Origin: Lepus europaeus | Taxonomy: Eukaryota; Chordata; Mammalia; Lagomorpha; Leporidae | Direction: 5' to 3' | DNA: 64,000 bases | Assembly: GCF_033115175.1 (NCBI RefSeq) | Contig: NC_084828.1 | Coordinates: 93,621,388 to 93,685,387, forward strand | Shown here: piece by piece, positions 1 to 64,000 of the stretch | How positions within the stretch are numbered: position 1 is the stretch's first letter | How the letters are laid out: each line of letters begins with the position of its first letter | Notes under the pieces: generated by a model | The model's input: the letters and a program-made list of their open reading frames with translations, nothing else | What the model was told of the DNA's origin: nothing | Database searches by the model: none | Translations under genes and position numbers: made by a program

Positions 1-205
1 GCAGTGGCATTATCAAATGCTTGCAATTTGACTGAGATTGGAGGTTCCTGTCCTGATTCCCATTTTAGAACAAGGCTCTCGGTGCAATTTTAATTTTATC
101 CTCACAAAGACTACATCCTCAACCCCAAAATGGCCAAAATGGCAGTAATCCTTAAAACTTCATGTAATGGAAAAACATAATGTGGGAATTCCCACAGAAC
201 AGGTA

Positions 206-497
206 AGGGGCAAGCATTTGGCAGAGCTGTTAAGGTGTGTCTTAGGACACCCACATCTCATACTGGAGAGCCTGGGTTTGAGTCTCCACTCCCAGCTTCC
301 TGTTAAACTGCACCAGAGGTGACTCAAGTACTTAGGTCCCTGCCACCCACATGAGGAACCCAGACTGAGTTCCCCACTTCTGGCTTAACCTGGCCTAGCC
401 AAGCCTTGGCTGTTGCAAGCATCTGATGAGCAAACCAGTGGATGGGAGCTCTCTCTCTCTCTCTTTGCCTCTCAAATAAATAAAAACATTTTGAAAA
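206..497 (+). mobile_element. CSINE, old subfamily
   Basis: Old CSINE type (head 'tgttaaggtgtgtcttaggacaccc', body 'gactcaagtacttaggtccctgcc', CT run, 'aaataaataaaa' tail), diverged. Confidence 0.8.
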
Positions 498-1915
498 GCA
501 AATAACCCACAGCTGTATAAGGTGACCTCAGCAGTCTCTTCTCCTCCTTCCCCCAGGTTGAGGACCAGATTAAAATCAACTATAACCTAGTAACTCTGAC
601 TTTCCTAACTAAGTTCATTATAAGCAAATAGTAGTTTCCAAAGCCAGTCACAACCATGTAACTAGAACACTAGATTGTAAATAAATGGCTTCACTTAACT
701 GCAAAAATGCACATCTCTAATTATTCTTAAATCAAAGATTAACAGATGCTAGAGGACAGAAACATTATAGACATAGAGTTAAACACAAAATAAAAGCATC
801 TTTACACTAACCTGCCAGTGAGTACACAGATGTGTACCCACTGGGATATCTAACTTCTCTTCCTCTCCATGCTTCCTAAAAAAGCTTATGTCGCCAAGCA
901 TGCTAGGGGAAAAATATGTGTCTTTTACAGGTAAAAATAACTATATCCTGCCACACTTAACATTCTATAAAAGTGTGCTATCAACATTCTAAGGCTGAAA
1001 GGATTGCAAATGGAAATGAACCAAGAGAAAAAAAAAACTCAATCTATTAAAATTATAATGGCTTACTAGATGACAGCATAAACAATACAACTGACTGGGC
1101 AATCACTAGTCAGTGACTGTTTAGGGACAAATATATACCAGGTTGGAGAGGAACTGAGATTCCAGTTTCACACCACACATTAATGCTTGTGGACTTAACC
1201 CTAACAAGTTACATAAACAAGATGAAATAAATAGCAGAAAGTTAAGCAGTGTATTTAGCCCAGCCATGAAAGGGAGACTCAGTTTCTCCTTGAAAATCAG
1301 AAAATTGTTGAAGGTAAGATAGATGAGTTCAACTATCAAAGGGAAAACATTTTTCATAAAAAATTAACCTTAAAGGAAAGAGATAGAGCTTTAAAAAAAA
1401 TGACCAGCTAACTGATGAAATAATACATTTATAATAGTAGCCTTTTACTGAAAAACATGATTTTTTAAAAAAATCCACTCATTCAGCAAGGACTCATTAT
1501 GTAGTGCTAGGCAGTATTCCAGGTGCCAAAGATACAGGTAAGGACAGACCCAAGAGTCACCAATCAAAAAATAAAAACTGAATTTTAAGATACAATTTTA
1601 TAAAGACCTTAATAGAAATAGATAAAATCCAACATGGAAAAGAGGGAAATGCAGACAAATTTATACTACCTGAACACTGAGCCAATCTGTAATACACTCC
1701 CAGTAAGTATCCCAGAGAACAGACTGGGTGCGCACAACACTACCGATGCTGCATGTGTCTCCGTAATTTTACTGTAGGAAGGAAGATTTTCCAAAGGACA
1801 GAAATTATTTAAACCCAATGGTACAAAGATTGAAATGCCTACTACAAGACTAATGGCTAAACTACAGTAGATCAACACCTCACTCAGTACTGTCCAACAG
1901 AAATAGAACATAGCG

Positions 1916-2061
1916 TCGGGCATTGGTCTAAGGTTAAGATAATGCTTGGGACACCAGCATTGCAAATTGGGATGCTTGGGTTTGAGTCCCAGCTCCACTC
2001 CTGTTTTTAAAAAAGATTTATTTTATTTATTTGAAAGAGAGTTACAGAAAGAAGGGGGGGG

Positions 2062-2097
<36 letters not shown>

Positions 2098-2575
2098 AGT
2101 CTTCCATCTGCTGGTTCACTCTCCAAATGACCACAACAGCCAAAGCTGGGCCTCCCTGAAGACAAGAGCCAGAGCTTCTTCAAGGTCTCCCACGTGGGTG
2201 CAGGGGCCCAAGGACTTGGGCCATCTTCTACTGCTTTCCCAGGCCATAGCAGAGAGCTGGATCGGAAGAGGAGCAGCCGGAATTGAACTGGCACCCATAT
2301 GGGATGCTGGCACTGCAGTCTGGGGCTTTAATGCGCTGCACCACAGCACCAGGCCCACCAGCTCCACTCTTGATCCCAGCTTCCTGCTAATGCACACCCT
2401 ATGAAGCGGCAGGCGAGGGCTCTAGTAGTTGGGTCCTCGCCACCCACATGGGAGACCTGACTTGAATTCCCAGTTTCCAGCTTTGGCATGGCCCAGCCGC
2501 AGCTGTTGTGAGCATTTGAGGAGTGAAATCAATGGGTAGGGCATCTCTGTCTCTCAAATAAATAAATTTTAAAAA
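1916..2575 (+). mobile_element. Old CSINE split by a younger one
   Basis: Old plus-strand CSINE halves lie at 1,916-2,000 and 2,358-2,575. Read together they give one continuous element ending in 'aaataaataaatttt'. The interruption at 2,001-2,357 is a separate minus-strand CSINE. Confidence 0.85.
2001..2357 (-). mobile_element. CSINE nested in an older CSINE
   Basis: Begins with the reverse of the tail (aaagatttattttatttattt), contains poly-G plus (GA)n at 2,053-2,092 and ends 'ccacagcaccaggccca'. Flanked by a perfect 12-base target duplication, ccagctccactc, at 1,989-2,000 and 2,358-2,369. Confidence 0.9.
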
Positions 2576-2875
2576 AAAAAGAAGAAGAAATATAAGCCAC
2601 GAATGTAAGGCATATGACATAAGTTAGATTTTTCTAGTGGCCACATTTAAAAAGTAAAAGGTGGAATTAATTGTTTTACTCAACACAAAAAATGATTATT
2701 CATTTAACATCAATATAAAATATAATATCAATATAAAATATCAATATAAAATATAATAATAGTTTGCAAATGAAGTGTTTCTTTTTACTACTCAAGCTTT
2801 AAAAGCAAGTTGTTTTTTTTTTTAAATGGGAAATCAATGTTAAGTATGGACAGTAACATATAGGGAGGAGAAGTT

Positions 2876-3200
2876 TTTTTTTTTTTTTTTAAAGATTTAT
2901 TTGTTTGAGAGGCAGAGTTACAGACAGAGAAGGAGAGACAAAGAGAAAGGTCTTCAATCTGCTGGTTCACTCCCCAAATGGCCACAACAGCCAGCGCTGG
3001 GCCAATCTGAGGCCAGGAGCCAGCTACTTCTACCAGTATCTCACGCGGGTGCAAGGGCCCAAGCACACAGACCATCTTCTGCTGCGGTCCCAGGCCAGTG
3101 AGCAGGGAGCTGAATTGGAAGAGGAGCAGCAGGCACACGAACTGATGCCCATATAGGATGCTAGTGCTGTAGTTGGTGGCCACAGCAGCAGCCCCCAAAA
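2876..3200 (-). mobile_element. CSINE
   Basis: Poly-T followed by 'aaagatttatttg' and the reversed CSINE body, ending at the head around 3,200. Confidence 0.85.
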
Positions 3201-4575
3201 GTGTGCATTTTTTACTTACAACACATCTCAATTCAGACTGGCCATGTTTCCAATGCTCAGTAACCACGTCCATGGCTAGTGACTGCCAGAAAGGACAACA
3301 CAGCCCAGCAGCGCTCAGGTGAGGGTACTTTTGCTTGCTCAGGGCTGCTTGGCAATGTTGGGAGACACGCTTGGTTGTCACCACAGGAAGGAGCTGTCCA
3401 CCCCACAGCGCACAGGACAGCCTCGCAGCTGATCTGGCCCAACATGTCAACAGTATCAGAGAGCACCTAGACAGCTACACAGCTAACAGAGTCAGTTCTT
3501 GATAAATGCGGAGCGAGGGGAACGTGGTCTAGGAGGCTACCTTTTAAAGCTTCTCCTGCGAGCACCCACTCCCTCTTCCTCCCTCCTGAGGAGTGTGACA
3601 GGGTGAGAGGCTCACTGTGGCCAGACAGCCCAGCTACAGATAGGGACATCTGCAGCAGACAATTTGTTCCAAAGGGAAAAATACTGCTTGATCCAGGAGT
3701 TGAGAAAAACATTAGACGAGAAAATACCGCTGCCATTTTTATTCTCTTTATGACAATGTGGCTAAGAGCATGTTTTTTTTTCCTACCAAGGTGATGGCAA
3801 TGGGCCAGGAGTAGGGACACTGGGGAACCGGAAAGGTACAATGAAAGTTTGGATTCTGCCAACGTTCAGACGAAGACCAGGGAAACACAGAACCACAAAC
3901 ACGCATGCCCATTTGGAGAGGGAAATGAGGAACAAGCAATTCAGAAGCAATAAGAGCGGCCTGCACAAGTCTCCCTCCGCGGCCCTAACGCCATCTCTTG
4001 CCACAGTTGTAATTAATGTACACACCCAAAACACGGCGGCGCCGGCACTACCCCGGCTGCCAGGGAGGAACGTTTGCCAGACAAGGCAACCTGTGCTTTC
4101 CGCCTGCACTGAGGCCTCTGGGACAAGACAGAGGGGCCAGAAATCATTCCCCAGGCTGAACAAGCCAACCTCTCTGTGATGGCGGACAACAGCAGGGTAA
4201 CCTTACTCCCCAGCGCCTAAGCGCTGAGGGTTATCAAGCTGTTTCCACAGTTAGCAATGGCAGGCATCCAGCGCCAAGGCAGAGGGCCGCACAGCTTCCC
4301 AGGCCAGGAGAGGCTGCAGAACTCATGGCTGGCGCCGCCCTGCAGGACAGCAGTAAAAGGGCACAATCCTCAGATCCCACAAGTCTTCCTCCCCTAACAC
4401 AAACACAGAGCACACAGGCTGTTCTCGGGAATCCTGACTCCTTGCTCGGAGAAAAGCTTTTGGCGGAAGTCTGGGTCCCACAGGCGCCTTTATGGCAAAC
4501 ATCTACAGGACAAACTTTGAAGGGGAACGGTTGCGCCATCAGAGTTCCCGAGAGACTCAGAACATTACAAACTAG

Positions 4576-4885
4576 GGGCCGGCGCTGTGGCGTAAAAGGT
4601 TAAGCCTCCGCCTGCAGTGCCGGGATCCCATAGCGACATGGGTTCGTGTCCCAGCTGCTCCACTTCCGATCCAGCTCCCTGTTAGTGCATCTTGGACACT
4701 GGTGGAAGACAGCCCAAGTCCTGGCGCCCCTGCATCCGTGTGGGAGACCCAGAAGCAGCTCTGGGCTCCTGGCTTTGGCCTGGCTCAGTTCCGGCTGTTA
4801 TGGCCATCTGAGGAGTGAACCAGTGGACGGAAAACCTCTCTTCTCCATCTCTGCTTTTCAAATAAACAAATAAATCTTTTAAAAA
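4576..4885 (+). mobile_element. CSINE
   Basis: Full head 'ggggccggcgctgtggcgta' through to tail 'aaataaacaaataaatcttt'. Confidence 0.9.
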
Positions 4886-5654
4886 ATACTCAAAATTAAA
4901 TTGAAAAGAAGAAATTAAAACTGCTCTTTAAATTTAAAAGGCTTTTCCACCCTTCTTATCTCCCGCAAATCAAGGCAGTCTCCCCCAAGTCCTTTCCTCT
5001 CCCAGTTCTCCCCACAGCCTCATCCCCAGCCGGTTGTTCACGGGATCCTGACCACCTCAGGCTCTTCCCTGAAGAACTGTGACGAGCAGCCCCTTCAGCC
5101 AAAAGGGTCAGCCACACTCTAGAACTGCATCTCCACGGGGAAGATGCAGGACGCGGTCGACAGAACCTACTGCTGCGCATCCCAGCCCTGCCCTCGGCAG
5201 CCGGGCTGCCAGTGGCAACGCGCTGTGTGGCGGCCCGCGGCTCCGGCGGCACCGTGCTCCTCGTGCTGATGTCAGCTAGTGCGGCTTCCCCAGGGGGAAT
5301 CTATCCAGCCAATGAGCAGAACTCAGGAGCAGCGCCGTGGGAAACCAGGTGTTTTCCTGCGGTTCATAATCTCACATCACCGCACAATCACCAGGAATCT
5401 GAGGACTTTCGGTCGTTTCATAAACTTAACTCCAAGGAATTTATTCCAAGCTCCTATGACACCGGAGAGTGCGAGATTAACCTTGTTAAGATCATAATAA
5501 GGGTGCAAAGGATTAAACCGAAATAAATCACAGGGCGGGGAGGACACAGGGGAAACACTTGGAGGCCACTAGGTGAGACTTTCTTCCCTGGGCTGCTGGC
5601 TACACCCTGAAACCTGGGAGGCAGCTTGGTAATGGAGCCAAAGCCTGGGTTTCC

Positions 5655-5737
5655 TCCCCAGATGCTGATTTAATTGGTGTGGGAAGGTGGCCTGGCCCGA
5701 AGTGGTTCTAACACGCAGACTGGTCCGAACACCACTG
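5655..5737 (+). mobile_element. hAT-Charlie (MER5-like) fragment
   Basis: 'gatgctgatttaattggtgt' to a terminal 'aacaccactg'; a short, old DNA-transposon relic. Confidence 0.45.
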
Positions 5738-6768
5738 CTGACTTAGCGGAACTTGGCAATGCTGGTTTTTTCCATTTGACAAAAATCTCTTCAACAAGAT
5801 ATTTAGGAGTTAGCTTTAAAAATATATATATTATTTTTCCAAAGAAAACTTCCTTCAGCACCTGGCCCGATTGTTAAAGGCTCCACACAGCAGGTCTTGG
5901 GCTCCGTCTGCACAGGCCTGGTTAATGTAAAGGTGACTGCTGTAGCTACCAGCAGAGTGAAGAGGGTCAACACACAGAAAGGAGAGAGGCACCACAGGGC
6001 GGACACGCTGCTTGGCCACACGGTCTGCTGAGCGTGCCGCTCTACACCCGGGCCAGTCATCGCAGCTTCTACCTTGCCCCGCAAAGCACCGAAGAACAAC
6101 TATTCTTTCTTGTCCTGCTGAGTTAATTTCACTCTCAAAGATTTGTACAGTGGTCTTTTGAAAAATTAGCGTGGTGATCGAATGATGGCAAAGAGGGAGA
6201 GCTGAAGACCCTGCCACCATGGCAGGAGGCACACACACAGGCTGAGTGGCAGGCTGTTGGGCTGTTTCTCTGCCATGAGCGACAACATTTCAGAAAGTCT
6301 GCTCAGTCCTAGATGTGTATAATGCCAAACGAAAGCAAACATGGTGTAGAGATTATGAGATCCCTTAAAAGCCGGTCAGCTATAACCACTTAGTATAACC
6401 CATTCTGGGTAGTTTGCTTCTTAAAGTCTGTATTTCAACAACACAGAACAGATTTCCTAACAACAACATGTGACTCCTTTTAGCAAGGTTTTGCTTTTGA
6501 AAACAAGCGTATCGTACTCCAAGGTTAGGTGCAGCTGCCGGGACTGCAGGCGTCTGCCAGCTGTTCTGTGGGCAGGGGAACATAATGCTTTAAGGGAAGC
6601 CAGGAGCTCCGTTAACTCCAGAAATAACAACACTGGAGGAGGACCAGCCCTAGCTGCAGCCCACTGAGTAAACTTCTCTCTTGGACCAGACTCTGGGGAG
6701 GCGGGGCTACACAAGTACTAGGCGCTATGGCCTTTGAGAAAGACCTACTCATTTTTTTAATATGCGTA

Positions 6769-7098
6769 CATTTTTTTTTTTTTTTTGGACAGGCAGAGTG
6801 GATAGTGAGAGAGAGAGAAAAATGTCTTCCTTTTTGCCGTTGGTTCACCCTCCAATGGCTGCTGCGGCCGGCACATCATGCTGATCCGAAGCCAGGAGCC
6901 AGGTGCTTCCCCTGGTCTCCCATGCGGGTGCAGGGCCCAAGCACTTGGGCCATCCTCCACTGCACTCCCGGCCATAGTGGAGAGCTGGCCTGGAAGAGGG
7001 GCAACTGGGACAGAATCTGGCGCCCCGACCGGGACTAGAACCCGGTGTGCCGGCACCGCACGGCAGAGGATTAGCCTATTGAGCCACGGCGCCGGCCT
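6769..7098 (-). mobile_element. CSINE2-type element
   Basis: CSINE2 subtype (head with 'aggctaatcctcc', '...tctagtcccggtcggggcgcc', poly-A tail), reversed. Target duplication atatgcgtacattt / atatgtgtacattt on the two sides. Confidence 0.9.
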
Positions 7099-7445
7099 AT
7101 ATGTGTACATTTCTAAGTTAGTCTTGTTTTTGGACTCCATCAGCAGGCCTTGGTAAACAGAAGCTCCCATCTGTCATTTACTAACAGAAAATAACCTTAA
7201 ACAATTACGATATATTTAACATCTAATTACTTAAATAGACTAACTCCTTAAAAGCAGGGAATGGAGGGAAGCAACAGACAAGTTTAATTCTGCTAATTAG
7301 TGGACTTCAATGCACCAAATTAATTTTACATTAGTCTGGAAGTTTGCTAATGGCAGGTTCAGCCACTGCAAAGATTTCCAGAGAACCCCACCTCCTGTCC
7401 CTGGCAAAGACCTTTTTGTTTTTTATTAAGAAGGGGGGGGGGGGG

Positions 7446-7763
7446 GCCGGCGCCGTGGGTCACTTGGCTAATCCTCCGCCTGTGGCACCGGCACCCCCAA
7501 TGGGCAATGGGCACCGGATCTAGTCCCGGTTGCTCCTCTTCCAGCCCTGCTCTCTGCTGTGGCCCAGGAGGGCAGTGGAGGATGGCCCACGTGCCCAAGA
7601 AAATTCTACTAGTGGCATGGGAGACCAGGAAGAAGAAGCTGGCTCCTGGCTTCGGATTGGCACAGCGCCGGCTGTAGCAGCCATTTGGGGAGTAAACTAA
7701 CGGAAGGAAGACCTTTCTCTCTGTCTCTCTGTCTATAACTCAACTTGTAAAAAAAAAAAAAAA
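7446..7763 (+). mobile_element. CSINE2-type element with an internal foreign 21-mer
   Basis: Full CSINE2 flanked by G-runs (about 7,432-7,446 and 7,764-7,774), perhaps its target duplication. At 7,597-7,617 the body departs from all other copies; those 21 bases equal 9,089-9,109. Confidence 0.85.
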
Positions 7764-10700
7764 GGGGGGGGGGAATAATGGGACATTAAAGAAGGCATTA
7801 GCAGAAGGCTACCTAAAAGTGGAACCAAAATTTCATTGAAAAAGCTTTTCTTAATCACTTGTAACTTGCGTGTTTATCTTAACAATATGCTTAGGTACTG
7901 AAACTTGCTTACAAACAGGAAGCAAGTTCCAATACTTTGCTTCCTTTTTGATGGAAATCTCCTTTGACTCATGCCAACAGGCTATATTTATTTCCCTTAA
8001 GCAGCGTTTCCTAGGAAAGTACAGCAGTCTTGCTGCAGACAGCGTAAGAGAGCTCATGATCAAGGCCGCGCGCCAACCTCAGGAGTCCCATGAGCACTGA
8101 TGCAATCACCAAGCAGGAGAGCCACCTGGGCTCTCACCAATAGCAGCACTGTTGTCATCTTCACTGGGAAACTCTGGGCTGCTATTGGAGATCAACACAG
8201 GGCACCAGGCCAGATACCGTATCACCCAGCAGTGCCTGAGACACCTATCGGGTCTTATAAAGCTTTATGGATGCCTACGGGGAGGAAAAGGAAATTTTTT
8301 AAAAAAGGGCAGGCAGGAGTTCTTACTCAACAATGTCCAGAAAATCTGCCGAGTCACTGAGTACCAAGCAAGAGAAAAATGGAAAGCTTCAAAATACTCA
8401 TCTCCTTCAGCCCTCTCTCCTTTCCTAAGACGAAGTAGAACTCACAGGTGATATTCCTGACCCTGAAAACACAAGGGCACAGACAAATTCACAGACTCTT
8501 AGTCTATAAAGAAAATCTCAGGGTCAAATTCTCTAAAAGTATAATGTCCCAGACAAGATCATTTTATGAAAACAACAATTGTTTGTAGATAGAGGTCAAG
8601 GGTAAGTGTATTGTTTCCAGCTATAATCTTACAAACTTGGCACATTTTCTACAATGAGCCCATACTGCTTTCATAACACTATGCTTAGCATAATTTCTGA
8701 TTAGACCCACATCCTCCTGATTCCTACAATGTAACTGCAGCTCAATAAAATATTCCAAATCACTAATTATGAAAACTCCAACCAAGATTGAAGGGTCAAT
8801 CTAACTGACGGGGTGGGGAACATATAAAGGCCTGTGAAGTCATTTGCTTTGCCTCTGCCAAGGCAACCACAGGTGGAATTTGAGATTCAATAAATCTACA
8901 AGAGGTTAATTTTTAAGCTGACAATTTTATATAGCCTGCGAATGATGTTATCAATACCCACATGGTCTTTTGCAGACAAACGGTTCCCAGCCCTGGAACA
9001 GAACTAAGGAAACACTAAGGGAAGATCCTAGACTTATGAAAATTTGCTTTGTTACCTTTCTTAGATGAGAATATTGTAATTTGGTGGGAAGAAAATTCTA
9101 CTAGTGGCAGACTTTTGAGAGAAGGGTAAAAATAGTGCAGAAATAATGGCGCCTGATCTTTAGTTGACTTCTGCTTATTTTCCACGCTTCCTCTTTCCCA
9201 GATTAGACATGCCAGTAAAAACCAAGTCACCATTCCCTTTGACCCAACAGCACTAAAGTTTGTAACAGCATCAGATAGTGTCTTGCTTTTGCTTATAATT
9301 TAAAGCAATAAAAACCCAGATTCCTTGGTTTATTATTCAGGAATATACACACACAGTCTGAAATCCACCAACTTAGTCCTCTTAATGTATGACATCACAC
9401 ACATTATGCTTAAAGACAACAGGGTCTGGTTGTCCTTACTTCCAACTTGCTCCTCAGCCTGGTGTGTTCTCATTTCTCAAAATTCTACCTGTTCTTCAAG
9501 GTTACAGTCAAAGGTTACCTCCTCTTGGTGTCTTCCTGAGAGAGAAGCACTTCTTCCTTCTTATTAATTTCCATGGCAGCCAAATTATAGTCATCTAAGT
9601 ACACATCTGTGAGTTGAGGTTTGTTTGGCAGTCAGTAGGCCCAGTACCACTGCATCTGCAACCAGACCACTGGTTCTGTGCTGGGCATGCACTTGGAGAG
9701 TGCTTGAGTGTTTGCCAAATAAGAAAATGCTTAACCATCATCTCTGAAGAAAAGAAACACATCAGGGGTGTGCAGTCTGGTGATCTACAGGTGCACATAT
9801 GAAGACAATTCTAAGAAAGGGAGCCCTGCCTGAAGAGTCATGCCTTGGGCACAGTAACAGTGTCAAGTAGTGGCCTAGATATAAATCTCCATGTTGGCTG
9901 AAGTGATGCCAGCTGAAGTTACTACGCAGGCTCCAAGAACGAACAGTCATAGAAAGCAGCACTTGAGGACTGAAGGATGCCTGTGAGGCATGCGTGTGTG
10001 TGGCCATAGGCGTCGACATCACAGTCCTAAAGAAAGGGTAGGTGTGCAGATGTATTATTTTTGCAGTAATTCCCTCCAAGCATATGTAGGGAAGTTCAGA
10101 CATTTGAAGATAAGAGTGATTGGGGCAATTTTCCCAAAGATATTCCAAAAGAAAGATTTGGTCGTAATATTAAGAAATGGGCAAAGTGTGTGCTCTGAAT
10201 CTTGGCTTAAAGCTTAGGACGGTGAGAGGCACTGGACTTCTCTTGAGTCCTCTGCTTCTGATAGTTTCATGCCTCCTTCTTAACTGGATCCAGCCAAGGC
10301 CAATGGTGGTGAGTGAAACCTCATCTTCCAACTTGGGGCACAGAGGCAGCCCCCTCTCTTGCTACTCAGAGGTGCCGTCTGTGATTCCTGATGGGTGGTA
10401 GGCGTGCCTGACACTGGGAGTCCCTGTCCCAAATTTCCTCTTTATCAACTGATGATGTGGTTGTTGGTTTTGATGGTGGGACATGAAACTGCAGTCTCTA
10501 GCCAATGAGCTGCTTACCTTAAACAAACCAACCAATCCTGTATGTTTATACAGGCATTCTACTTCCCAACTACTCATATAATCCATTTGTACACCATCTC
10601 AAACTGCAATTTTTTTTTTCATCTTGCTGGTTCCCTCTGTCTGCAAACTTACAACATATGAGCAAGCTCAAGATAAATATATCTGACACATATTTTCTTT

Positions 10701-11688
10701 TTTGACAGGTAGTACTCAAGAAGATTCTAGATGGTATGTGGACTTCTAAAAATACTTTTAATAGCTATGCATTTACTTTAATGTGTGTCCAAAAAGAGGA
10801 TAAATAAACCCATGATTTTATAGCTTAGGTCAAGGCTAAGCAAGAAAAAAAAAAAGAGAGAGAGAGGAAAAAAAGGATAAATTAAAAGAAATATTTTAAG
10901 TTAAAAAAAAATACTTCAGAGGGTACAAAGATAAGGCAAAAATCAGGGAAATAGCATTCTAATTTAGAGGTTTAGGAAACATGAAAGAGTAATGGGAACA
11001 ACACTCATGTGGACTCCTGAGATTTACAGAGGTTGAACTAGTTGTCCTGTTTCTTCAAGAAAAGGCTCTGTCACACTGGGAATGGGGTGGGGGTGGGGGG
11101 GAGGACTGGCGGCCACGGCTGCTGGCTCAATCATTTAGGCAACAAAAGACCCAGCAATGACTCTGCAGTTCACCTACAGAGAAAGGGCCTGCTGCTACCA
11201 GTGCTCATGCTAATGTCAAGTCTGGCCTAACAAACTGGACCGGACCCTGTCCCCCATGATGTCACAAGCCCCAGCCCTCCCTGCTCTGCCAGCCACCCTT
11301 GGGCAAGCTTCATCTACATGGACACACCTCTGGCTCCAACGTGTTCCCCCTACTCCTTGTCTCTCTTCTGCCTACTGATTATTTTACCTGATGTACTTCA
11401 AATACAACATGTTCAGAATCAAACTCACTCTTATCTCCCAAATCTCCTTCTCCCCTGTGTCCTCTCGTAGGTTTAAATCCTTACCACCAATTCCAACACC
11501 CCAGTGCCTTCCTCCCCTTCCAGACACGCCCCTCACCATCTGCCTTCTCCTCCCTCCTCACTTCCATGCTTTCAAACAGACTTGTTTCAAATGGGTAGTC
11601 GCAACAGCCCCCTGACTGTTCCTGTGTTTTGAGTCTCTCTCTTGTAACAGACTTTTTCTGCATTGTTTCAAGACTAATCTTGCTCTTT

Positions 11689-11986
11689 TAAAAAAAATAT
11701 TTTAAAGGCAGAGCAACAGAGAGGGAGAGACAGAAAAAGGGAGATCATCTTTCTACTGGTTCACTCCCCAAATGACCGCAGTAGCCAAGTCTGGGTCAGG
11801 CCAAACTGAGGAGCCTGGAACTCCATCCTGGTCTCCCCAGTGGGTAGCAAGGGTCCATGTACTTGGGCCATCTTCCATTGCCTTCCCAGGTGCATTAGCA
11901 GGAAGCTGCACTGGAAGCAGAGCAGTCTAGACTCAAAATAGCACTCTGATATGGGATGCCATCACCTACTACACAACTCTGGCCCT
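11689..11986 (-). mobile_element. CSINE, old
   Basis: Diverged reversed CSINE ending 'acacaactctggccc'. Confidence 0.8.
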
Positions 11987-12034
11987 AAGACTAATCTTTC
12001 CAAGGTGAAAATCTAGTTTTTAAAAATCCCTTCT

Positions 12035-13260
12035 CAGTTCAATGTCAGCAGACATCAGGGATATGCAAATGGAAACCACAACGAGATGTCAGACATCCCT
12101 ATCAGAATGCTAATTAATAAAAATGACAGCACTAACTTACCAGTAAGAATGCAGGAGAACTGGCTCATTGCTGGTGGCCATGTAAAATGACACAGCCACT
12201 CTGGGACAGAGCACTGCAGTGTCTCATAAAACTAAATGTGCACTGACCGTATGACCCAGCAACTGCAGTCCTGGGCATTCACCCAAAGAAAGGAAAACTA
12301 AGGTTCATAAAAAACCCTATATACAAATGTTCAAAGTACCTTTATCGTTATTCCACAAACTGGAAATAACCCAAATGTCCTTCAATGGATGAATAATTAG
12401 ACAAACTGTGTCCCACCTACAACATGGACTACTACTCAGCAATAAAATGTAAAGTCCTATGGATGCACATAACAGATTAGGTGCCTATCAAGGAAATTAG
12501 GCCAAGGGAAAAAAGCAATCTCAAAAGGCACATACTCGGTGACGCTATTACACAGCATCTTACGATGGCACGGATAGGGAAAGGGCAAGTGGTTAGGAGA
12601 GGAGCAGGGGGAGGTGGAGGTGGCTGTGAAAGAGGTGCACGGGAGGTCTTTGGGATGGGACTTTCCCATCTTGACTGTGGCAGTGGTCAATCAAATCTGT
12701 ACATATGGAAACAGTCCATGCAGAGCCTATGCGCATGTGTGCACACATATATGAGTGAGTGTAAAACCAGTGAGATTTTTTTTTTAACAGGCAGAGGTAG
12801 AGAGTGAGAGAGAGAGAGACAAAGAGAAAGGTCTTCCTTTTTCTGTTGGTTCACCCCCCAAGTGGCCACTAAGCCAGCGTGTGGCAGCAGGTGCACTGTG
12901 CCGATCCGAAGCCAGGAGCCAGGTGCTTCCTCCTGGTCTCCCATGTGGGTGCAGGGCCCAAGCACTTGGGCCATCCTCCACTGCACTCCCGGGCCACAGC
13001 AGAGAGTTGGACTGGAAGAGGAGCAACCAGGACAGAATCCGGCACCCCGACCGGGACTAGAACCCGGGGTGCCAGCACTGAGGGCGGCACCGGCCTGTAG
13101 TGAGATCTTAATAAGGTCAGGGGTTATTTCAAGGTCAACCAATGTCCTATTATGATACTGTACTAGTTATGCAGGTCATTACCATTGGGAGAACCTGGAT
13201 GATGTGTGCGTGTGTGTATACACACATACACATATATGTACGTATATATATATATGGAAT
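12035..13260 (+). mobile_element. Old LINE-1 3' end in ABCC5 intron 2
   Basis: Sense-strand LINE-1 wording: 'gggatatgcaaatggaaacc', 'aaactggaaataacccaaat', 'tactactcagcaataaaatg', followed by 3' UTR-like sequence. A CSINE interrupts it at 12,777-13,096, and it ends in a TG/TA repeat at 13,203-13,255. Confidence 0.75.
12777..13096 (-). mobile_element. CSINE2-type inserted in LINE-1
   Basis: Reversed element ending 'gcggcaccggcc'. Short target duplication agtgagat on both sides. Confidence 0.85.
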
Positions 13261-13454
13261 CTTTCTCCATGTTTTTACAACTGGGTATATATCGACAATG
13301 ATCTCAAAATAAGAAGTTACAAAAGAAATCCCAGTAACTTCCCAGAGCCCCCCAAGGACTGCAGGAAACGATTCCCTAGCAGCACACACAGCTTTTCTGA
13401 GCCCTGCTCCCCATCCGCATCCCATGTGCTAGACAACTGGTTCTGAGAGCTAAG

Positions 13455-13620
13455 GTTTATGGAGCGCTGGACACATGCCAGGCACCGTTCATGCTAGGTG
13501 ATTTCTGTGTATGAGTGCACTTAACCCTGGGCAATCTCATGAGTTAGGTACTGCTGCTGACACCACTTCATATGCAAACCTCTGATGGATATGACCACCT
13601 CACCCAAGGTCTCACCGTGC
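13455..13620 (+). mobile_element. MIR fragment
   Basis: 'tggacacatgccaggcaccg', 'cactta..cctgggcaatctca' and 'cacccaaggtctca' follow the MIR order. Confidence 0.65.
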
Positions 13621-14683
13621 CAGGTACTTTTTTTCCCACCATACCTGTGGGTCTTTATTGCCTAAAAACCCTTCCTACCTGACCTCCCTTTAAGGCTCTG
13701 CTTCCCAAGTTGTCACCTGTGTGACCTTTGCCACATTCAACTGCTACACTGGAAGAGCTCAGAAGCCATCCTTCCGGACACGCTCAATTACCATAAGGTC
13801 TAGACAATAGGGCACAAAGAAGTATTAAGTCTGGTGCCAAAGACGTATTTGACACTGATTATGTGGAATCTAGGCTTCTCCAAAGTGAATCCTGAATGGG
13901 ACAGCATTCTGTCAACACAGTGGGGGACAGACAAGACCCCGTGGTGGGACAATGCTGATTAACACACTACAGAGCAACAGGTCATGTCAGCCTAGTGTCA
14001 GGCGGCACAGCTGACACCTTCCCCAAGATTTCACATCAAAGATACACAAACAATTTCCTTAAGCTAGTCACCCACATTCTGCCCTATTAGTCACTTCTGC
14101 AGTTCAAGAAAGAGTCCAGTGCTTTTCTTAGAAGAAATGTTTTTCTCCAGGGTAAGAGGTATCTTCATGATTTACACTGGAGGAAACCAGACTTCTACCT
14201 AAAGACTGCCGAACATCCGTAAATTCACTTGCTTGCTGATCACCCTACAACTCTCTAGAACTGTTCCAATCACCCTCTGAAGCCAGAGTCTCTCCAAAGG
14301 ATTCACATTTTAAACACACATGAGGCAGAAGATAAAACCGATTTTGCTTAGGTACATGCATGGAGCTTAATGGTTCATATTCCTTCCACCCCCTTCCCTC
14401 TTAGATATTGTCTTCTCTTAAGCAAAGAAGGCACAATGGAGTAGAAGTGAGAAAGAGGAGGATACTAAGGGAGAAACAGGAGAGAGGCTGGGAGTCAGTC
14501 CTTCCTTGCATTTACTGAGTGTTCACTGTGAACCAGTAATTACCCTATCAGTTACCAGGGATTCTTCACAGTGACTGACAGCCAACACAGGAAGAACAAA
14601 GCTTCCACGTATACACCACATCTCCCAAGGCGTGGTCTGATACAACCAGCAGGTGAGAAAAGGGACTCCCGGGCCAGACTGAC

Positions 14684-14812
14684 CGGTCGAGTTCTCTTGA
14701 ACCTGGACTCGTCGCGCTCTCTGTGCTGCCCAGAAGAGCCGGTTCTCTCCCTCACACTCCTGTACCCGGGACTGGGGATGATGTACTCTTTCCCAATGTC
14801 GATGTCCTTCAT
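14684..14812 (-). CDS. ABCC5: ABCC5 (MRP5) first coding exon, partial gene
   Basis: ABCC5 is a plasma-membrane ABC exporter of cyclic nucleotides, folate-type and other organic anions. This exon holds only the first 43 codons, the cytosolic N-terminus before any membrane helix or ATP-binding domain. The peptide begins MKDIDIGKEYIIPSPGYRSV and continues with a basic stretch ending FKRTRP, as in mammalian MRP5. The ATG is at 14,812-14,810. Coding sequence ends in phase 0 at 14,684, followed by the donor gtcagt. On the 5' side the exon continues as 55 bases of untranslated leader to an acceptor (cttttcatttcag) at 14,868, so the whole exon is 14,684-14,867. A GTG at 14,857 is in frame upstream, but it is not an ATG and falls outside the conserved protein. 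The remaining exons lie to the left of the window. Confidence 0.93.
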
Positions 14813-14867
14813 CTCTTCTGATTGCGGGCGCCACGGCTCACAGACTCTTGGTTCCACTTCAGAATTT
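14813..14867 (-). other. ABCC5: ABCC5 exon 2, 5' untranslated part
   Basis: These 55 bases lie between a good acceptor (cttttcatttcag, reading the minus strand) and the ATG at 14,812. They contain no ATG, so no upstream ORF starts in this part of the leader. The context before the start, GAAGAGATGA, has A at -3 if numbered from the ATG. Confidence 0.8.
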
Positions 14868-17800
14868 CTGAAATGAAAAGTTCATCAAGCACAGATATTT
14901 CCTAAATTGCACTTAACCACCTGCTAAAGTGCTTTTACAAGAGGGGGAAAAACATGGGGAGGGGCAAAAGTATCAAAGCTTTCCACTGGTGCAGCTATAA
15001 AAATAATTTTAAAAGTTTTCAAGTATTACTTCATTTTTTAAAGAAAAAAACTGAATGTAATAGAATAATGAAAAACAACCTTCTCCCATCTTTAAAGGAA
15101 AAAAAAATTAGAATTAACACATTAGGAAAGGGATACTCACCTTGTATAACAAAGCTCAAATCCAAAATCCAATGTACTAACATGTTTCTTTCTCTCTCTT
15201 TATTTATTTTTTTTTTTTGAAGACTTTCTGGAAACAATTTCAGTTTGTTCTATACATTAAAAATGCCACAACTTTAAAATGAACATAATTTCCCTTACTA
15301 AATTTTACTAAATGAAAACTTACAAAGTATTTATTCTACCAATGAGAGAGTCCCTTCTCTGCATTTTTATAACCAGTTAACAGGCTGGCTGATATTAAAG
15401 TTACAGGCTAATATATGAAATATCATTATACCTTGAATTAAAACACAACTCCCCTGGGGGTAAGGGAAGTGTTCTAAAATTAGCCAGTACTGATGGTTAC
15501 ACAATGCTGGGAATATACCTTTAAAAAGCCACATTGAATTCCACACTTCAGAAGGGTGAATTCCAAGATATTTGAATCTTTTCTCAACAAAGCTGGTACT
15601 AACACATTCCCTACCCTGTACCACCCCAAACCATTCTAAACCACTGTTTGCCTGGCTAACTTGATATCCTGTATCAACGCTGGTCACTTTAAAAATAAAT
15701 AAATAAACACATACATACTTCTCTGAAACATGCTTCCCACTCACAGATGATTTACGGTTTCCCAGATACAAGCTGAGAAAACATCTTTCCTATCGGCCCC
15801 ACTAGAAATTAAAGAAACGTAGCTGTGTTGCTTTGCGGGTTCCAGAAATTCCTGGTTATCGCTATGACTAGAGAGTACCACCTCTGCGGCACAAAATTCT
15901 GACAACTACAATTCATTTTTTAAGGCATCAGAAAAAAAGGAGACCACTTACTGATCCTCTTTAATAGGCACTAAATCCACCCCACCCCCTAGCCCCAAGA
16001 GACACCTCTAGCGCCAAAGCAAGCTTGACTTTCAGAATTCTGGATCAGGTATCCCAGGTTGATGCAGCTGAGTTACTTATCTTAAACACACACAAACACA
16101 CATCACCTTGCCCAATGACAAACTGCTCATAAAGAACACTGGCTCACCAAGCGAGAGCACGCCAATCACGTCACAGAGACCTCATTAAGGCTAAACTATA
16201 AACAGCCCTGGCATCTGCCAGCGTCCCCAGTGTGGAGCAGGAGCTGCACAGGGGAGGAACCCTCCTTGCATAGGGATCACGGCAGTGTAGGGCAGTGTAA
16301 GCCCTGGCATCTGCCAGCGTCCCCAGTGTGGAGCAGGAGCTGCACAGGGGAGGAACCCTCCTTGCATAGGGATCACGGCAGTGTAGGGCAGTGTAGACTC
16401 CCCGTCCCAACCCCCGCCCCCAACCTGAGGTTCCCTAGCCTAGCTGATTATCTGGAAGAGGAAAAGATCAGTGCTACTTTAAAATCTACAAAGCTGGGGG
16501 GAGGAGTTGGGGCAGAGAGGAGTTTGCAAGGGAGCAGGCAGCCACCGGAACCCATTCACAACACCAAGCACCATGTCAAGCACAGGAAGATCCTCTCAGT
16601 TCACCAGGGACCCAGAACAATCAGGGAAGGTACAGTCAGTGGATGCGCAGAGGGGCAGGGCTGAGCCACTTCCCGGGTAAGCTACAAATACCAACCGGTG
16701 CCTTTTGTGACTGGCACAGGACAGTGCTAGATGATCCTAAGGGACCTTGGTGACCTGCCCCAAAAGACCAAGTGATTCCATGCATGAAAGATGTGGGGAA
16801 CAGTTTTCTATGATCTTCAACACCCCTCACTCTTCCATCGCCTGGGGGGAAAGAGGCAGAGCCATGAGGGTCGCTGGGCCCAAGTCAAGCACAGCTCTTG
16901 GCCTTGAACAGACTGGACACTGGTCTTCTGTCACCAGGGATACAAGAGCGGGCAGGCCACAGGGACCCAACCTAGAGCTAGGACGCCTGGTAGGTTGTGC
17001 AAAGAAACAAGGACCCAACCTGAAACAAGCAACTAAGGCCACTGTTTGTATCCTACTGCTGCAAAGCCTTTTTAAATGCTAACGGAGAGGCAAAAGGGAG
17101 AGATTGTGTTCATGTTTAAACCATAGCCAGATGGGGGCAAAGGCAGCATAACCAAGTGGGAGAATCCCCGCACCCCAAGTTGTCAGATTCAACACGAGCC
17201 CATGGGGCCCACTGGCCTTGCTCCTGGCGACTCTCCTCGAGGGGCCAGGTGCACTCTCCCTGCACCACGGTCGGCTCGGCTCGGCTCAGCAGCAGGGGGA
17301 GGGGAGGAGAGAGAAGTCGCACGGGAGCTGTAGCTAGCTAGACTGCTGCTGCCCATTGCCTTCATCGCCACGCGCCTGGGTGGACTTCCAGACCTCCAGA
17401 CTCTCACTCCAGGCCCGGACGCTGCACAAGGAAAATGCGAGGCCAAGAGGACACACGGGGTTTCACCACGCCCCCTGCGATCCGCCCGTTTGCACCTTCC
17501 AAGCTTCCCGGTCCCTCACCCGCGCTAGAGACCCCGTTCCAACCGATCCTCCTCCTCGAAAACCTTCTGAAACTTTCCCAGTGCTTCCTCCCTCCAGCCT
17601 CCCCACGCTGGGGCGGAAACCGAAGGACCCCTGTGTGAATATACAAAGCAACCCGCAGCGCTGGGCGGCTGACAGCCCAGAGCCCCGGCTCCAGCTCCAG
17701 GTCTGCGGTGCGTGCTCGCATCGTGTACCTCCATCTATACTCCGTCTGCAGAAACGGAGGAGGACCGCCTTCGAGGGTCGCTGGTTGCCCAGTCTCAGGC

Positions 17801-18255
17801 CTGCGGCCCCAGGGAGGTAGCCCGGGCCGCCCGCCCCACGATCCCGGCACCGGGGCTTGTCTAAGGCCAGATCCGCCTGGGATGCGCTGGCCCCAGGGCG
17901 TTCCCTCTGCCGGCTCGGGCCTGGCTAGGCGACCGTGACCCACACCACGGGCCGCGAACGCAGCACCCCCTGGCGGCCGCTGCTGGGTATGGAGCCAGCA
18001 CCTCGGACCACTCATTCCAACCCTACCTGCCAGCCTTTCGACGCAGGGCCTCCTCCACCAGCTCCCAGGGGTCGCGTCCAGAGGAGCGGGCGGCGGAGAC
18101 CAGAGGGAGGTCAGGCCGCTCTTCTCAGGTCTCCGGCGTCCCCCGAACTGCCCGCACCCCCGATCACAGCCCACCACGGCCAGAGGAAACGCAAGGGAGT
18201 GAGCCCCGTGACAACCGAGGGGCGAGGTGAGGGTGCGGGGGTCACTGCCACCTAC
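14868..18255 (-). other. ABCC5: ABCC5 intron 1
   Basis: Between the exon 1 donor and the exon 2 acceptor. No SINE is visible, unusual for this window. It holds the 96-base tandem duplication and the inner half of the CpG island. Confidence 0.65.
16205..16396. repeat. Perfect two-copy tandem duplication, 96-base unit
   Basis: Units 16,205-16,300 and 16,301-16,396 are identical except for the last base. Each unit ends with its own short repeat (ggcagtgta twice). It lies in ABCC5 intron 1 and explains the repetitive minus-strand open frames there. Confidence 0.95.
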
Positions 18256-18305
18256 CTGCGTCCCAGCTCCCGGAGAGGAGCGCCGGCCGCTCAACCACGC
18301 TCGCG
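18256..18305 (-). other. ABCC5: ABCC5 non-coding exon 1 (5' limit uncertain)
   Basis: Reading the minus strand, GGGACGCAG is followed by a consensus donor gtaggt, so the exon ends at 18,256. It lies in the CpG island 3.4 kb upstream of coding exon 2, the expected layout for ABCC5. The 5' end is set only by a TATA-like element (TATAAA, minus strand, 18,338-18,333), which would put the start near 18,305. CpG-island promoters often start at several sites, so the exon may be longer. A second possible donor (CAGgtaggg) sits about 230 bases downstream, near 18,027. Confidence 0.55.
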
Positions 18306-18470
18306 AGCATCAGCCCCGGAGCAAAACAAGCCTTTATAGCGGCATCGGCCACCTCACCGCGCAGGCGCAATGCACAAAGCTTGCACAGGACTGCAGGGAG
18401 CTGTAGTCCGGCTTCCAGGATCCAGGGGACGTGGACCTGACGCAGGACTACACTTCCCAAGAACACCGAG
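18306..18470 (-). promoter_or_regulatory. ABCC5: ABCC5 core promoter with TATA-like, NRF1-like and ZNF143/THAP11-like sites
   Basis: Upstream of exon 1, reading the minus strand, there is TATAAA at 18,338-18,333 and GCGCCTGCGC at 18,368-18,359, close to the NRF1 palindrome. Two copies of the ACTACA..TCCC motif bound by ZNF143/THAP11 lie in opposite orientation: ACTACACTTCCCA on the plus strand at 18,447-18,459, and ACTACAGCTCCC on the minus strand at 18,407-18,396. All three motif types are typical of housekeeping CpG-island promoters. The motifs are seen; binding is inferred. Confidence 0.55.
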
Positions 18471-19410
18471 GCGGCCCCGGGGGAGGTGCAGGCTGCTCCC
18501 CTTCCCACCGCCCCCGGCTCTGCCCCGTTCTTGCCGGTGCTTCTGCGAGCGGGTCTGGAATTTTCTCCCTGGTCGCGTTCCCGGTGGGCAGTCGGCAGGT
18601 GGACAGTGGCCGTGTGCCCGCGTGGCCGCGGAGGTCCTCGCAGCCGGCGTCCGACCCCGGGAGGCGGTGTCTTCGCGGCCGGCCCATCCCAAAGCTTATC
18701 TGTTCCGGCGCTTAGGGTTTTACGGTTGCTTGCTCGTTACTTGCCCTGCAGTCTGCACGGATCCGGTCCTTTTCTTATCCCAGCTGCCCTTCGTGTCCTG
18801 TGTGAGGGCTGCTGTCTAGATAATAACATGCCAAGACCACCCTTTCAGAAATGGGGAGAGCCTTAGAAGCGGTGTGCCAACGCATCCCTTTGTTTGTATG
18901 AGTTCAACCGAGGCTCCCGGGGACGTAGATGGCTTTTTTTCTGTTTCGTCTGCTCCTGCAACCTCATCATGACGAAGTTATGCTTCTCAGTTGAGTGCCT
19001 TCCTGCTCTATCTCTTGTTTCTTTAATCTCCCTAGCAATCCTGTATATAGGTGTTATGATTTCTCTGTTTCATGGATTTTTTTTAGAGGTGACTTGTCCA
19101 TCGTCCAAGTTCGGTAGTCAGTGTCAAGACTCAAATGTAGCATAAAGCTGAAGTTATTAAACCAGTGAATAGATTGATAAACCAATACCAAACACAGAGA
19201 ACCTAGAAGCAGACTCATACATGTAAGTAAACTTGGTTTGTGACAGACAAAACCTTACAAATCAGGCTCAATAAATAGTACTGAAGCACTCGGTCATCCC
19301 TAGGTAACCCCAGGGATTACTGCTTCATACTACACAGAAAAATCAATTTCCCAAAGATCAAAGGCTTCAATGTGAAAAGGGAAACTTTGAAAAGAGAATA
19401 GGGAATATAT

Positions 19411-19461
19411 TTTTTTAAAAAAGATCTATTTATTTATTTGAAAGAGTTACACAGAGAGAGG

Positions 19462-19498
<37 letters not shown>

Positions 19499-19755
19499 TC
19501 TTCCATCTGCTGGTTCACTCCCCAATTGGCCGCAATGGCTGGAGCTGTGCCAATCCAAAGCCAGGAGCCAGGAGCTTCCTCTGGGTCTCCCACGTGGGTG
19601 AAGGGGCCAAGGACTTGGGCCATCTTCTATTGCTTTCCCAGGTCACAGCAGAGAGCTGGATGGGAAGTGGAGCAGCTGGGACTTGAACCGGCACCCATAT
19701 GGGATGCCGGCACTACAGGCAGAGGCTTTACCTGCTATGCCACACCACCAGCCCA
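19411..19755 (-). mobile_element. CSINE
   Basis: Reversed; (GA)n at 19,470-19,494. Target duplication atagggaatat on both sides. Confidence 0.9.
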
Positions 19756-19929
19756 GAGGATAGGGAATATCTTTAAGAACTTTAGAGTAGGGAAGAACTG
19801 AAACAAAACACAAAAATAATAAAGGAAATATTGATAATATTTTAGTGTATTAAAACTTTTGCATAAGATGCCATAAAGTGAAAAGATAAACTACAACCTA
19901 TAACTGATAGGTTTACTTCTTGAGTCATG

Positions 19930-20222
19930 TTTGTCATTTATTTATTGTATTTATTTAAAAGACAAAGAGACAGAGATCTCCCATCCACTGGTTCATTCCC
20001 CAAATGCCTACAACAGCTGAGACTGGGCCAAGCTGAAGCTGATCTCAATCCAGGTCTCACACATAGAGAGCAGGGAACCAAGCACTTGGACCATCACCTG
20101 TTCCCTCCCAGGGCACACACCAGTAGGAAGCTGGAATTGGGAGTGGAGCCAGTGCTGAATCCAGGCACTGGGATATGGGATGTGGACATTCCAAGCAGGA
20201 TCATAGCTGCTATGCCAGATCC
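19930..20222 (-). mobile_element. CSINE, old
   Basis: Diverged reversed CSINE abutting the LINE-1 at 20,225. Confidence 0.75.
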
Positions 20223-21004
20223 TTAAATGTTATTTTAAAAAATTTTAACATGTAATCCTTGTACATTTCTGTACAAGGGGTACTGTGCAATATTGCCACA
20301 CATATACATAGCATGGAATGATCAAACCAAGCAATTAGGTTTTCCTTTTTCTTATCTCTTCTTTGTGTTTGGTGCCTGTCAGCTCCTGTCTCCCAGTTCA
20401 TTACACAGTATATGATACATTATTGTCAATTATAGTTGCCCTACTATGCTATAGAACACTATAGAGCTTGTTACTTTCTATCTGTCTCTGTCTCAGTACC
20501 TTTTATCCAACCCTCCCTCTGTTCCTCCTCTCCTCACCTTTCCCAGCTTCTAGCAATCACTACTCTAGCTTCATGTCAACTTTTTTTTATAACTTCATAT
20601 ATGAGAGAGAACATATGGTGTTTGTCTTTATGTGTCTGGCTTGTTTCACTTAAAATAGAGGTCTCGATTCCATCCCTTTTCCTTCAATGGCAGATTTCAT
20701 TTTTGATGGCTGAATACTATTCCATTGTGTATAGTTACTACATGTTCTTTACACACCTATCAATGCACACCTAGATTTATTTCATCTTGGCTCTTGTGAA
20801 TAGTGCTGCAGTAAAGATGGGAGTGCAGGTATCTCTTTCATATGCAGTTTTTCATTTCCTTCAGATGCATACCAGAAGTGGGGTAGCTGGATCATATGGT
20901 AAATCTATTTTTCGTTTTTTGAGGAAACTCCATAATGGTTGTACTAACTTCACTTTTCTCTTCATGATATTTCTAATTTTTTTGTCTTTTAATAGTAGCC
21001 ATTC

Positions 21005-21330
21005 TGGGGCTGGTGCTGTGGCATAGCAGGTAAAGCTGCTGCCTGCAGTGCTGGCATTCCATGTGGGCGCCGGTTCAAGTCCCAGCTGCTCCACTTCTGA
21101 TCTAACTCCCTGCTAATGTACCTGGGAAAATAGCAGAGGATGGCCCAAGTCCTTGGGCCCCTGTACCCACGTGGGAGACCAGAAAAAGCTCCTGACTTCA
21201 GATCAGCACAGCTCCAGCTGTTGTGGCCATTTTGGAAGTAAACCAGTGGATAGAAGATTCTCTCTCTCTCTCCCTGCCTCTGCCTCTCTGTAATTCTGCC
21301 TTTCAACTAAATAAATAAACCTTTTAAAAA
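21005..21330 (+). mobile_element. CSINE in LINE-1
   Basis: Forward element with tail 'aaataaataaacctttt'. Target duplication tagccattct on both sides, and LINE-1 continues across it. Confidence 0.9.
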
Positions 21331-21435
21331 AAATACTAGCCATTCTACTGGAGTGATTGTAGTTTTAATTTGCATTTCCCTCATGGTTGATGCTATTGAG
21401 CATTTTTTCATGTATTTATTGGCCCCTTGTATTTC

Positions 21436-21776
21436 CTTTTAAAGATTTATTTAGTTAGTTAGTTGAAAGGCAGATGCAGAGAGAGAAGGAGAGACATAGA
21501 TAGATAGATTGATCAATACTCCATCTACTGGTTCACTCCCCAAATGGCTACAAAAGCCAGGGCTTGGCCAGGTAGAAGCCAGCACCCAAAAGCTTCTTCC
21601 AGGTCTCTCATGTGGGTGCAGGTGTCCAAGGACTTGGGCCATCCTCCGCTGCTTTTCCAGGAGCATTAGCAGGGAGCTGGGTGGGAAATAGAGCAGCCAG
21701 GGCACAAACCAGCACCCATATGGGATGCCAGCACTGCAGGCAGAGGTTTAACCTTCTATGCCCTAGTGCTGACCCC
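21436..21776 (-). mobile_element. CSINE in LINE-1
   Basis: Reversed element from 'taaagatttatttagttag' to 'gtgctgacccc'. Confidence 0.85.
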
Positions 21777-22243
21777 TGATTCTTGTGTTTCTTTAAGAAA
21801 TATCTATTCAGTTCCTTTGACCATTTCTTAACTGAATTTTTGTTGTTTTTTAAATTCCTTGTATGTTCTGAATTTAATCCTTTGTCAGATGCAGAGTTTA
21901 CAAATATTTTCTCCCATTTTGTTGGTTGTCTCTTCACTATGTTAATTCTTTGCTATATAGAAGCTTCTTAGTTTGATGTTATCCCATTCCTATATTTTTG
22001 CTTTTGTTGCTTGTGCTTTGGTGGTCTTGTCTATAAAATTGCTGCCTACAATGTCTTGAAGTGTTTCCTTGACATTTTCTTCTAGTACTTTCATGTTTCA
22101 GGTCTTACATTGAGCTCTTTGGTCCATTTTGAGTTGATTTTTATATAAAGTGTAGATATCCAGTTTTCCTCAAACCATTTATTGACAAGGCTGACTTTTC
22201 TCCAGAATAGGTTTTCAGCACCTCTATCAAAGATCAGTTGGTT

Positions 22244-22575
22244 AGGCTGGCGCCGTGGCTTAACAGGCTAATCCTCCACCTTGCGGCACCAGCACACCGG
22301 GTTCTAGTCCTGGTCGGGGCGCCGGATTCTAGCCCGGTTGCCCCTCTTCCAGGCCAGCTCTCTGCTATGGCCCGGGAAGGCAGTGGAGGATGGCCCAAGT
22401 GCTTGGGCCCTGCACCCTCATGGGAGACCAGGAGAAGCACCTGGCTCCTGGCTTCGGATCTGCGAGATGTGCCGGCTGCAGCGGCCATTGGAGGGTGAAC
22501 TAAAGGCAAAAAGGAAGACCTTTCTCTCTGTCTCTCTCTCACTATCCACTTTCCCTGTCAAAAAAAAAAAAAAAA
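22244..22575 (+). mobile_element. CSINE2-type in LINE-1
   Basis: Full CSINE2 with poly-A. Target duplication atcagttggtta at 22,232-22,243 and 22,576-22,587. Confidence 0.9.
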
Positions 22576-22599
22576 TCAGTTGGTTATAGACTCTGCCTG

Positions 22600-22872
22600 C
22601 GGTGCCGGTACCCACGGTTCTAGTCCCGGTTGCTCCTCTTCCAGGCCAGCTCTCTGCTATGGCCTGGGAAGGCAGTGAAGGATGGCCCAAGTGCTTGGGT
22701 GCCTGCACCCGCATGGGAGACCAGGAAGAAGCACCTGGCTCCTGGCTTCAGATCGGCGTAGCGCGCTGGCCATGATGGCCATTTTGGGAGTGAACCAAGG
22801 GAAAAGGAAGACCTTTCTCTCTGTCTCTCTCTCACACTGTCTAACTCTGCCTGTCAAAAAAAAAAAAAAAAT
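22600..22872 (+). mobile_element. 5'-truncated CSINE2-type in LINE-1
   Basis: Lacks the first part of the head. Flanked by tagactctgcc on both sides, showing a second insertion about a dozen bases from the previous one. Confidence 0.85.
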
Positions 22873-23396
22873 AGACTCTGCCATTGATCTATGTGTCTGT
22901 TTTTATGCCATTCCTATGCTGTCTTGGTTATAATGCTCTGTACTGTCTTAGAATCTGATACTGTGATGGCTGTATGCTTGTTCTTTTTGTTCATGATTGC
23001 TTTGGCTATCAGGGTCTTTCATACTTCCACCACAATGCCAGCCTCTGATTAATGATTTTTTTTAATGTATTGTTGGATTCTATTCGTTAGTATTTTGTTG
23101 AAACATTTTGCTTCTGTGTTCATCAAGGATATTGGTCTACTGTTTTCTTTTTTGTTATGTCCTTGTCTGGTTTTGGAATTAAGGTAATACTGGTCTCACA
23201 GAACAAGTTTGGAAGGGTTTCTTCCCTTTCAGCTTTTTGGAATCATTTGAGAACTGGTGATTTTAGTTTGACACAGTTCAGCAGGGAAGCCATCTGGTTC
23301 TGGACCTTTGATTCAATCTCATTACTTGTAATTGGTCTGTTCAGGTTTTCTATGTATTCATGATTCAATTTTGGTAAGTAAGTATATTCATTATTA

Positions 23397-23704
23397 TTAT
23401 TTTTTTTTTTACAGAGTCAGATAGTGAGAGAGAGAGACAGAGAGAAAGGTCTTCCTTCCGTTAGTTCACACCCCAAATGGCTACGGCTGGCGCTGCACCA
23501 ATCTGAAGCCAGGGGCCAGGTGCTTCCTCCTAGTCTCCCATGGAGGTGCAGGGGCCCAAGCACATGGGCCATCCTCCACTGCCTTCCCTGGGCCACAGCA
23601 GAGAGCTGGACTGGAAGAAGAGCAACTGGGACTAGAACCTGGCGCCCATATGGGATGCCGGCACCACAGGCAGAGTATTAACCAAGTGAGCCACGGCACC
23701 GGCC
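23397..23704 (-). mobile_element. CSINE2-type in LINE-1
   Basis: Reversed element ending 'gccacggcaccggcccc'. Target duplication aagtaagtatattca on both sides. Confidence 0.9.
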
Positions 23705-24107
23705 CCAAGTAAGTATATTCAGACCTGTATCCATTTCTTCTAGGTTTTCCAATTTGTTGGCACTACTAACTTTGGGTTTGGTTTATTCTTGTTTTATGAA
23801 GTCCTTGAGATGCATTGTTAAGTTGGTTATTTGATATCCTTTTATTTTTTTATGTAGGCACTTATGCTATAAACTTCCATTTTAGTTACTGCTCTTGCTG
23901 TCTCTCATAAGTCTTATTATGTTGTGTTTCTATTTTCAGTGGTTTAAAGGAACTTTTAAATTTCTCTTTTGATTTATTCAGTGACCCATTGTTTAGTCTC
24001 CATGTATTCATATAATTTTTAGAGTATCTTCTGTTGTTGATTTCTAGTTTTATTCCATTATGGTCAGAAAACAAAAATGGTAAGATTTCAATTTTTAAAA
24101 AATTTAC

Positions 24108-24450
24108 TGGGTTCGGCGCTGTGGCGTAGCAGGTAAAGCCACCGCCTGCAGTGCTGGCATCCCATATGGACGCCAGTTTGAGACTTGGCTGCTCCACTTC
24201 TGTTCCAGCTCTCTGCTATGGCCTGGGAAAGCAGTAGAAGATGGCCCCCACGTCCTTGGGCCCCTTCACCCATGTGGGAGACCCGGAAGAAGCTCCAGGC
24301 TCCTGGCTTTGGATTGGCTCAGATCGGCTCAGCTCCAGCCATTACAGCCATTTGGGGAGTGAACCAGTAGTTGGAAGACCTCTCTCTATCTCTGCCTCTG
24401 CCTCTCTGTAACTCTGCCTTTCAGATAAAGAAATGTTTTTTTAAAAAAAT
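24108..24450 (+). mobile_element. CSINE in LINE-1
   Basis: Forward element from 'gttcggcgctgtggcgtagc' to the A/T-rich tail. Confidence 0.85.
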
Positions 24451-24723
24451 TATTGAAATTTGTTTTCTGAGCTGATGTAAGGTCTATCCTAGAGAATGTC
24501 CCATATTCTGATGAAAAGAATGTGTATTTGGCAACTGTTGGATAGAATGTTCTGGAAATGTCTGTTAGGTTCATTTGGTCTATAGTGTGGTGTCTGTTGG
24601 TTTTTTTGGTCTGGATGATCTGTCCATGAAAGGGGGGTGAAGAAAGACCCCCACTGTTATTGTGTTGGACCTTATTTCTCCCTTGCTTGCTGTGTGCATT
24701 GCGGTAAATCCCTCCTTTCTTCC

Positions 24724-24746
24724 ACACACACACACACACACACACC
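24724..24746. repeat. (CA)n microsatellite
   Basis: About eleven CA units at the inner edge of the reversed LINE-1. Confidence 0.9.
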
Positions 24747-25689
24747 CGTGTCAGTGATTGGCTTTCTGCATGACAGGCACATGGACCCAGCCTTGGCGGT
24801 TCTATAGCCGCTCCTCCCACCAGTTGGAGGGTTTTCTGTTTCAACATACTTCAGTCCCAATTGGGCATCTCACCCTTGCACCAGCCACAGTCTCCTTTAG
24901 GGGTTGTTCTGCAGCTGTCTGAACACTTAACTCAGCACCTCAAGTAGCTGACTGTGGACCACGCACCGTTGGCCCAAGGGGTTTTTCAAGTGGAAGAAAC
25001 TAGGCTTCACTTCAGTTTGAAATCTGGGACGGCATCTTTGATGAGCAGCAATCTCATGCACGATGATGCCTGGGTAACAGCTCTTGGGCTAATTTGATCC
25101 AGCTGTGACTTGACAGTGGGTTTAAAGGGACCTTTCCCTTTTGGGAGCTGGAGCGATCGCTGCCTTGAGAAATTGCTTTGTAACTTGCCACACTTGTTTT
25201 GTAACTTGAGTCTTTGACAGGTCCTGCCTTAAATAGCCATGAGTAATCAGAGCTCTATTCTAACAGTCTCTCTAGGTTATATTTTGCGAAATTAAGAAAT
25301 TTTAGTTATAAATCTATAAAAGAAAAAGGATGGTGTTTGAGCATATTACTACTTGGCCTCAGTACTCCAAGGGATTGAATGAAAACTGACCCCTTAGTAA
25401 CTCTCTGGGGTATGTCATTTTACAGCTAGAGCTGTTTAATGAAAAGACAAGAGAATGAGAGTAAGTTCCATATACACAAACTTTTACCCCGCTATATCAG
25501 AGAACCATTACAGAGTACATAGAAAATACCTAAAATCATGGCTCAGAAAAATTCTGTTAGTCCAGATATCTGTTGGTGCATGCAACTTAAGTAAATCTTT
25601 GATAAATAAATTTCTTTAAATTTGTTAAAGGAAACAAAAGGTTTAAAAAAAATTTTCAAAATGTTTAAATACATTTTTGCCTGAGTTTC

Positions 25690-25841
25690 CTGGCCAGGAT
25701 ATGTTAAATTATCCTTGTTACCATTTAAAATCACAAAAGTGTAATTTTGACCTAAGAACAAATAATTTGCATAAAGATACAGTATTCCTTGTTTTTTGTG
25801 TATTAAGTACATCTAGTCTTTAGAGTTTTTTGTTGTCAGGA
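25690..25841 (-). repeat. Inverted duplication, left copy
   Basis: The reverse complement matches 30,736-30,885 at roughly 90% identity by eye. Both copies join the tail of an old CSINE at the same point (ttttcctg.caacaaaaaac). Confidence 0.8.
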
Positions 25842-25849
25842 AAAGTATT

Positions 25850-26140
25850 TTTTAAATATTTATTTGTTTATTTAAAAGGCAGTGTTATGGGGGGAAGGGG
25901 AGGGAGTGCATTTCTATCCACTGGTTCACTCCCTAAATGGCTACAATGGCCAGGGCTGGGCTAGGACAAAGCTAGAAGTGCAAAACTCCATCCAGGTCTC
26001 CCACATGAGTGGCAGGACATCTTCCATGGCTTCCCCAGGTGCATTAGCAAGGAGCCAACTCTGAAGTGGAACAGCCAGGACTTGAACCAGCACTCATAAA
26101 GGATGTTAGGAGTTGCAAGTGGCCACGCCACGATGCCAAC
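25850..26140 (-). mobile_element. CSINE, old
   Basis: Diverged reversed element. Its tail junction is shared with the 30.6-kb copy (inverted duplication). Confidence 0.75.
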
Positions 26141-26155
26141 TCCAGGAACATGATA

Positions 26156-26385
26156 TTTTATTTTATTTTATTTTATTTATTTATTTTTTGACAGGCAGAG
26201 TGGACAGTGAGAGAGAGAGACAGAGAGAAAGGTCTTCCTTTTGCCGTTGGTTCACCCTCCAGTGGCCACCGCAGCCAGCATGCTGCGGCCAGCACACCGC
26301 GCCGATCTGAAGCCAGGAGCCAGGTGCTTCTCCTGGTCTCCCATGCGGGTGCAAGGCCCAAGGACTTGGACCATCCTCCACTGCA
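26156..26385 (-). mobile_element. 5'-truncated CSINE2-type
   Basis: Reversed and lacking the head; stops at 'ccactgcactcc'. Target duplication ccaggaacatgat on both sides. Confidence 0.85.
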
Positions 26386-26650
26386 CTCCAGGAACATGAT
26401 TTTAAGTGATAATTCTGCTTGTTTAACATCTCAGTTTCTCAAGTAATCTAACGGTAGATGTTAAATATAAATTGGATAAATGTAAATGAGATAAATGTTT
26501 CTAAATATAAACTCAAGAACTCTTAGTATCTTCAATTCTATAAGAAAAAAAAACTATTTGGGTTCGTTAACGAATATGTTTTCATAAATTGTCCATACAC
26601 AATTCAAGACTGCTTGAAAGTAACTAAGGTTGAGATTCCATATGTTCTTT

Positions 26651-26987
26651 TTTTTTTAAAAAAAAAAATTTATTTATTTACTTGAAAGTCAGAGTTACAA
26701 AGAGAGAGAAGGAGAGGCGGGGTGGGGGGCTTCCATCCACAGGTTCACTCCCCACTTGGCTGCTACGGCCAGAGATGTGCCGACCCGAAGCCAGGAGCCA
26801 GGTGCTTCTCCTGGGTTTCCCATGCGGGTGTAGGGGCCCAAGGACTTGGACCATCTTCTACTGCTTTCCCAGGCCATAGCAGAGAGCTGGATCAGAAGTG
26901 GAGCAGCCGGGACTAGAACCAGTACCCATTTGGGATGCTGGCACTGCAGGCGGCAGCTTTACCAGCTGTGCCACAGCACCGGTCCCC
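26651..26987 (-). mobile_element. CSINE
   Basis: Reversed; target duplication ccatatgttctttt, perfect 14 bases on both sides. Confidence 0.9.
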
Positions 26988-27172
26988 CATATGTTCTTTT
27001 GTTTAGAAAATTTTATCTTTAGATTTTTTTCAAAATGTAAATTAAAGGAACCAGTAGATAGGGAACAGAAATAAAAAAGGAAGTTATAAGAAAGAAATGT
27101 ATTCTTGGTGAGGAAGGTTAAGAAGGAATGAGAAAGTTTTTTTTTTTTTCTTCCCAAAGAAACCTTTCATTT

Positions 27173-27515
27173 GGGGCCAGTGCTGTGGCGCACTGGGTTA
27201 ATGCTCTGGCCTGAAGCACCAGCATCCTATCTGGGTGCCAGTTCTAGTCCTGGCTGCTCCTCTTCCAACTCAGCTCTCTGCTATGGCCTGGGAAAGCAGT
27301 AGAAGATGGCCTAAGTCCTTGGGCCCCTGCACCCATATGGGAGACCAGGAAGAAGCTCCTGGCCCCTGGCTTTGGATCGGCACATCTCCGGCCATTGTGG
27401 CCATTTTGGGGGTGAACCATCAGATGGAAGACATCTCTCTCTCTCTCTCTCTGCCTCTCCTCTCTCTGTGTAACTCTGACTTTCAAATAAATAAATAAAT
27501 CTTTTTAAAAAAAAT
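27173..27515 (+). mobile_element. CSINE in rabbit LINE-1
   Basis: Forward; target duplication gaaacctttcattt / gaaaccttttattt. Confidence 0.9.
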
Positions 27516-28012
27516 GAAACCTTTTATTTAATGAGTACAAATTTCTTAAGTACAACTTCAGAAATATAGTGATTCTTCCCACCGTACCCGCCCTCCCACC
27601 CACACTCTCCCCACCTCCTCCTCCCTCTCCCCTTCCCAGTCCCATTCTCCATTAAGATTCATTTTCAATTAACTTTGCACACAAAAGACCAACTCTATAC
27701 TAAGTAAATATTTCAACAATCTGCACACAAACACACACACAAAACTGTTTGAGAACCAGTTTTACAGTTAATTCTCATAATGCAACTCATTGAGGATAGA
27801 GGTCCTGCATGGGAAGTAAGTACACAGTGACTCCTGTTGTTAATTTAACAATTAACATTCTTATGTATGACATCAGTGATCACCCAAGGCTCTTGACATG
27901 AGCTGCCAAGGCTATGGAAGCCTTTTGAGTCCACAGTCTCCGTCAGTATTTAAACAAGGCCATAAGCAAAGTGGAAGTTCTCTCCTCTCTTTAAAGAAAA
28001 GAACATCCTTCT

Positions 28013-28363
28013 TTTTTAAAAAAATATTTTATTTATTTATTTGAAAGTCAGAGTTACATAGAGAGAGAAGGCGAGGCAGAGAGAGGTCTTCCATCTGCTG
28101 GTTCACTCCCCAGATGGCTGCAACGGCCAGAGCTGCGCAGATCCCAGAGCTGTGCAGATCTGAAGCCAGGAACCAGGAGCTTCTTCCGTGTCTCCCACAT
28201 GGGTGCAGGGGCCCAAGGACTTGGGCCATCTTCTACTGCTTTCCCAGGCCATAGCAGAGAGCTGAATCAAAAGTGGAGCAGCTGGGTCTCGAACCAGCAC
28301 CCACATGGGATGCTGGCACTGCAGGCAGTGGCTTTACCTGCTGTGCCACAGCACCGGCCCCCA
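28013..28363 (-). mobile_element. CSINE in rabbit LINE-1
   Basis: Reversed; target duplication agaacatccttctt. Contains a small internal repeat of 'agagctg(c/t)gcagat' at 28,130-28,160. Confidence 0.9.
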
Positions 28364-29031
28364 GAACATCCTTCTTGATGGCCACTTCTTTCCACTCTCA
28401 CACTTCTTTCTCTCTCACAGAGGTCCTTCATGTAGGACATTTTTTTGCCAGTGTCTTTGCTTTCCATGCCTGAAATGCTCTCATGGGCTTTTCAGCCAGA
28501 CCAGAACGCCTTAAGGGCGAGAAAGATTTTTGGACAAAGGAAAAAGATATTGTATATAAACTTTGGTCCTGTGGTAGAATGACTGGATTACTCTAGACAG
28601 GAAAGAAAAGATAGAAAAAAATCTAAAGGTTTCAGTAAGCCACGGAAAGTGTGAGCAAGTCACAGAAGGTTTGAAAAGGATAGATCTCATAAAAAAAGTG
28701 ATATAAAATTGACTATTATTTCTAAAATATTATTTAGAGGTTTTTTAAAAAAACTGAGCATTAATGTAAAAGTTACAGTGACATGAAACTAGAATCTTAT
28801 CCTTTATATTACAGCAACAAGGTTTCTGTTGATTGCGTGGTTTACAAACAGTTCTAAGCCTTTAATCTGTTTTCCTTTGACGCTTTCAGCCATCATGTGG
28901 ACTGCATATGTCCGTTTTTACCATTTGCACTTAACTGGTGACTCTTCCTTGACCCTATGATCAGCTCCTGGAAGCCCTTTTGCTCCTAGGTTCTGCCTCT
29001 GGTATGACCAGATAATAAATATGTTTATCTT

Positions 29032-29365
29032 GGGGCTGGCACGGTGGCACAGTGGGTTAACGCCCTGGCCTGAAGCACTGGCATCCCTTATGGGCACCGG
29101 TTTGAGATCCGGCTGCTTCACTTCCTGTCCAGCTCTCTGCTATGGCCTGGGGAAAGCAGTAGAAAATGGCCCAAGTCCTTGGGCCCCTGCACCCACGTGG
29201 GAGACCTGGGAGAAGCTTCTGGCTCCTGGCTTCAGATCGGCACAGCTCTGGCCGTTGCGACCATCTGGGGAGAGAACCATCAGATGGAAGACCTCTCTCT
29301 CCCTCCCTCTGCCTCTCCTCTCTCTGTGTAACTCTGACTTTCAAATAAATAAATAAATCTTTTTA
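29032..29365 (+). mobile_element. CSINE
   Basis: Forward; target duplication gtttatctt on both sides. Confidence 0.9.
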
Positions 29366-29394
29366 AAAAGTTTATCTTTTTTTTAAAAAGCAGA

Positions 29395-29702
29395 TAATTT
29401 TAAAAAAATATTTATTTATTTATTTGAGAAGCAGAGTTAGAGAAAGAGAGAGGGAGAGACAGACAGAAAGGTCTTCCATCAACTGGCTTACTCACTACAT
29501 GGCCGCAATGGTCGGAGTTAGGCCAATCCGAAGCCAGAGGTCAGGAGCTTCTTCCTGGTCTTGGGCCATCTGCTGCTGCTTTCCCAGGCCATAAGCAGAG
29601 AGCTGGATCAGAAATTGAGCAGCCAGGACTTGAACTGGCACCCATATTGGATGCAAGAGCTGCAGGCAGAGGCTTAACCTACTACACCACCATGCCAGGC
29701 CC
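29395..29702 (-). mobile_element. CSINE
   Basis: Reversed, from 'aatatttatttatttatttg' to 'ccaccatgccaggccct'. Confidence 0.85.
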
Positions 29703-30564
29703 TACCGTTTCTTCAAGTATTCAATTACTCTCTCCCTGTTACGCTGCCTAGAGTTGGGAGAGGAATGAAAAGACTTGTCCTTCAGCCACCTATGCCACAA
29801 TGCAGCACACCTGGAGCCCACAGCCCACCAAGACCAGTGTAGCACAAGGCAGAGCCAAGGCCTACTTGCTGTGGGCTGACTTGCAGCCCAAGGCCACTAC
29901 AACCAACCACAGGTGATGTTGGCCAGGATCTATGTCTAATTGACTGGGGACCACAGGGCAGGTACAGGGGCTCCATGGGCAGGCACTGGCCTGAGGACAG
30001 GGACCATTAGTAACTACCCAATGATGGCTTTACCATGTCCAAGACACAGCCCTGTGCTCATTTTGGTGTCCTGTTCTACAGTGGCTGGAGCCCTGCTTCT
30101 TGCTGTCTGCCCATGGTTGGGGGAGGGCTAGTGAAGGCAGTCCCTTGGCTGTCCAAGCCAAGGCTGACATTAAACTGGGTTTGCATCTGAATCTGGCATC
30201 TACAGGGCTCACAAAGCCCACAAGAGGCTGGGGGTGATGGCTGAAATCCTCATCCATTCCACCAGGGTCCAGGTCCCCACCTGATGCTGAGGCAAATCTG
30301 GAGACTCTGTATGCAAGTATTGGTCTGGAGATAGGGACCTCTATTCTCTGTCTGGTGCTGGGTCTCACTGCAGTGGGACTGGCTCGGAGCTTCCAACCAA
30401 AGCCCTGAGCCCACTTTCCTGCCCTATTCCCCTCTGGTGGAAGTCTTACTTCTTGCTGTCAGAGCTTGGGGAAGAGGTGATGGAGGCAGTTCCTTAGCCA
30501 CTCAGGTCTGACAGTAAGGTGAGTCACGACTGTGCCTCTTGGGCAGCAGGCTCTACTCTGGGGT

Positions 30565-30727
30565 ATCCGCCTGTCCTGGCCCAGCCCTGGTCATTGCAGC
30601 CATTTAAAGAGTGAACCAGTAGATGGAAATGCTATCTCTCTCTCTCTTTCTCTCTCCTCTCCCCTCTTCTCTCTTTAACACTGTCTTTTAAATAAATAAA
30701 TAAATAAATAAATAAATCTTAAAAAAT
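30565..30727 (+). mobile_element. 5'-truncated CSINE, old
   Basis: Only the 3' half: 'ctggcccagccctgg', CT run and (AAAT)n tail. Followed by the same non-SINE sequence that flanks the 25.85-kb copy. Confidence 0.75.
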
Positions 30728-30735
30728 TAATTTTC

Positions 30736-30885
30736 CTGTCAACAAAAAACTTTAAAGACTAGATCATTGTACTTAATACACAGGACAAAAGGAATACTGT
30801 ATCTTTACATAAATTATTTGTTCTTAGGTCAAAATTATACTTTTATGATTTTAAATGGTAACAAGGATAATTTAACGTATCCTCC
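30736..30885 (+). repeat. Inverted duplication, right copy
   Basis: Partner of 25,690-25,841, about 5 kb away in the opposite orientation. Ends abruptly at a headless CSINE fragment at 30,886. Confidence 0.8.
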
Positions 30886-31052
30886 ATGTGGGTGTCAGGG
30901 TCCCAAGTACTCGGTCCATCTTCCCCTGCTTCTCCAGATGCATAGGTAGGGAGTTGTATTGAAAGTGGAGCAGCCAGAACTTGACAGGTACTTGTATGGG
31001 ATGCTGGCATCCCAAGTAGCTGCTTAACCAGCTATGCCACAGCACTGGCCCC
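30886..31052 (-). mobile_element. CSINE fragment lacking its tail
   Basis: Reversed head half ending 'ccacagcactggcccc'. It starts abruptly at the breakpoint of the inverted duplication. Confidence 0.75.
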
Positions 31053-31407
31053 AAAACATGTGTCCTTAAAACACAAATTATGTACTTTATGATTTATAAC
31101 TGACCAAATCAGCAGTGCCTTCCAGCTCCTAATGTTACTATGTGGACACACTGGAGAAGTACCAAAACCAAAGAATCTTTTAAAACTCTCACCCTAAAAT
31201 TAAATCCAGGTGGATGTATGTGGCCTACAGCTGGCTGGTCATTTGTCTAAATAAAAGAAAAGAAAAAAAGAAGATTTCTTCTTGAGTCAATCTAAGGTTA
31301 TATTTGTCAGGGTTTTAGACAGCTTAAAACTTGCACCTGTTCTAACTTTTAATTTTATTACACTGGCATTTTCTATTTGCTTGTAATTTTTTCTTTCTTT
31401 CTTTCTT

Positions 31408-31722
31408 TTAGATTCATTTATTTATTTATTTGAAAGTCATAGTTAGAGAGAGAAAGGGAGAGACAGAAAGAAAGAGATCTTCTGTCTGCTGATTCATTCC
31501 CCAGATGACCGCAATGGCCAGAGCAGAGCCAAGCCCACACCAGGAGCCAAGAGCTTCTTCCGGGTCTCCCACGTGGGTGACAGGGGCCCGAACACTTGGG
31601 CCATCCTCCGACACTTTCTCAGGCCATTAGCAGGAAGCTGGATTGGAAGTGGAAGAGCTGGGACACAAACCAGCACCCATATGGGACACCAGTGTCACAG
31701 GGAGCAGCGCTACCTGCTTGTA
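31408..31722 (-). mobile_element. CSINE
   Basis: Reversed; 'gattcatttatttatttatt' to about 31,722, with a degraded head. Confidence 0.8.
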
Positions 31723-31775
31723 GAGTCTACATTCTTATCAAACACATAGTTCAAAACACATAGTTTCTAATTTAG

Positions 31776-31908
31776 CTGGCGCTGTGGCTCAATAGGATAA
31801 TCCTCTGCCTGTGGCACCGGCACACTGGGTTCTAGTCCCGGTCAGGGCGCCGGATTCTGTCCCGGTTGCCCCTCTTCCAGTCCAGCTCTCTGCTATGGCC
31901 CGGGAGTG
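31776..31908 (+). mobile_element. CSINE2 head, left arm of an inverted pair
   Basis: Ends inside the element at 'cccgggagtgcc' and abuts the tail of a reversed copy. Confidence 0.85.
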
Positions 31909-32254
31909 CCATTTTTTGACAGGCAGAGTGGACAGTGAGAGAGAGAAAGAGAGACAGAGAGAAAGGTCTTCCTTTACCGTTGGTTCACCCTCCAATGGCT
32001 GCTGCGGCCGGCATGCTGCAGCCGGCGCATCATGCTGATCCGAAGGCAGGAGCCAGGTGCTTCTCCTGGTCTCCCATGCGGGTGCAGGGCCCAAGCACTT
32101 GGGCCATCCTCCGCTGCCTTCCCGGGCCATAACAGAGAGCTGGCCTGGAAGAGGGGCAACCGGGGTAGAATCCAGCGCCCCAACCGGGACTAGAACCCGG
32201 TGTGCCGGCGCCGCAAGGCGGAGGATTAGCCTGTTAAGCCACGGCGCCGGCCTG
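31909..32254 (-). mobile_element. CSINE2, right arm of an inverted pair
   Basis: Full reversed element. Its head (32,122-32,254) is the inverted complement of 31,776-31,908. Confidence 0.85.
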
Positions 32255-32918
32255 AGAACTCTTTCATTAATGAAACTTGCTTAGCCTTGTTTAATTGGTC
32301 ATTTCTTATACTTATTTGAACACGAAATAGCAAAGACAATTTTTTGGAAACAGCATCTAACAGCCTATACAGCATGAGTATTACTTCTGCCAGTTCCCTT
32401 CACTCCATAGGTTTAGACCCAAACTGCATTTGACACATTAAAAACAAACCAATGTTAAGACTTGTCAGTACTGAAGTCACAGTACAACCTTAACATCTGA
32501 AGTTAATGAGAGTAAAGGCAACCTCACTTTGTTTGAAAGATGGCAGCAGAGTTAAAACAAATGCCTGTGCCACTTGAAGGCGATGGCCGCCAATGCACGC
32601 CTTTCCAGTGATGCACTACATGCCACAGTGTCTCTGAGGTGCGAGGAGACCTGAGCACTGCTCCAGGGACCAAATAGCTGTGCCTGCTCTTCTCCAAACT
32701 GATTTTCCAGCTTGCTTCTGGAGCCCAGGTGCAGATCCAATTAGAACACAGGTTGGGTTACTTCTCCGTGACATTCTGTTGTCACCTGGGGTGCTTGTTA
32801 GGGAGGTGCCCAAGGCCACCTGACACCATTATGAAAAGCTGGGCCTCAAGGTGTGGCCTGTGGTCTTTAAAGGTGGGCATCATCCCTGGCTCCCCAGAGA
32901 AGAGCCAAGGAGAGGAGG

Positions 32919-35900
32919 ATGAAGAAAGGCTGGCCCCATGGGGGAGGAGTCCTCCTCTCTTCTCTCTTCCACCTGCTGCTGCAAGGTAAGACAGGCTGAG
33001 AGCAGGAGCACAGCACACTTGTGGCTCCTGGGAGACAACAGCCAGGCTGATCTTTGCTATTCCCACATAGTCAATGACTGGGCATACATTTTGGGAAAAC
33101 GGAAATTCATGCCCCTGATAGCTTTGTGTGTCTTCCTGGGATCCCAACAAGTAGTTGATGCTTCTTTTTGGAAATGTCTCCACTCCCCAAACTTCTTTTG
33201 GCCTCTTTCTCCCACATTTCTTTTTCCAATCTATCCCTGGGTATCAATGGATATTAAGAAAAGGAAAATTCTTTCTCAGCTCCTTGAAGCCGAGTGAAAT
33301 GGGCTGGAACAAATGCATAGGGAATCAGGAGGTAGATGAGAAGGGCTGTCATCAAAGAGGGAAGCTTTTTCTGTATGATTTTTCCAGCCTTTTTTTCTTG
33401 TGCATTTTTGAAAATGGGCAATGAGTGATAGTATGGCGTAAGAGATAGATAAAAATAGACCACCAGAGGATATTTGTGCTCAAAAAAGTACAACCAGAAA
33501 GGTTTAGGTATAATAAGGTGGGTATCAAGGAACTCTTTAAAATCATCTCAGTGGGGAAGACAACTGAATTTTAGAGAGAGCAATCACAGCACAGAGACAC
33601 AGTAAACACTCATTAAATGGTAAAAACGGAGTTGCTTCCGTAAGGTCTCCTATGTCTCACATTACCTCCCAGATGACTTCCTCTGGCGTTAACTTGCAAC
33701 CATCTGTGCCTTATTAATGCAGTGAGGAGGAGAAGCGTGATTGCAGAATTTGTCCGGGCACCACTCAGGTGGCTTCAGCACACAGGTGGGCAACAGCAGG
33801 ACACTGAGTGAGGGTGGAGAAGTCGAAGGGAAACCACTGGCAGCACAGGAGGACACTGTGAAGCGGTGGTCCAGGCCGAGTTTGCATACAGATCTGGGCA
33901 TGTTTTGCATGGGGACAGAAACAATAGAAGTGAGGATGAATCCTTGACTGAGCTCACCTCATCAACTTCTGCCATTTGCCTACTGGCCCAGGGAGGAGGA
34001 GCTCCCCAGCCTCTCCCAGGGCCCCTGTTTTCCCTCTGTACCGAAGCACGTTCCAGGCCACAGCTCTGGCAGTCTTCTCACAGGCTCTCTGCTCCCTGCA
34101 GGAAGAGGCAACACTTTCACCATCAATTGCTCAGGCTTTGACCGGCACGGGGTGGATCCCGCTGTCTTCCAAGCAGTGTTTGACAGAAAGGCCTTCCGTC
34201 CAGTCACCAACCACAGCTTACCCATTCACGTCAACATCTCCTTCACCCTGTCTGCCATCCTGGAAGTGGTGAGTCCCAGCCCAGCATTGCAATGGTCTAG
34301 TGCTGAGCAGCGAGTCCTCTGCTGTAAACTCAGACTCACAACAAAACCACAAATCCGAAAATAAGCAAAGAACTTAGCTCTCCAAGGAAGACATACAAAT
34401 AGCCAATAAGCACATGAAAATATGCTCAATATCACTAATCATCTAGGCGATGCAGATTAAAATTACAATGAGATACTACCTCAAACCCATTAAGGTGGTT
34501 ACTATCACCACCACCAATAACAACAACAACAAAAAAGCAAAACCAAAAAAACCAGAAAATAAGTATAGGTAAGAATGTGGAGAAACTGGAAACTTCTGCC
34601 TTGTTGGTGGAGATGTAAAATGGCACACCCTCCATGGAAAACAGCATGGCAGTCCCTCAAAAAATTAAAAATTGAATTACTGTACAACCTAGCAATTCTA
34701 CTTCTGGATATATACTCAAGAGAGTCGAAAGCAGGATCTCAAAGAGATCTTCATACAATTTTGTTCGTAGCAGAATTACTCATAAAAGCTAAAGTGAGAA
34801 AGCAATCCAGTTGACTGACAGATGAAAGCGTTCTCTCCATACAGTGGAACACTGTCCATCCTTAAAAAGCAGGGAAGTTCTGACGCACATTGCAATATGA
34901 TGAACCTTGAGGGCATCGCACTAACTGAAATAAACCAGTCACAAAACAACAAATGCTGTAGAGTGCCACTTAGATGAGGTAACTACAGAAGAGACAGACA
35001 GCAGGATGGTGGCTTCCAGGGGCTGGGAAAAAAAGGGAGTTTTGTGTAAAGGGCACACAGTTTTGGTTTGCAAGTTTAAAAAAATTCCAGTGATGGATGG
35101 TGGTAAGAGTTGCAGAATGATCTGAATCTACTTAACACCACTGAACTGCACACTTAAAATGTTAAGACGGTAAATTATTATGTGTTTTAGCACATAATAA
35201 ATGGAAATGATCTTTTTCTTTTTTTTAATGAGAGGCTCATCCTACGGGGTGGGAGATGTGACAGGGAATGATGCGGTGACATCGCTGCATGTGACATCCT
35301 TTTTGGGATACTCCACAAGAACACATGCCAGTGGTCCCTCCTACGGGGTTTTTCATTTTCACTCACCATGCACTCTGGATTATTTTGAGTTACGCTTTTT
35401 AGTGGCTTATGATTAAAAACCATAAGCCTCACATGGAGTGGTCTTGGCAATGAGTAGATGCAGGTAGTGGCATTGGACCTGCCTTCCCGCAGTTCATATT
35501 CCTGGGTGAAAACTGTTTTTCCAGGATGAACAGCTTCAACTGATGACATCATTCCTGTGGCTAAATTTGGTAAGACAGACTCCGCTTCCTCTTCACTTGC
35601 TGTGGCACCTCCTTTTTGTCCACTCCTGGGTACAACCTTGCAGATTACACCAGATGAGCTGAGAAGATCCACAAGTTAGACAAGTTCAAACAGTCAGATG
35701 AACAACGGACACCCAAAACCTCCTGATTATTCCGTCAATCTAGGAGGGCAGAGGTGGGAGCAGGAAGAAGATGGCACAAACCAAAGTCATGGAAAGTCAG
35801 TCCTTAAGTGGCTTCCATCCCAGGGAATCCAGGACCAAGCTCAAGGTCTCCCTGGAGAACACTGAGGGAGAAGTAGAAGCTGGTAAGATGTCATCGGTGA

Positions 35901-38575
35901 TATTCTGACCACAGTCACCAGAGAGAGGGTAGAAATAAATGAAATAAGGAAGTAAAGCAGAGGAGGCAGAGCAAGACGTAAGCTGGTCCCTCCCCCTCCA
36001 TTTACCTCCTGCCGTGGTTCCCTCTAGTTCTGGCACAACCCCTTCATCCAGTGGAACCCGGATGAGTGCGGAGGCATTAAGAAGCTGAGCCTGGCGGCTG
36101 AGAACCTATGGCTTCCAGATATCTACATCGAGGAGTTGTGAGTGTTGGGGCTTAAAATAAGCAAGCAGGAGCTCACATCTGCACAGAAGGGCATAGTGTA
36201 AACCACAGGGCTCCTCCCCACCCCCAAAGACTCGACTCAGGAAATAGCAGAATCTGAACCTAGTATTTTACAATCCCCAGAAAGTAGAGAAGGGAGATAT
36301 GGCAGGAATGAGACACTGGATCCCAGCAGTGGGGTGACCTGAGAGAGAAGGCCAAGTCAGATGGGGACCTCCCTGTCCTTGTCACCCACAGCATGGATGT
36401 GGACCAGACCCCTACAGGTCTCATGGTTTACGTCAGCAACGAAGGTCACATCAAGTACAATAAGCCAATGCGGGTAGTCAGCATCTGTCACCTGGACATC
36501 TTCTACTTCCCCTTTGATGAGCAGAACTGCACTCTCACCTTTAGCTCTTTCATTCACCCAGGTGAGTGAGTGAGCTCAAGCAGGCACTATTGAAATGCGG
36601 CAAGGGTTCTGAGTGAGAAGGGGTGAGGAAGCTGGGAACAGGGAGGGACTCTCACTCAAGCCAAGTGGTGAGGAACCAGGGAGTCTGGGCAAGGGGCTTG
36701 GGATTCTTTGGGGGAGGCTAAGTTGTCTGGGTCTCCTTTGCAGTGGAGCACCTGGTCCTGGGCACGGAGAAGGAAATTCAGGAGGTTTCCAACACATCAC
36801 AGAACCTCATTCAGAGCGAGGGGGAGTGGATGCTTCTGGGGATCCACCAAACCATCGAGAAGATGAGTGTGGGGACCACCCAGTATGACCAAATCACTTT
36901 CCATGTGAGTGCAGGGGCCCTGGTGCTGGTCTTTTCTAAGACTCATAGCCTTGTCCTCCCCTGGAGAAAGTCCTCTCCCAGTAGTAGTGAGCCCCGCACA
37001 TCATGGATTTGTGTCACTTTTTCACTGATAAATCTCCAGTGCAAGAACAATAGCTGGTACTCAGCAAATGTTCATTAAACAAATCTTTCCATGGGAGAAC
37101 AAAGCTCCTATGCCAGTGGTTCAAAGGGCCAATGCGCCTTCCATTCTTCTTGGGCTATCAGCACTCGCAGGAGGGCAGGAGTCTGGATGCTCAGTTTTAA
37201 AACGAGAGGATGGGAAAAGTTACGAATCACCGTCTAAGGGATACGGTGATCCTCCAAATATCTAGCACTGTGTGCTTTCTCCACTTCTGGCCTTGAGTGT
37301 TCACCTTCAGAGTCACTGGGGATTAGGCCTTGATAAGAAAAGCAGGCAGAAATAAAAAGAGAGAATGCACCTGGTACCCAGGCATCTGCTCCCGCGGTGC
37401 TAAGTGTGTATCGGTAGGGATAACGATTTCAGTGGAGAAGGCTGACACTCTGACTCAAGAATGATGAGATGTGGTGAGCAGCATGGCAGAAGCAAACCCA
37501 TGAGATGCCTGCAGGTGCAAAGACAGGGCGTTTCCTTGCTAGAGGGTCTGGCCGGAGGCAAATCCCAGCTCTCCCTCTTAGCAGCTGGCAGCCCCCGGCC
37601 ACTCCTTACTCGTCCCCTCCTTCTCCCCCCCAGGTGGCCATCAGGCGCAGGCCCAGCCTCTTTGTCATAAACCTCCTGGTGCCCAGCGGCTTTCTGGTTG
37701 CCATTGATGCCTTCAGCTTCTATCTGCCGGCAGAATATGAGAACCGCGCGCCCTTCAAGATGACCCTGTTGCTGGGCTACAACGTCTTCCTGCTCATGAT
37801 GAACGACTTGCTACCGGCCACGGGCACCCCCCTCATCAGTACGGAGAATGCAGGCAGGGCAGGGGTGGAGGGGGAGAGGGGCCAGCCAAACCTGGTCACA
37901 GTAAAAAGGAGTTCTGCAAACAGGTCCTCTGGCAAAGAAGGCCCAGGCAGGGGTGGGCGGGGCCTCTGGCCCCCACACAGGCCCACCTTCCTTTCCTCAG
38001 GTGTCTACTTTGCCCTGTGTCTGTCCCTGATGGTGGCCAGCCTGCTGGAGACCGTCTTCATCACCTACCTGCTGCACCTGGCCACCACACAGCCCCCACC
38101 CATGCCCCAGTGGCTCCGCTCCCTGCTGCTGCACTGCACCAGCCCCAGGAAACAAAGCCCCACTGTGCCCCAGGAGGGCAGTAAGAGCCTGGGTCTCAGC
38201 CCCACCCACCTGCCAGGTAACAAAAGTCAGCACCGCCCTCACGTCCTCTTCCCTCCCCTCCACCCCTGCTCCTGTCACCATCCCTGTCACCCTCCATCAC
38301 CAGTGACCTTAGCAGCCCATGGCTGAGTCTGTGTCCCCTCCACAGGCCTGAAGGAGCCGGTAGAGCTGGTGGGGAAGGTGCCAGGTCCCAGGGAGGCAGG
38401 GCTGCGTGTGTGTCCTGAGCCGACGAGGGCCCAGCCGGACCACGAGGCCCAGAAGCTGCGCTTAGTGGAGCTGTGGGTGCAGTTCAGCCACGTGATGGAC
38501 ACCCTGCTCTTCCGCCTCTACCTGCTCTTCATGGCCTGCTGCATCATCACCGTCATTGTCCTCTGGAGCACCTAG
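32919..38575 (+). CDS. HTR3D: 5-hydroxytryptamine receptor 3 subunit D, complete, nine exons, 456 aa
   Basis: Subunit of the serotonin-gated 5-HT3 cation channel (Cys-loop family). Coding exons: 32919-32985, 34102-34268, 35525-35569, 36028-36137, 36392-36561, 36744-36904, 37634-37838, 38001-38216, 38346-38575. All introns are GT-AG, phases match and there are no internal stops. Domains: signal peptide (about 1-23, MKKGWP then a Leu-rich core), extracellular domain with Cys-loop C162-C176, M1 about 249-271, M2 281-300, M3 310-335, M4 433-454. Aligned to 5-HT3A, the binding residues W90, E129 and Y234 are kept, R92 is Asn, and loop-B W183 is Phe, as in the C/D/E group. It is called HTR3D because exon 4 carries [12 protein letters not shown], exon 5 VDQTP.GLM and exon 6 resembles human HTR3D, and because it lies next to ABCC5. 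Unlike the human gene it keeps the whole Cys-loop exon. Exons 8-9 are almost identical to HTR3C. Confidence 0.93.
34336..35205 (+). mobile_element. Old LINE-1 3' fragment in HTR3D intron 2
   Basis: Reads in the sense direction through typical LINE-1 ORF2-end and 3' UTR wording: 'atgaaaatatgctcaat', 'tggagatgtaaaatggcac', 'tggtggcttccaggggctgg', then 'aacaccactgaactgcacac'. Many frame breaks; not active. It fills most of the intron. Confidence 0.8.
35206..35524. other. Unassigned end of HTR3D intron 2
   Basis: About 320 bases after the LINE-1 fragment that match no repeat I recognise. The minus strand stays open through the neighbouring exon, but it has no features of a known protein. Confidence 0.4.
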
Positions 38576-38591
38576 GCAGGTGCTCACCTCT
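38001..38591 (+). repeat. HTR3D exon 8 - intron 8 - exon 9 block shared with HTR3C
   Basis: This block matches 58,035-58,625 with about 11 mismatches: 1 in exon 8, 3 in the 129-base intron 8 and 7 in exon 9. Similarity begins at the exon 8 acceptor and stops 16 bases after the stop codon. The sequences on either side (intron 7 and the 3' untranslated region) do not align well. Confidence 0.9.
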
Positions 38592-38854
38592 AAGCCCCAG
38601 GCTGGAGCTTCTCCTGCCCCCAGAAGCCAGCCAGGCCCTCAGGCCTGTCTGCATTGCAGCCTCAAAGCCCCGGCAACCACCTCATTTTTAATCCCATCCT
38701 TTGAGACCCAGATAGTTCTCTGTGCTCTCCAAAAACTAGGTCTGGGTCCTTGCTCCCGCAGGTCATCAGCTCCCTGGAGCCCTCCTAGGAGTGCTCCATC
38801 CCTGGCTCCTTGGGATTTGGGTTCTTGGAGTAGCTCCTTGGTTGAATCACCCCC

Positions 38855-38860
38855 AATAAA
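38855..38860 (+). terminator. HTR3D: HTR3D polyadenylation signal
   Basis: AATAAA stands 280 bases after the HTR3D stop codon and is the first good signal there. It is followed by a GT-containing stretch (ttgtgtgagt, about 38,894). The 3' untranslated region has no SINE. Confidence 0.6.
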
Positions 38861-40925
38861 CACCTTTGCAGAAAGCACTGGCTCTTCCCTGAATTGTGTG
38901 AGTCGGCAAACATGAGACTGAGTATCTTTTTGCAGAAAATTCTCATTGCCCAAAGGCAGAAGAATTTTCATGAGTGTATAAGTCAGACAATATGTGAAAG
39001 GGGGGGGGGGGAGAGGCCAAAATCTATTAGAAGGAATTATAATAAAATAGAGCTTAACCTCCCGAATCCAGTTACCCGGATGTAAGCTTCAGAGATGAAT
39101 AATGTACCAGCACTGGGCCTCTCTTGCTTGAGGAGTGGAGCTTTCTGTCACAGTCTGACGTGTGACTCATTCGTCATTACTCACTAAGAGTATTAACATA
39201 ATCCTGCGTTACTGTTAAGTGTCTGTGCTGCAACTTGAGTTGATCCACCCTTAATCTTCCTAAGAAAAGAACATTAGGCCAAGGGAAGCACATTTGAAAA
39301 TAGGGAGAAACACACATGCCTCTCTAGAACCTGCAAAGTTCTCCTGCCCAGCCCTTGCCTTATTGTCTAGAAAGTCCTTGCCTGTTAGTGTTAGCAGAGA
39401 TGGGTGGAATAGAGCTTCTTGTATTCTCGAAAGAAGGAACTCAGACATGGGGCAGAGAGCCGTGGTAAGCAAGGTAGCAACGTTTAATGGGGTAGGGCAT
39501 CCGTCATAACGGATGGGCGCCTTTCCAGATGGTGCCACTCAGATGGGGGTAAGCAAGGTTACATAATTTAATGGAGGGCATCTCAGCAAACTGAGAGAGC
39601 TGAGCTGAGAGACGTACACCTGATGGACCAGGTGGGTGTCTCGGGAGATGCTGAGCATGCAGTCTGTATCCAGGCTGGGACTTACAAGGGAATGGGGTCC
39701 AGTTCTTCCCACTACTTTTCCTTCCTCTCCACCCTGTTCTCCTGGACAAAGGAGTGTGAAACAGGTAAAATTCCTCCCAAGGTTTTATTGACCAGTGTTA
39801 TCAGACTGGGGAGCCCACTTGGCACTGGACAGAGAGGATTCTCCTAGGGCACCTTCCTTGGGGGGAAGGCGGGGACCACCCATAAAGTTATCAGGGTACA
39901 GGCAGGACTTTGTAGTGTAAAATACTGGGCTGCTTGCAAGGTGAGCGTCTGACGCTGCTCCCTTCCTTTCCACAGGTGCCTTGTTTTCCTCAGGCTCCTC
40001 TCACACACCTAGGCTCATATCTCACTTCCTGCCTGCCATTAGCACATGTCTCCTGGCTGCTTTGGCCCATGGGCTGTGGCATGATTGGTTGGACACCCCA
40101 GGCTCGGAAAAGCACAGATTTGAGAGCATCTTAGTTACAGTTCAAATGTGATCTCTTAACGTTGAGCCACTAAATTCTCTTTCTTTCCTTTATTCTGAAA
40201 TCTCTGCTTTCTGGGTTATAATGGTCTAGGAGTGAAAAAGAGGCACAAAATAGTTCACTGAACAGCGCTGCTTTGGTTCTTCCTTTCCATGGTTCTTCCT
40301 CATACCCCTTGCCCCCCCCCCCACGCGACTCCCTCCAGTGACTATGGATGGCAAAGGGCAGCAAGGTTGCCAATGTCCATGGGGGCCGCTACTGCGCATG
40401 CGGCTGGTGCCTGCAGCCATGCTGCCCGCCATGTGGGAGCTGAAGCCACTGGACGACTGGATGCTGCCAGTGCAGGCACTCCCAGCCAGGTGCTCTGTCC
40501 ACAGGACAGGCCTCAGGGGAAGTCTGCGGGGATCCGGCCTGTGGAGGCAGGAGTACCCTGCAGGACTCCGAATCACGCCTCTCACTTGGGCCCCTGGTCT
40601 TTCTGCACTACATCTGCATCCCTTCATTCTCCTTTTAGGATGCCTCACCCCCACCCCCGAGGGTTTTGGCTCCTCAGGTTCCAGAACCCTCACCATCAGC
40701 AGTCCCCCAAGCATGCCTAAAACAAGTCCCAAACCTAGTGCCTGTACGATCCAGCCTCAGGTGGGGAGCCTGACAGCTGCCTAGTAAACTAGTGGTATAG
40801 AGCAGCACTCCGTAACCAAACATACTCCTAGTTCTGCAGGTAAACCTATGGATATTCACAATAGACAGCTGAATGAAACCATGAGAGCCTTGCATCCACT
40901 CGGGTCAGGTCCTGCCATCCAACAA

Positions 40926-41276
40926 CATGGGGCAGGTGTTTGGTGTAGTGGTTAAGATGCCACTTGGGACACCCCTATCCCATATCCAAGTGCCTGGGTT
41001 TGAGTTCTCACGCTGCTTCCCATGCAAATTCCTGTGATGCACACCCTGAGAGACAGCAGGTGATGGCTCAAGTCCCTGGGTCCCTGCCACCAACATGGGA
41101 GGCCTGGATTGAGTTCTATTCTCCTGCCTCAGCCTGGCCCAGCCCTAACTGTTGCAGGCATTTGGGGAGTGAACTAATGGATGGAAGATCTTTCTCCTTT
41201 CTCTTTCTTTCTTCCTCCCTCCTTCCCATCCTCCCTCCCTTTCAAATTTATACAAATACATTTTTAAAACATAAAA
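40926..41276 (+). mobile_element. CSINE, old
   Basis: Forward old-type element ending 'aaaacataaaaaaaaa'. Confidence 0.8.
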
Positions 41277-41289
41277 AAAAAAAAACTTG

Positions 41290-41545
41290 GGGGACCGGTG
41301 CTTTAGCGTAGCAGGTAAAGCCGCCGGCAGTGCCAACATCCCATATGGGTGCCGGTTCAAGTCCCTACTGCTCCACTTCCAATCCAGCTCTCTGCTATGG
41401 CCTGGGAAAGCAGTAGAAGATGGCCCAAGTCCTTGGGCCCCTGCACCCGCGTGGGAGACCCGGAAGAAGCTCCTGGCTCCTGGCCTCGGATCAGCACAGC
41501 TCTGGCTGTTATGGCCATCTGGGGAGTGAACCAGCGGATGGAAGA

Positions 41546-41581
<36 letters not shown>

Positions 41582-41627
41582 CTGTAACTCTGCCTTTCAG
41601 GTAAAATAAATAAATCTTTTTTTAAAA
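41290..41627 (+). mobile_element. CSINE inserted at the tail of an older CSINE
   Basis: Forward; target duplication aaaaaaaacttg. (CT)n run at 41,549-41,577. Confidence 0.85.
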
Positions 41628-41659
41628 AAAAACTTGTTTATCCAAGCTCTTCAGATTGT

Positions 41660-41850
41660 ATGACTGTGGTTTTGTGTTATTATCCCCATTTTTATTTGTG
41701 GAGAAAATGAAACACCTAGAGGTCAGTGCCAGTTTCTGCCCATGATGGCCCCTCTGGGTGCCACGGCTGGGTAAGTGACAGAGCTGCAGTCTGAACTTAG
41801 GCCGGCTGACTCTAGCAACTTGGCTCTTAACCCCTCTGCTACACGGCCTT
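41660..41850 (+). mobile_element. MIR fragment
   Basis: 'ttatccccatttttatttgt', 'gggtaagtgacagagctgca', 'ctcttaacccctctgctaca' follow the MIR order. Confidence 0.7.
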
Positions 41851-42071
41851 CCAAACTGAGGAGGAGAGTGCACAGGTTCTGAGAGTCCTGTGTCAATCCC
41901 ACTCCAAGTCATTACCAAGTTCACACCATAGGAGAATTAAAACAGAAAGAGCAAGGATTCCAATAGCAAATTTTCTTTTACATTTCCTTTTAGTTTCCCC
42001 CCTAGTGTCCCCACTGCTCCACCCCACCCTTTACCCTCTACCACCTCACCTCCATTATAACTCACAACACC

Positions 42072-42379
42072 AGCATTTGGTTTAGCACACAACGCTGCTT
42101 GTGACACCTGCATCCCATATTGGAATGCCTGGGATGGAGCCATAGCTCCACTCTGATTCCAGCTTTCTGCTAATGCATATCTTGGGAGGCAGTGGATGAT
42201 GGTTCAAATAACTGGGTCTCTGCCACCCATGTGGGAGACCTAGATTGTGTTCTGGCCTCCTGGTTTTGGCCTGGAGCAGCCACAGCTATAGTGGGCATTT
42301 GGGGAGTAAACCAATGTTTGGTAACTCTCCCCCTCTCTCTCTGCTTTTCAAATAAATAATATAATTTTTTTTAAAAAAG
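42072..42379 (+). mobile_element. CSINE, old
   Basis: Forward; target duplication tcacaacacc on both sides. Confidence 0.85.
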
Positions 42380-44589
42380 TCACAACACCTAAGTTCACTA
42401 TTTAGCTATGGTGAATATAGTTTGTCACCTCCATAATGCACTTGAAGCCTGTCTTTAAGAGGCATCATGACAGAGTGGACGTAGTGCCCACAAGCGTGGA
42501 TTCATCATCATGAGAGTGAGTTGTTATAAAGTACTCCGCCCCCTGTGCCCCTTTCTCTCTGGCATACTTCCTCTGCCCTCCTGCTTTCTGCCATGAGTGG
42601 AAGCAGCATGAGGTCCTCACCAAAAGCTGAGTAGATGCTGAAGCCATGCTCTTGGACTGGACCTCCAGAACTGGGACCAAAATACAGTCTTTTCTTTACA
42701 AAGTACCCAATCTTGGGTATTATGTAATAGAATCAGAAAACAGACTAAGCACATCATCTCTATTGATTTCTGGAGAGTCTATTTCCCAAGTCGAATCTGA
42801 GTGACTCATCCCTTAATTTTCTGCTGCTGATATAAGTTCTCCTGCCAGACACTTTCGGATCTTCCACTCCTATACCTATCCAGGGAGAGTTGTCTCACCC
42901 AGAAATACACCCTGGGCTTTGGCTGAGGACCTCATTCCCTGGCTCTTGAGGGGCTCTGAAATGATCTAAGGTCAGTTTCCATCTTTTTCCCCACCCATCT
43001 TCATGTGGACATTTCTCTGCATCTTTTCTTCACATTTCCCCTAACAGGTAGCTTTAAGTTAGAGTAGAAAATCTGAAGTTTCTCTTTTTTGACACCAGGG
43101 TTAACAGTCTTTTAGTAAGAGAAGGCATGATATAATTGTGGTGATTTTATGTTCTCCAAAAGAGAAATCTGCACATGTGATGTTGTCATACAACAGATAA
43201 TCACCCAGAACCTGTGAGACTGGAGCTCTCCCACAAAACTCACAGGTGTGCTTGCTGCCTGTCTGCTCCATCACAGGGGAATATTAAAAGCACACATCAT
43301 GCCACTGGCTTTCCTCTTGTTATCTGGCACACCTCTGAAAGGCTCTGCAAGGTCATTTTTTTTTTTTTACTTCTTTAGGACACCTGCTGGCCAACAACAG
43401 GGCTTGCCTCTGCCATCTTGCATTTACTGGCCTACTTCTTCCTAACAGCTCCCCACTGGGTTGTTCAACTGCACTGCTGTCCTGTGGTTCTCACATGTGG
43501 TTTTGTTTTTGTTCTTATTCTATAAACCACTGTATACAGTGTTTCAATGTTCCCTATATTTTCTTTTGTTTCCACTTTAGCTTGACATTGGGGTATTTTA
43601 TTCATTAGCATTTTCGCCTTCTTTCCCATGTCTGTCAAGTCTACTCTAGGATGTGAAGTCAACCCCTCCTTTCTCCTCTCCAGTTTCTGATTCTCTCTTT
43701 GCTGTTCCCTGACACTGGTTCTTCTGTATTGCATGGGGAAGTGGTGCATCCTTCTAATCACACACCTTCTTCCTGCTGGCTGGATAACATTGAACCAGTG
43801 ACTTAACTTTACATGGGTAGATGTCTTCATTTTTTAAGTGGAATAACACAGATTAAGTTATGTTTAAGATATTGCTTTTGGAAAATCATTTAAAGTTCAC
43901 AGAAACTAAAAAGCTAACACACTAGAGAGCATCTATTCCTTGCAGACTGAGAGCTGAAGGGCAAAACAGGTTCTGGGTGGGAGGCAACAGACATAAAGAA
44001 TTGCAGACTTTCTGATTCAACCCCCTCATTTTTAAGATGAGAAAAAATGAAGTGGGGAGGAGCGAAATGACAAATACAGGGTTGTCATAATTCAACAGAG
44101 TCTGAAATCAGGGCCTGGGCTTGTGAAGGCGGCAGCCACAGGAGAAGGCTTGTGCGGGGGACTCTTCCCCAGATGCCTCTCAGGTTCCCGCACTCCCACT
44201 CTCCTGCCCCCACCCAGGCCTCAGCTGGTGACCCAGTTGCCATTCTGGTGCTTTGGCTTCCTCCTGCCCTCCTGGCTCACTAATCCTGGGCAATGGTCTG
44301 TCAGTGACTGCTGTCCATCTGGGCTGCAAAACACTGGTTCTCATCTCCTCCTTCCACCATCAGACGCTGCCTTTGCCTGGTGATTAGCTATACCCCAAAC
44401 CTCATCTCCTAGAGTCCCAGAGAACCAGGCCACCAGAGGGCTAGCCAGTGTGGTCCCCTTGAATAAGCCAAGGAGACAGGCATTGGTGTTTGTGATTTGC
44501 AAAACTAAGCCTGCTGTCCCCTCTTTACCTTTGGATCCCTGTGTTTTGAAGGCCCAGGGATTTCTCAACAACAACAGAATCAGATTGAT

Positions 44590-44790
44590 CCGGCTTTGAA
44601 TCCAGACTCTATGAATTTCCCCAAGTGAATATTGAACAAGATATTTTGAGCTTCTTCTCTCAGGTTTTCAATTTGTAAAACAGGAATATAACACTGACCT
44701 CTCAAAGCAGTCACGAGGCTATGTATGAATACTGTAAGCAAAGTGTCATAATGTACAAGTCAATGAATGGCAGCTCTGGTTAGGCCATTA
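44590..44790 (-). mobile_element. MIR fragment, reversed
   Basis: 'tttgaatccagactctatga', 'caggttttcaatttgtaaaa' and a trailing 'gtcataatgtacaagtcaat' resemble reversed MIR. Confidence 0.55.
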
Positions 44791-45162
44791 AAAGCCTGGC
44801 CTTTACTGGAAAATTAGAGAGGCAGTCAAATAGAATGCTGAGCCCTGATCCTAGTCCTCTGGATTTCACCTGCTATACAGAGCTGTGCCAATCCCCATCT
44901 CCACCAAACTGACCAGAGGTAGAGGTGCACACCTCAGCCCCACCAAGGGAACTGCAATTAACTTCTCTGATGTGTCCCATGAGGTTCCCAACCACCTTTC
45001 ACAGTCTGCCTGAGGTGCCTGGGTTCCTCTCCCAATTCAATATGAACTGACAACCCTGGCATTTAGCTAACATCTATTGACTACCTACTACTACATGCCA
45101 CATACTGGGGATGCAAAGAACATGTGCTTTCTGTTTCCCAAGAGGGTACAGAGTTGAAGGAG

Positions 45163-45325
45163 ATATGCATATATATATAAAGAGATTTATATATATATAT
45201 AAAACATATATATGCATATATATGTAAAGATGTGTTTCTAATTCAAGGGTCACAATAGGGTTCAGGAGTGTGCATTTGCATGTATGTGCATTTGCATGTG
45301 TGTACGCACACGGGCATATGCATGC
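45163..45325. repeat. (AT)n and (TG)n-like low-complexity tract
   Basis: Alternating AT from about 45,163 to 45,228, then a GCATGT/TGTG-type stretch at 45,270-45,325. Confidence 0.85.
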
Positions 45326-45664
45326 ATGTGTGGGAAGGGAAGGCTTCCTAGAAGACTGGATGCTTTGGGCTAAGCTGAATCTTTAAGAATTTATTAGCAG
45401 GGCAGAGGAATGATGATAGAAGGTATATTTTAGGGTGAGAGAAACAGAGAGCAGAACATATTGTGTGGTCAGTATACAGTATTTCTCCCACTGTGGCTCA
45501 AGGCCCATCTGTATTACAGTCAGCTCTAGATTCTAGTTTAAAATGTGAAATTCCTGAGCACTACCACCTGCACTGCTAAGATTGAGCTAAGCTTCTTATT
45601 TATGGGAAAAGATAATACCCATGAGGTAACTGTGACGTATGTTGCGGATAAAAACAACTGTTAT

Positions 45665-46026
45665 CTGGGGCCAGCACGGTGGTGTAGCGGGTAAAGCCGC
45701 CGCCTGCAGTGCTGGGATCCCATATGGGTGCCGGTTCGAGTTCGGGCTGTTCCACTTCCCATCCAGCTCTCTGCCATGGCCTGGGAAAGCAGTAGAAGAT
45801 GGCCCAAGTCCTTGGGGCCCTGCACCCACGTGGGAGACCCGGAAGAAGCTACTGGCTCCTGGCTTTGTATCGGCACAGCTCTGGCCATTGCAGCCATCTG
45901 GGGAGTGAACCAGCGGATGGAAGACCTCTCTCTCTCTCTCTGTCCTTCTCTCTCTGCCTTTCCTTCTCTCTCTGTACAACTCTGACTTTCAAGTAAATAA
46001 ATAAATCTTTAAAAATAAATAAATAA
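45665..46026 (+). mobile_element. CSINE
   Basis: Forward, complete; acaactgtt repeated on both sides. Confidence 0.9.
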
Positions 46027-46149
46027 ATACAACTGTTTCTGAACATATAATCCAAAGCAAAAAAAAAAAAAAAAAAAGGACAGCTAGGTGGGAGCTAAGC
46101 CAGACGGCATGTTTTCTCTCATGCTAAGGAGACAGATGGCATCCTATAG

Positions 46150-46260
46150 ACCCATGATTCTCCAAGATAGTCCCAGGACCACCATCGGCAATAGCATTAG
46201 CAGCAGCATATCTGGAAGCCTGTTGGAAATGCAAATCCTCAGGCCCAGCAATCAAAACAT
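46150..46260 (+). mobile_element. hAT-Charlie (MER5/MER20-like) fragment
   Basis: 'attagcagcagcatatctgg', 'ctgttggaaatgcaaatcct', 'caggcccagc' follow that family's order. A more degraded possible copy is at 45,478-45,590. Confidence 0.5.
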
Positions 46261-47848
46261 AACTGCTCCAGACAATGGGAGTCACTGAAAGACTCCAGGC
46301 ATGAGAGAGACATGGTCAGATTTGCATTTCAAACAAATCACACAGGGGGCCCTGTGAAGGCTAATCCAGAAAATGGCAAAGTAGGATTGAGCTCTCTGAG
46401 GTGGTGACCAGGTACAAAGCAGGAAGGAGGGTTCTGTGGCACCGCACAGCTGCAGGGGTGATTCTTCACCGTGGCTTTTTCACCATGGCTTTCTACCCTC
46501 TTGGAAGGCCAGCTGTGCTGACTGAGGCCATGCTCCAAACGAGGGGTTCCCGGAGGATGGGGCAGCCTTGACCAAAGCCTTGTTCATGTGACTCAGCAGG
46601 AGCTGTTACAGAGCTGTAACAAGTTGCAGGCAATCCCCCCAAGAGCGAGGGTTTCTAGAAACATCCACACCTGACTTGATGGTATGCTCCAATAGATCTG
46701 AGGCTGCTGTTCAAATATGAAGGCCTCAGTCACCCAGCCCAGCCATGTAATTAACACTGGCTCAAACTGCCTCTTCCTCTCCTTGGTCCCCAAGGTCCCA
46801 AGTGCTCCCAAGCCCAACCTAGCTAGCCTTTCTGAAACTCCCAGACTCTAATTGTGCAGCCAGTCTGCATGACTCTTAGCCAGAACCAGTTATGTGCCAC
46901 AGGCAGGACAATGTCCAGCTGGGGCTTGGGAACCCGATAGGAGACACATGCCCTCATCTCAGAGGATGGGTGAGCTCAAGTCTACTCACAGCCCTCCTGA
47001 CTGGCCAGAGGGGCCCCTGCCTCTGGATCCCACACCATAGCTCACCTGGCCCTTTGGAAGAAGTTGACCTTGGTAACCTGAAGCCTTGGGGAACCAACAT
47101 ATCCCTGAGTCACCAGAGGACAGCCAAAGGGACTGCAGTTACCAGCACTGAGAAGCCTGCAAGGGAATCTCCAGGGCTGCTCACTGTGCATGGTGCCAAG
47201 GACAGAGGCCAGCGATGGCCCTGGCAGTCAGCACAGGGGTGAGAGGAGACATGGCAACCATCCTATTGTTGTTTGGGATCTTTAAGGGTTACCTAAGTGA
47301 ACAAGTTGCCAGATGGTCTCAACCACATGGGGTTTTACCCTAAGGGGGATCTTTGGCCGTGCCTGGAGACATATTCATGATTACAATTAGGGAGGGACAC
47401 CTGGTGGGCCAGAGCTACTGCTGGACATCCTGCCATGCAAGGACAGCCCTGTAAGCAAAGACCCATCCCAGCTCAAACGTCAACAGTGCCGAGGCTCCAG
47501 ATCTGCTCTGGGGGCACCCAGGCTGATCGAGACCCCAGTGGGCCCCAGAACTGCCCAAGGAATCAGAGAAAGCCCAAATTCAGTCCAAATGATGTCCTGA
47601 CTGAGTATCCAAGAATCCCAGAGATAGGTTGAGCCAAGAGGGAGGCTCCAAAAACACAATGAAGAAGAAGAGGGTGTAGAGGAAGTCCCTGACCCTCTTA
47701 TAATGGCCCTCAGGTAGGCTTAAGGCTTCTGAACCATCCCAAGAACCCACAGTCTGACCCGGGAGAGACATGTGTAAGAGTGAAGATGGGAGTCCCAGAG
47801 ACTCCCCAGACACTCCAGGGAACAGCCGTAGGAAAGGATATCCCTGGG

Positions 47849-48145
47849 GCAGGCGTTTGGCTCAGTAGTTAAAATGCCACTGGGGATGCCCGCATCCCAC
47901 ATTGGAGAGCTTGGCTCAAGTCCAAGCTCTGCTTCCGATTCCATATTCCTGCTAGTGCCCACCCGGGAAGCAGCAGTGATGACTCAAGCACTTGGGTCCC
48001 CCCACCCACGTGGGCGACACAAAATGAGTTCCAGGCTCCCGGCTTCCACCTGGCCCAGAACCACCTATCATGGATATTTGGGGAAATGAACCAGCAATGG
48101 AAGCATGGGAGTGCTCTTTCTCTCTATCTTTCAAATAAATAGTAA
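47849..48145 (+). mobile_element. CSINE, old
   Basis: Forward old-type element ending 'tttcaaataaatagtaattg'. Confidence 0.85.
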
Positions 48146-48484
48146 TTGAAAGGTGAATATTCTAAAAGGTGAAATAAAATGACATCCTAGCTACTGAAGC
48201 TGCTGACCTCCCCTTTCTGAGAGCCTCCTGGGGAGGGGAGGGAGGAGGCAGGCACTCCCAGGAGAGAGTGCCCCAGGCATTTTGTGACAGGAGACTCTCT
48301 CCTGGAATGAACTCCAAAGAGCAAGTATGCCTCCTAAAGAGGCATTGCAAGTACATACTTACCTGTCTTAGCGGGGGGCTGGCCCCTGGGGAAGGCTGTG
48401 TGTGTCCTGAGAGTACCCTGCACACTCTGAGAATTCCGAAGGGAGAAAGAGTCCTGGTCCCCATGCTGAAAAACTCCATGATTC

Positions 48485-49875
48485 TTTATTTTTCAGTTTT
48501 ATTTTACTGAGGCAAGAATGGTGCATGTGAGATCTACTCTCTCACCAGCAGTTTTAAGCGCACAGTACAGTGTTGTTAACTACAGGGACCTTCCCGTGGA
48601 GCAGATCGCAAGCGTTTTCATCTTGTGTAACTAAAACTTGACGCATGGTGAAAGGCAACCTTCTCCTCCCCCTCCCCACAACTCCTGGCAAAGCCATCCC
48701 CCTCTGTTTCTCTATTTCAGAAAGCTCACGTAAATGGAATCCGTCTGTATTAGTCCTTCTGCGTCTGGCTTACTTCACTTAACATAATGCCTTCCAGGTT
48801 CATCCGTGTCATCCTGGATGGCAGAATTTCCTTCTTTTTTCTTCTGTTAAAGATTTATTTATTTATTTACTTGAGAGGCAGAGTTATAGACAGAGAGAGG
48901 GAGGTCCTCCCTCTGCTGTTCATTCCCCAAAAGGCCACTATGGTCGGAGCTGAGCTGATCCGAAGCCCTGGGGCGAGGAGCCTCCTCTGGCTCTCCCATG
49001 TGGGTGCAGGGACCCAAGCACTTGGGTCATCTTCCTCTGTTCTCTCCATTAGCGGACAGCTGGATTGGAAGAGGAGAATCCAGGACTTGAACCATTGCAC
49101 ATATGGGATGCTGGTGCCACAGGCAGAGGTTTAACCTATTACACCACAGTGCCAGCCCCATATTTCCTTCTTTTTAAAGCCTGAATAATAGGCTACAATG
49201 TGTGAGTGTGTGTGTATTTGTGTGCGTGTATGTGTGTGGTTGGGGGGAGGTGCATATCACATTTTCTTTATCCATTCATCCCTTGATGAATAATTAAGTT
49301 GTTTCCAAAGCTTGGCCATTGTGAATAATGCTGTAATCAACACTGGAATGTATATAACTCATGTCTCTTTGCAATCTTGGTTTCAGCTATTTTGGATACA
49401 TAACCAGAAGTGGAATTACTGCATCAAATCGTAGTTTTATTTTGAATTTTTGGAAGACTCATCATACTGTTTTCAATAATGGCTGCACCACTTTACATCC
49501 CCACCAACAATGTACAAGGGTTCTAATTTCTGCACATCCTCACCAACACTTGTCATCTTTTGTTTGTCTATTTGCTTGTCAATAATTACTCTAACATATG
49601 TGAGGTTATATCTCATTGCGGTTTTAATTTGCATTGCCCTAGTAATCAGTGATGCTGACAATCTTTCCTGTTGGCCATTTGCATTTCTTCTTTGAAGAAA
49701 TGCCTCTTTTGAGTTCTTTGCCCATTTTTCATTGAATTTTATTTGTTTGTTTTTGCTAGTGAGTTGTAGGAGTTCCTTTTTAAATTTTGGATATCAGGCC
49801 TTTACCAGGTATATGGCTTCCTAAATATTTTTCCTATTCTATCAGTTGCCTTTTCACTCTGTTGACTGTTTCTGT
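48485..49875 (-). mobile_element. Old LINE-1 3' end, reverse orientation
   Basis: Antisense LINE-1 wording: 'ttcatccgtgtcatcctgga', 'ggccattgtgaataatgctg', 'ccaccaacaatgtacaaggg', 'gagttctttgcccatttttc'. Interrupted by a CSINE at 48,841-49,160 and by a (TG)n run at 49,199-49,245. No intact ORF. Confidence 0.8.
48841..49160 (-). mobile_element. CSINE in LINE-1
   Basis: Reversed; tttccttctttt repeated on both sides. Confidence 0.85.
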
Positions 49876-51708
49876 TGAATGACTAGGAAGTTCTTGTGAG
49901 TTGCTATAAACCATAAGGTAAAACTTGCAACCCAGGTTATTTTAAGTACTGCCATTTTTATTGCTTTATTTGAAACTAATCCCTAATTCATAATTTTGGG
50001 TGTTTTTTTTTAAGATGACCAATTGACTGTGGGTGTCTGATTCTCTAGGTTAATGACAAAATTTTCATTTTCTCCAAATTTACATGGTCCGAAATACAAG
50101 GTCATGTTGCCTTCTCCCCATTTAGTTGACGACATTTCCTTGTCCTACATACTCCGACCCAATATCTGTACTGTAGGCTTGTTGGGAGGATTAAGTAAAG
50201 TAGAAGGTGAGACACTTGATGCCCAGCATGCAGCAAAATACTCAGCATGTTACCTATCACCAGCAGGCCCAGTAATGATGGCAATGGCACCTGACATTTC
50301 TGTTCTGGAGTTGAAGTTGCCTTGCTGCCTTATTTCTCCTGCCCTCATCATCTCCATACCTAAATCTACTCTGAGTCCAACCTATAGATCTAGGTCCACT
50401 CCAGTTTTTCAGCCAACTTCAAAGAAAATAAGATATTCAGGGCTTAGAGTTAGCCCTCCTTTCCTGGGTTCAAGGTCTGGTAGCCCACCTAAATGTGGCA
50501 CTCCTAGACTTCACCCTTGAAATCTCTTCACTCTTAGCCAGTCCAGGAATCCAGTGCCCCAAGAGTGTGTGCACATGGTTCCAGACACAGTGACATTTTG
50601 TGGGACACTTTGTAGGTCACTTTGGTACTTTGGTCCTACACAGTTACAATGGGGCCAGTCTTACAGAATTTGGGCTCAATAAGTGCCGATATGTTCAGTC
50701 ACACTCAGCGCACATCCTTCCCTCTTAAATCAGAGAACTACCTGAACAATAACCTATTTTCTCAGAGTTCTTCCCCCAAATCTCTGCCTTGTGTTCTGGC
50801 CCCAAACCAAAAGTCCCAGGATCTCTTGCTGTTGTCTGAGCATCCATCCACCTCCTGGATGCCATGCCTGGCCCTGGCCTTCTAAATCTGAGCATGTCTG
50901 TGCTTGGCTTGCTTTAAAGGCATACTTTGTATGTGCAGGACCACCTAGCTGGGCTTGGGAGAGCATCTGTAGCCTGACCAGTTGGGAGCCAGGCCTCCCA
51001 ATAGCCTCCTCCTTGGGCTAGCCAGTACTTTTATACTACCAGGTACTAACTTGTCTCCCAGATAAACCCTTTCAAGTCACCAAAGAGGGCCCTAAACCTT
51101 GAGCAGGTTTCCTAACAACTCTCATTCTGCCTTCTCTTCCTCCCTATTTGCTCTTTCCACCCCAGGACCTTGATTTACTTCTCTTCTTCTCTTCTCCCTT
51201 CTTTCTTTCCCGTCAACCTCTGCTTCAAGCTGGCCAGGTTCCCAAAGAAGGGAAGAAATTATTAACAGAGCTGTTAGGGCTGAAGAACTGAAGGTATGGC
51301 CAACCTCTAAAAGAAGATATTGCACCTTGCTCCCTCTGCTTTCCTGCTTTGTGCCACTAAGTTATTCCTGCCTTTCTCAGCACTTTCTATTTAGGGCTGT
51401 CATAACTGTCCATTCTGAATAAAGAGTCTTTAGTATTCTAGGTCTGACTCTTCACCTCTTCTGCAAGGAAAACATTTACAAGTCTTTCTGAAAATATAAT
51501 CAAGATACTTAACATAAAATTGTTCCAATTCACTCGTTTGGTCCAATTATTTACACAGAAAACTCACATGAGACATAATATTGGCACGTGGCAATAATAT
51601 TAATGTAAGCTGAGAATACTAGTTTATGATAACATAACAACTATTGGCAACATATGCATGACTTCTATTATCATGCAATCAATGCATAGGATTAAAAAAA
51701 GCATGGAG

Positions 51709-51949
51709 GGGCTGGCGCTGTGGCTCAGCAGGTTAACGCCTGGCCTGAAGCGCCGGCATCCCATATGGGCGCCGGTTTGAGTCCCGGCTCTCGGCTATGG
51801 CCTGGAAAAGCAGTGGAAGGTGGCCCAAGCCCTTGGGCCCCTGTACCCACATGGGAGACCCGGAAGAAACTTTTGGCTCCTGGCTTCGGATTGGCACAGC
51901 TCCAGCCATTGCAGCCAAATTGAGGAGTGAACCATTGGATGAAAGACTT

Positions 51950-51988
<39 letters not shown>

Positions 51989-52043
51989 GCCTCTCCTCTC
52001 TCTGTGTAACTCTGACTTTCAAATAAATAAATAAATCTTTCAA
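51709..52043 (+). mobile_element. CSINE
   Basis: Forward; gcatggag repeated on both sides. (CT)n near 51,949-51,988. Confidence 0.9.
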
Positions 52044-52608
52044 AAAAAAAAAGGCATGGAGAACATTGGTTGGGGAGAATGAATGAGAAAGGCAGATAAA
52101 CTGGAAAGAGGAAATCTAGTTAAGGACTGCTGGGAAAACAGAGAAGACAGATGATGAAAGTACGAAACAAGCTTTGCAATTTGGTATTTAGAATGATCCC
52201 CAGCGATAAGATATTCACAACTCATAAGCAAATCACTAAATATTACCCTTTTTCAAAATAGGCAAATTCCCTGGCCTTCTAAGAACATAATCCTTATTTC
52301 CCCAGCCCACATTCTTTAATTAAGGCAAGTTATTTTGTTACTGATCTCAGCACAGAGCTGCCAAATAGGATGCTTCACCCCAGCGTTGGCCCGACTTCCC
52401 GCTTGTGTAGAGCCCGGAAGGCATACCTGGGCAGGGGCAAACCAGACATTCAGCTGTGATCTCTCTGGCCACAGCCTCTCACTAGGGAGTGGTCACCCAG
52501 CAGGAGCAGCATTCAAAATCAGGAACCAGGGTAAGGTCCGAGCTCCTTTAAGCTTGAGACTTTGGGGGTCTCCTGAGCAGTCCCCAGAGACAAGTCTAAA
52601 AAAGGAAG

Positions 52609-55316
52609 ATGGACGGGAGATGGCCAGACAGCAGGGGATTCCTCCTCTGCCTCGCTGTCAGCCTCCTGCTCCAAGGTAAGGTGGGACCGGCACAAGGAAG
52701 GGCAGGGTGCAGTTCTGAAGGGCACGCAGATGCCCTGCAGCCCCTGGAGGGCATTCAGAGTTAGCCGGCTAAACAGTCCTTCCATAATGGCTGCCTCTTC
52801 ATTTCCTTCCTGTGACAGAGAGACAGATCGCTGGTGAGTACACAGCCCTGTTTTATTCATGCTTGCATAGGAATCTACCAAACAGTCCCGTTTTGCCAGT
52901 TCTACAATTCCATCTTTTCACTGACTCCTGGTGCTGCACCTGCCACAGCCCTTTCCCTCTTTCCTTGTCTATGGTATCCACAAAAAGAGGGGCCAGTTAA
53001 ACCAGTTCTTAAGGATTAAGTACAACATTAAGAGAGGGTGAAGAGCAACTTGAGATTAAAAGAAGCAGATACTTCCTCAGGAGGGAATATTTATTCCCAA
53101 TCTGGGCGCACACCTTAAATATGATGGAGAGATGAAGGAGATACAGAGAAGGGAGCAGAGAAGACCATGCAACAGTGGCAACAGGGCAAAGGTTCTGCTC
53201 AGGTACGAACCACATGGCTCCCTGGCCTTGACCATGAGATGACATCTACATAAGCCTGTGATTGGGCATGCGTTACATGCTCAGTGAAGTCACCTAATAA
53301 TTCCAGTGCTTGAAACAGCCCACAAGATTTTTGAGAAAAGCATTTATTTAATGCATAGCACCAAGAGGTATGAACTCATTCAGAATTCTACTACTTGAAT
53401 GTGCTTCCCATATCTACCTAGTAAGTGCGATTGTTTACTTTACTTATCTGACATTTCAGTTCTCGCCTTCAATAGATGGAAGTCTGAGGGGACCTAGACT
53501 ACAAGTTCTAGGGCAGTGCTAAGCAGGACCATTGCTGGGTGGAACCAAAAAGCTTATGATGTGGACATTAAGGGACTCTTTGAAGTTACTGCCATTGCAC
53601 TAAGGTCAAGTTTGCATACAGATTTGAGCAGATTTTGTTTGAGAACAAAACAATGGGACTAAGAATGGAGTACTGACTCAGCTCACCACAGTGACTTCCA
53701 CCATTTGCCTACCAGCCCGGCCCGTCCTCCCCAACCCCGGCAGGAAGGGCTTTGGCCAGCAGAGCCTTCGTCCAGGAAACAGGGATTCACCTGCTCCTCC
53801 TAGAATGCCCTTTACTTTCTCTCTGCAGAGAGGCCACAGCCCTTGAAACAGAGGCCCTCTCTCACAGGCTCTCTGCTCTCCGCAGGAAGAGGTAACACCT
53901 TCACCATCAATTGTTCAGGCTTTGACCAGCACGGGGTGGATCCCACTATCTTCCAAGCAGTGTTTGACAGAAAGGCCTTCCGTCCAGTCACCAACCACAG
54001 CATCCCCACTCGTGTCAACATCTCCTTCACCCTGTCTGCCATCCTGGAAGTGGTGAGACCTGGTCCTGCATCTTCCCATAGTTTCTAATAGGGAACACGG
54101 ACCCTCCGCCCTCCCAACCCAATGGTCCAGTGGAGAAGAGCAGGTACCCTGTACAGACTGTACAGACTGTGGGGTGGAGAGCCATGAAGAAGAATGTTGC
54201 AGTGATTTTTTTTTTTTCAGGAAGCATTTGTCCTTGAGTCCTGTCCTCTCTGGAATGCTCTGTATGTCAATTAAAATTTGAAATGGGCCGGCACCGCAGC
54301 TCACTAGGCTAATCCTCCGCCTTGCGGCACCAGCACACCGAGTTCTAGTCCCGGTTGGGGCACCGATCCTGTCCCAGTTGCCCCTCTTCCAGGCCAGCTC
54401 TCTGCTGTGGCCAGGGAGTGCAGTGGAGGATGGCCCAAGTGCTTGGGTCCTGCACCCCATGGGAGACCAGGAGAAGCACCTGGCTCCTGCCATCGGATCA
54501 GCGCGGTGCGCTGGCCGCAGCACACCTACCGCGGCGGCCATTGGAGGGTGAACCAAGGGCAAAAGGAAGACCTTTCTCTCTGTCTCTCTCTCTCACTGTC
54601 CACTCTGCCTGTCAAAAAATAAAAAATTAAAAAAAAATTAAAAAAAAATTTTTTTGAAATGTCCCTACTCAAGGGGAAACCAGTAAGAAAAAGATGATCC
54701 AGCAGCCAGATCTATGGTTGGTCCATAAATGAATAACTTTTGGTGAGGCTATGAGGTGGGAGGGGGCTGAATCTTTTTGCACTAATAATCCCAGATGGGA
54801 ATTTCTTTATCAGGACGCACAGCTCCAGCTGCTGACATCATTCCTGTGGATAGATCTGGTAAGGTTGATTCAACTACCCCCTTCCCTTTTCTATGTATAT
54901 TTTTTAATTTGAGGAGTTAGAAGTAATTTAAAGGTTAGAAAGCTAGAAGGTCCCAATCTCTACTCAAGGTATAAATCTTCCTGAAAAAAAAAAAGGTATA
55001 TCTAGAATTGGACTGGCCCTGGGGACATGAGCCTCCCCAGGCAGCTTAGGAGGCTGGCACCGTGATGTACTGGGTAAAGCCACTGCCTGCAGTGCCAGAA
55101 TCCCATATGGGCACTGGTTCAAGATCCAGCTGCTCCACTTCCAATCCAGCTCTCTGCTATGGCCTGGGGAAGCAGTAGAAGATGGCCCAAGTCCTTGGGC
55201 CCCTGTACCCACATGGGAGACCCGGAAGAAGCTCCTGGCTCCTGGCTTCTGGCTTTGGATTGGGTCAGCTCTGGCTGTTGCAACCATCTGGGGACTGAAC
55301 CAGAAGATGGAAGATC

Positions 55317-55371
<55 letters not shown>

Positions 55372-58300
55372 CTGCCTCTGCCTCTCTGTAACTCTGCCTT
55401 CCAAATAAACAAAAAAAATTAAAAAGAAAGAAATGACCCATATAAAACCCCAATAAATGGTCACATGGCTGCAGGCCGGATAGATTGTGTGTGCCTGGCT
55501 CTAAGTGGTTTTATGCCATGTTTAAGATCTTCCTGTGAAAAAGCCAGTAAGGAGCAGTTAGTTGATGCCGTCTTGTTAAATAAAGATGGGGAGATAGCCT
55601 GTGGTCATTTGGAAAACAAATGGGTAGGAGGGATCAAGGCACAGAGAAGACTGGAAAGGACAGGAAAGGCTGACTGGACAAGCTCACCACCAGTCACCCC
55701 TGTTCCTCGCTGCCCTGGCTGTAGACATGGGACAACCCTTCCATCAGCTGGAACCCGGAAGAGTGTGTCGGCATCAACAAACTCTCTGTATCAGCGGAAC
55801 ACCTGTGGCTCCCTGACATCTTCATCTTGGAATCGTGCGTATCTGGGGCTGAAACACCACCTGCGAAGAACAGCCTAGGCTCAGTGTGGGGCGGGGGCCG
55901 CCACAGATTCAGACAGGGTCAGTCTCTAACGACTGGCTTCCACAAAGCACCATGATCAGCAGCAGAGACAAGACAGAGCCACGTTGGAGGAAGAGTCCAG
56001 AAGGAGCCCAGGGGACACCTGGTGAGGAAGACCAGAGCCGGTTAGGGCACCCACAGACCCACTTTCCCTCCTTTCCCAAACAGGATGAATGTGAACCTGA
56101 CACCTTCAGGTTTCACCACCTTCATCAGCAGCGAAGGGCGAGTCAAGTACAGCATACCAATGCGCGTGACCAGCATCTGCAACCTGGACATCTTCTACTT
56201 CCCTTTTGACCAACAGAACTGCACCTTAACCTTCTGTTCTTTCCTCTACACAGGTGAGTGTGACATGCATGGTAGCTACTTAAGATGCAGAGGAAGGCAC
56301 TTAAGGGGTGGGCATATTGTTCGGGAATGTTGAGATAAATGCCTCTCAACTCTGGCTGCCTGCTAACGCTTTTAAAAAAGACCCATAACTTCAAGACTTT
56401 GTCTCACCCTAGACCAGGAGAATTCTTGCAGGTGCGGCCCAGGCCTCATTTGTCTTTGTATTTCCCTAGGTGATACTAATGTACAGACAGGGCCACTGCT
56501 TTACATCTTGGAGGGCCCTTGTCCCACATGAGGGCCACAGGATCCTGAACCTCCACATGCCTACACATTTCAGCTTAAATATTTAAACTTTAGCAGCTAA
56601 CAGACTCAAACTAGTAAATTAAAGTAACTGAACGCCACCAGGTATCATGCGGCAGATTTGGATAAGTTAATCATCATGACGAACATGTGTAATTATAAAA
56701 GTGTGGAGCTGTTCAAGTTTTGTTCCACTAAAAAAGCATCATACAGTGAGGGAATTAAGAAGGAAAACAGGAATATCCCCAAAAGTTCTTGACTCACGTT
56801 TGAGTCATGGTCCATAGTCCCATAACAACCTTGACTCGCTCTTGTTTTCCACAACAAAATCAATGCTGCCGCCTCTGCCCATGCGAGTTGCTGGTTGTAT
56901 AACCTACTTTTGAGAAAGCCAGAATGCCCTGCTATGAAGGACAGAGAAGAAAATCTGTGGAAGAAGCCCCATGGGGGAGGAATCCAGGTTTATGAGCAGG
57001 AGGCTTGGGGACACTTCCCGAAGGAACTGACTGGGCCTCCCTTACAGTGGACAGCATGGTCCTGGGCATGGACAAGGAGGTGTGGGAGATAACAAACTTA
57101 TCTCGCAAAGTCATTTGGACTCGGGGAGAGTGGGAGCTCCTGAGCATCAACAAAGCCACCCCAAAACTGTCCGTGGGCACAAACCTCTACGACCAGATCA
57201 TGTTCTATGTAAGTCCCCGGGTGCCACTTTGGCTTCTGATCCCAGTTACTCCATGACTTTCCTCTTGATCTAAGGCTCTTAAGGAACCTCTACCTGTCTA
57301 CCCCAAAATTGGCTCCCTAGGCTCTCCCTTCTCTCCATACCTGCTGTGGCCACCAGGCAGAGGGGAGGAGCAACTGGGCTGTTAGAAGCACTCCTACTCA
57401 GAATGGGCAGTTCAAAGGCCCCTAAGTTTCACAACCCTTGCATTCCCACAGGTTGAAAAGCAATCAAAATCAGAGCACATCAGAGACATGTAAGGGCACA
57501 GTAAAATAGGTTGTGTTATCTAAAAAGATGGCCCCACGGCCAATTCGAAAGCACCCTGGCCAGGACCACAGAGTCGCATACACACAACAGCCCCCGGCAG
57601 CCACTGGTTTGCCACCTTGCCCACCCTCTCTCCAGGTGGCCATCAGGCGCAGGCCCAGCCTCTACATCATAAACCTCCTGGTGCCCAGTGGCTTTCTGGT
57701 TGCCATCGACGCCTTCAGCTTCTACCTGCCAGCAGAAGGCCAGAACCGCGCGCCCTTCAAGATCACCCTGCTGCTGGGCTACAACGTCTTCCTGCTCATG
57801 ATGAACGACTTGCTCCCGGCCACCGGCACCCCCCTCATCAGTACGGGCCCTCCTGCTCACTGGAGCAGCAAAGGCAGCAGGGAATAGGGGGAGGGACCAG
57901 GAGAGCCGGTGGTTGCTCCACTTGAGGAGGCAAGGTGTGGGGGGGGACTAAGGAAAGACTGGATTCGGAAAAGAGCTTCAGAAACACTTGGAGATGAACC
58001 TGCCTGGTTTATTTATAATCTGCTTCACCCTCAGGTGTCTACTTTGCCCTGTGTCTGTCCCTGATGGTGGCCAGCCTGCTGGAGACCGTCTTCATCACCT
58101 ACCTGCTGCACCTGGCCACCACGCAGCCCCCACCCATGCCCCAGTGGCTCCGCTCCCTGCTGCTGCACTGCACCAGCCCCAGGAAACAAAGCCCCACTGT
58201 GCCCCAGGAGGGCAGTAAGAGCCTGGGTCTCAGCCCCACCCACCTGCCAGGTAACAAAAGTCAGCACCGCCCTCACGTCCTCTTCCCTCCCCTCCACCCC

Positions 58301-58609
58301 TGCTCCTGTCACCATCCCTGTCACCCTCCATCACCAGTGACCTTAGCAGCCCACGGCTGAGTCTGTGTCCCCTCTGCAGGCCTGAAGGAGCCAGTAGAGC
58401 TGGTGGGGAAAGAGCCAGGTCCCAGGGAGGCAGGGCTGCGTGTGTGTCCTGAGCCGATGAGGGCCCAGCCGGACCACGAGGCCCAGAAGCAGCGCTTGGT
58501 GGAGCTGTGGGTGCAGTTCAGCCACGTGATGGACACCCTGCTCTTCCGCCTCTACCTGCTCTTCATGGCCTGCTCCATCATCACCGTCATTGTCCTCTGG
58601 AGCACCTAG
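52609..58609 (+). CDS. HTR3C: 5-hydroxytryptamine receptor 3 subunit C, complete, nine exons, 456 aa
   Basis: Subunit of the 5-HT3 serotonin-gated cation channel, expected to need 5-HT3A for function. Coding exons: 52609-52675, 53886-54052, 54814-54858, 55725-55834, 56084-56253, 57048-57208, 57636-57840, 58035-58250, 58380-58609. Every exon length equals that of the HTR3D gene 20 kb upstream; all introns are GT-AG with matching phases. The signal peptide begins [10 protein letters not shown], close to human HTR3C. The Cys-loop is C162-C176 ([16 protein letters not shown]); M1 about 249-271, M2 281-300, M3 310-335, M4 433-454. Loop residues W90, E129 and Y234 are kept, R92 is Asp and W183 is Phe. 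It is called HTR3C because exon 6 reads [15 protein letters not shown] and later NKATPK, matching human HTR3C. Oddities: an extra Cys at 181 and Ser at 99 where the paralogue has Phe. Introns 2 and 3 each hold a CSINE. Confidence 0.94.
54287..54645 (+). mobile_element. CSINE2-type in HTR3C intron 2
   Basis: Forward, sense to the gene; tttgaaatg repeated on both sides. Confidence 0.9.
55050..55430 (+). mobile_element. CSINE in HTR3C intron 3
   Basis: Forward, sense to the gene, with a (CT)n expansion at about 55,319-55,368. Confidence 0.9.
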
Positions 58610-58625
58610 GCAGGTGCTCACCTCT
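58035..58625 (+). repeat. HTR3C partner of the near-identical exon 8-9 block
   Basis: Partner of 38,001-38,591. Exon 9 differs at four residues (V/E, T/M, L/Q, C/S) and exon 8 at none. Intron 8 is 129 bases in both genes. Confidence 0.9.
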
Positions 58626-59380
58626 CACTGAAAACCATAGCTTGGGGTTTCTCCCAGTCTTAGGGCCAGGCACACCCAGACTGCTTTATTCACCTTAACC
58701 ACTCACCCCAAGGGACTACCTTGACTCCCATGCCTCTGTATTCCATAAAGTCTCACCCAGCACTGCCAAGCAGGTTCAGAGCAGCCCTGGACAGTTTCTG
58801 GACCTTTCACATGCCAGGGTCCTCCTTTCTGCCATGCTTAGCATCCCTGAGCCACATCCAACTCCTAACTCCCAGCTCGGGGACGTCGCCCGTTGATTGA
58901 TCACCCCAGTTATCCAGGAGGCACTGGCTCCTCCATGTTCATCACAGGTCCACAAACACTGAGGTGGAGACTTCTGCAGAAGTTGATGCTTCATCCTAAA
59001 TAGGTATAATCTGATTGGATTTTTAAATACTTCAGACACTTCTAGAGTTTTAAAAGAATGAAAAGAACGAGTCTCACTTTTGGGAAATTATTCCATTTAC
59101 AATAAAATATTTACAAATGGAAACTGTTCCATGAAACATTTCTTTTTCACTCTCCTTTATCCCTCTCATCACTGATGTTGCTCTTTGAAATAAATAACAA
59201 ATGGCATCATTCTTTTTGTTTTGCCTGGTGGTTTCCTCTGATTTCCCAACACCAAGGAGAGCAGTCCTTCTGAATAGATAAACTGGAGGAGGGCCAGGAA
59301 GACCCAAATAAGGGTCCTGGTTAAACCATCCTCCATTCAGCCACCCCGTGGAATGGGAGGCAGACGCTAAAAATGAGCTT
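58626..59380. other. HTR3C 3' flank
   Basis: Probable 3' untranslated region up to about 59,125, then unique sequence. No HTR3E exon appears between here and the window end. Confidence 0.5.
59101..59106 (+). terminator. HTR3C: Candidate HTR3C polyadenylation signal
   Basis: AATAAA lies 492 bases after the HTR3C stop. The HTR3D signal has no counterpart because the two 3' untranslated regions diverge 16 bases after the stop codon. Another AATAAA near 59,189 is a possible alternative. Confidence 0.4.
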
Positions 59381-59690
59381 GTCGGGCCACGTGAATGCCA
59401 TGGAAAGAGGCCCACAGTATATTACATGTAGGAAAGAAGCTACAAAACAATGTGTATGTAATTTCTATAAAACAGATGCTAGACCAATAGATAGACAGAC
59501 ACATACATAGATAGGTAGGTAGGTAGATAGATGACAGATAGGGAAGTATGTATGGATAACTAGACACCAAAGCATTAGGAAACTTTGTCCTAGATAACAA
59601 GTGATTGCTATTTTCTTTTATATCCTGTTCAAGTCTTCAGAATTATTTTAAGTGGGCATGTATTACCTTTACTATAAAAAACAATAAAAT
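59380..59690 (+). repeat. Dispersed repeat fragment with AGAT tract
   Basis: 'gctacaaaacaatgtgtatg' followed by a GATA/GTAG microsatellite and 'actagacacca'. A shorter related copy is at 62,810-62,935. It resembles the 3' part of old LINE-1 families; exact family not determined. Confidence 0.5.
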
Positions 59691-60009
59691 GGGGCTGGTG
59701 CTGTGGTGTAGTGGGTTAAGCCTCCACCTGCAGCACTAGCATCCCATATGGGTGCAGGTTTGAGTCCCGACTGCTCCACGTCCAATCCAGCTCTCTGCTG
59801 GTGGCCTGAGAAAGCAGTAGAAGATGGTCAGAGTGCTTGGGCCCCTGCACCTATGTGGGAGATCCAGAAGAAGCCCCTGGTTCTGGCTTTGGATCGGCCC
59901 GACTCTGGCTGTTGCAGTGAACACTCTGGGGAGTGAACCAGCAGATGGAAGACCTTTCTCTCTGTCTCTCTCTGTAACTCTGCCTCTCAAATGAATAAAT
60001 AAATCTTTA
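59691..60009 (+). mobile_element. CSINE
   Basis: Forward; target duplication aaaaaacaataaaa on both sides. Confidence 0.9.
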
Positions 60010-60077
60010 AAAAAAAACAATAAAACAATTTTTATGAAATGTTCATTTTAAAATAGTACTTAATAGTACATAACATC

Positions 60078-60399
60078 TTTTTTTCTTTTTTAGTTGACAG
60101 AGTTTACAGACAGTGAGAGTGAGAGAGAGAGAAAGGTCTTCCTTTTTCCGTTGGTTCACCCCCCAATGGCCGCTACAGCCAGCACACTGCGCCGATCTGA
60201 AGCCAGGAGCCAGGTGCTTCCTCCTGGTCTCCCATGCGGGTGCAGGGGCCCAAGCACTTGGGCCATCCTCCACTACTATCCCAGACCACAACAGAGAGCT
60301 GGACTGGAAGAGGAGCAACTGAGACTAGAACCCGATGCCCATATGGGATGCTGGCACCGCAGGCGGAGGATTAACCTAGTGCGCCAGGGCGCTGGCCCC
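60078..60399 (-). mobile_element. CSINE2-type
   Basis: Reversed; target duplication gtacataacatctt / gtatataacatctt. Confidence 0.9.
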
Positions 60400-60479
60400 A
60401 GTATATAACATCTTAGTCAATGGATTCTAATCATTAGTGAAAAGGAAGGCCCTGAAGAGAGATAGAAATTAAAAGAAAA

Positions 60480-60820
60480 GGCCGGCGCCGCCGCGGCTCA
60501 CTAGGCTAATCCTCCGCCTTGCGGCGCCAGCACACCGGGTTCTAGTCCCGGTCGGGGCACCAATCCTGTCCCGGTTGCCCCTCTTCCAGGCCAGCTCTCT
60601 GCTGTGGCCAGGGAGTGCAGTGGAGGATGGCCCAAGTGCTTGGGCCCTGCACCCCATGGGAGACCAGGAGAAGCACCTGGCTCCTGCCATCGGACCAGCG
60701 CGGTGCGCCGGCCGCAGCGGCCATTGGATGGTGAACCAACGGCAAAGGAAGACCTTTCTCTCTGTCTCTCTCTCTCACTATCCACTCTGCCTGTCAAAAA
60801 AAAAAAAAAAAAAAAAAAGA
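60480..60820 (+). mobile_element. CSINE2-type, young
   Basis: Forward; long pure poly-A and the repeat gaaattaaaagaaaa on both sides suggest a recent insertion. Confidence 0.9.
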
Positions 60821-61017
60821 AAAGAAATTAAAAGAAAAAGTGAAAGAATACCAAAGAGAAATTTCTGAATTATATTTCAATTACGCAAGTACCTATCAGT
60901 CATTTATTTACCTTTCTGTCTCCTCTAAGACAGTGTGCTTCCCTTAAGACCAGGGACAAAGTCTCACCCGTTCTTATCACTTAGCACATGATAACACATC
61001 TCACACATCATAGATTC

Positions 61018-61335
61018 TTTTTTTTTAAAAAAAATATTTATTTATTTGAAAGGCAGAGTTACAGAGAGAGAGAGAGGTCTTCCATCTGCTGGTTGCCTCC
61101 CCAAGTGGCCGCAACAGCTAGAGCTGGGCAGATCCAAAGCCAGGAACCAGGAGCTTCTTCCAGGTCTCCCATGCAGGTGCAAGGGACCAAGGACTTGGGC
61201 CATCTTCCACTGCTTTCCCAGGCCATAGCAGAGAGCTGGATCGGAAGTGGAGCAGCTGAGACTCAAACTCGTGCCTATATGGGATGCTGGCACTGCAGGC
61301 GGCAGCTTTACCCGCTACACCACAGCACCAGGTTC
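61018..61335 (-). mobile_element. CSINE
   Basis: Reversed, ending 'ccacagcaccagg', just next to the LINE-1 tail at 61,340. Confidence 0.85.
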
Positions 61336-61339
61336 TGAC

Positions 61340-61898
61340 CATTTATTATTTTTTAATAAAGCTTTTACTTAATGAATACAAATTTCATAGGTACAACTTT
61401 AGGAATATAGCGGTTCTTTCACCCATACCCACCCTCTCACCCCCACTCCCGTCCCACCTCCTACTCTCTCTCCCATTCCATTCTTCATTAAGATTCATTT
61501 TGAATTAACTTTATGTACAAAAGACCAACTCTATGCTAAGTAAAGATTTCAACAATTTGTACCCACACAGACACACAAAATATAAAGTACTATTTGAAGA
61601 CTAGTTTTACCATTAATTCTTATAGTATAGCTCATTAAGGTCCTACATGGGGAGTAAGTGCACAGTGACTCCTGTTGTTAATTTAACAATTAACATTCTT
61701 ATGTTTGACATCAGTGACCACCCGAGGCTCTTGACATGAGCTGCCAAGGCTATGGAAGCCTTTTGAGTCCACAGTCTCTGTCAGTATTTAGACAGGATCA
61801 TAAGCAAAGTAGAAGTTCTCTCCTCCCTTCAGAGAAAGTACTTCTTTCTTCTTCCTCTTCCTCTTCCTCTTCCTCTTCTTCTTTTGACAGGCAGAGTT

Positions 61899-61947
<49 letters not shown>

Positions 61948-62430
61948 TCTTCCTTTCCATTGGTTCACCCCGAAATGGCTGCTACGGCTGGCGCGCCACA
62001 CTTATCCAAAGCCAGGAGCTTCCTCCTGGTCTCTCATGCGGGTGCAGGGCCGAAGTACGTGGGCCATCCTCCACTGCCTTCGCGGGCCACAGCAGAGAGC
62101 TGGACTGGAAGAGAAGCAACCGGGACAGAATCCGGCGCCCCCACCGGGACTAGAACCCGGGGTGCCAGTGCCGCAGGCAGAGGATTAGCCTAGTGAGCTG
62201 CAGCACCGGCCTGCCTTATTTGATGGTCCCTTATTTCCATTAGAGTCTCACTCACAGAGATCCTTCATGTAGAACATTTTTTGCCACTATGTCTTGGCTT
62301 TCCATGCCTAAAATGCTCCATGGGCTTTTCAGCCAGATTCGAATGCCTTAAGGGCAGATACTGAGGTCAGAGTTGCTGTTTAGGGCGTTTGTCATTCTGA
62401 GTCTGCTCTGCGGACTGCTTCCCATATCAT
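61340..62430 (-). mobile_element. Second rabbit LINE-1 3' end, reverse orientation, interrupted by a CSINE
   Basis: Same 3' UTR sequence as the copy at 27.1-28.5 kb, somewhat diverged, interrupted at 61,886-62,212 by a minus-strand SINE. A (TCTTCC)n-like run at 61,846-61,880 sits at the insertion point. Confidence 0.8.
61886..62212 (-). mobile_element. CSINE2-type in rabbit LINE-1
   Basis: Reversed; (GA)n at 61,901-61,941. Confidence 0.85.
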
Positions 62431-62440
62431 AGGTTCTTAT

Positions 62441-62789
62441 TTTTTTTTAAAGATTTATTTATTTATTTATTTGCAAGAGTTACACAGAGAGAGAAGGAGA
62501 ATCAGAGAGAGAAAGAGAGAAAGAGAGAGAGAAGTGTTCCATCTGCTGGTTTACTCCCCAACTGGCCTCATTGGCCAGAGTTGCAACAATCAGAAGCCAG
62601 GAGCCAGGAGTTTCTTCCAGGTCTCCCACGAGGGTGCAGGGCCCAAGCACCCGGGTCATCCTCCACTGCTTTCCCAGGCCATAGTAGAGAGCTAGATTGG
62701 AAGCGGAGCAGCCGAGACTTGGACTGGCGTCCATCTGGGATGCCGGCACTGCAGACGGCGGCTTTTACCCGCTACGCCAGAGCACCGGC
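62441..62789 (-). mobile_element. CSINE
   Basis: Reversed; cataggttctta / catagcttctta on the two sides. Confidence 0.85.
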
Positions 62790-62809
62790 CCCCATAGCTT
62801 CTTAATACA

Positions 62810-62935
62810 TGATACACTAAGTACAGAAAAGAAGTTACAAAACAGTATGTATACATAATTTCTGTAATATAGAAAGAGATAGATAGATAGATAGATAGAT
62901 AACACAAATACTAGACACTAAGGTTTGCTATTGTT
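62810..62935 (+). repeat. Related dispersed repeat fragment with (GATA)n
   Basis: Shares 'gttacaaaacagtatgtata', a (GATA)n run at about 62,878-62,900 and 'actagacactaa' with 59,380-59,690. Confidence 0.5.
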
Positions 62936-63177
62936 GAAGGAGTAAAGATATGAATGAACAACGGCCAACCAAGAATCCACATTTTACTAGCTCTAGCTAT
63001 AATCCTTATACCCCTTTCTGGTATATATTTTACTTTATTTTCCATCTACTGTGGAAAATTGGCAACCCATCTTCATATGGCAACTTAGCCATCTCTGAGT
63101 TCTTAGAGATATTACTTACACACTGGCAAAGGGATATCCGTTATCAGAGTCTCTCCGGTTTCCTTCTCTTTTTTATA

Positions 63178-63592
63178 CTTGGAATGCCAGCATCCCATGT
63201 GTGCACCAGTTTAGGTCCTGGCTGCTCCACTTCCAGTTCCCTGCTGTATTATAAAGTGCTGCTTTATCTGTATAGATTTCTGCATCTATGCTGTATAGAT
63301 GGGGTATATTTAGTGGAGGTGTCCACTCTGATTTATTAAGAATGATGATATGAACTAGTTTTCCTAAAGCCAGATCTGGGTGCATTAGCACCTGGGAAAG
63401 CAGCAGAAGATGGCCCAGGTCCTTGATCCCCTGAACCCACGTGGGAAACTTGGATGAGGTTCCTAACTCCTGGCTTCGGCCTGGCCCAGCCCTCGCTGTT
63501 GCGTCTATTTGGGGGAGTAAACCAGCAGATGAAAAGATCTCTCTGTCTCTCCCTCTCTCTCTGTAACTCTGCTTTTCAAATAAATAAAATTA
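63178..63592 (+). mobile_element. CSINE split by about 135 bases
   Basis: Head half at 63,178-63,246 and tail half at about 63,381-63,592. The join would restore the normal 'ccctgctaatgcacctggg' region. The inserted AT-rich sequence is not a repeat I recognise. Confidence 0.7.
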
Positions 63593-63613
63593 CTCTTTGG
63601 GAAATAAAAATCA

Positions 63614-63644
63614 GTGTTTGCTTCAGCAGCACATATACTAAAAA
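63614..63644 (+). pseudogene. 5' fragment of U6 snRNA pseudogene
   Basis: GTGTTTGCTTCAGCAGCACATA-type sequence continuing TACTAAAA corresponds to the first roughly 30 bases of U6 with two changes, then an A-run. No internal stem or 3' end, so it is not functional. Probably a LINE-1-mobilised fragment. Confidence 0.65.
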
Positions 63645-63796
63645 AAATTGTCTTTGTATCATTTACTTTTCCTTCCTATCTCTTTTTTTCTCTAGATGTC
63701 ATCTTGCAACGTTTTTCAACCTCCCATATTCACATTTATAATTTCAGGTTTTTCTGCACCAAGACTATTGTTTGACAGTAATACCATTTGTTGAGC

Positions 63797-64000
63797 CGGC
63801 GCCGCGGCTCACTAGGCTAATCCTCCACCTTGCGGCGCCAGCACACCAGGTTCTAGTCCCAGTCGGGGCACAGGATTCTGTCCCGGTTGCCCCTCTTCCA
63901 GGCCAGCTCTCTGCTGTGGCCAGGGAGTGCAGTGGAGGATGGCCCAAGTGCTTGGGCCCTGAACCCCATGGGAGACCAGGAGGAGCACCTGGCTCCTGCC
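63797..64000 (+). mobile_element. CSINE2-type, cut by the window end
   Basis: Forward head 'gccggcgccgcggctcacta'; runs off the right edge. Confidence 0.9.

Follow-up and report, generated by a model that had tools for sequence, protein, structure and literature searches.

The gene pair

The window, i.e., the whole stretch of 64,000 nucleotides that was analyzed (C2:93621388-93685387 in a 2.93-Gb assembly), contains two tandem paralogues, situated 20 kb apart on one strand. The SINE type in the window would agree with the lagomorph host assumed in the preliminary description of this DNA. Both proteins match the ligand-binding domain PF02931 and the transmembrane domain PF02932, which identifies them as subunits of 5-HT3-type Cys-loop channels, and when the second protein is used as query in a search of the PDB, its best relatives are 5-HT3A chains. 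Both gene models were derived manually on the basis of the splice sites; there are nine exons in each, of pairwise equal length in the two genes:

32919..38575, plus strand: HTR3D-like gene, 456 aa, open; exons 32919-32985, 34102-34268, 35525-35569, 36028-36137, 36392-36561, 36744-36904, 37634-37838, 38001-38216, 38346-38575
52609..58609, plus strand: HTR3C-like gene, 456 aa, open; exons 52609-52675, 53886-54052, 54814-54858, 55725-55834, 56084-56253, 57048-57208, 57636-57840, 58035-58250, 58380-58609

In human, the cluster HTR3D-HTR3C-HTR3E is located at 3q27 in the order D-C-E, and the gene order of the window, together with some residues, presumably corresponds to D followed by C. The human 5-HT3C, D, and E proteins used for comparison are provisional sequences, and every count given here that involves a human protein depends on them. 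When exons 3-6 are compared, the best match of the C locus is human C, with 133/162 identical residues. The D locus, for the same exons, is more similar to human C (104/162) than to the degenerate human D (53/137), while its exon 4 shares 26/37 residues with human D and 25/37 with each of human C and human E. The name HTR3D for the first locus is provisional and based mainly on the human gene order.

Exons 3-6 encode most of the ligand-binding domain and are distinct between C and D. Alignment with 5-HT3A places M1-M2 in exon 7, and M3, the cytosolic loop, and M4 in exons 8-9. The preliminary description of this DNA had proposed that the two genes share a block that covers M3, loop, and M4 and leaves the ligand-binding parts distinct, and the alignment and the divergence of exons 3-6 agree with this.

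Near identity within a diverged pair

When the window is compared with itself, positions 37995-38591 align with positions 58029-58625 over 597 bp, ungapped and with 11 mismatches (98.2% identity), where about 590 bases with about 11 differing sites had been claimed. A DNA search of the whole genome finds the block at no fewer than two places, both of them the loci in the window:

37995..38591, plus strand: block, very probably converted, HTR3D-like copy; exon 8, intron 8, exon 9, and 16 bases of 3' UTR
58029..58625, plus strand: the same block, HTR3C-like copy; 11 differences in 597
38217..38345, plus strand: intron 8 within the block (HTR3D-like); 3 differences in 129

The mismatches are distributed as 1/216 in exon 8, 3/129 in intron 8, and 7/230 in exon 9, so that the intron inside the block is indeed as alike as the exons, and the protein-changing differences, 4 of the 11, are all found in exon 9. 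With the edges of the block defined as the limits of detectable homology, the left edge lies 6 bases upstream of exon 8, at a CCTCAG acceptor common to both genes, and the right edge 16 bases past the TAG, which confirms that the similarity begins at the exon 8 acceptor and ends 16 bases after the stop codon. The CCTCAG motif may be a mere common splice acceptor, or be due to chance.

Within the block there is 1 difference in the first 325 bases and 10 in the last 272, a skew toward the 3' end with permutation p values of 0.028 (change-point) and 0.054 (longest run), from which it is possible that the main block derives from two events rather than one. Eight of the 11 differences are between a strong and a weak base, four in each direction. 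The GC content is 0.635 in the block and 0.473 across the window, and GC3 is 0.86 in exons 8-9, 0.71-0.72 in exons 3-6, and 0.84-0.90 in exon 7. GC3 is, however, similarly high in exon 7, and GC-biased conversion is thus no more than possible. When intron 8 and the fourfold sites are taken together, K is 0.024 (0.008-0.057).

The synonymous divergence per exon, a comparison proposed in the preliminary description, was calculated according to Nei-Gojobori with Jukes-Cantor correction. The dS values for exons 1, 2, and 3 are 1.34, 0.12, and 0.52; exon 4 is saturated; and the values for exons 5 to 9 are 0.77, 0.78, 0.23, 0.018, and 0.057. When pooled, dS is 0.037 for exons 8-9 and 0.95 for exons 3-6, i.e., about 25-fold lower in the block. 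The corresponding synonymous differences are 4/111 and 54/101 (Fisher p = 1.5e-17), and the differences at fourfold sites are 2/81 and 18/37 (p = 2.9e-9). The longest identical run in the coding sequence is 140 bp, a length reached by 0/5000 permutations (maximum 78), and the strongest segment of low divergence takes in the last few codons of exon 7 and all of exons 8 and 9, with 4 differences in 142 codons and 0/5000 permutations of the silent differences as extreme. Exact runs of silent codons, which constitute a weaker test, give 170/10000 permutations.

Near identity in exons 8-9 could, in principle, reflect strong purifying selection on the M3-loop-M4 part in the absence of any conversion, and the membrane helices encoded here do align with 5-HT3A. 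Selection on the protein, however, is at odds with silent sites (4/111) and an intron (3/129) that are as alike as the protein itself, and if the neutral divergence is set to 26%, as given by a piece of intron 1 that is 74% identical, the binomial probability of the intron 8 count is 2e-13. The cytosolic loop is, in addition, generally the least conserved part of such receptors, which counts further against purifying selection, and we regard this explanation as extremely unlikely.

Global identities of the introns outside intron 8 (0.68-0.80) are inflated by gaps, and local alignment scores were instead compared with those of shuffled sequences. Intron 8, which is 98% identical, has a local score of 123, compared with a maximum of 25 in 100 shuffles. 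For introns 2, 3, 4, 6, and 7 the local score is not above the best of 100 shuffles, and for intron 7 it is 14 against a maximum of 17. Introns 3 and 4 have z values of 3.2 and 2.7 relative to the shuffles and may contain weak residual homology, and introns 1 and 5 retain weak pieces with 74-77% identity. The 3' flank past the block scores 28, slightly above the maximum of 24 in 100 shuffles. From this follows that the strong divergence previously ascribed to intron 7, exons 3-6, and the 3' UTRs holds for the intron and the exons, while for the 3' flank it is qualified by this slight excess over the shuffles.

The right edge of the block bears also on the idea that one of the genes acquired its present end through a recent partial duplication or an unequal crossing-over. 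Tandem paralogues on one strand at a distance of 20 kb are suitable substrates for such an event, but a single crossover would bring the 3' UTR and the sequence downstream along with it, while the observed similarity is lost 16 bases past the stop codon; exchange at both ends, on the other hand, is conversion. The probability of this explanation is close to nil. A recent segmental duplication was also considered and rejected, as it does not fit the pattern of divergence.

Probable conversion and probable mosaic structure of the pair

In summary of the pattern to be explained, a near-identical block of coding and intronic sequence is present at two separate loci with old divergence on either side of it, and its silent and non-coding similarity is far above that of the rest of the pair. 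Because near identity at silent and intronic sites is here embedded in an old gene pair, with poorly alignable sequence on both sides, the block is very probably the result of interlocus gene conversion between the HTR3D-like and HTR3C-like genes. The earlier proposal of a recent conversion tract in place of purifying selection is thereby upheld. A reservation is that a single event is unlikely to account for the whole pair, since exons 2 and 7 probably represent further tracts.

The conversion would have started with a double-strand break, presumably meiotic, that was repaired from the paralogue 20 kb away, with the consequence that one of the two 5-HT3 subunit genes received its exon 8, intron 8, and exon 9 as a copy from its neighbor. 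Heteroduplex extension is expected to stop where homology is lost, and the tract would accordingly have halted at both ends where the genes align poorly, in intron 7 and in the 3' UTR. The event would have occurred well after the duplication, with a divergence of about 2% accumulated since. A spliced mRNA as template is ruled out by the presence of intron 8 inside the block, and a transcript that retained the intron is a possible but unnecessary assumption. That both frames are open suggests that a converted gene can be functional, and sharing of the M3-loop-M4 part may have been tolerated as this part serves assembly and not ligand binding. Selection that favors common assembly parts is a speculation.

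The exons with intermediate dS values, 2 and 7, are situated in two further blocks:

34076..34287, plus strand, paired with 53860-54071: exon 2 with intron edges; 212 aligned bases with 18 differences; dS of the exon 0.12; probably a further tract, older than the main block or of similar age
37630..37844, plus strand, paired with 57632-57846: exon 7; 215 aligned bases with 16 differences; dS of the exon 0.23; probably an older tract

The exons themselves are 93.4% (exon 2) and 92.2% (exon 7) identical and the blocks 91-93%, well above exons 3-6, and the silent divergence of the two exons is 4 to 8 times below that of exons 3-6. Fourfold sites differ at 2/25 in exon 2 and 3/35 in exon 7, compared with 18/37 in exons 3-6 (p = 8e-4 and 2e-4). 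A segment scan over exons 1-6 singles out exon 2, with 40 silent codons without difference (0/5000 permutations; 1/5000 when the scan covers exons 1-7), while exon 7 is not significant in a scan of exons 3-7 (369/5000).

How these two exons relate in age to the main block depends on the class of sites. In comparison with the synonymous count of exons 8-9 (4/111), exon 7 is higher (10/51, p 0.0016) and exon 2 is not distinguishable (4/40, p 0.21), and at fourfold sites the two exons combined (5/60) are not distinguishable from exons 8-9 (2/81, p 0.14). When all sites are counted, protein-changing ones included, exon 2 (11/167) and exon 7 (16/205) both exceed the block (11/597), with p values of 0.003 and 2e-4. 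The gene pair is, then, probably a mosaic in which exons 2 and 7 were produced by further events of like kind, and its history probably not that of one event; a greater age of these exons relative to the main block is less certain.

This graded similarity is not to be expected if one gene has been filled in with reads from the other during assembly, an explanation that deserves attention in that polishing or gap filling is able to create blocks that look like conversion. The window is, moreover, without N, the flanks differ between the two copies, and the 11 differences, of which 4 are at CpG sites, resemble ordinary mutation. We consider an artefact of this kind very unlikely.

Partners, direction, and related cases

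To delimit the possible partners of the two genes, a region of 224 kb was considered, which consists of the window with a downstream flank of 140 kb and an upstream flank of 20 kb. A sensitive search downstream reveals a decayed HTR3-like gene at C2:93708815-93714589, with exons 1 to 6 in pieces at 63-75% identity, and a lone relic of an HTR3-like exon 2 at C2:93739800-93739999 with stops in all three frames. Three of the seven relic pieces have a stop in every frame; relic exons 1, 3, 4, and 6 have one stop-free frame each, and in exon 4 the protein match shifts frame. The relics represent one or two further HTR3-like genes: the decayed gene perhaps occupies the HTR3E position, and the lone exon 2 perhaps derives from a fourth gene. 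Exons 7, 8, and 9 were not found by the sensitive search in the 140 kb downstream; in a control with planted copies, carrying substitutions only, the search recovered 60/60 at 25, 30, and 35% divergence alike and 58/60 at 40%. The 20 kb upstream, searched with less sensitive settings, contains matches of at most 25 bp. As no exons 7-9 were detected in the relics, C and D are the only genes in these 224 kb in which the block was found, and each has only the other as a partner there.

The direction of the conversion can be approached through the provisional human proteins. Window C and window D agree at 144/148 residues in exons 8-9 and at 96/162 in exons 3-6. In exons 8-9, window C and window D share 106/137 and 105/137 residues with human C, 103/148 and 102/148 with human D, and 102/148 and 101/148 with human E. 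Because both copies of the block are nearer to human C than to human D or E, the block appears slightly C-like and C is mildly favored as donor and D as recipient, with a probability that we put at a little over one half. Against C as donor speaks that, in the same exons, human C is about as similar to human D (105/137) and human E (104/137) as it is to window C, and that in exon 8 it is nearer to human D (62/72) and E (63/72) than to window C (58/72). If the end of human D was taken from E, the original D type would furthermore be hidden.

Human D and E, in their provisional form, are identical at 140/148 residues in exons 8-9 but only at 52/137 in exons 3-6, a hint that exons 8-9 may have been homogenized in human as well, D with E. 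This leads to a wider explanation, compatible with conversion in the present pair, in which the mammalian history of exons 8-9 includes many rounds of overwriting, with partners that differ between lineages. The uneven dS within the pair (0.037 in exons 8-9, 0.12 in exon 2, 0.23 in exon 7, and 0.95 in exons 3-6) points in this direction, as do the all-site excess of exons 2 and 7 over the block, the human D-E contrast, and the downstream relics without detectable exons 7-9, which leave C and D as sole partners in the searched region. Against it stand the provisional nature of the human side, the restriction to one genome, and the silent sites, at which exon 2 resembles exons 8-9 and exons 2 and 7 together do not stand out at fourfold positions. 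Repeated conversion with changing partners is thus a tentative proposal, to which we give somewhat less than an even chance. The same guarded status applies to its corollary, that in the accessory 5-HT3 subunits exons 8-9 could be a conversion hotspot, rewritten repeatedly with whichever paralogue keeps the block; the partner of D would be E in human and C here. If true, evolution is concerted for the M3-loop-M4 assembly module and divergent for the exons that encode ligand binding.

The relation to the human HTR3C/HTR3D/HTR3E cluster is one of the same gene family; the difference is that in human, according to the provisional proteins, it is D and E, and not D and C, that have exons 8-9 in common, and that the third position is occupied here by a relic only. 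A further parallel is offered by CCR5 and CCR2, gene conversion between which is reportedly the subject of Carmo 2006. As described in PMC3511233 and PMC8877049, conversion between these neighboring receptor paralogues has taken place in several mammals, the Oryctolagus lineage among them, and the latter paper states that heterodimer formation, i.e., assembly, was proposed as a reason for the converted membrane parts and was later doubted. The cases are alike in that adjacent paralogous receptor genes have had part of a gene converted and that an assembly idea has been raised. They differ in that the present genes encode subunits of a pentameric ion channel and the tract includes an intron and reaches the end of the gene, and in that exons 3-6 stay distinct here, while the change in rabbit CCR5 altered an external loop.

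The mechanism is thus well known, but the HTR3D/HTR3C case seems new as far as searched. No gene conversion between HTR3C and HTR3D was found in the open-licence literature, where an earlier mention is possible; among the matches listed in a broader literature search, none had both 5-HT3 and gene conversion; and in the main text of a published subunit phylogeny (PMC9977066), the word 'conversion' occurs 0 times. If the last third of the gene has a separate history, whole-protein trees and orthology assignments of HTR3C, D, and E will mislead. The case also amounts to a natural domain exchange, by which M3-loop-M4 is separated from the ligand-binding part.

Elsewhere in the window, the stretch at ~17400-18999 resembles a CpG island, with GC 0.57-0.72 and a CpG observed/expected ratio of 0.70-0.85 in 400-base bins, and both of its strands contain long open frames that overlap. 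It is perhaps the 5' end of a neighboring gene, for which the human gene order would suggest ABCC5.
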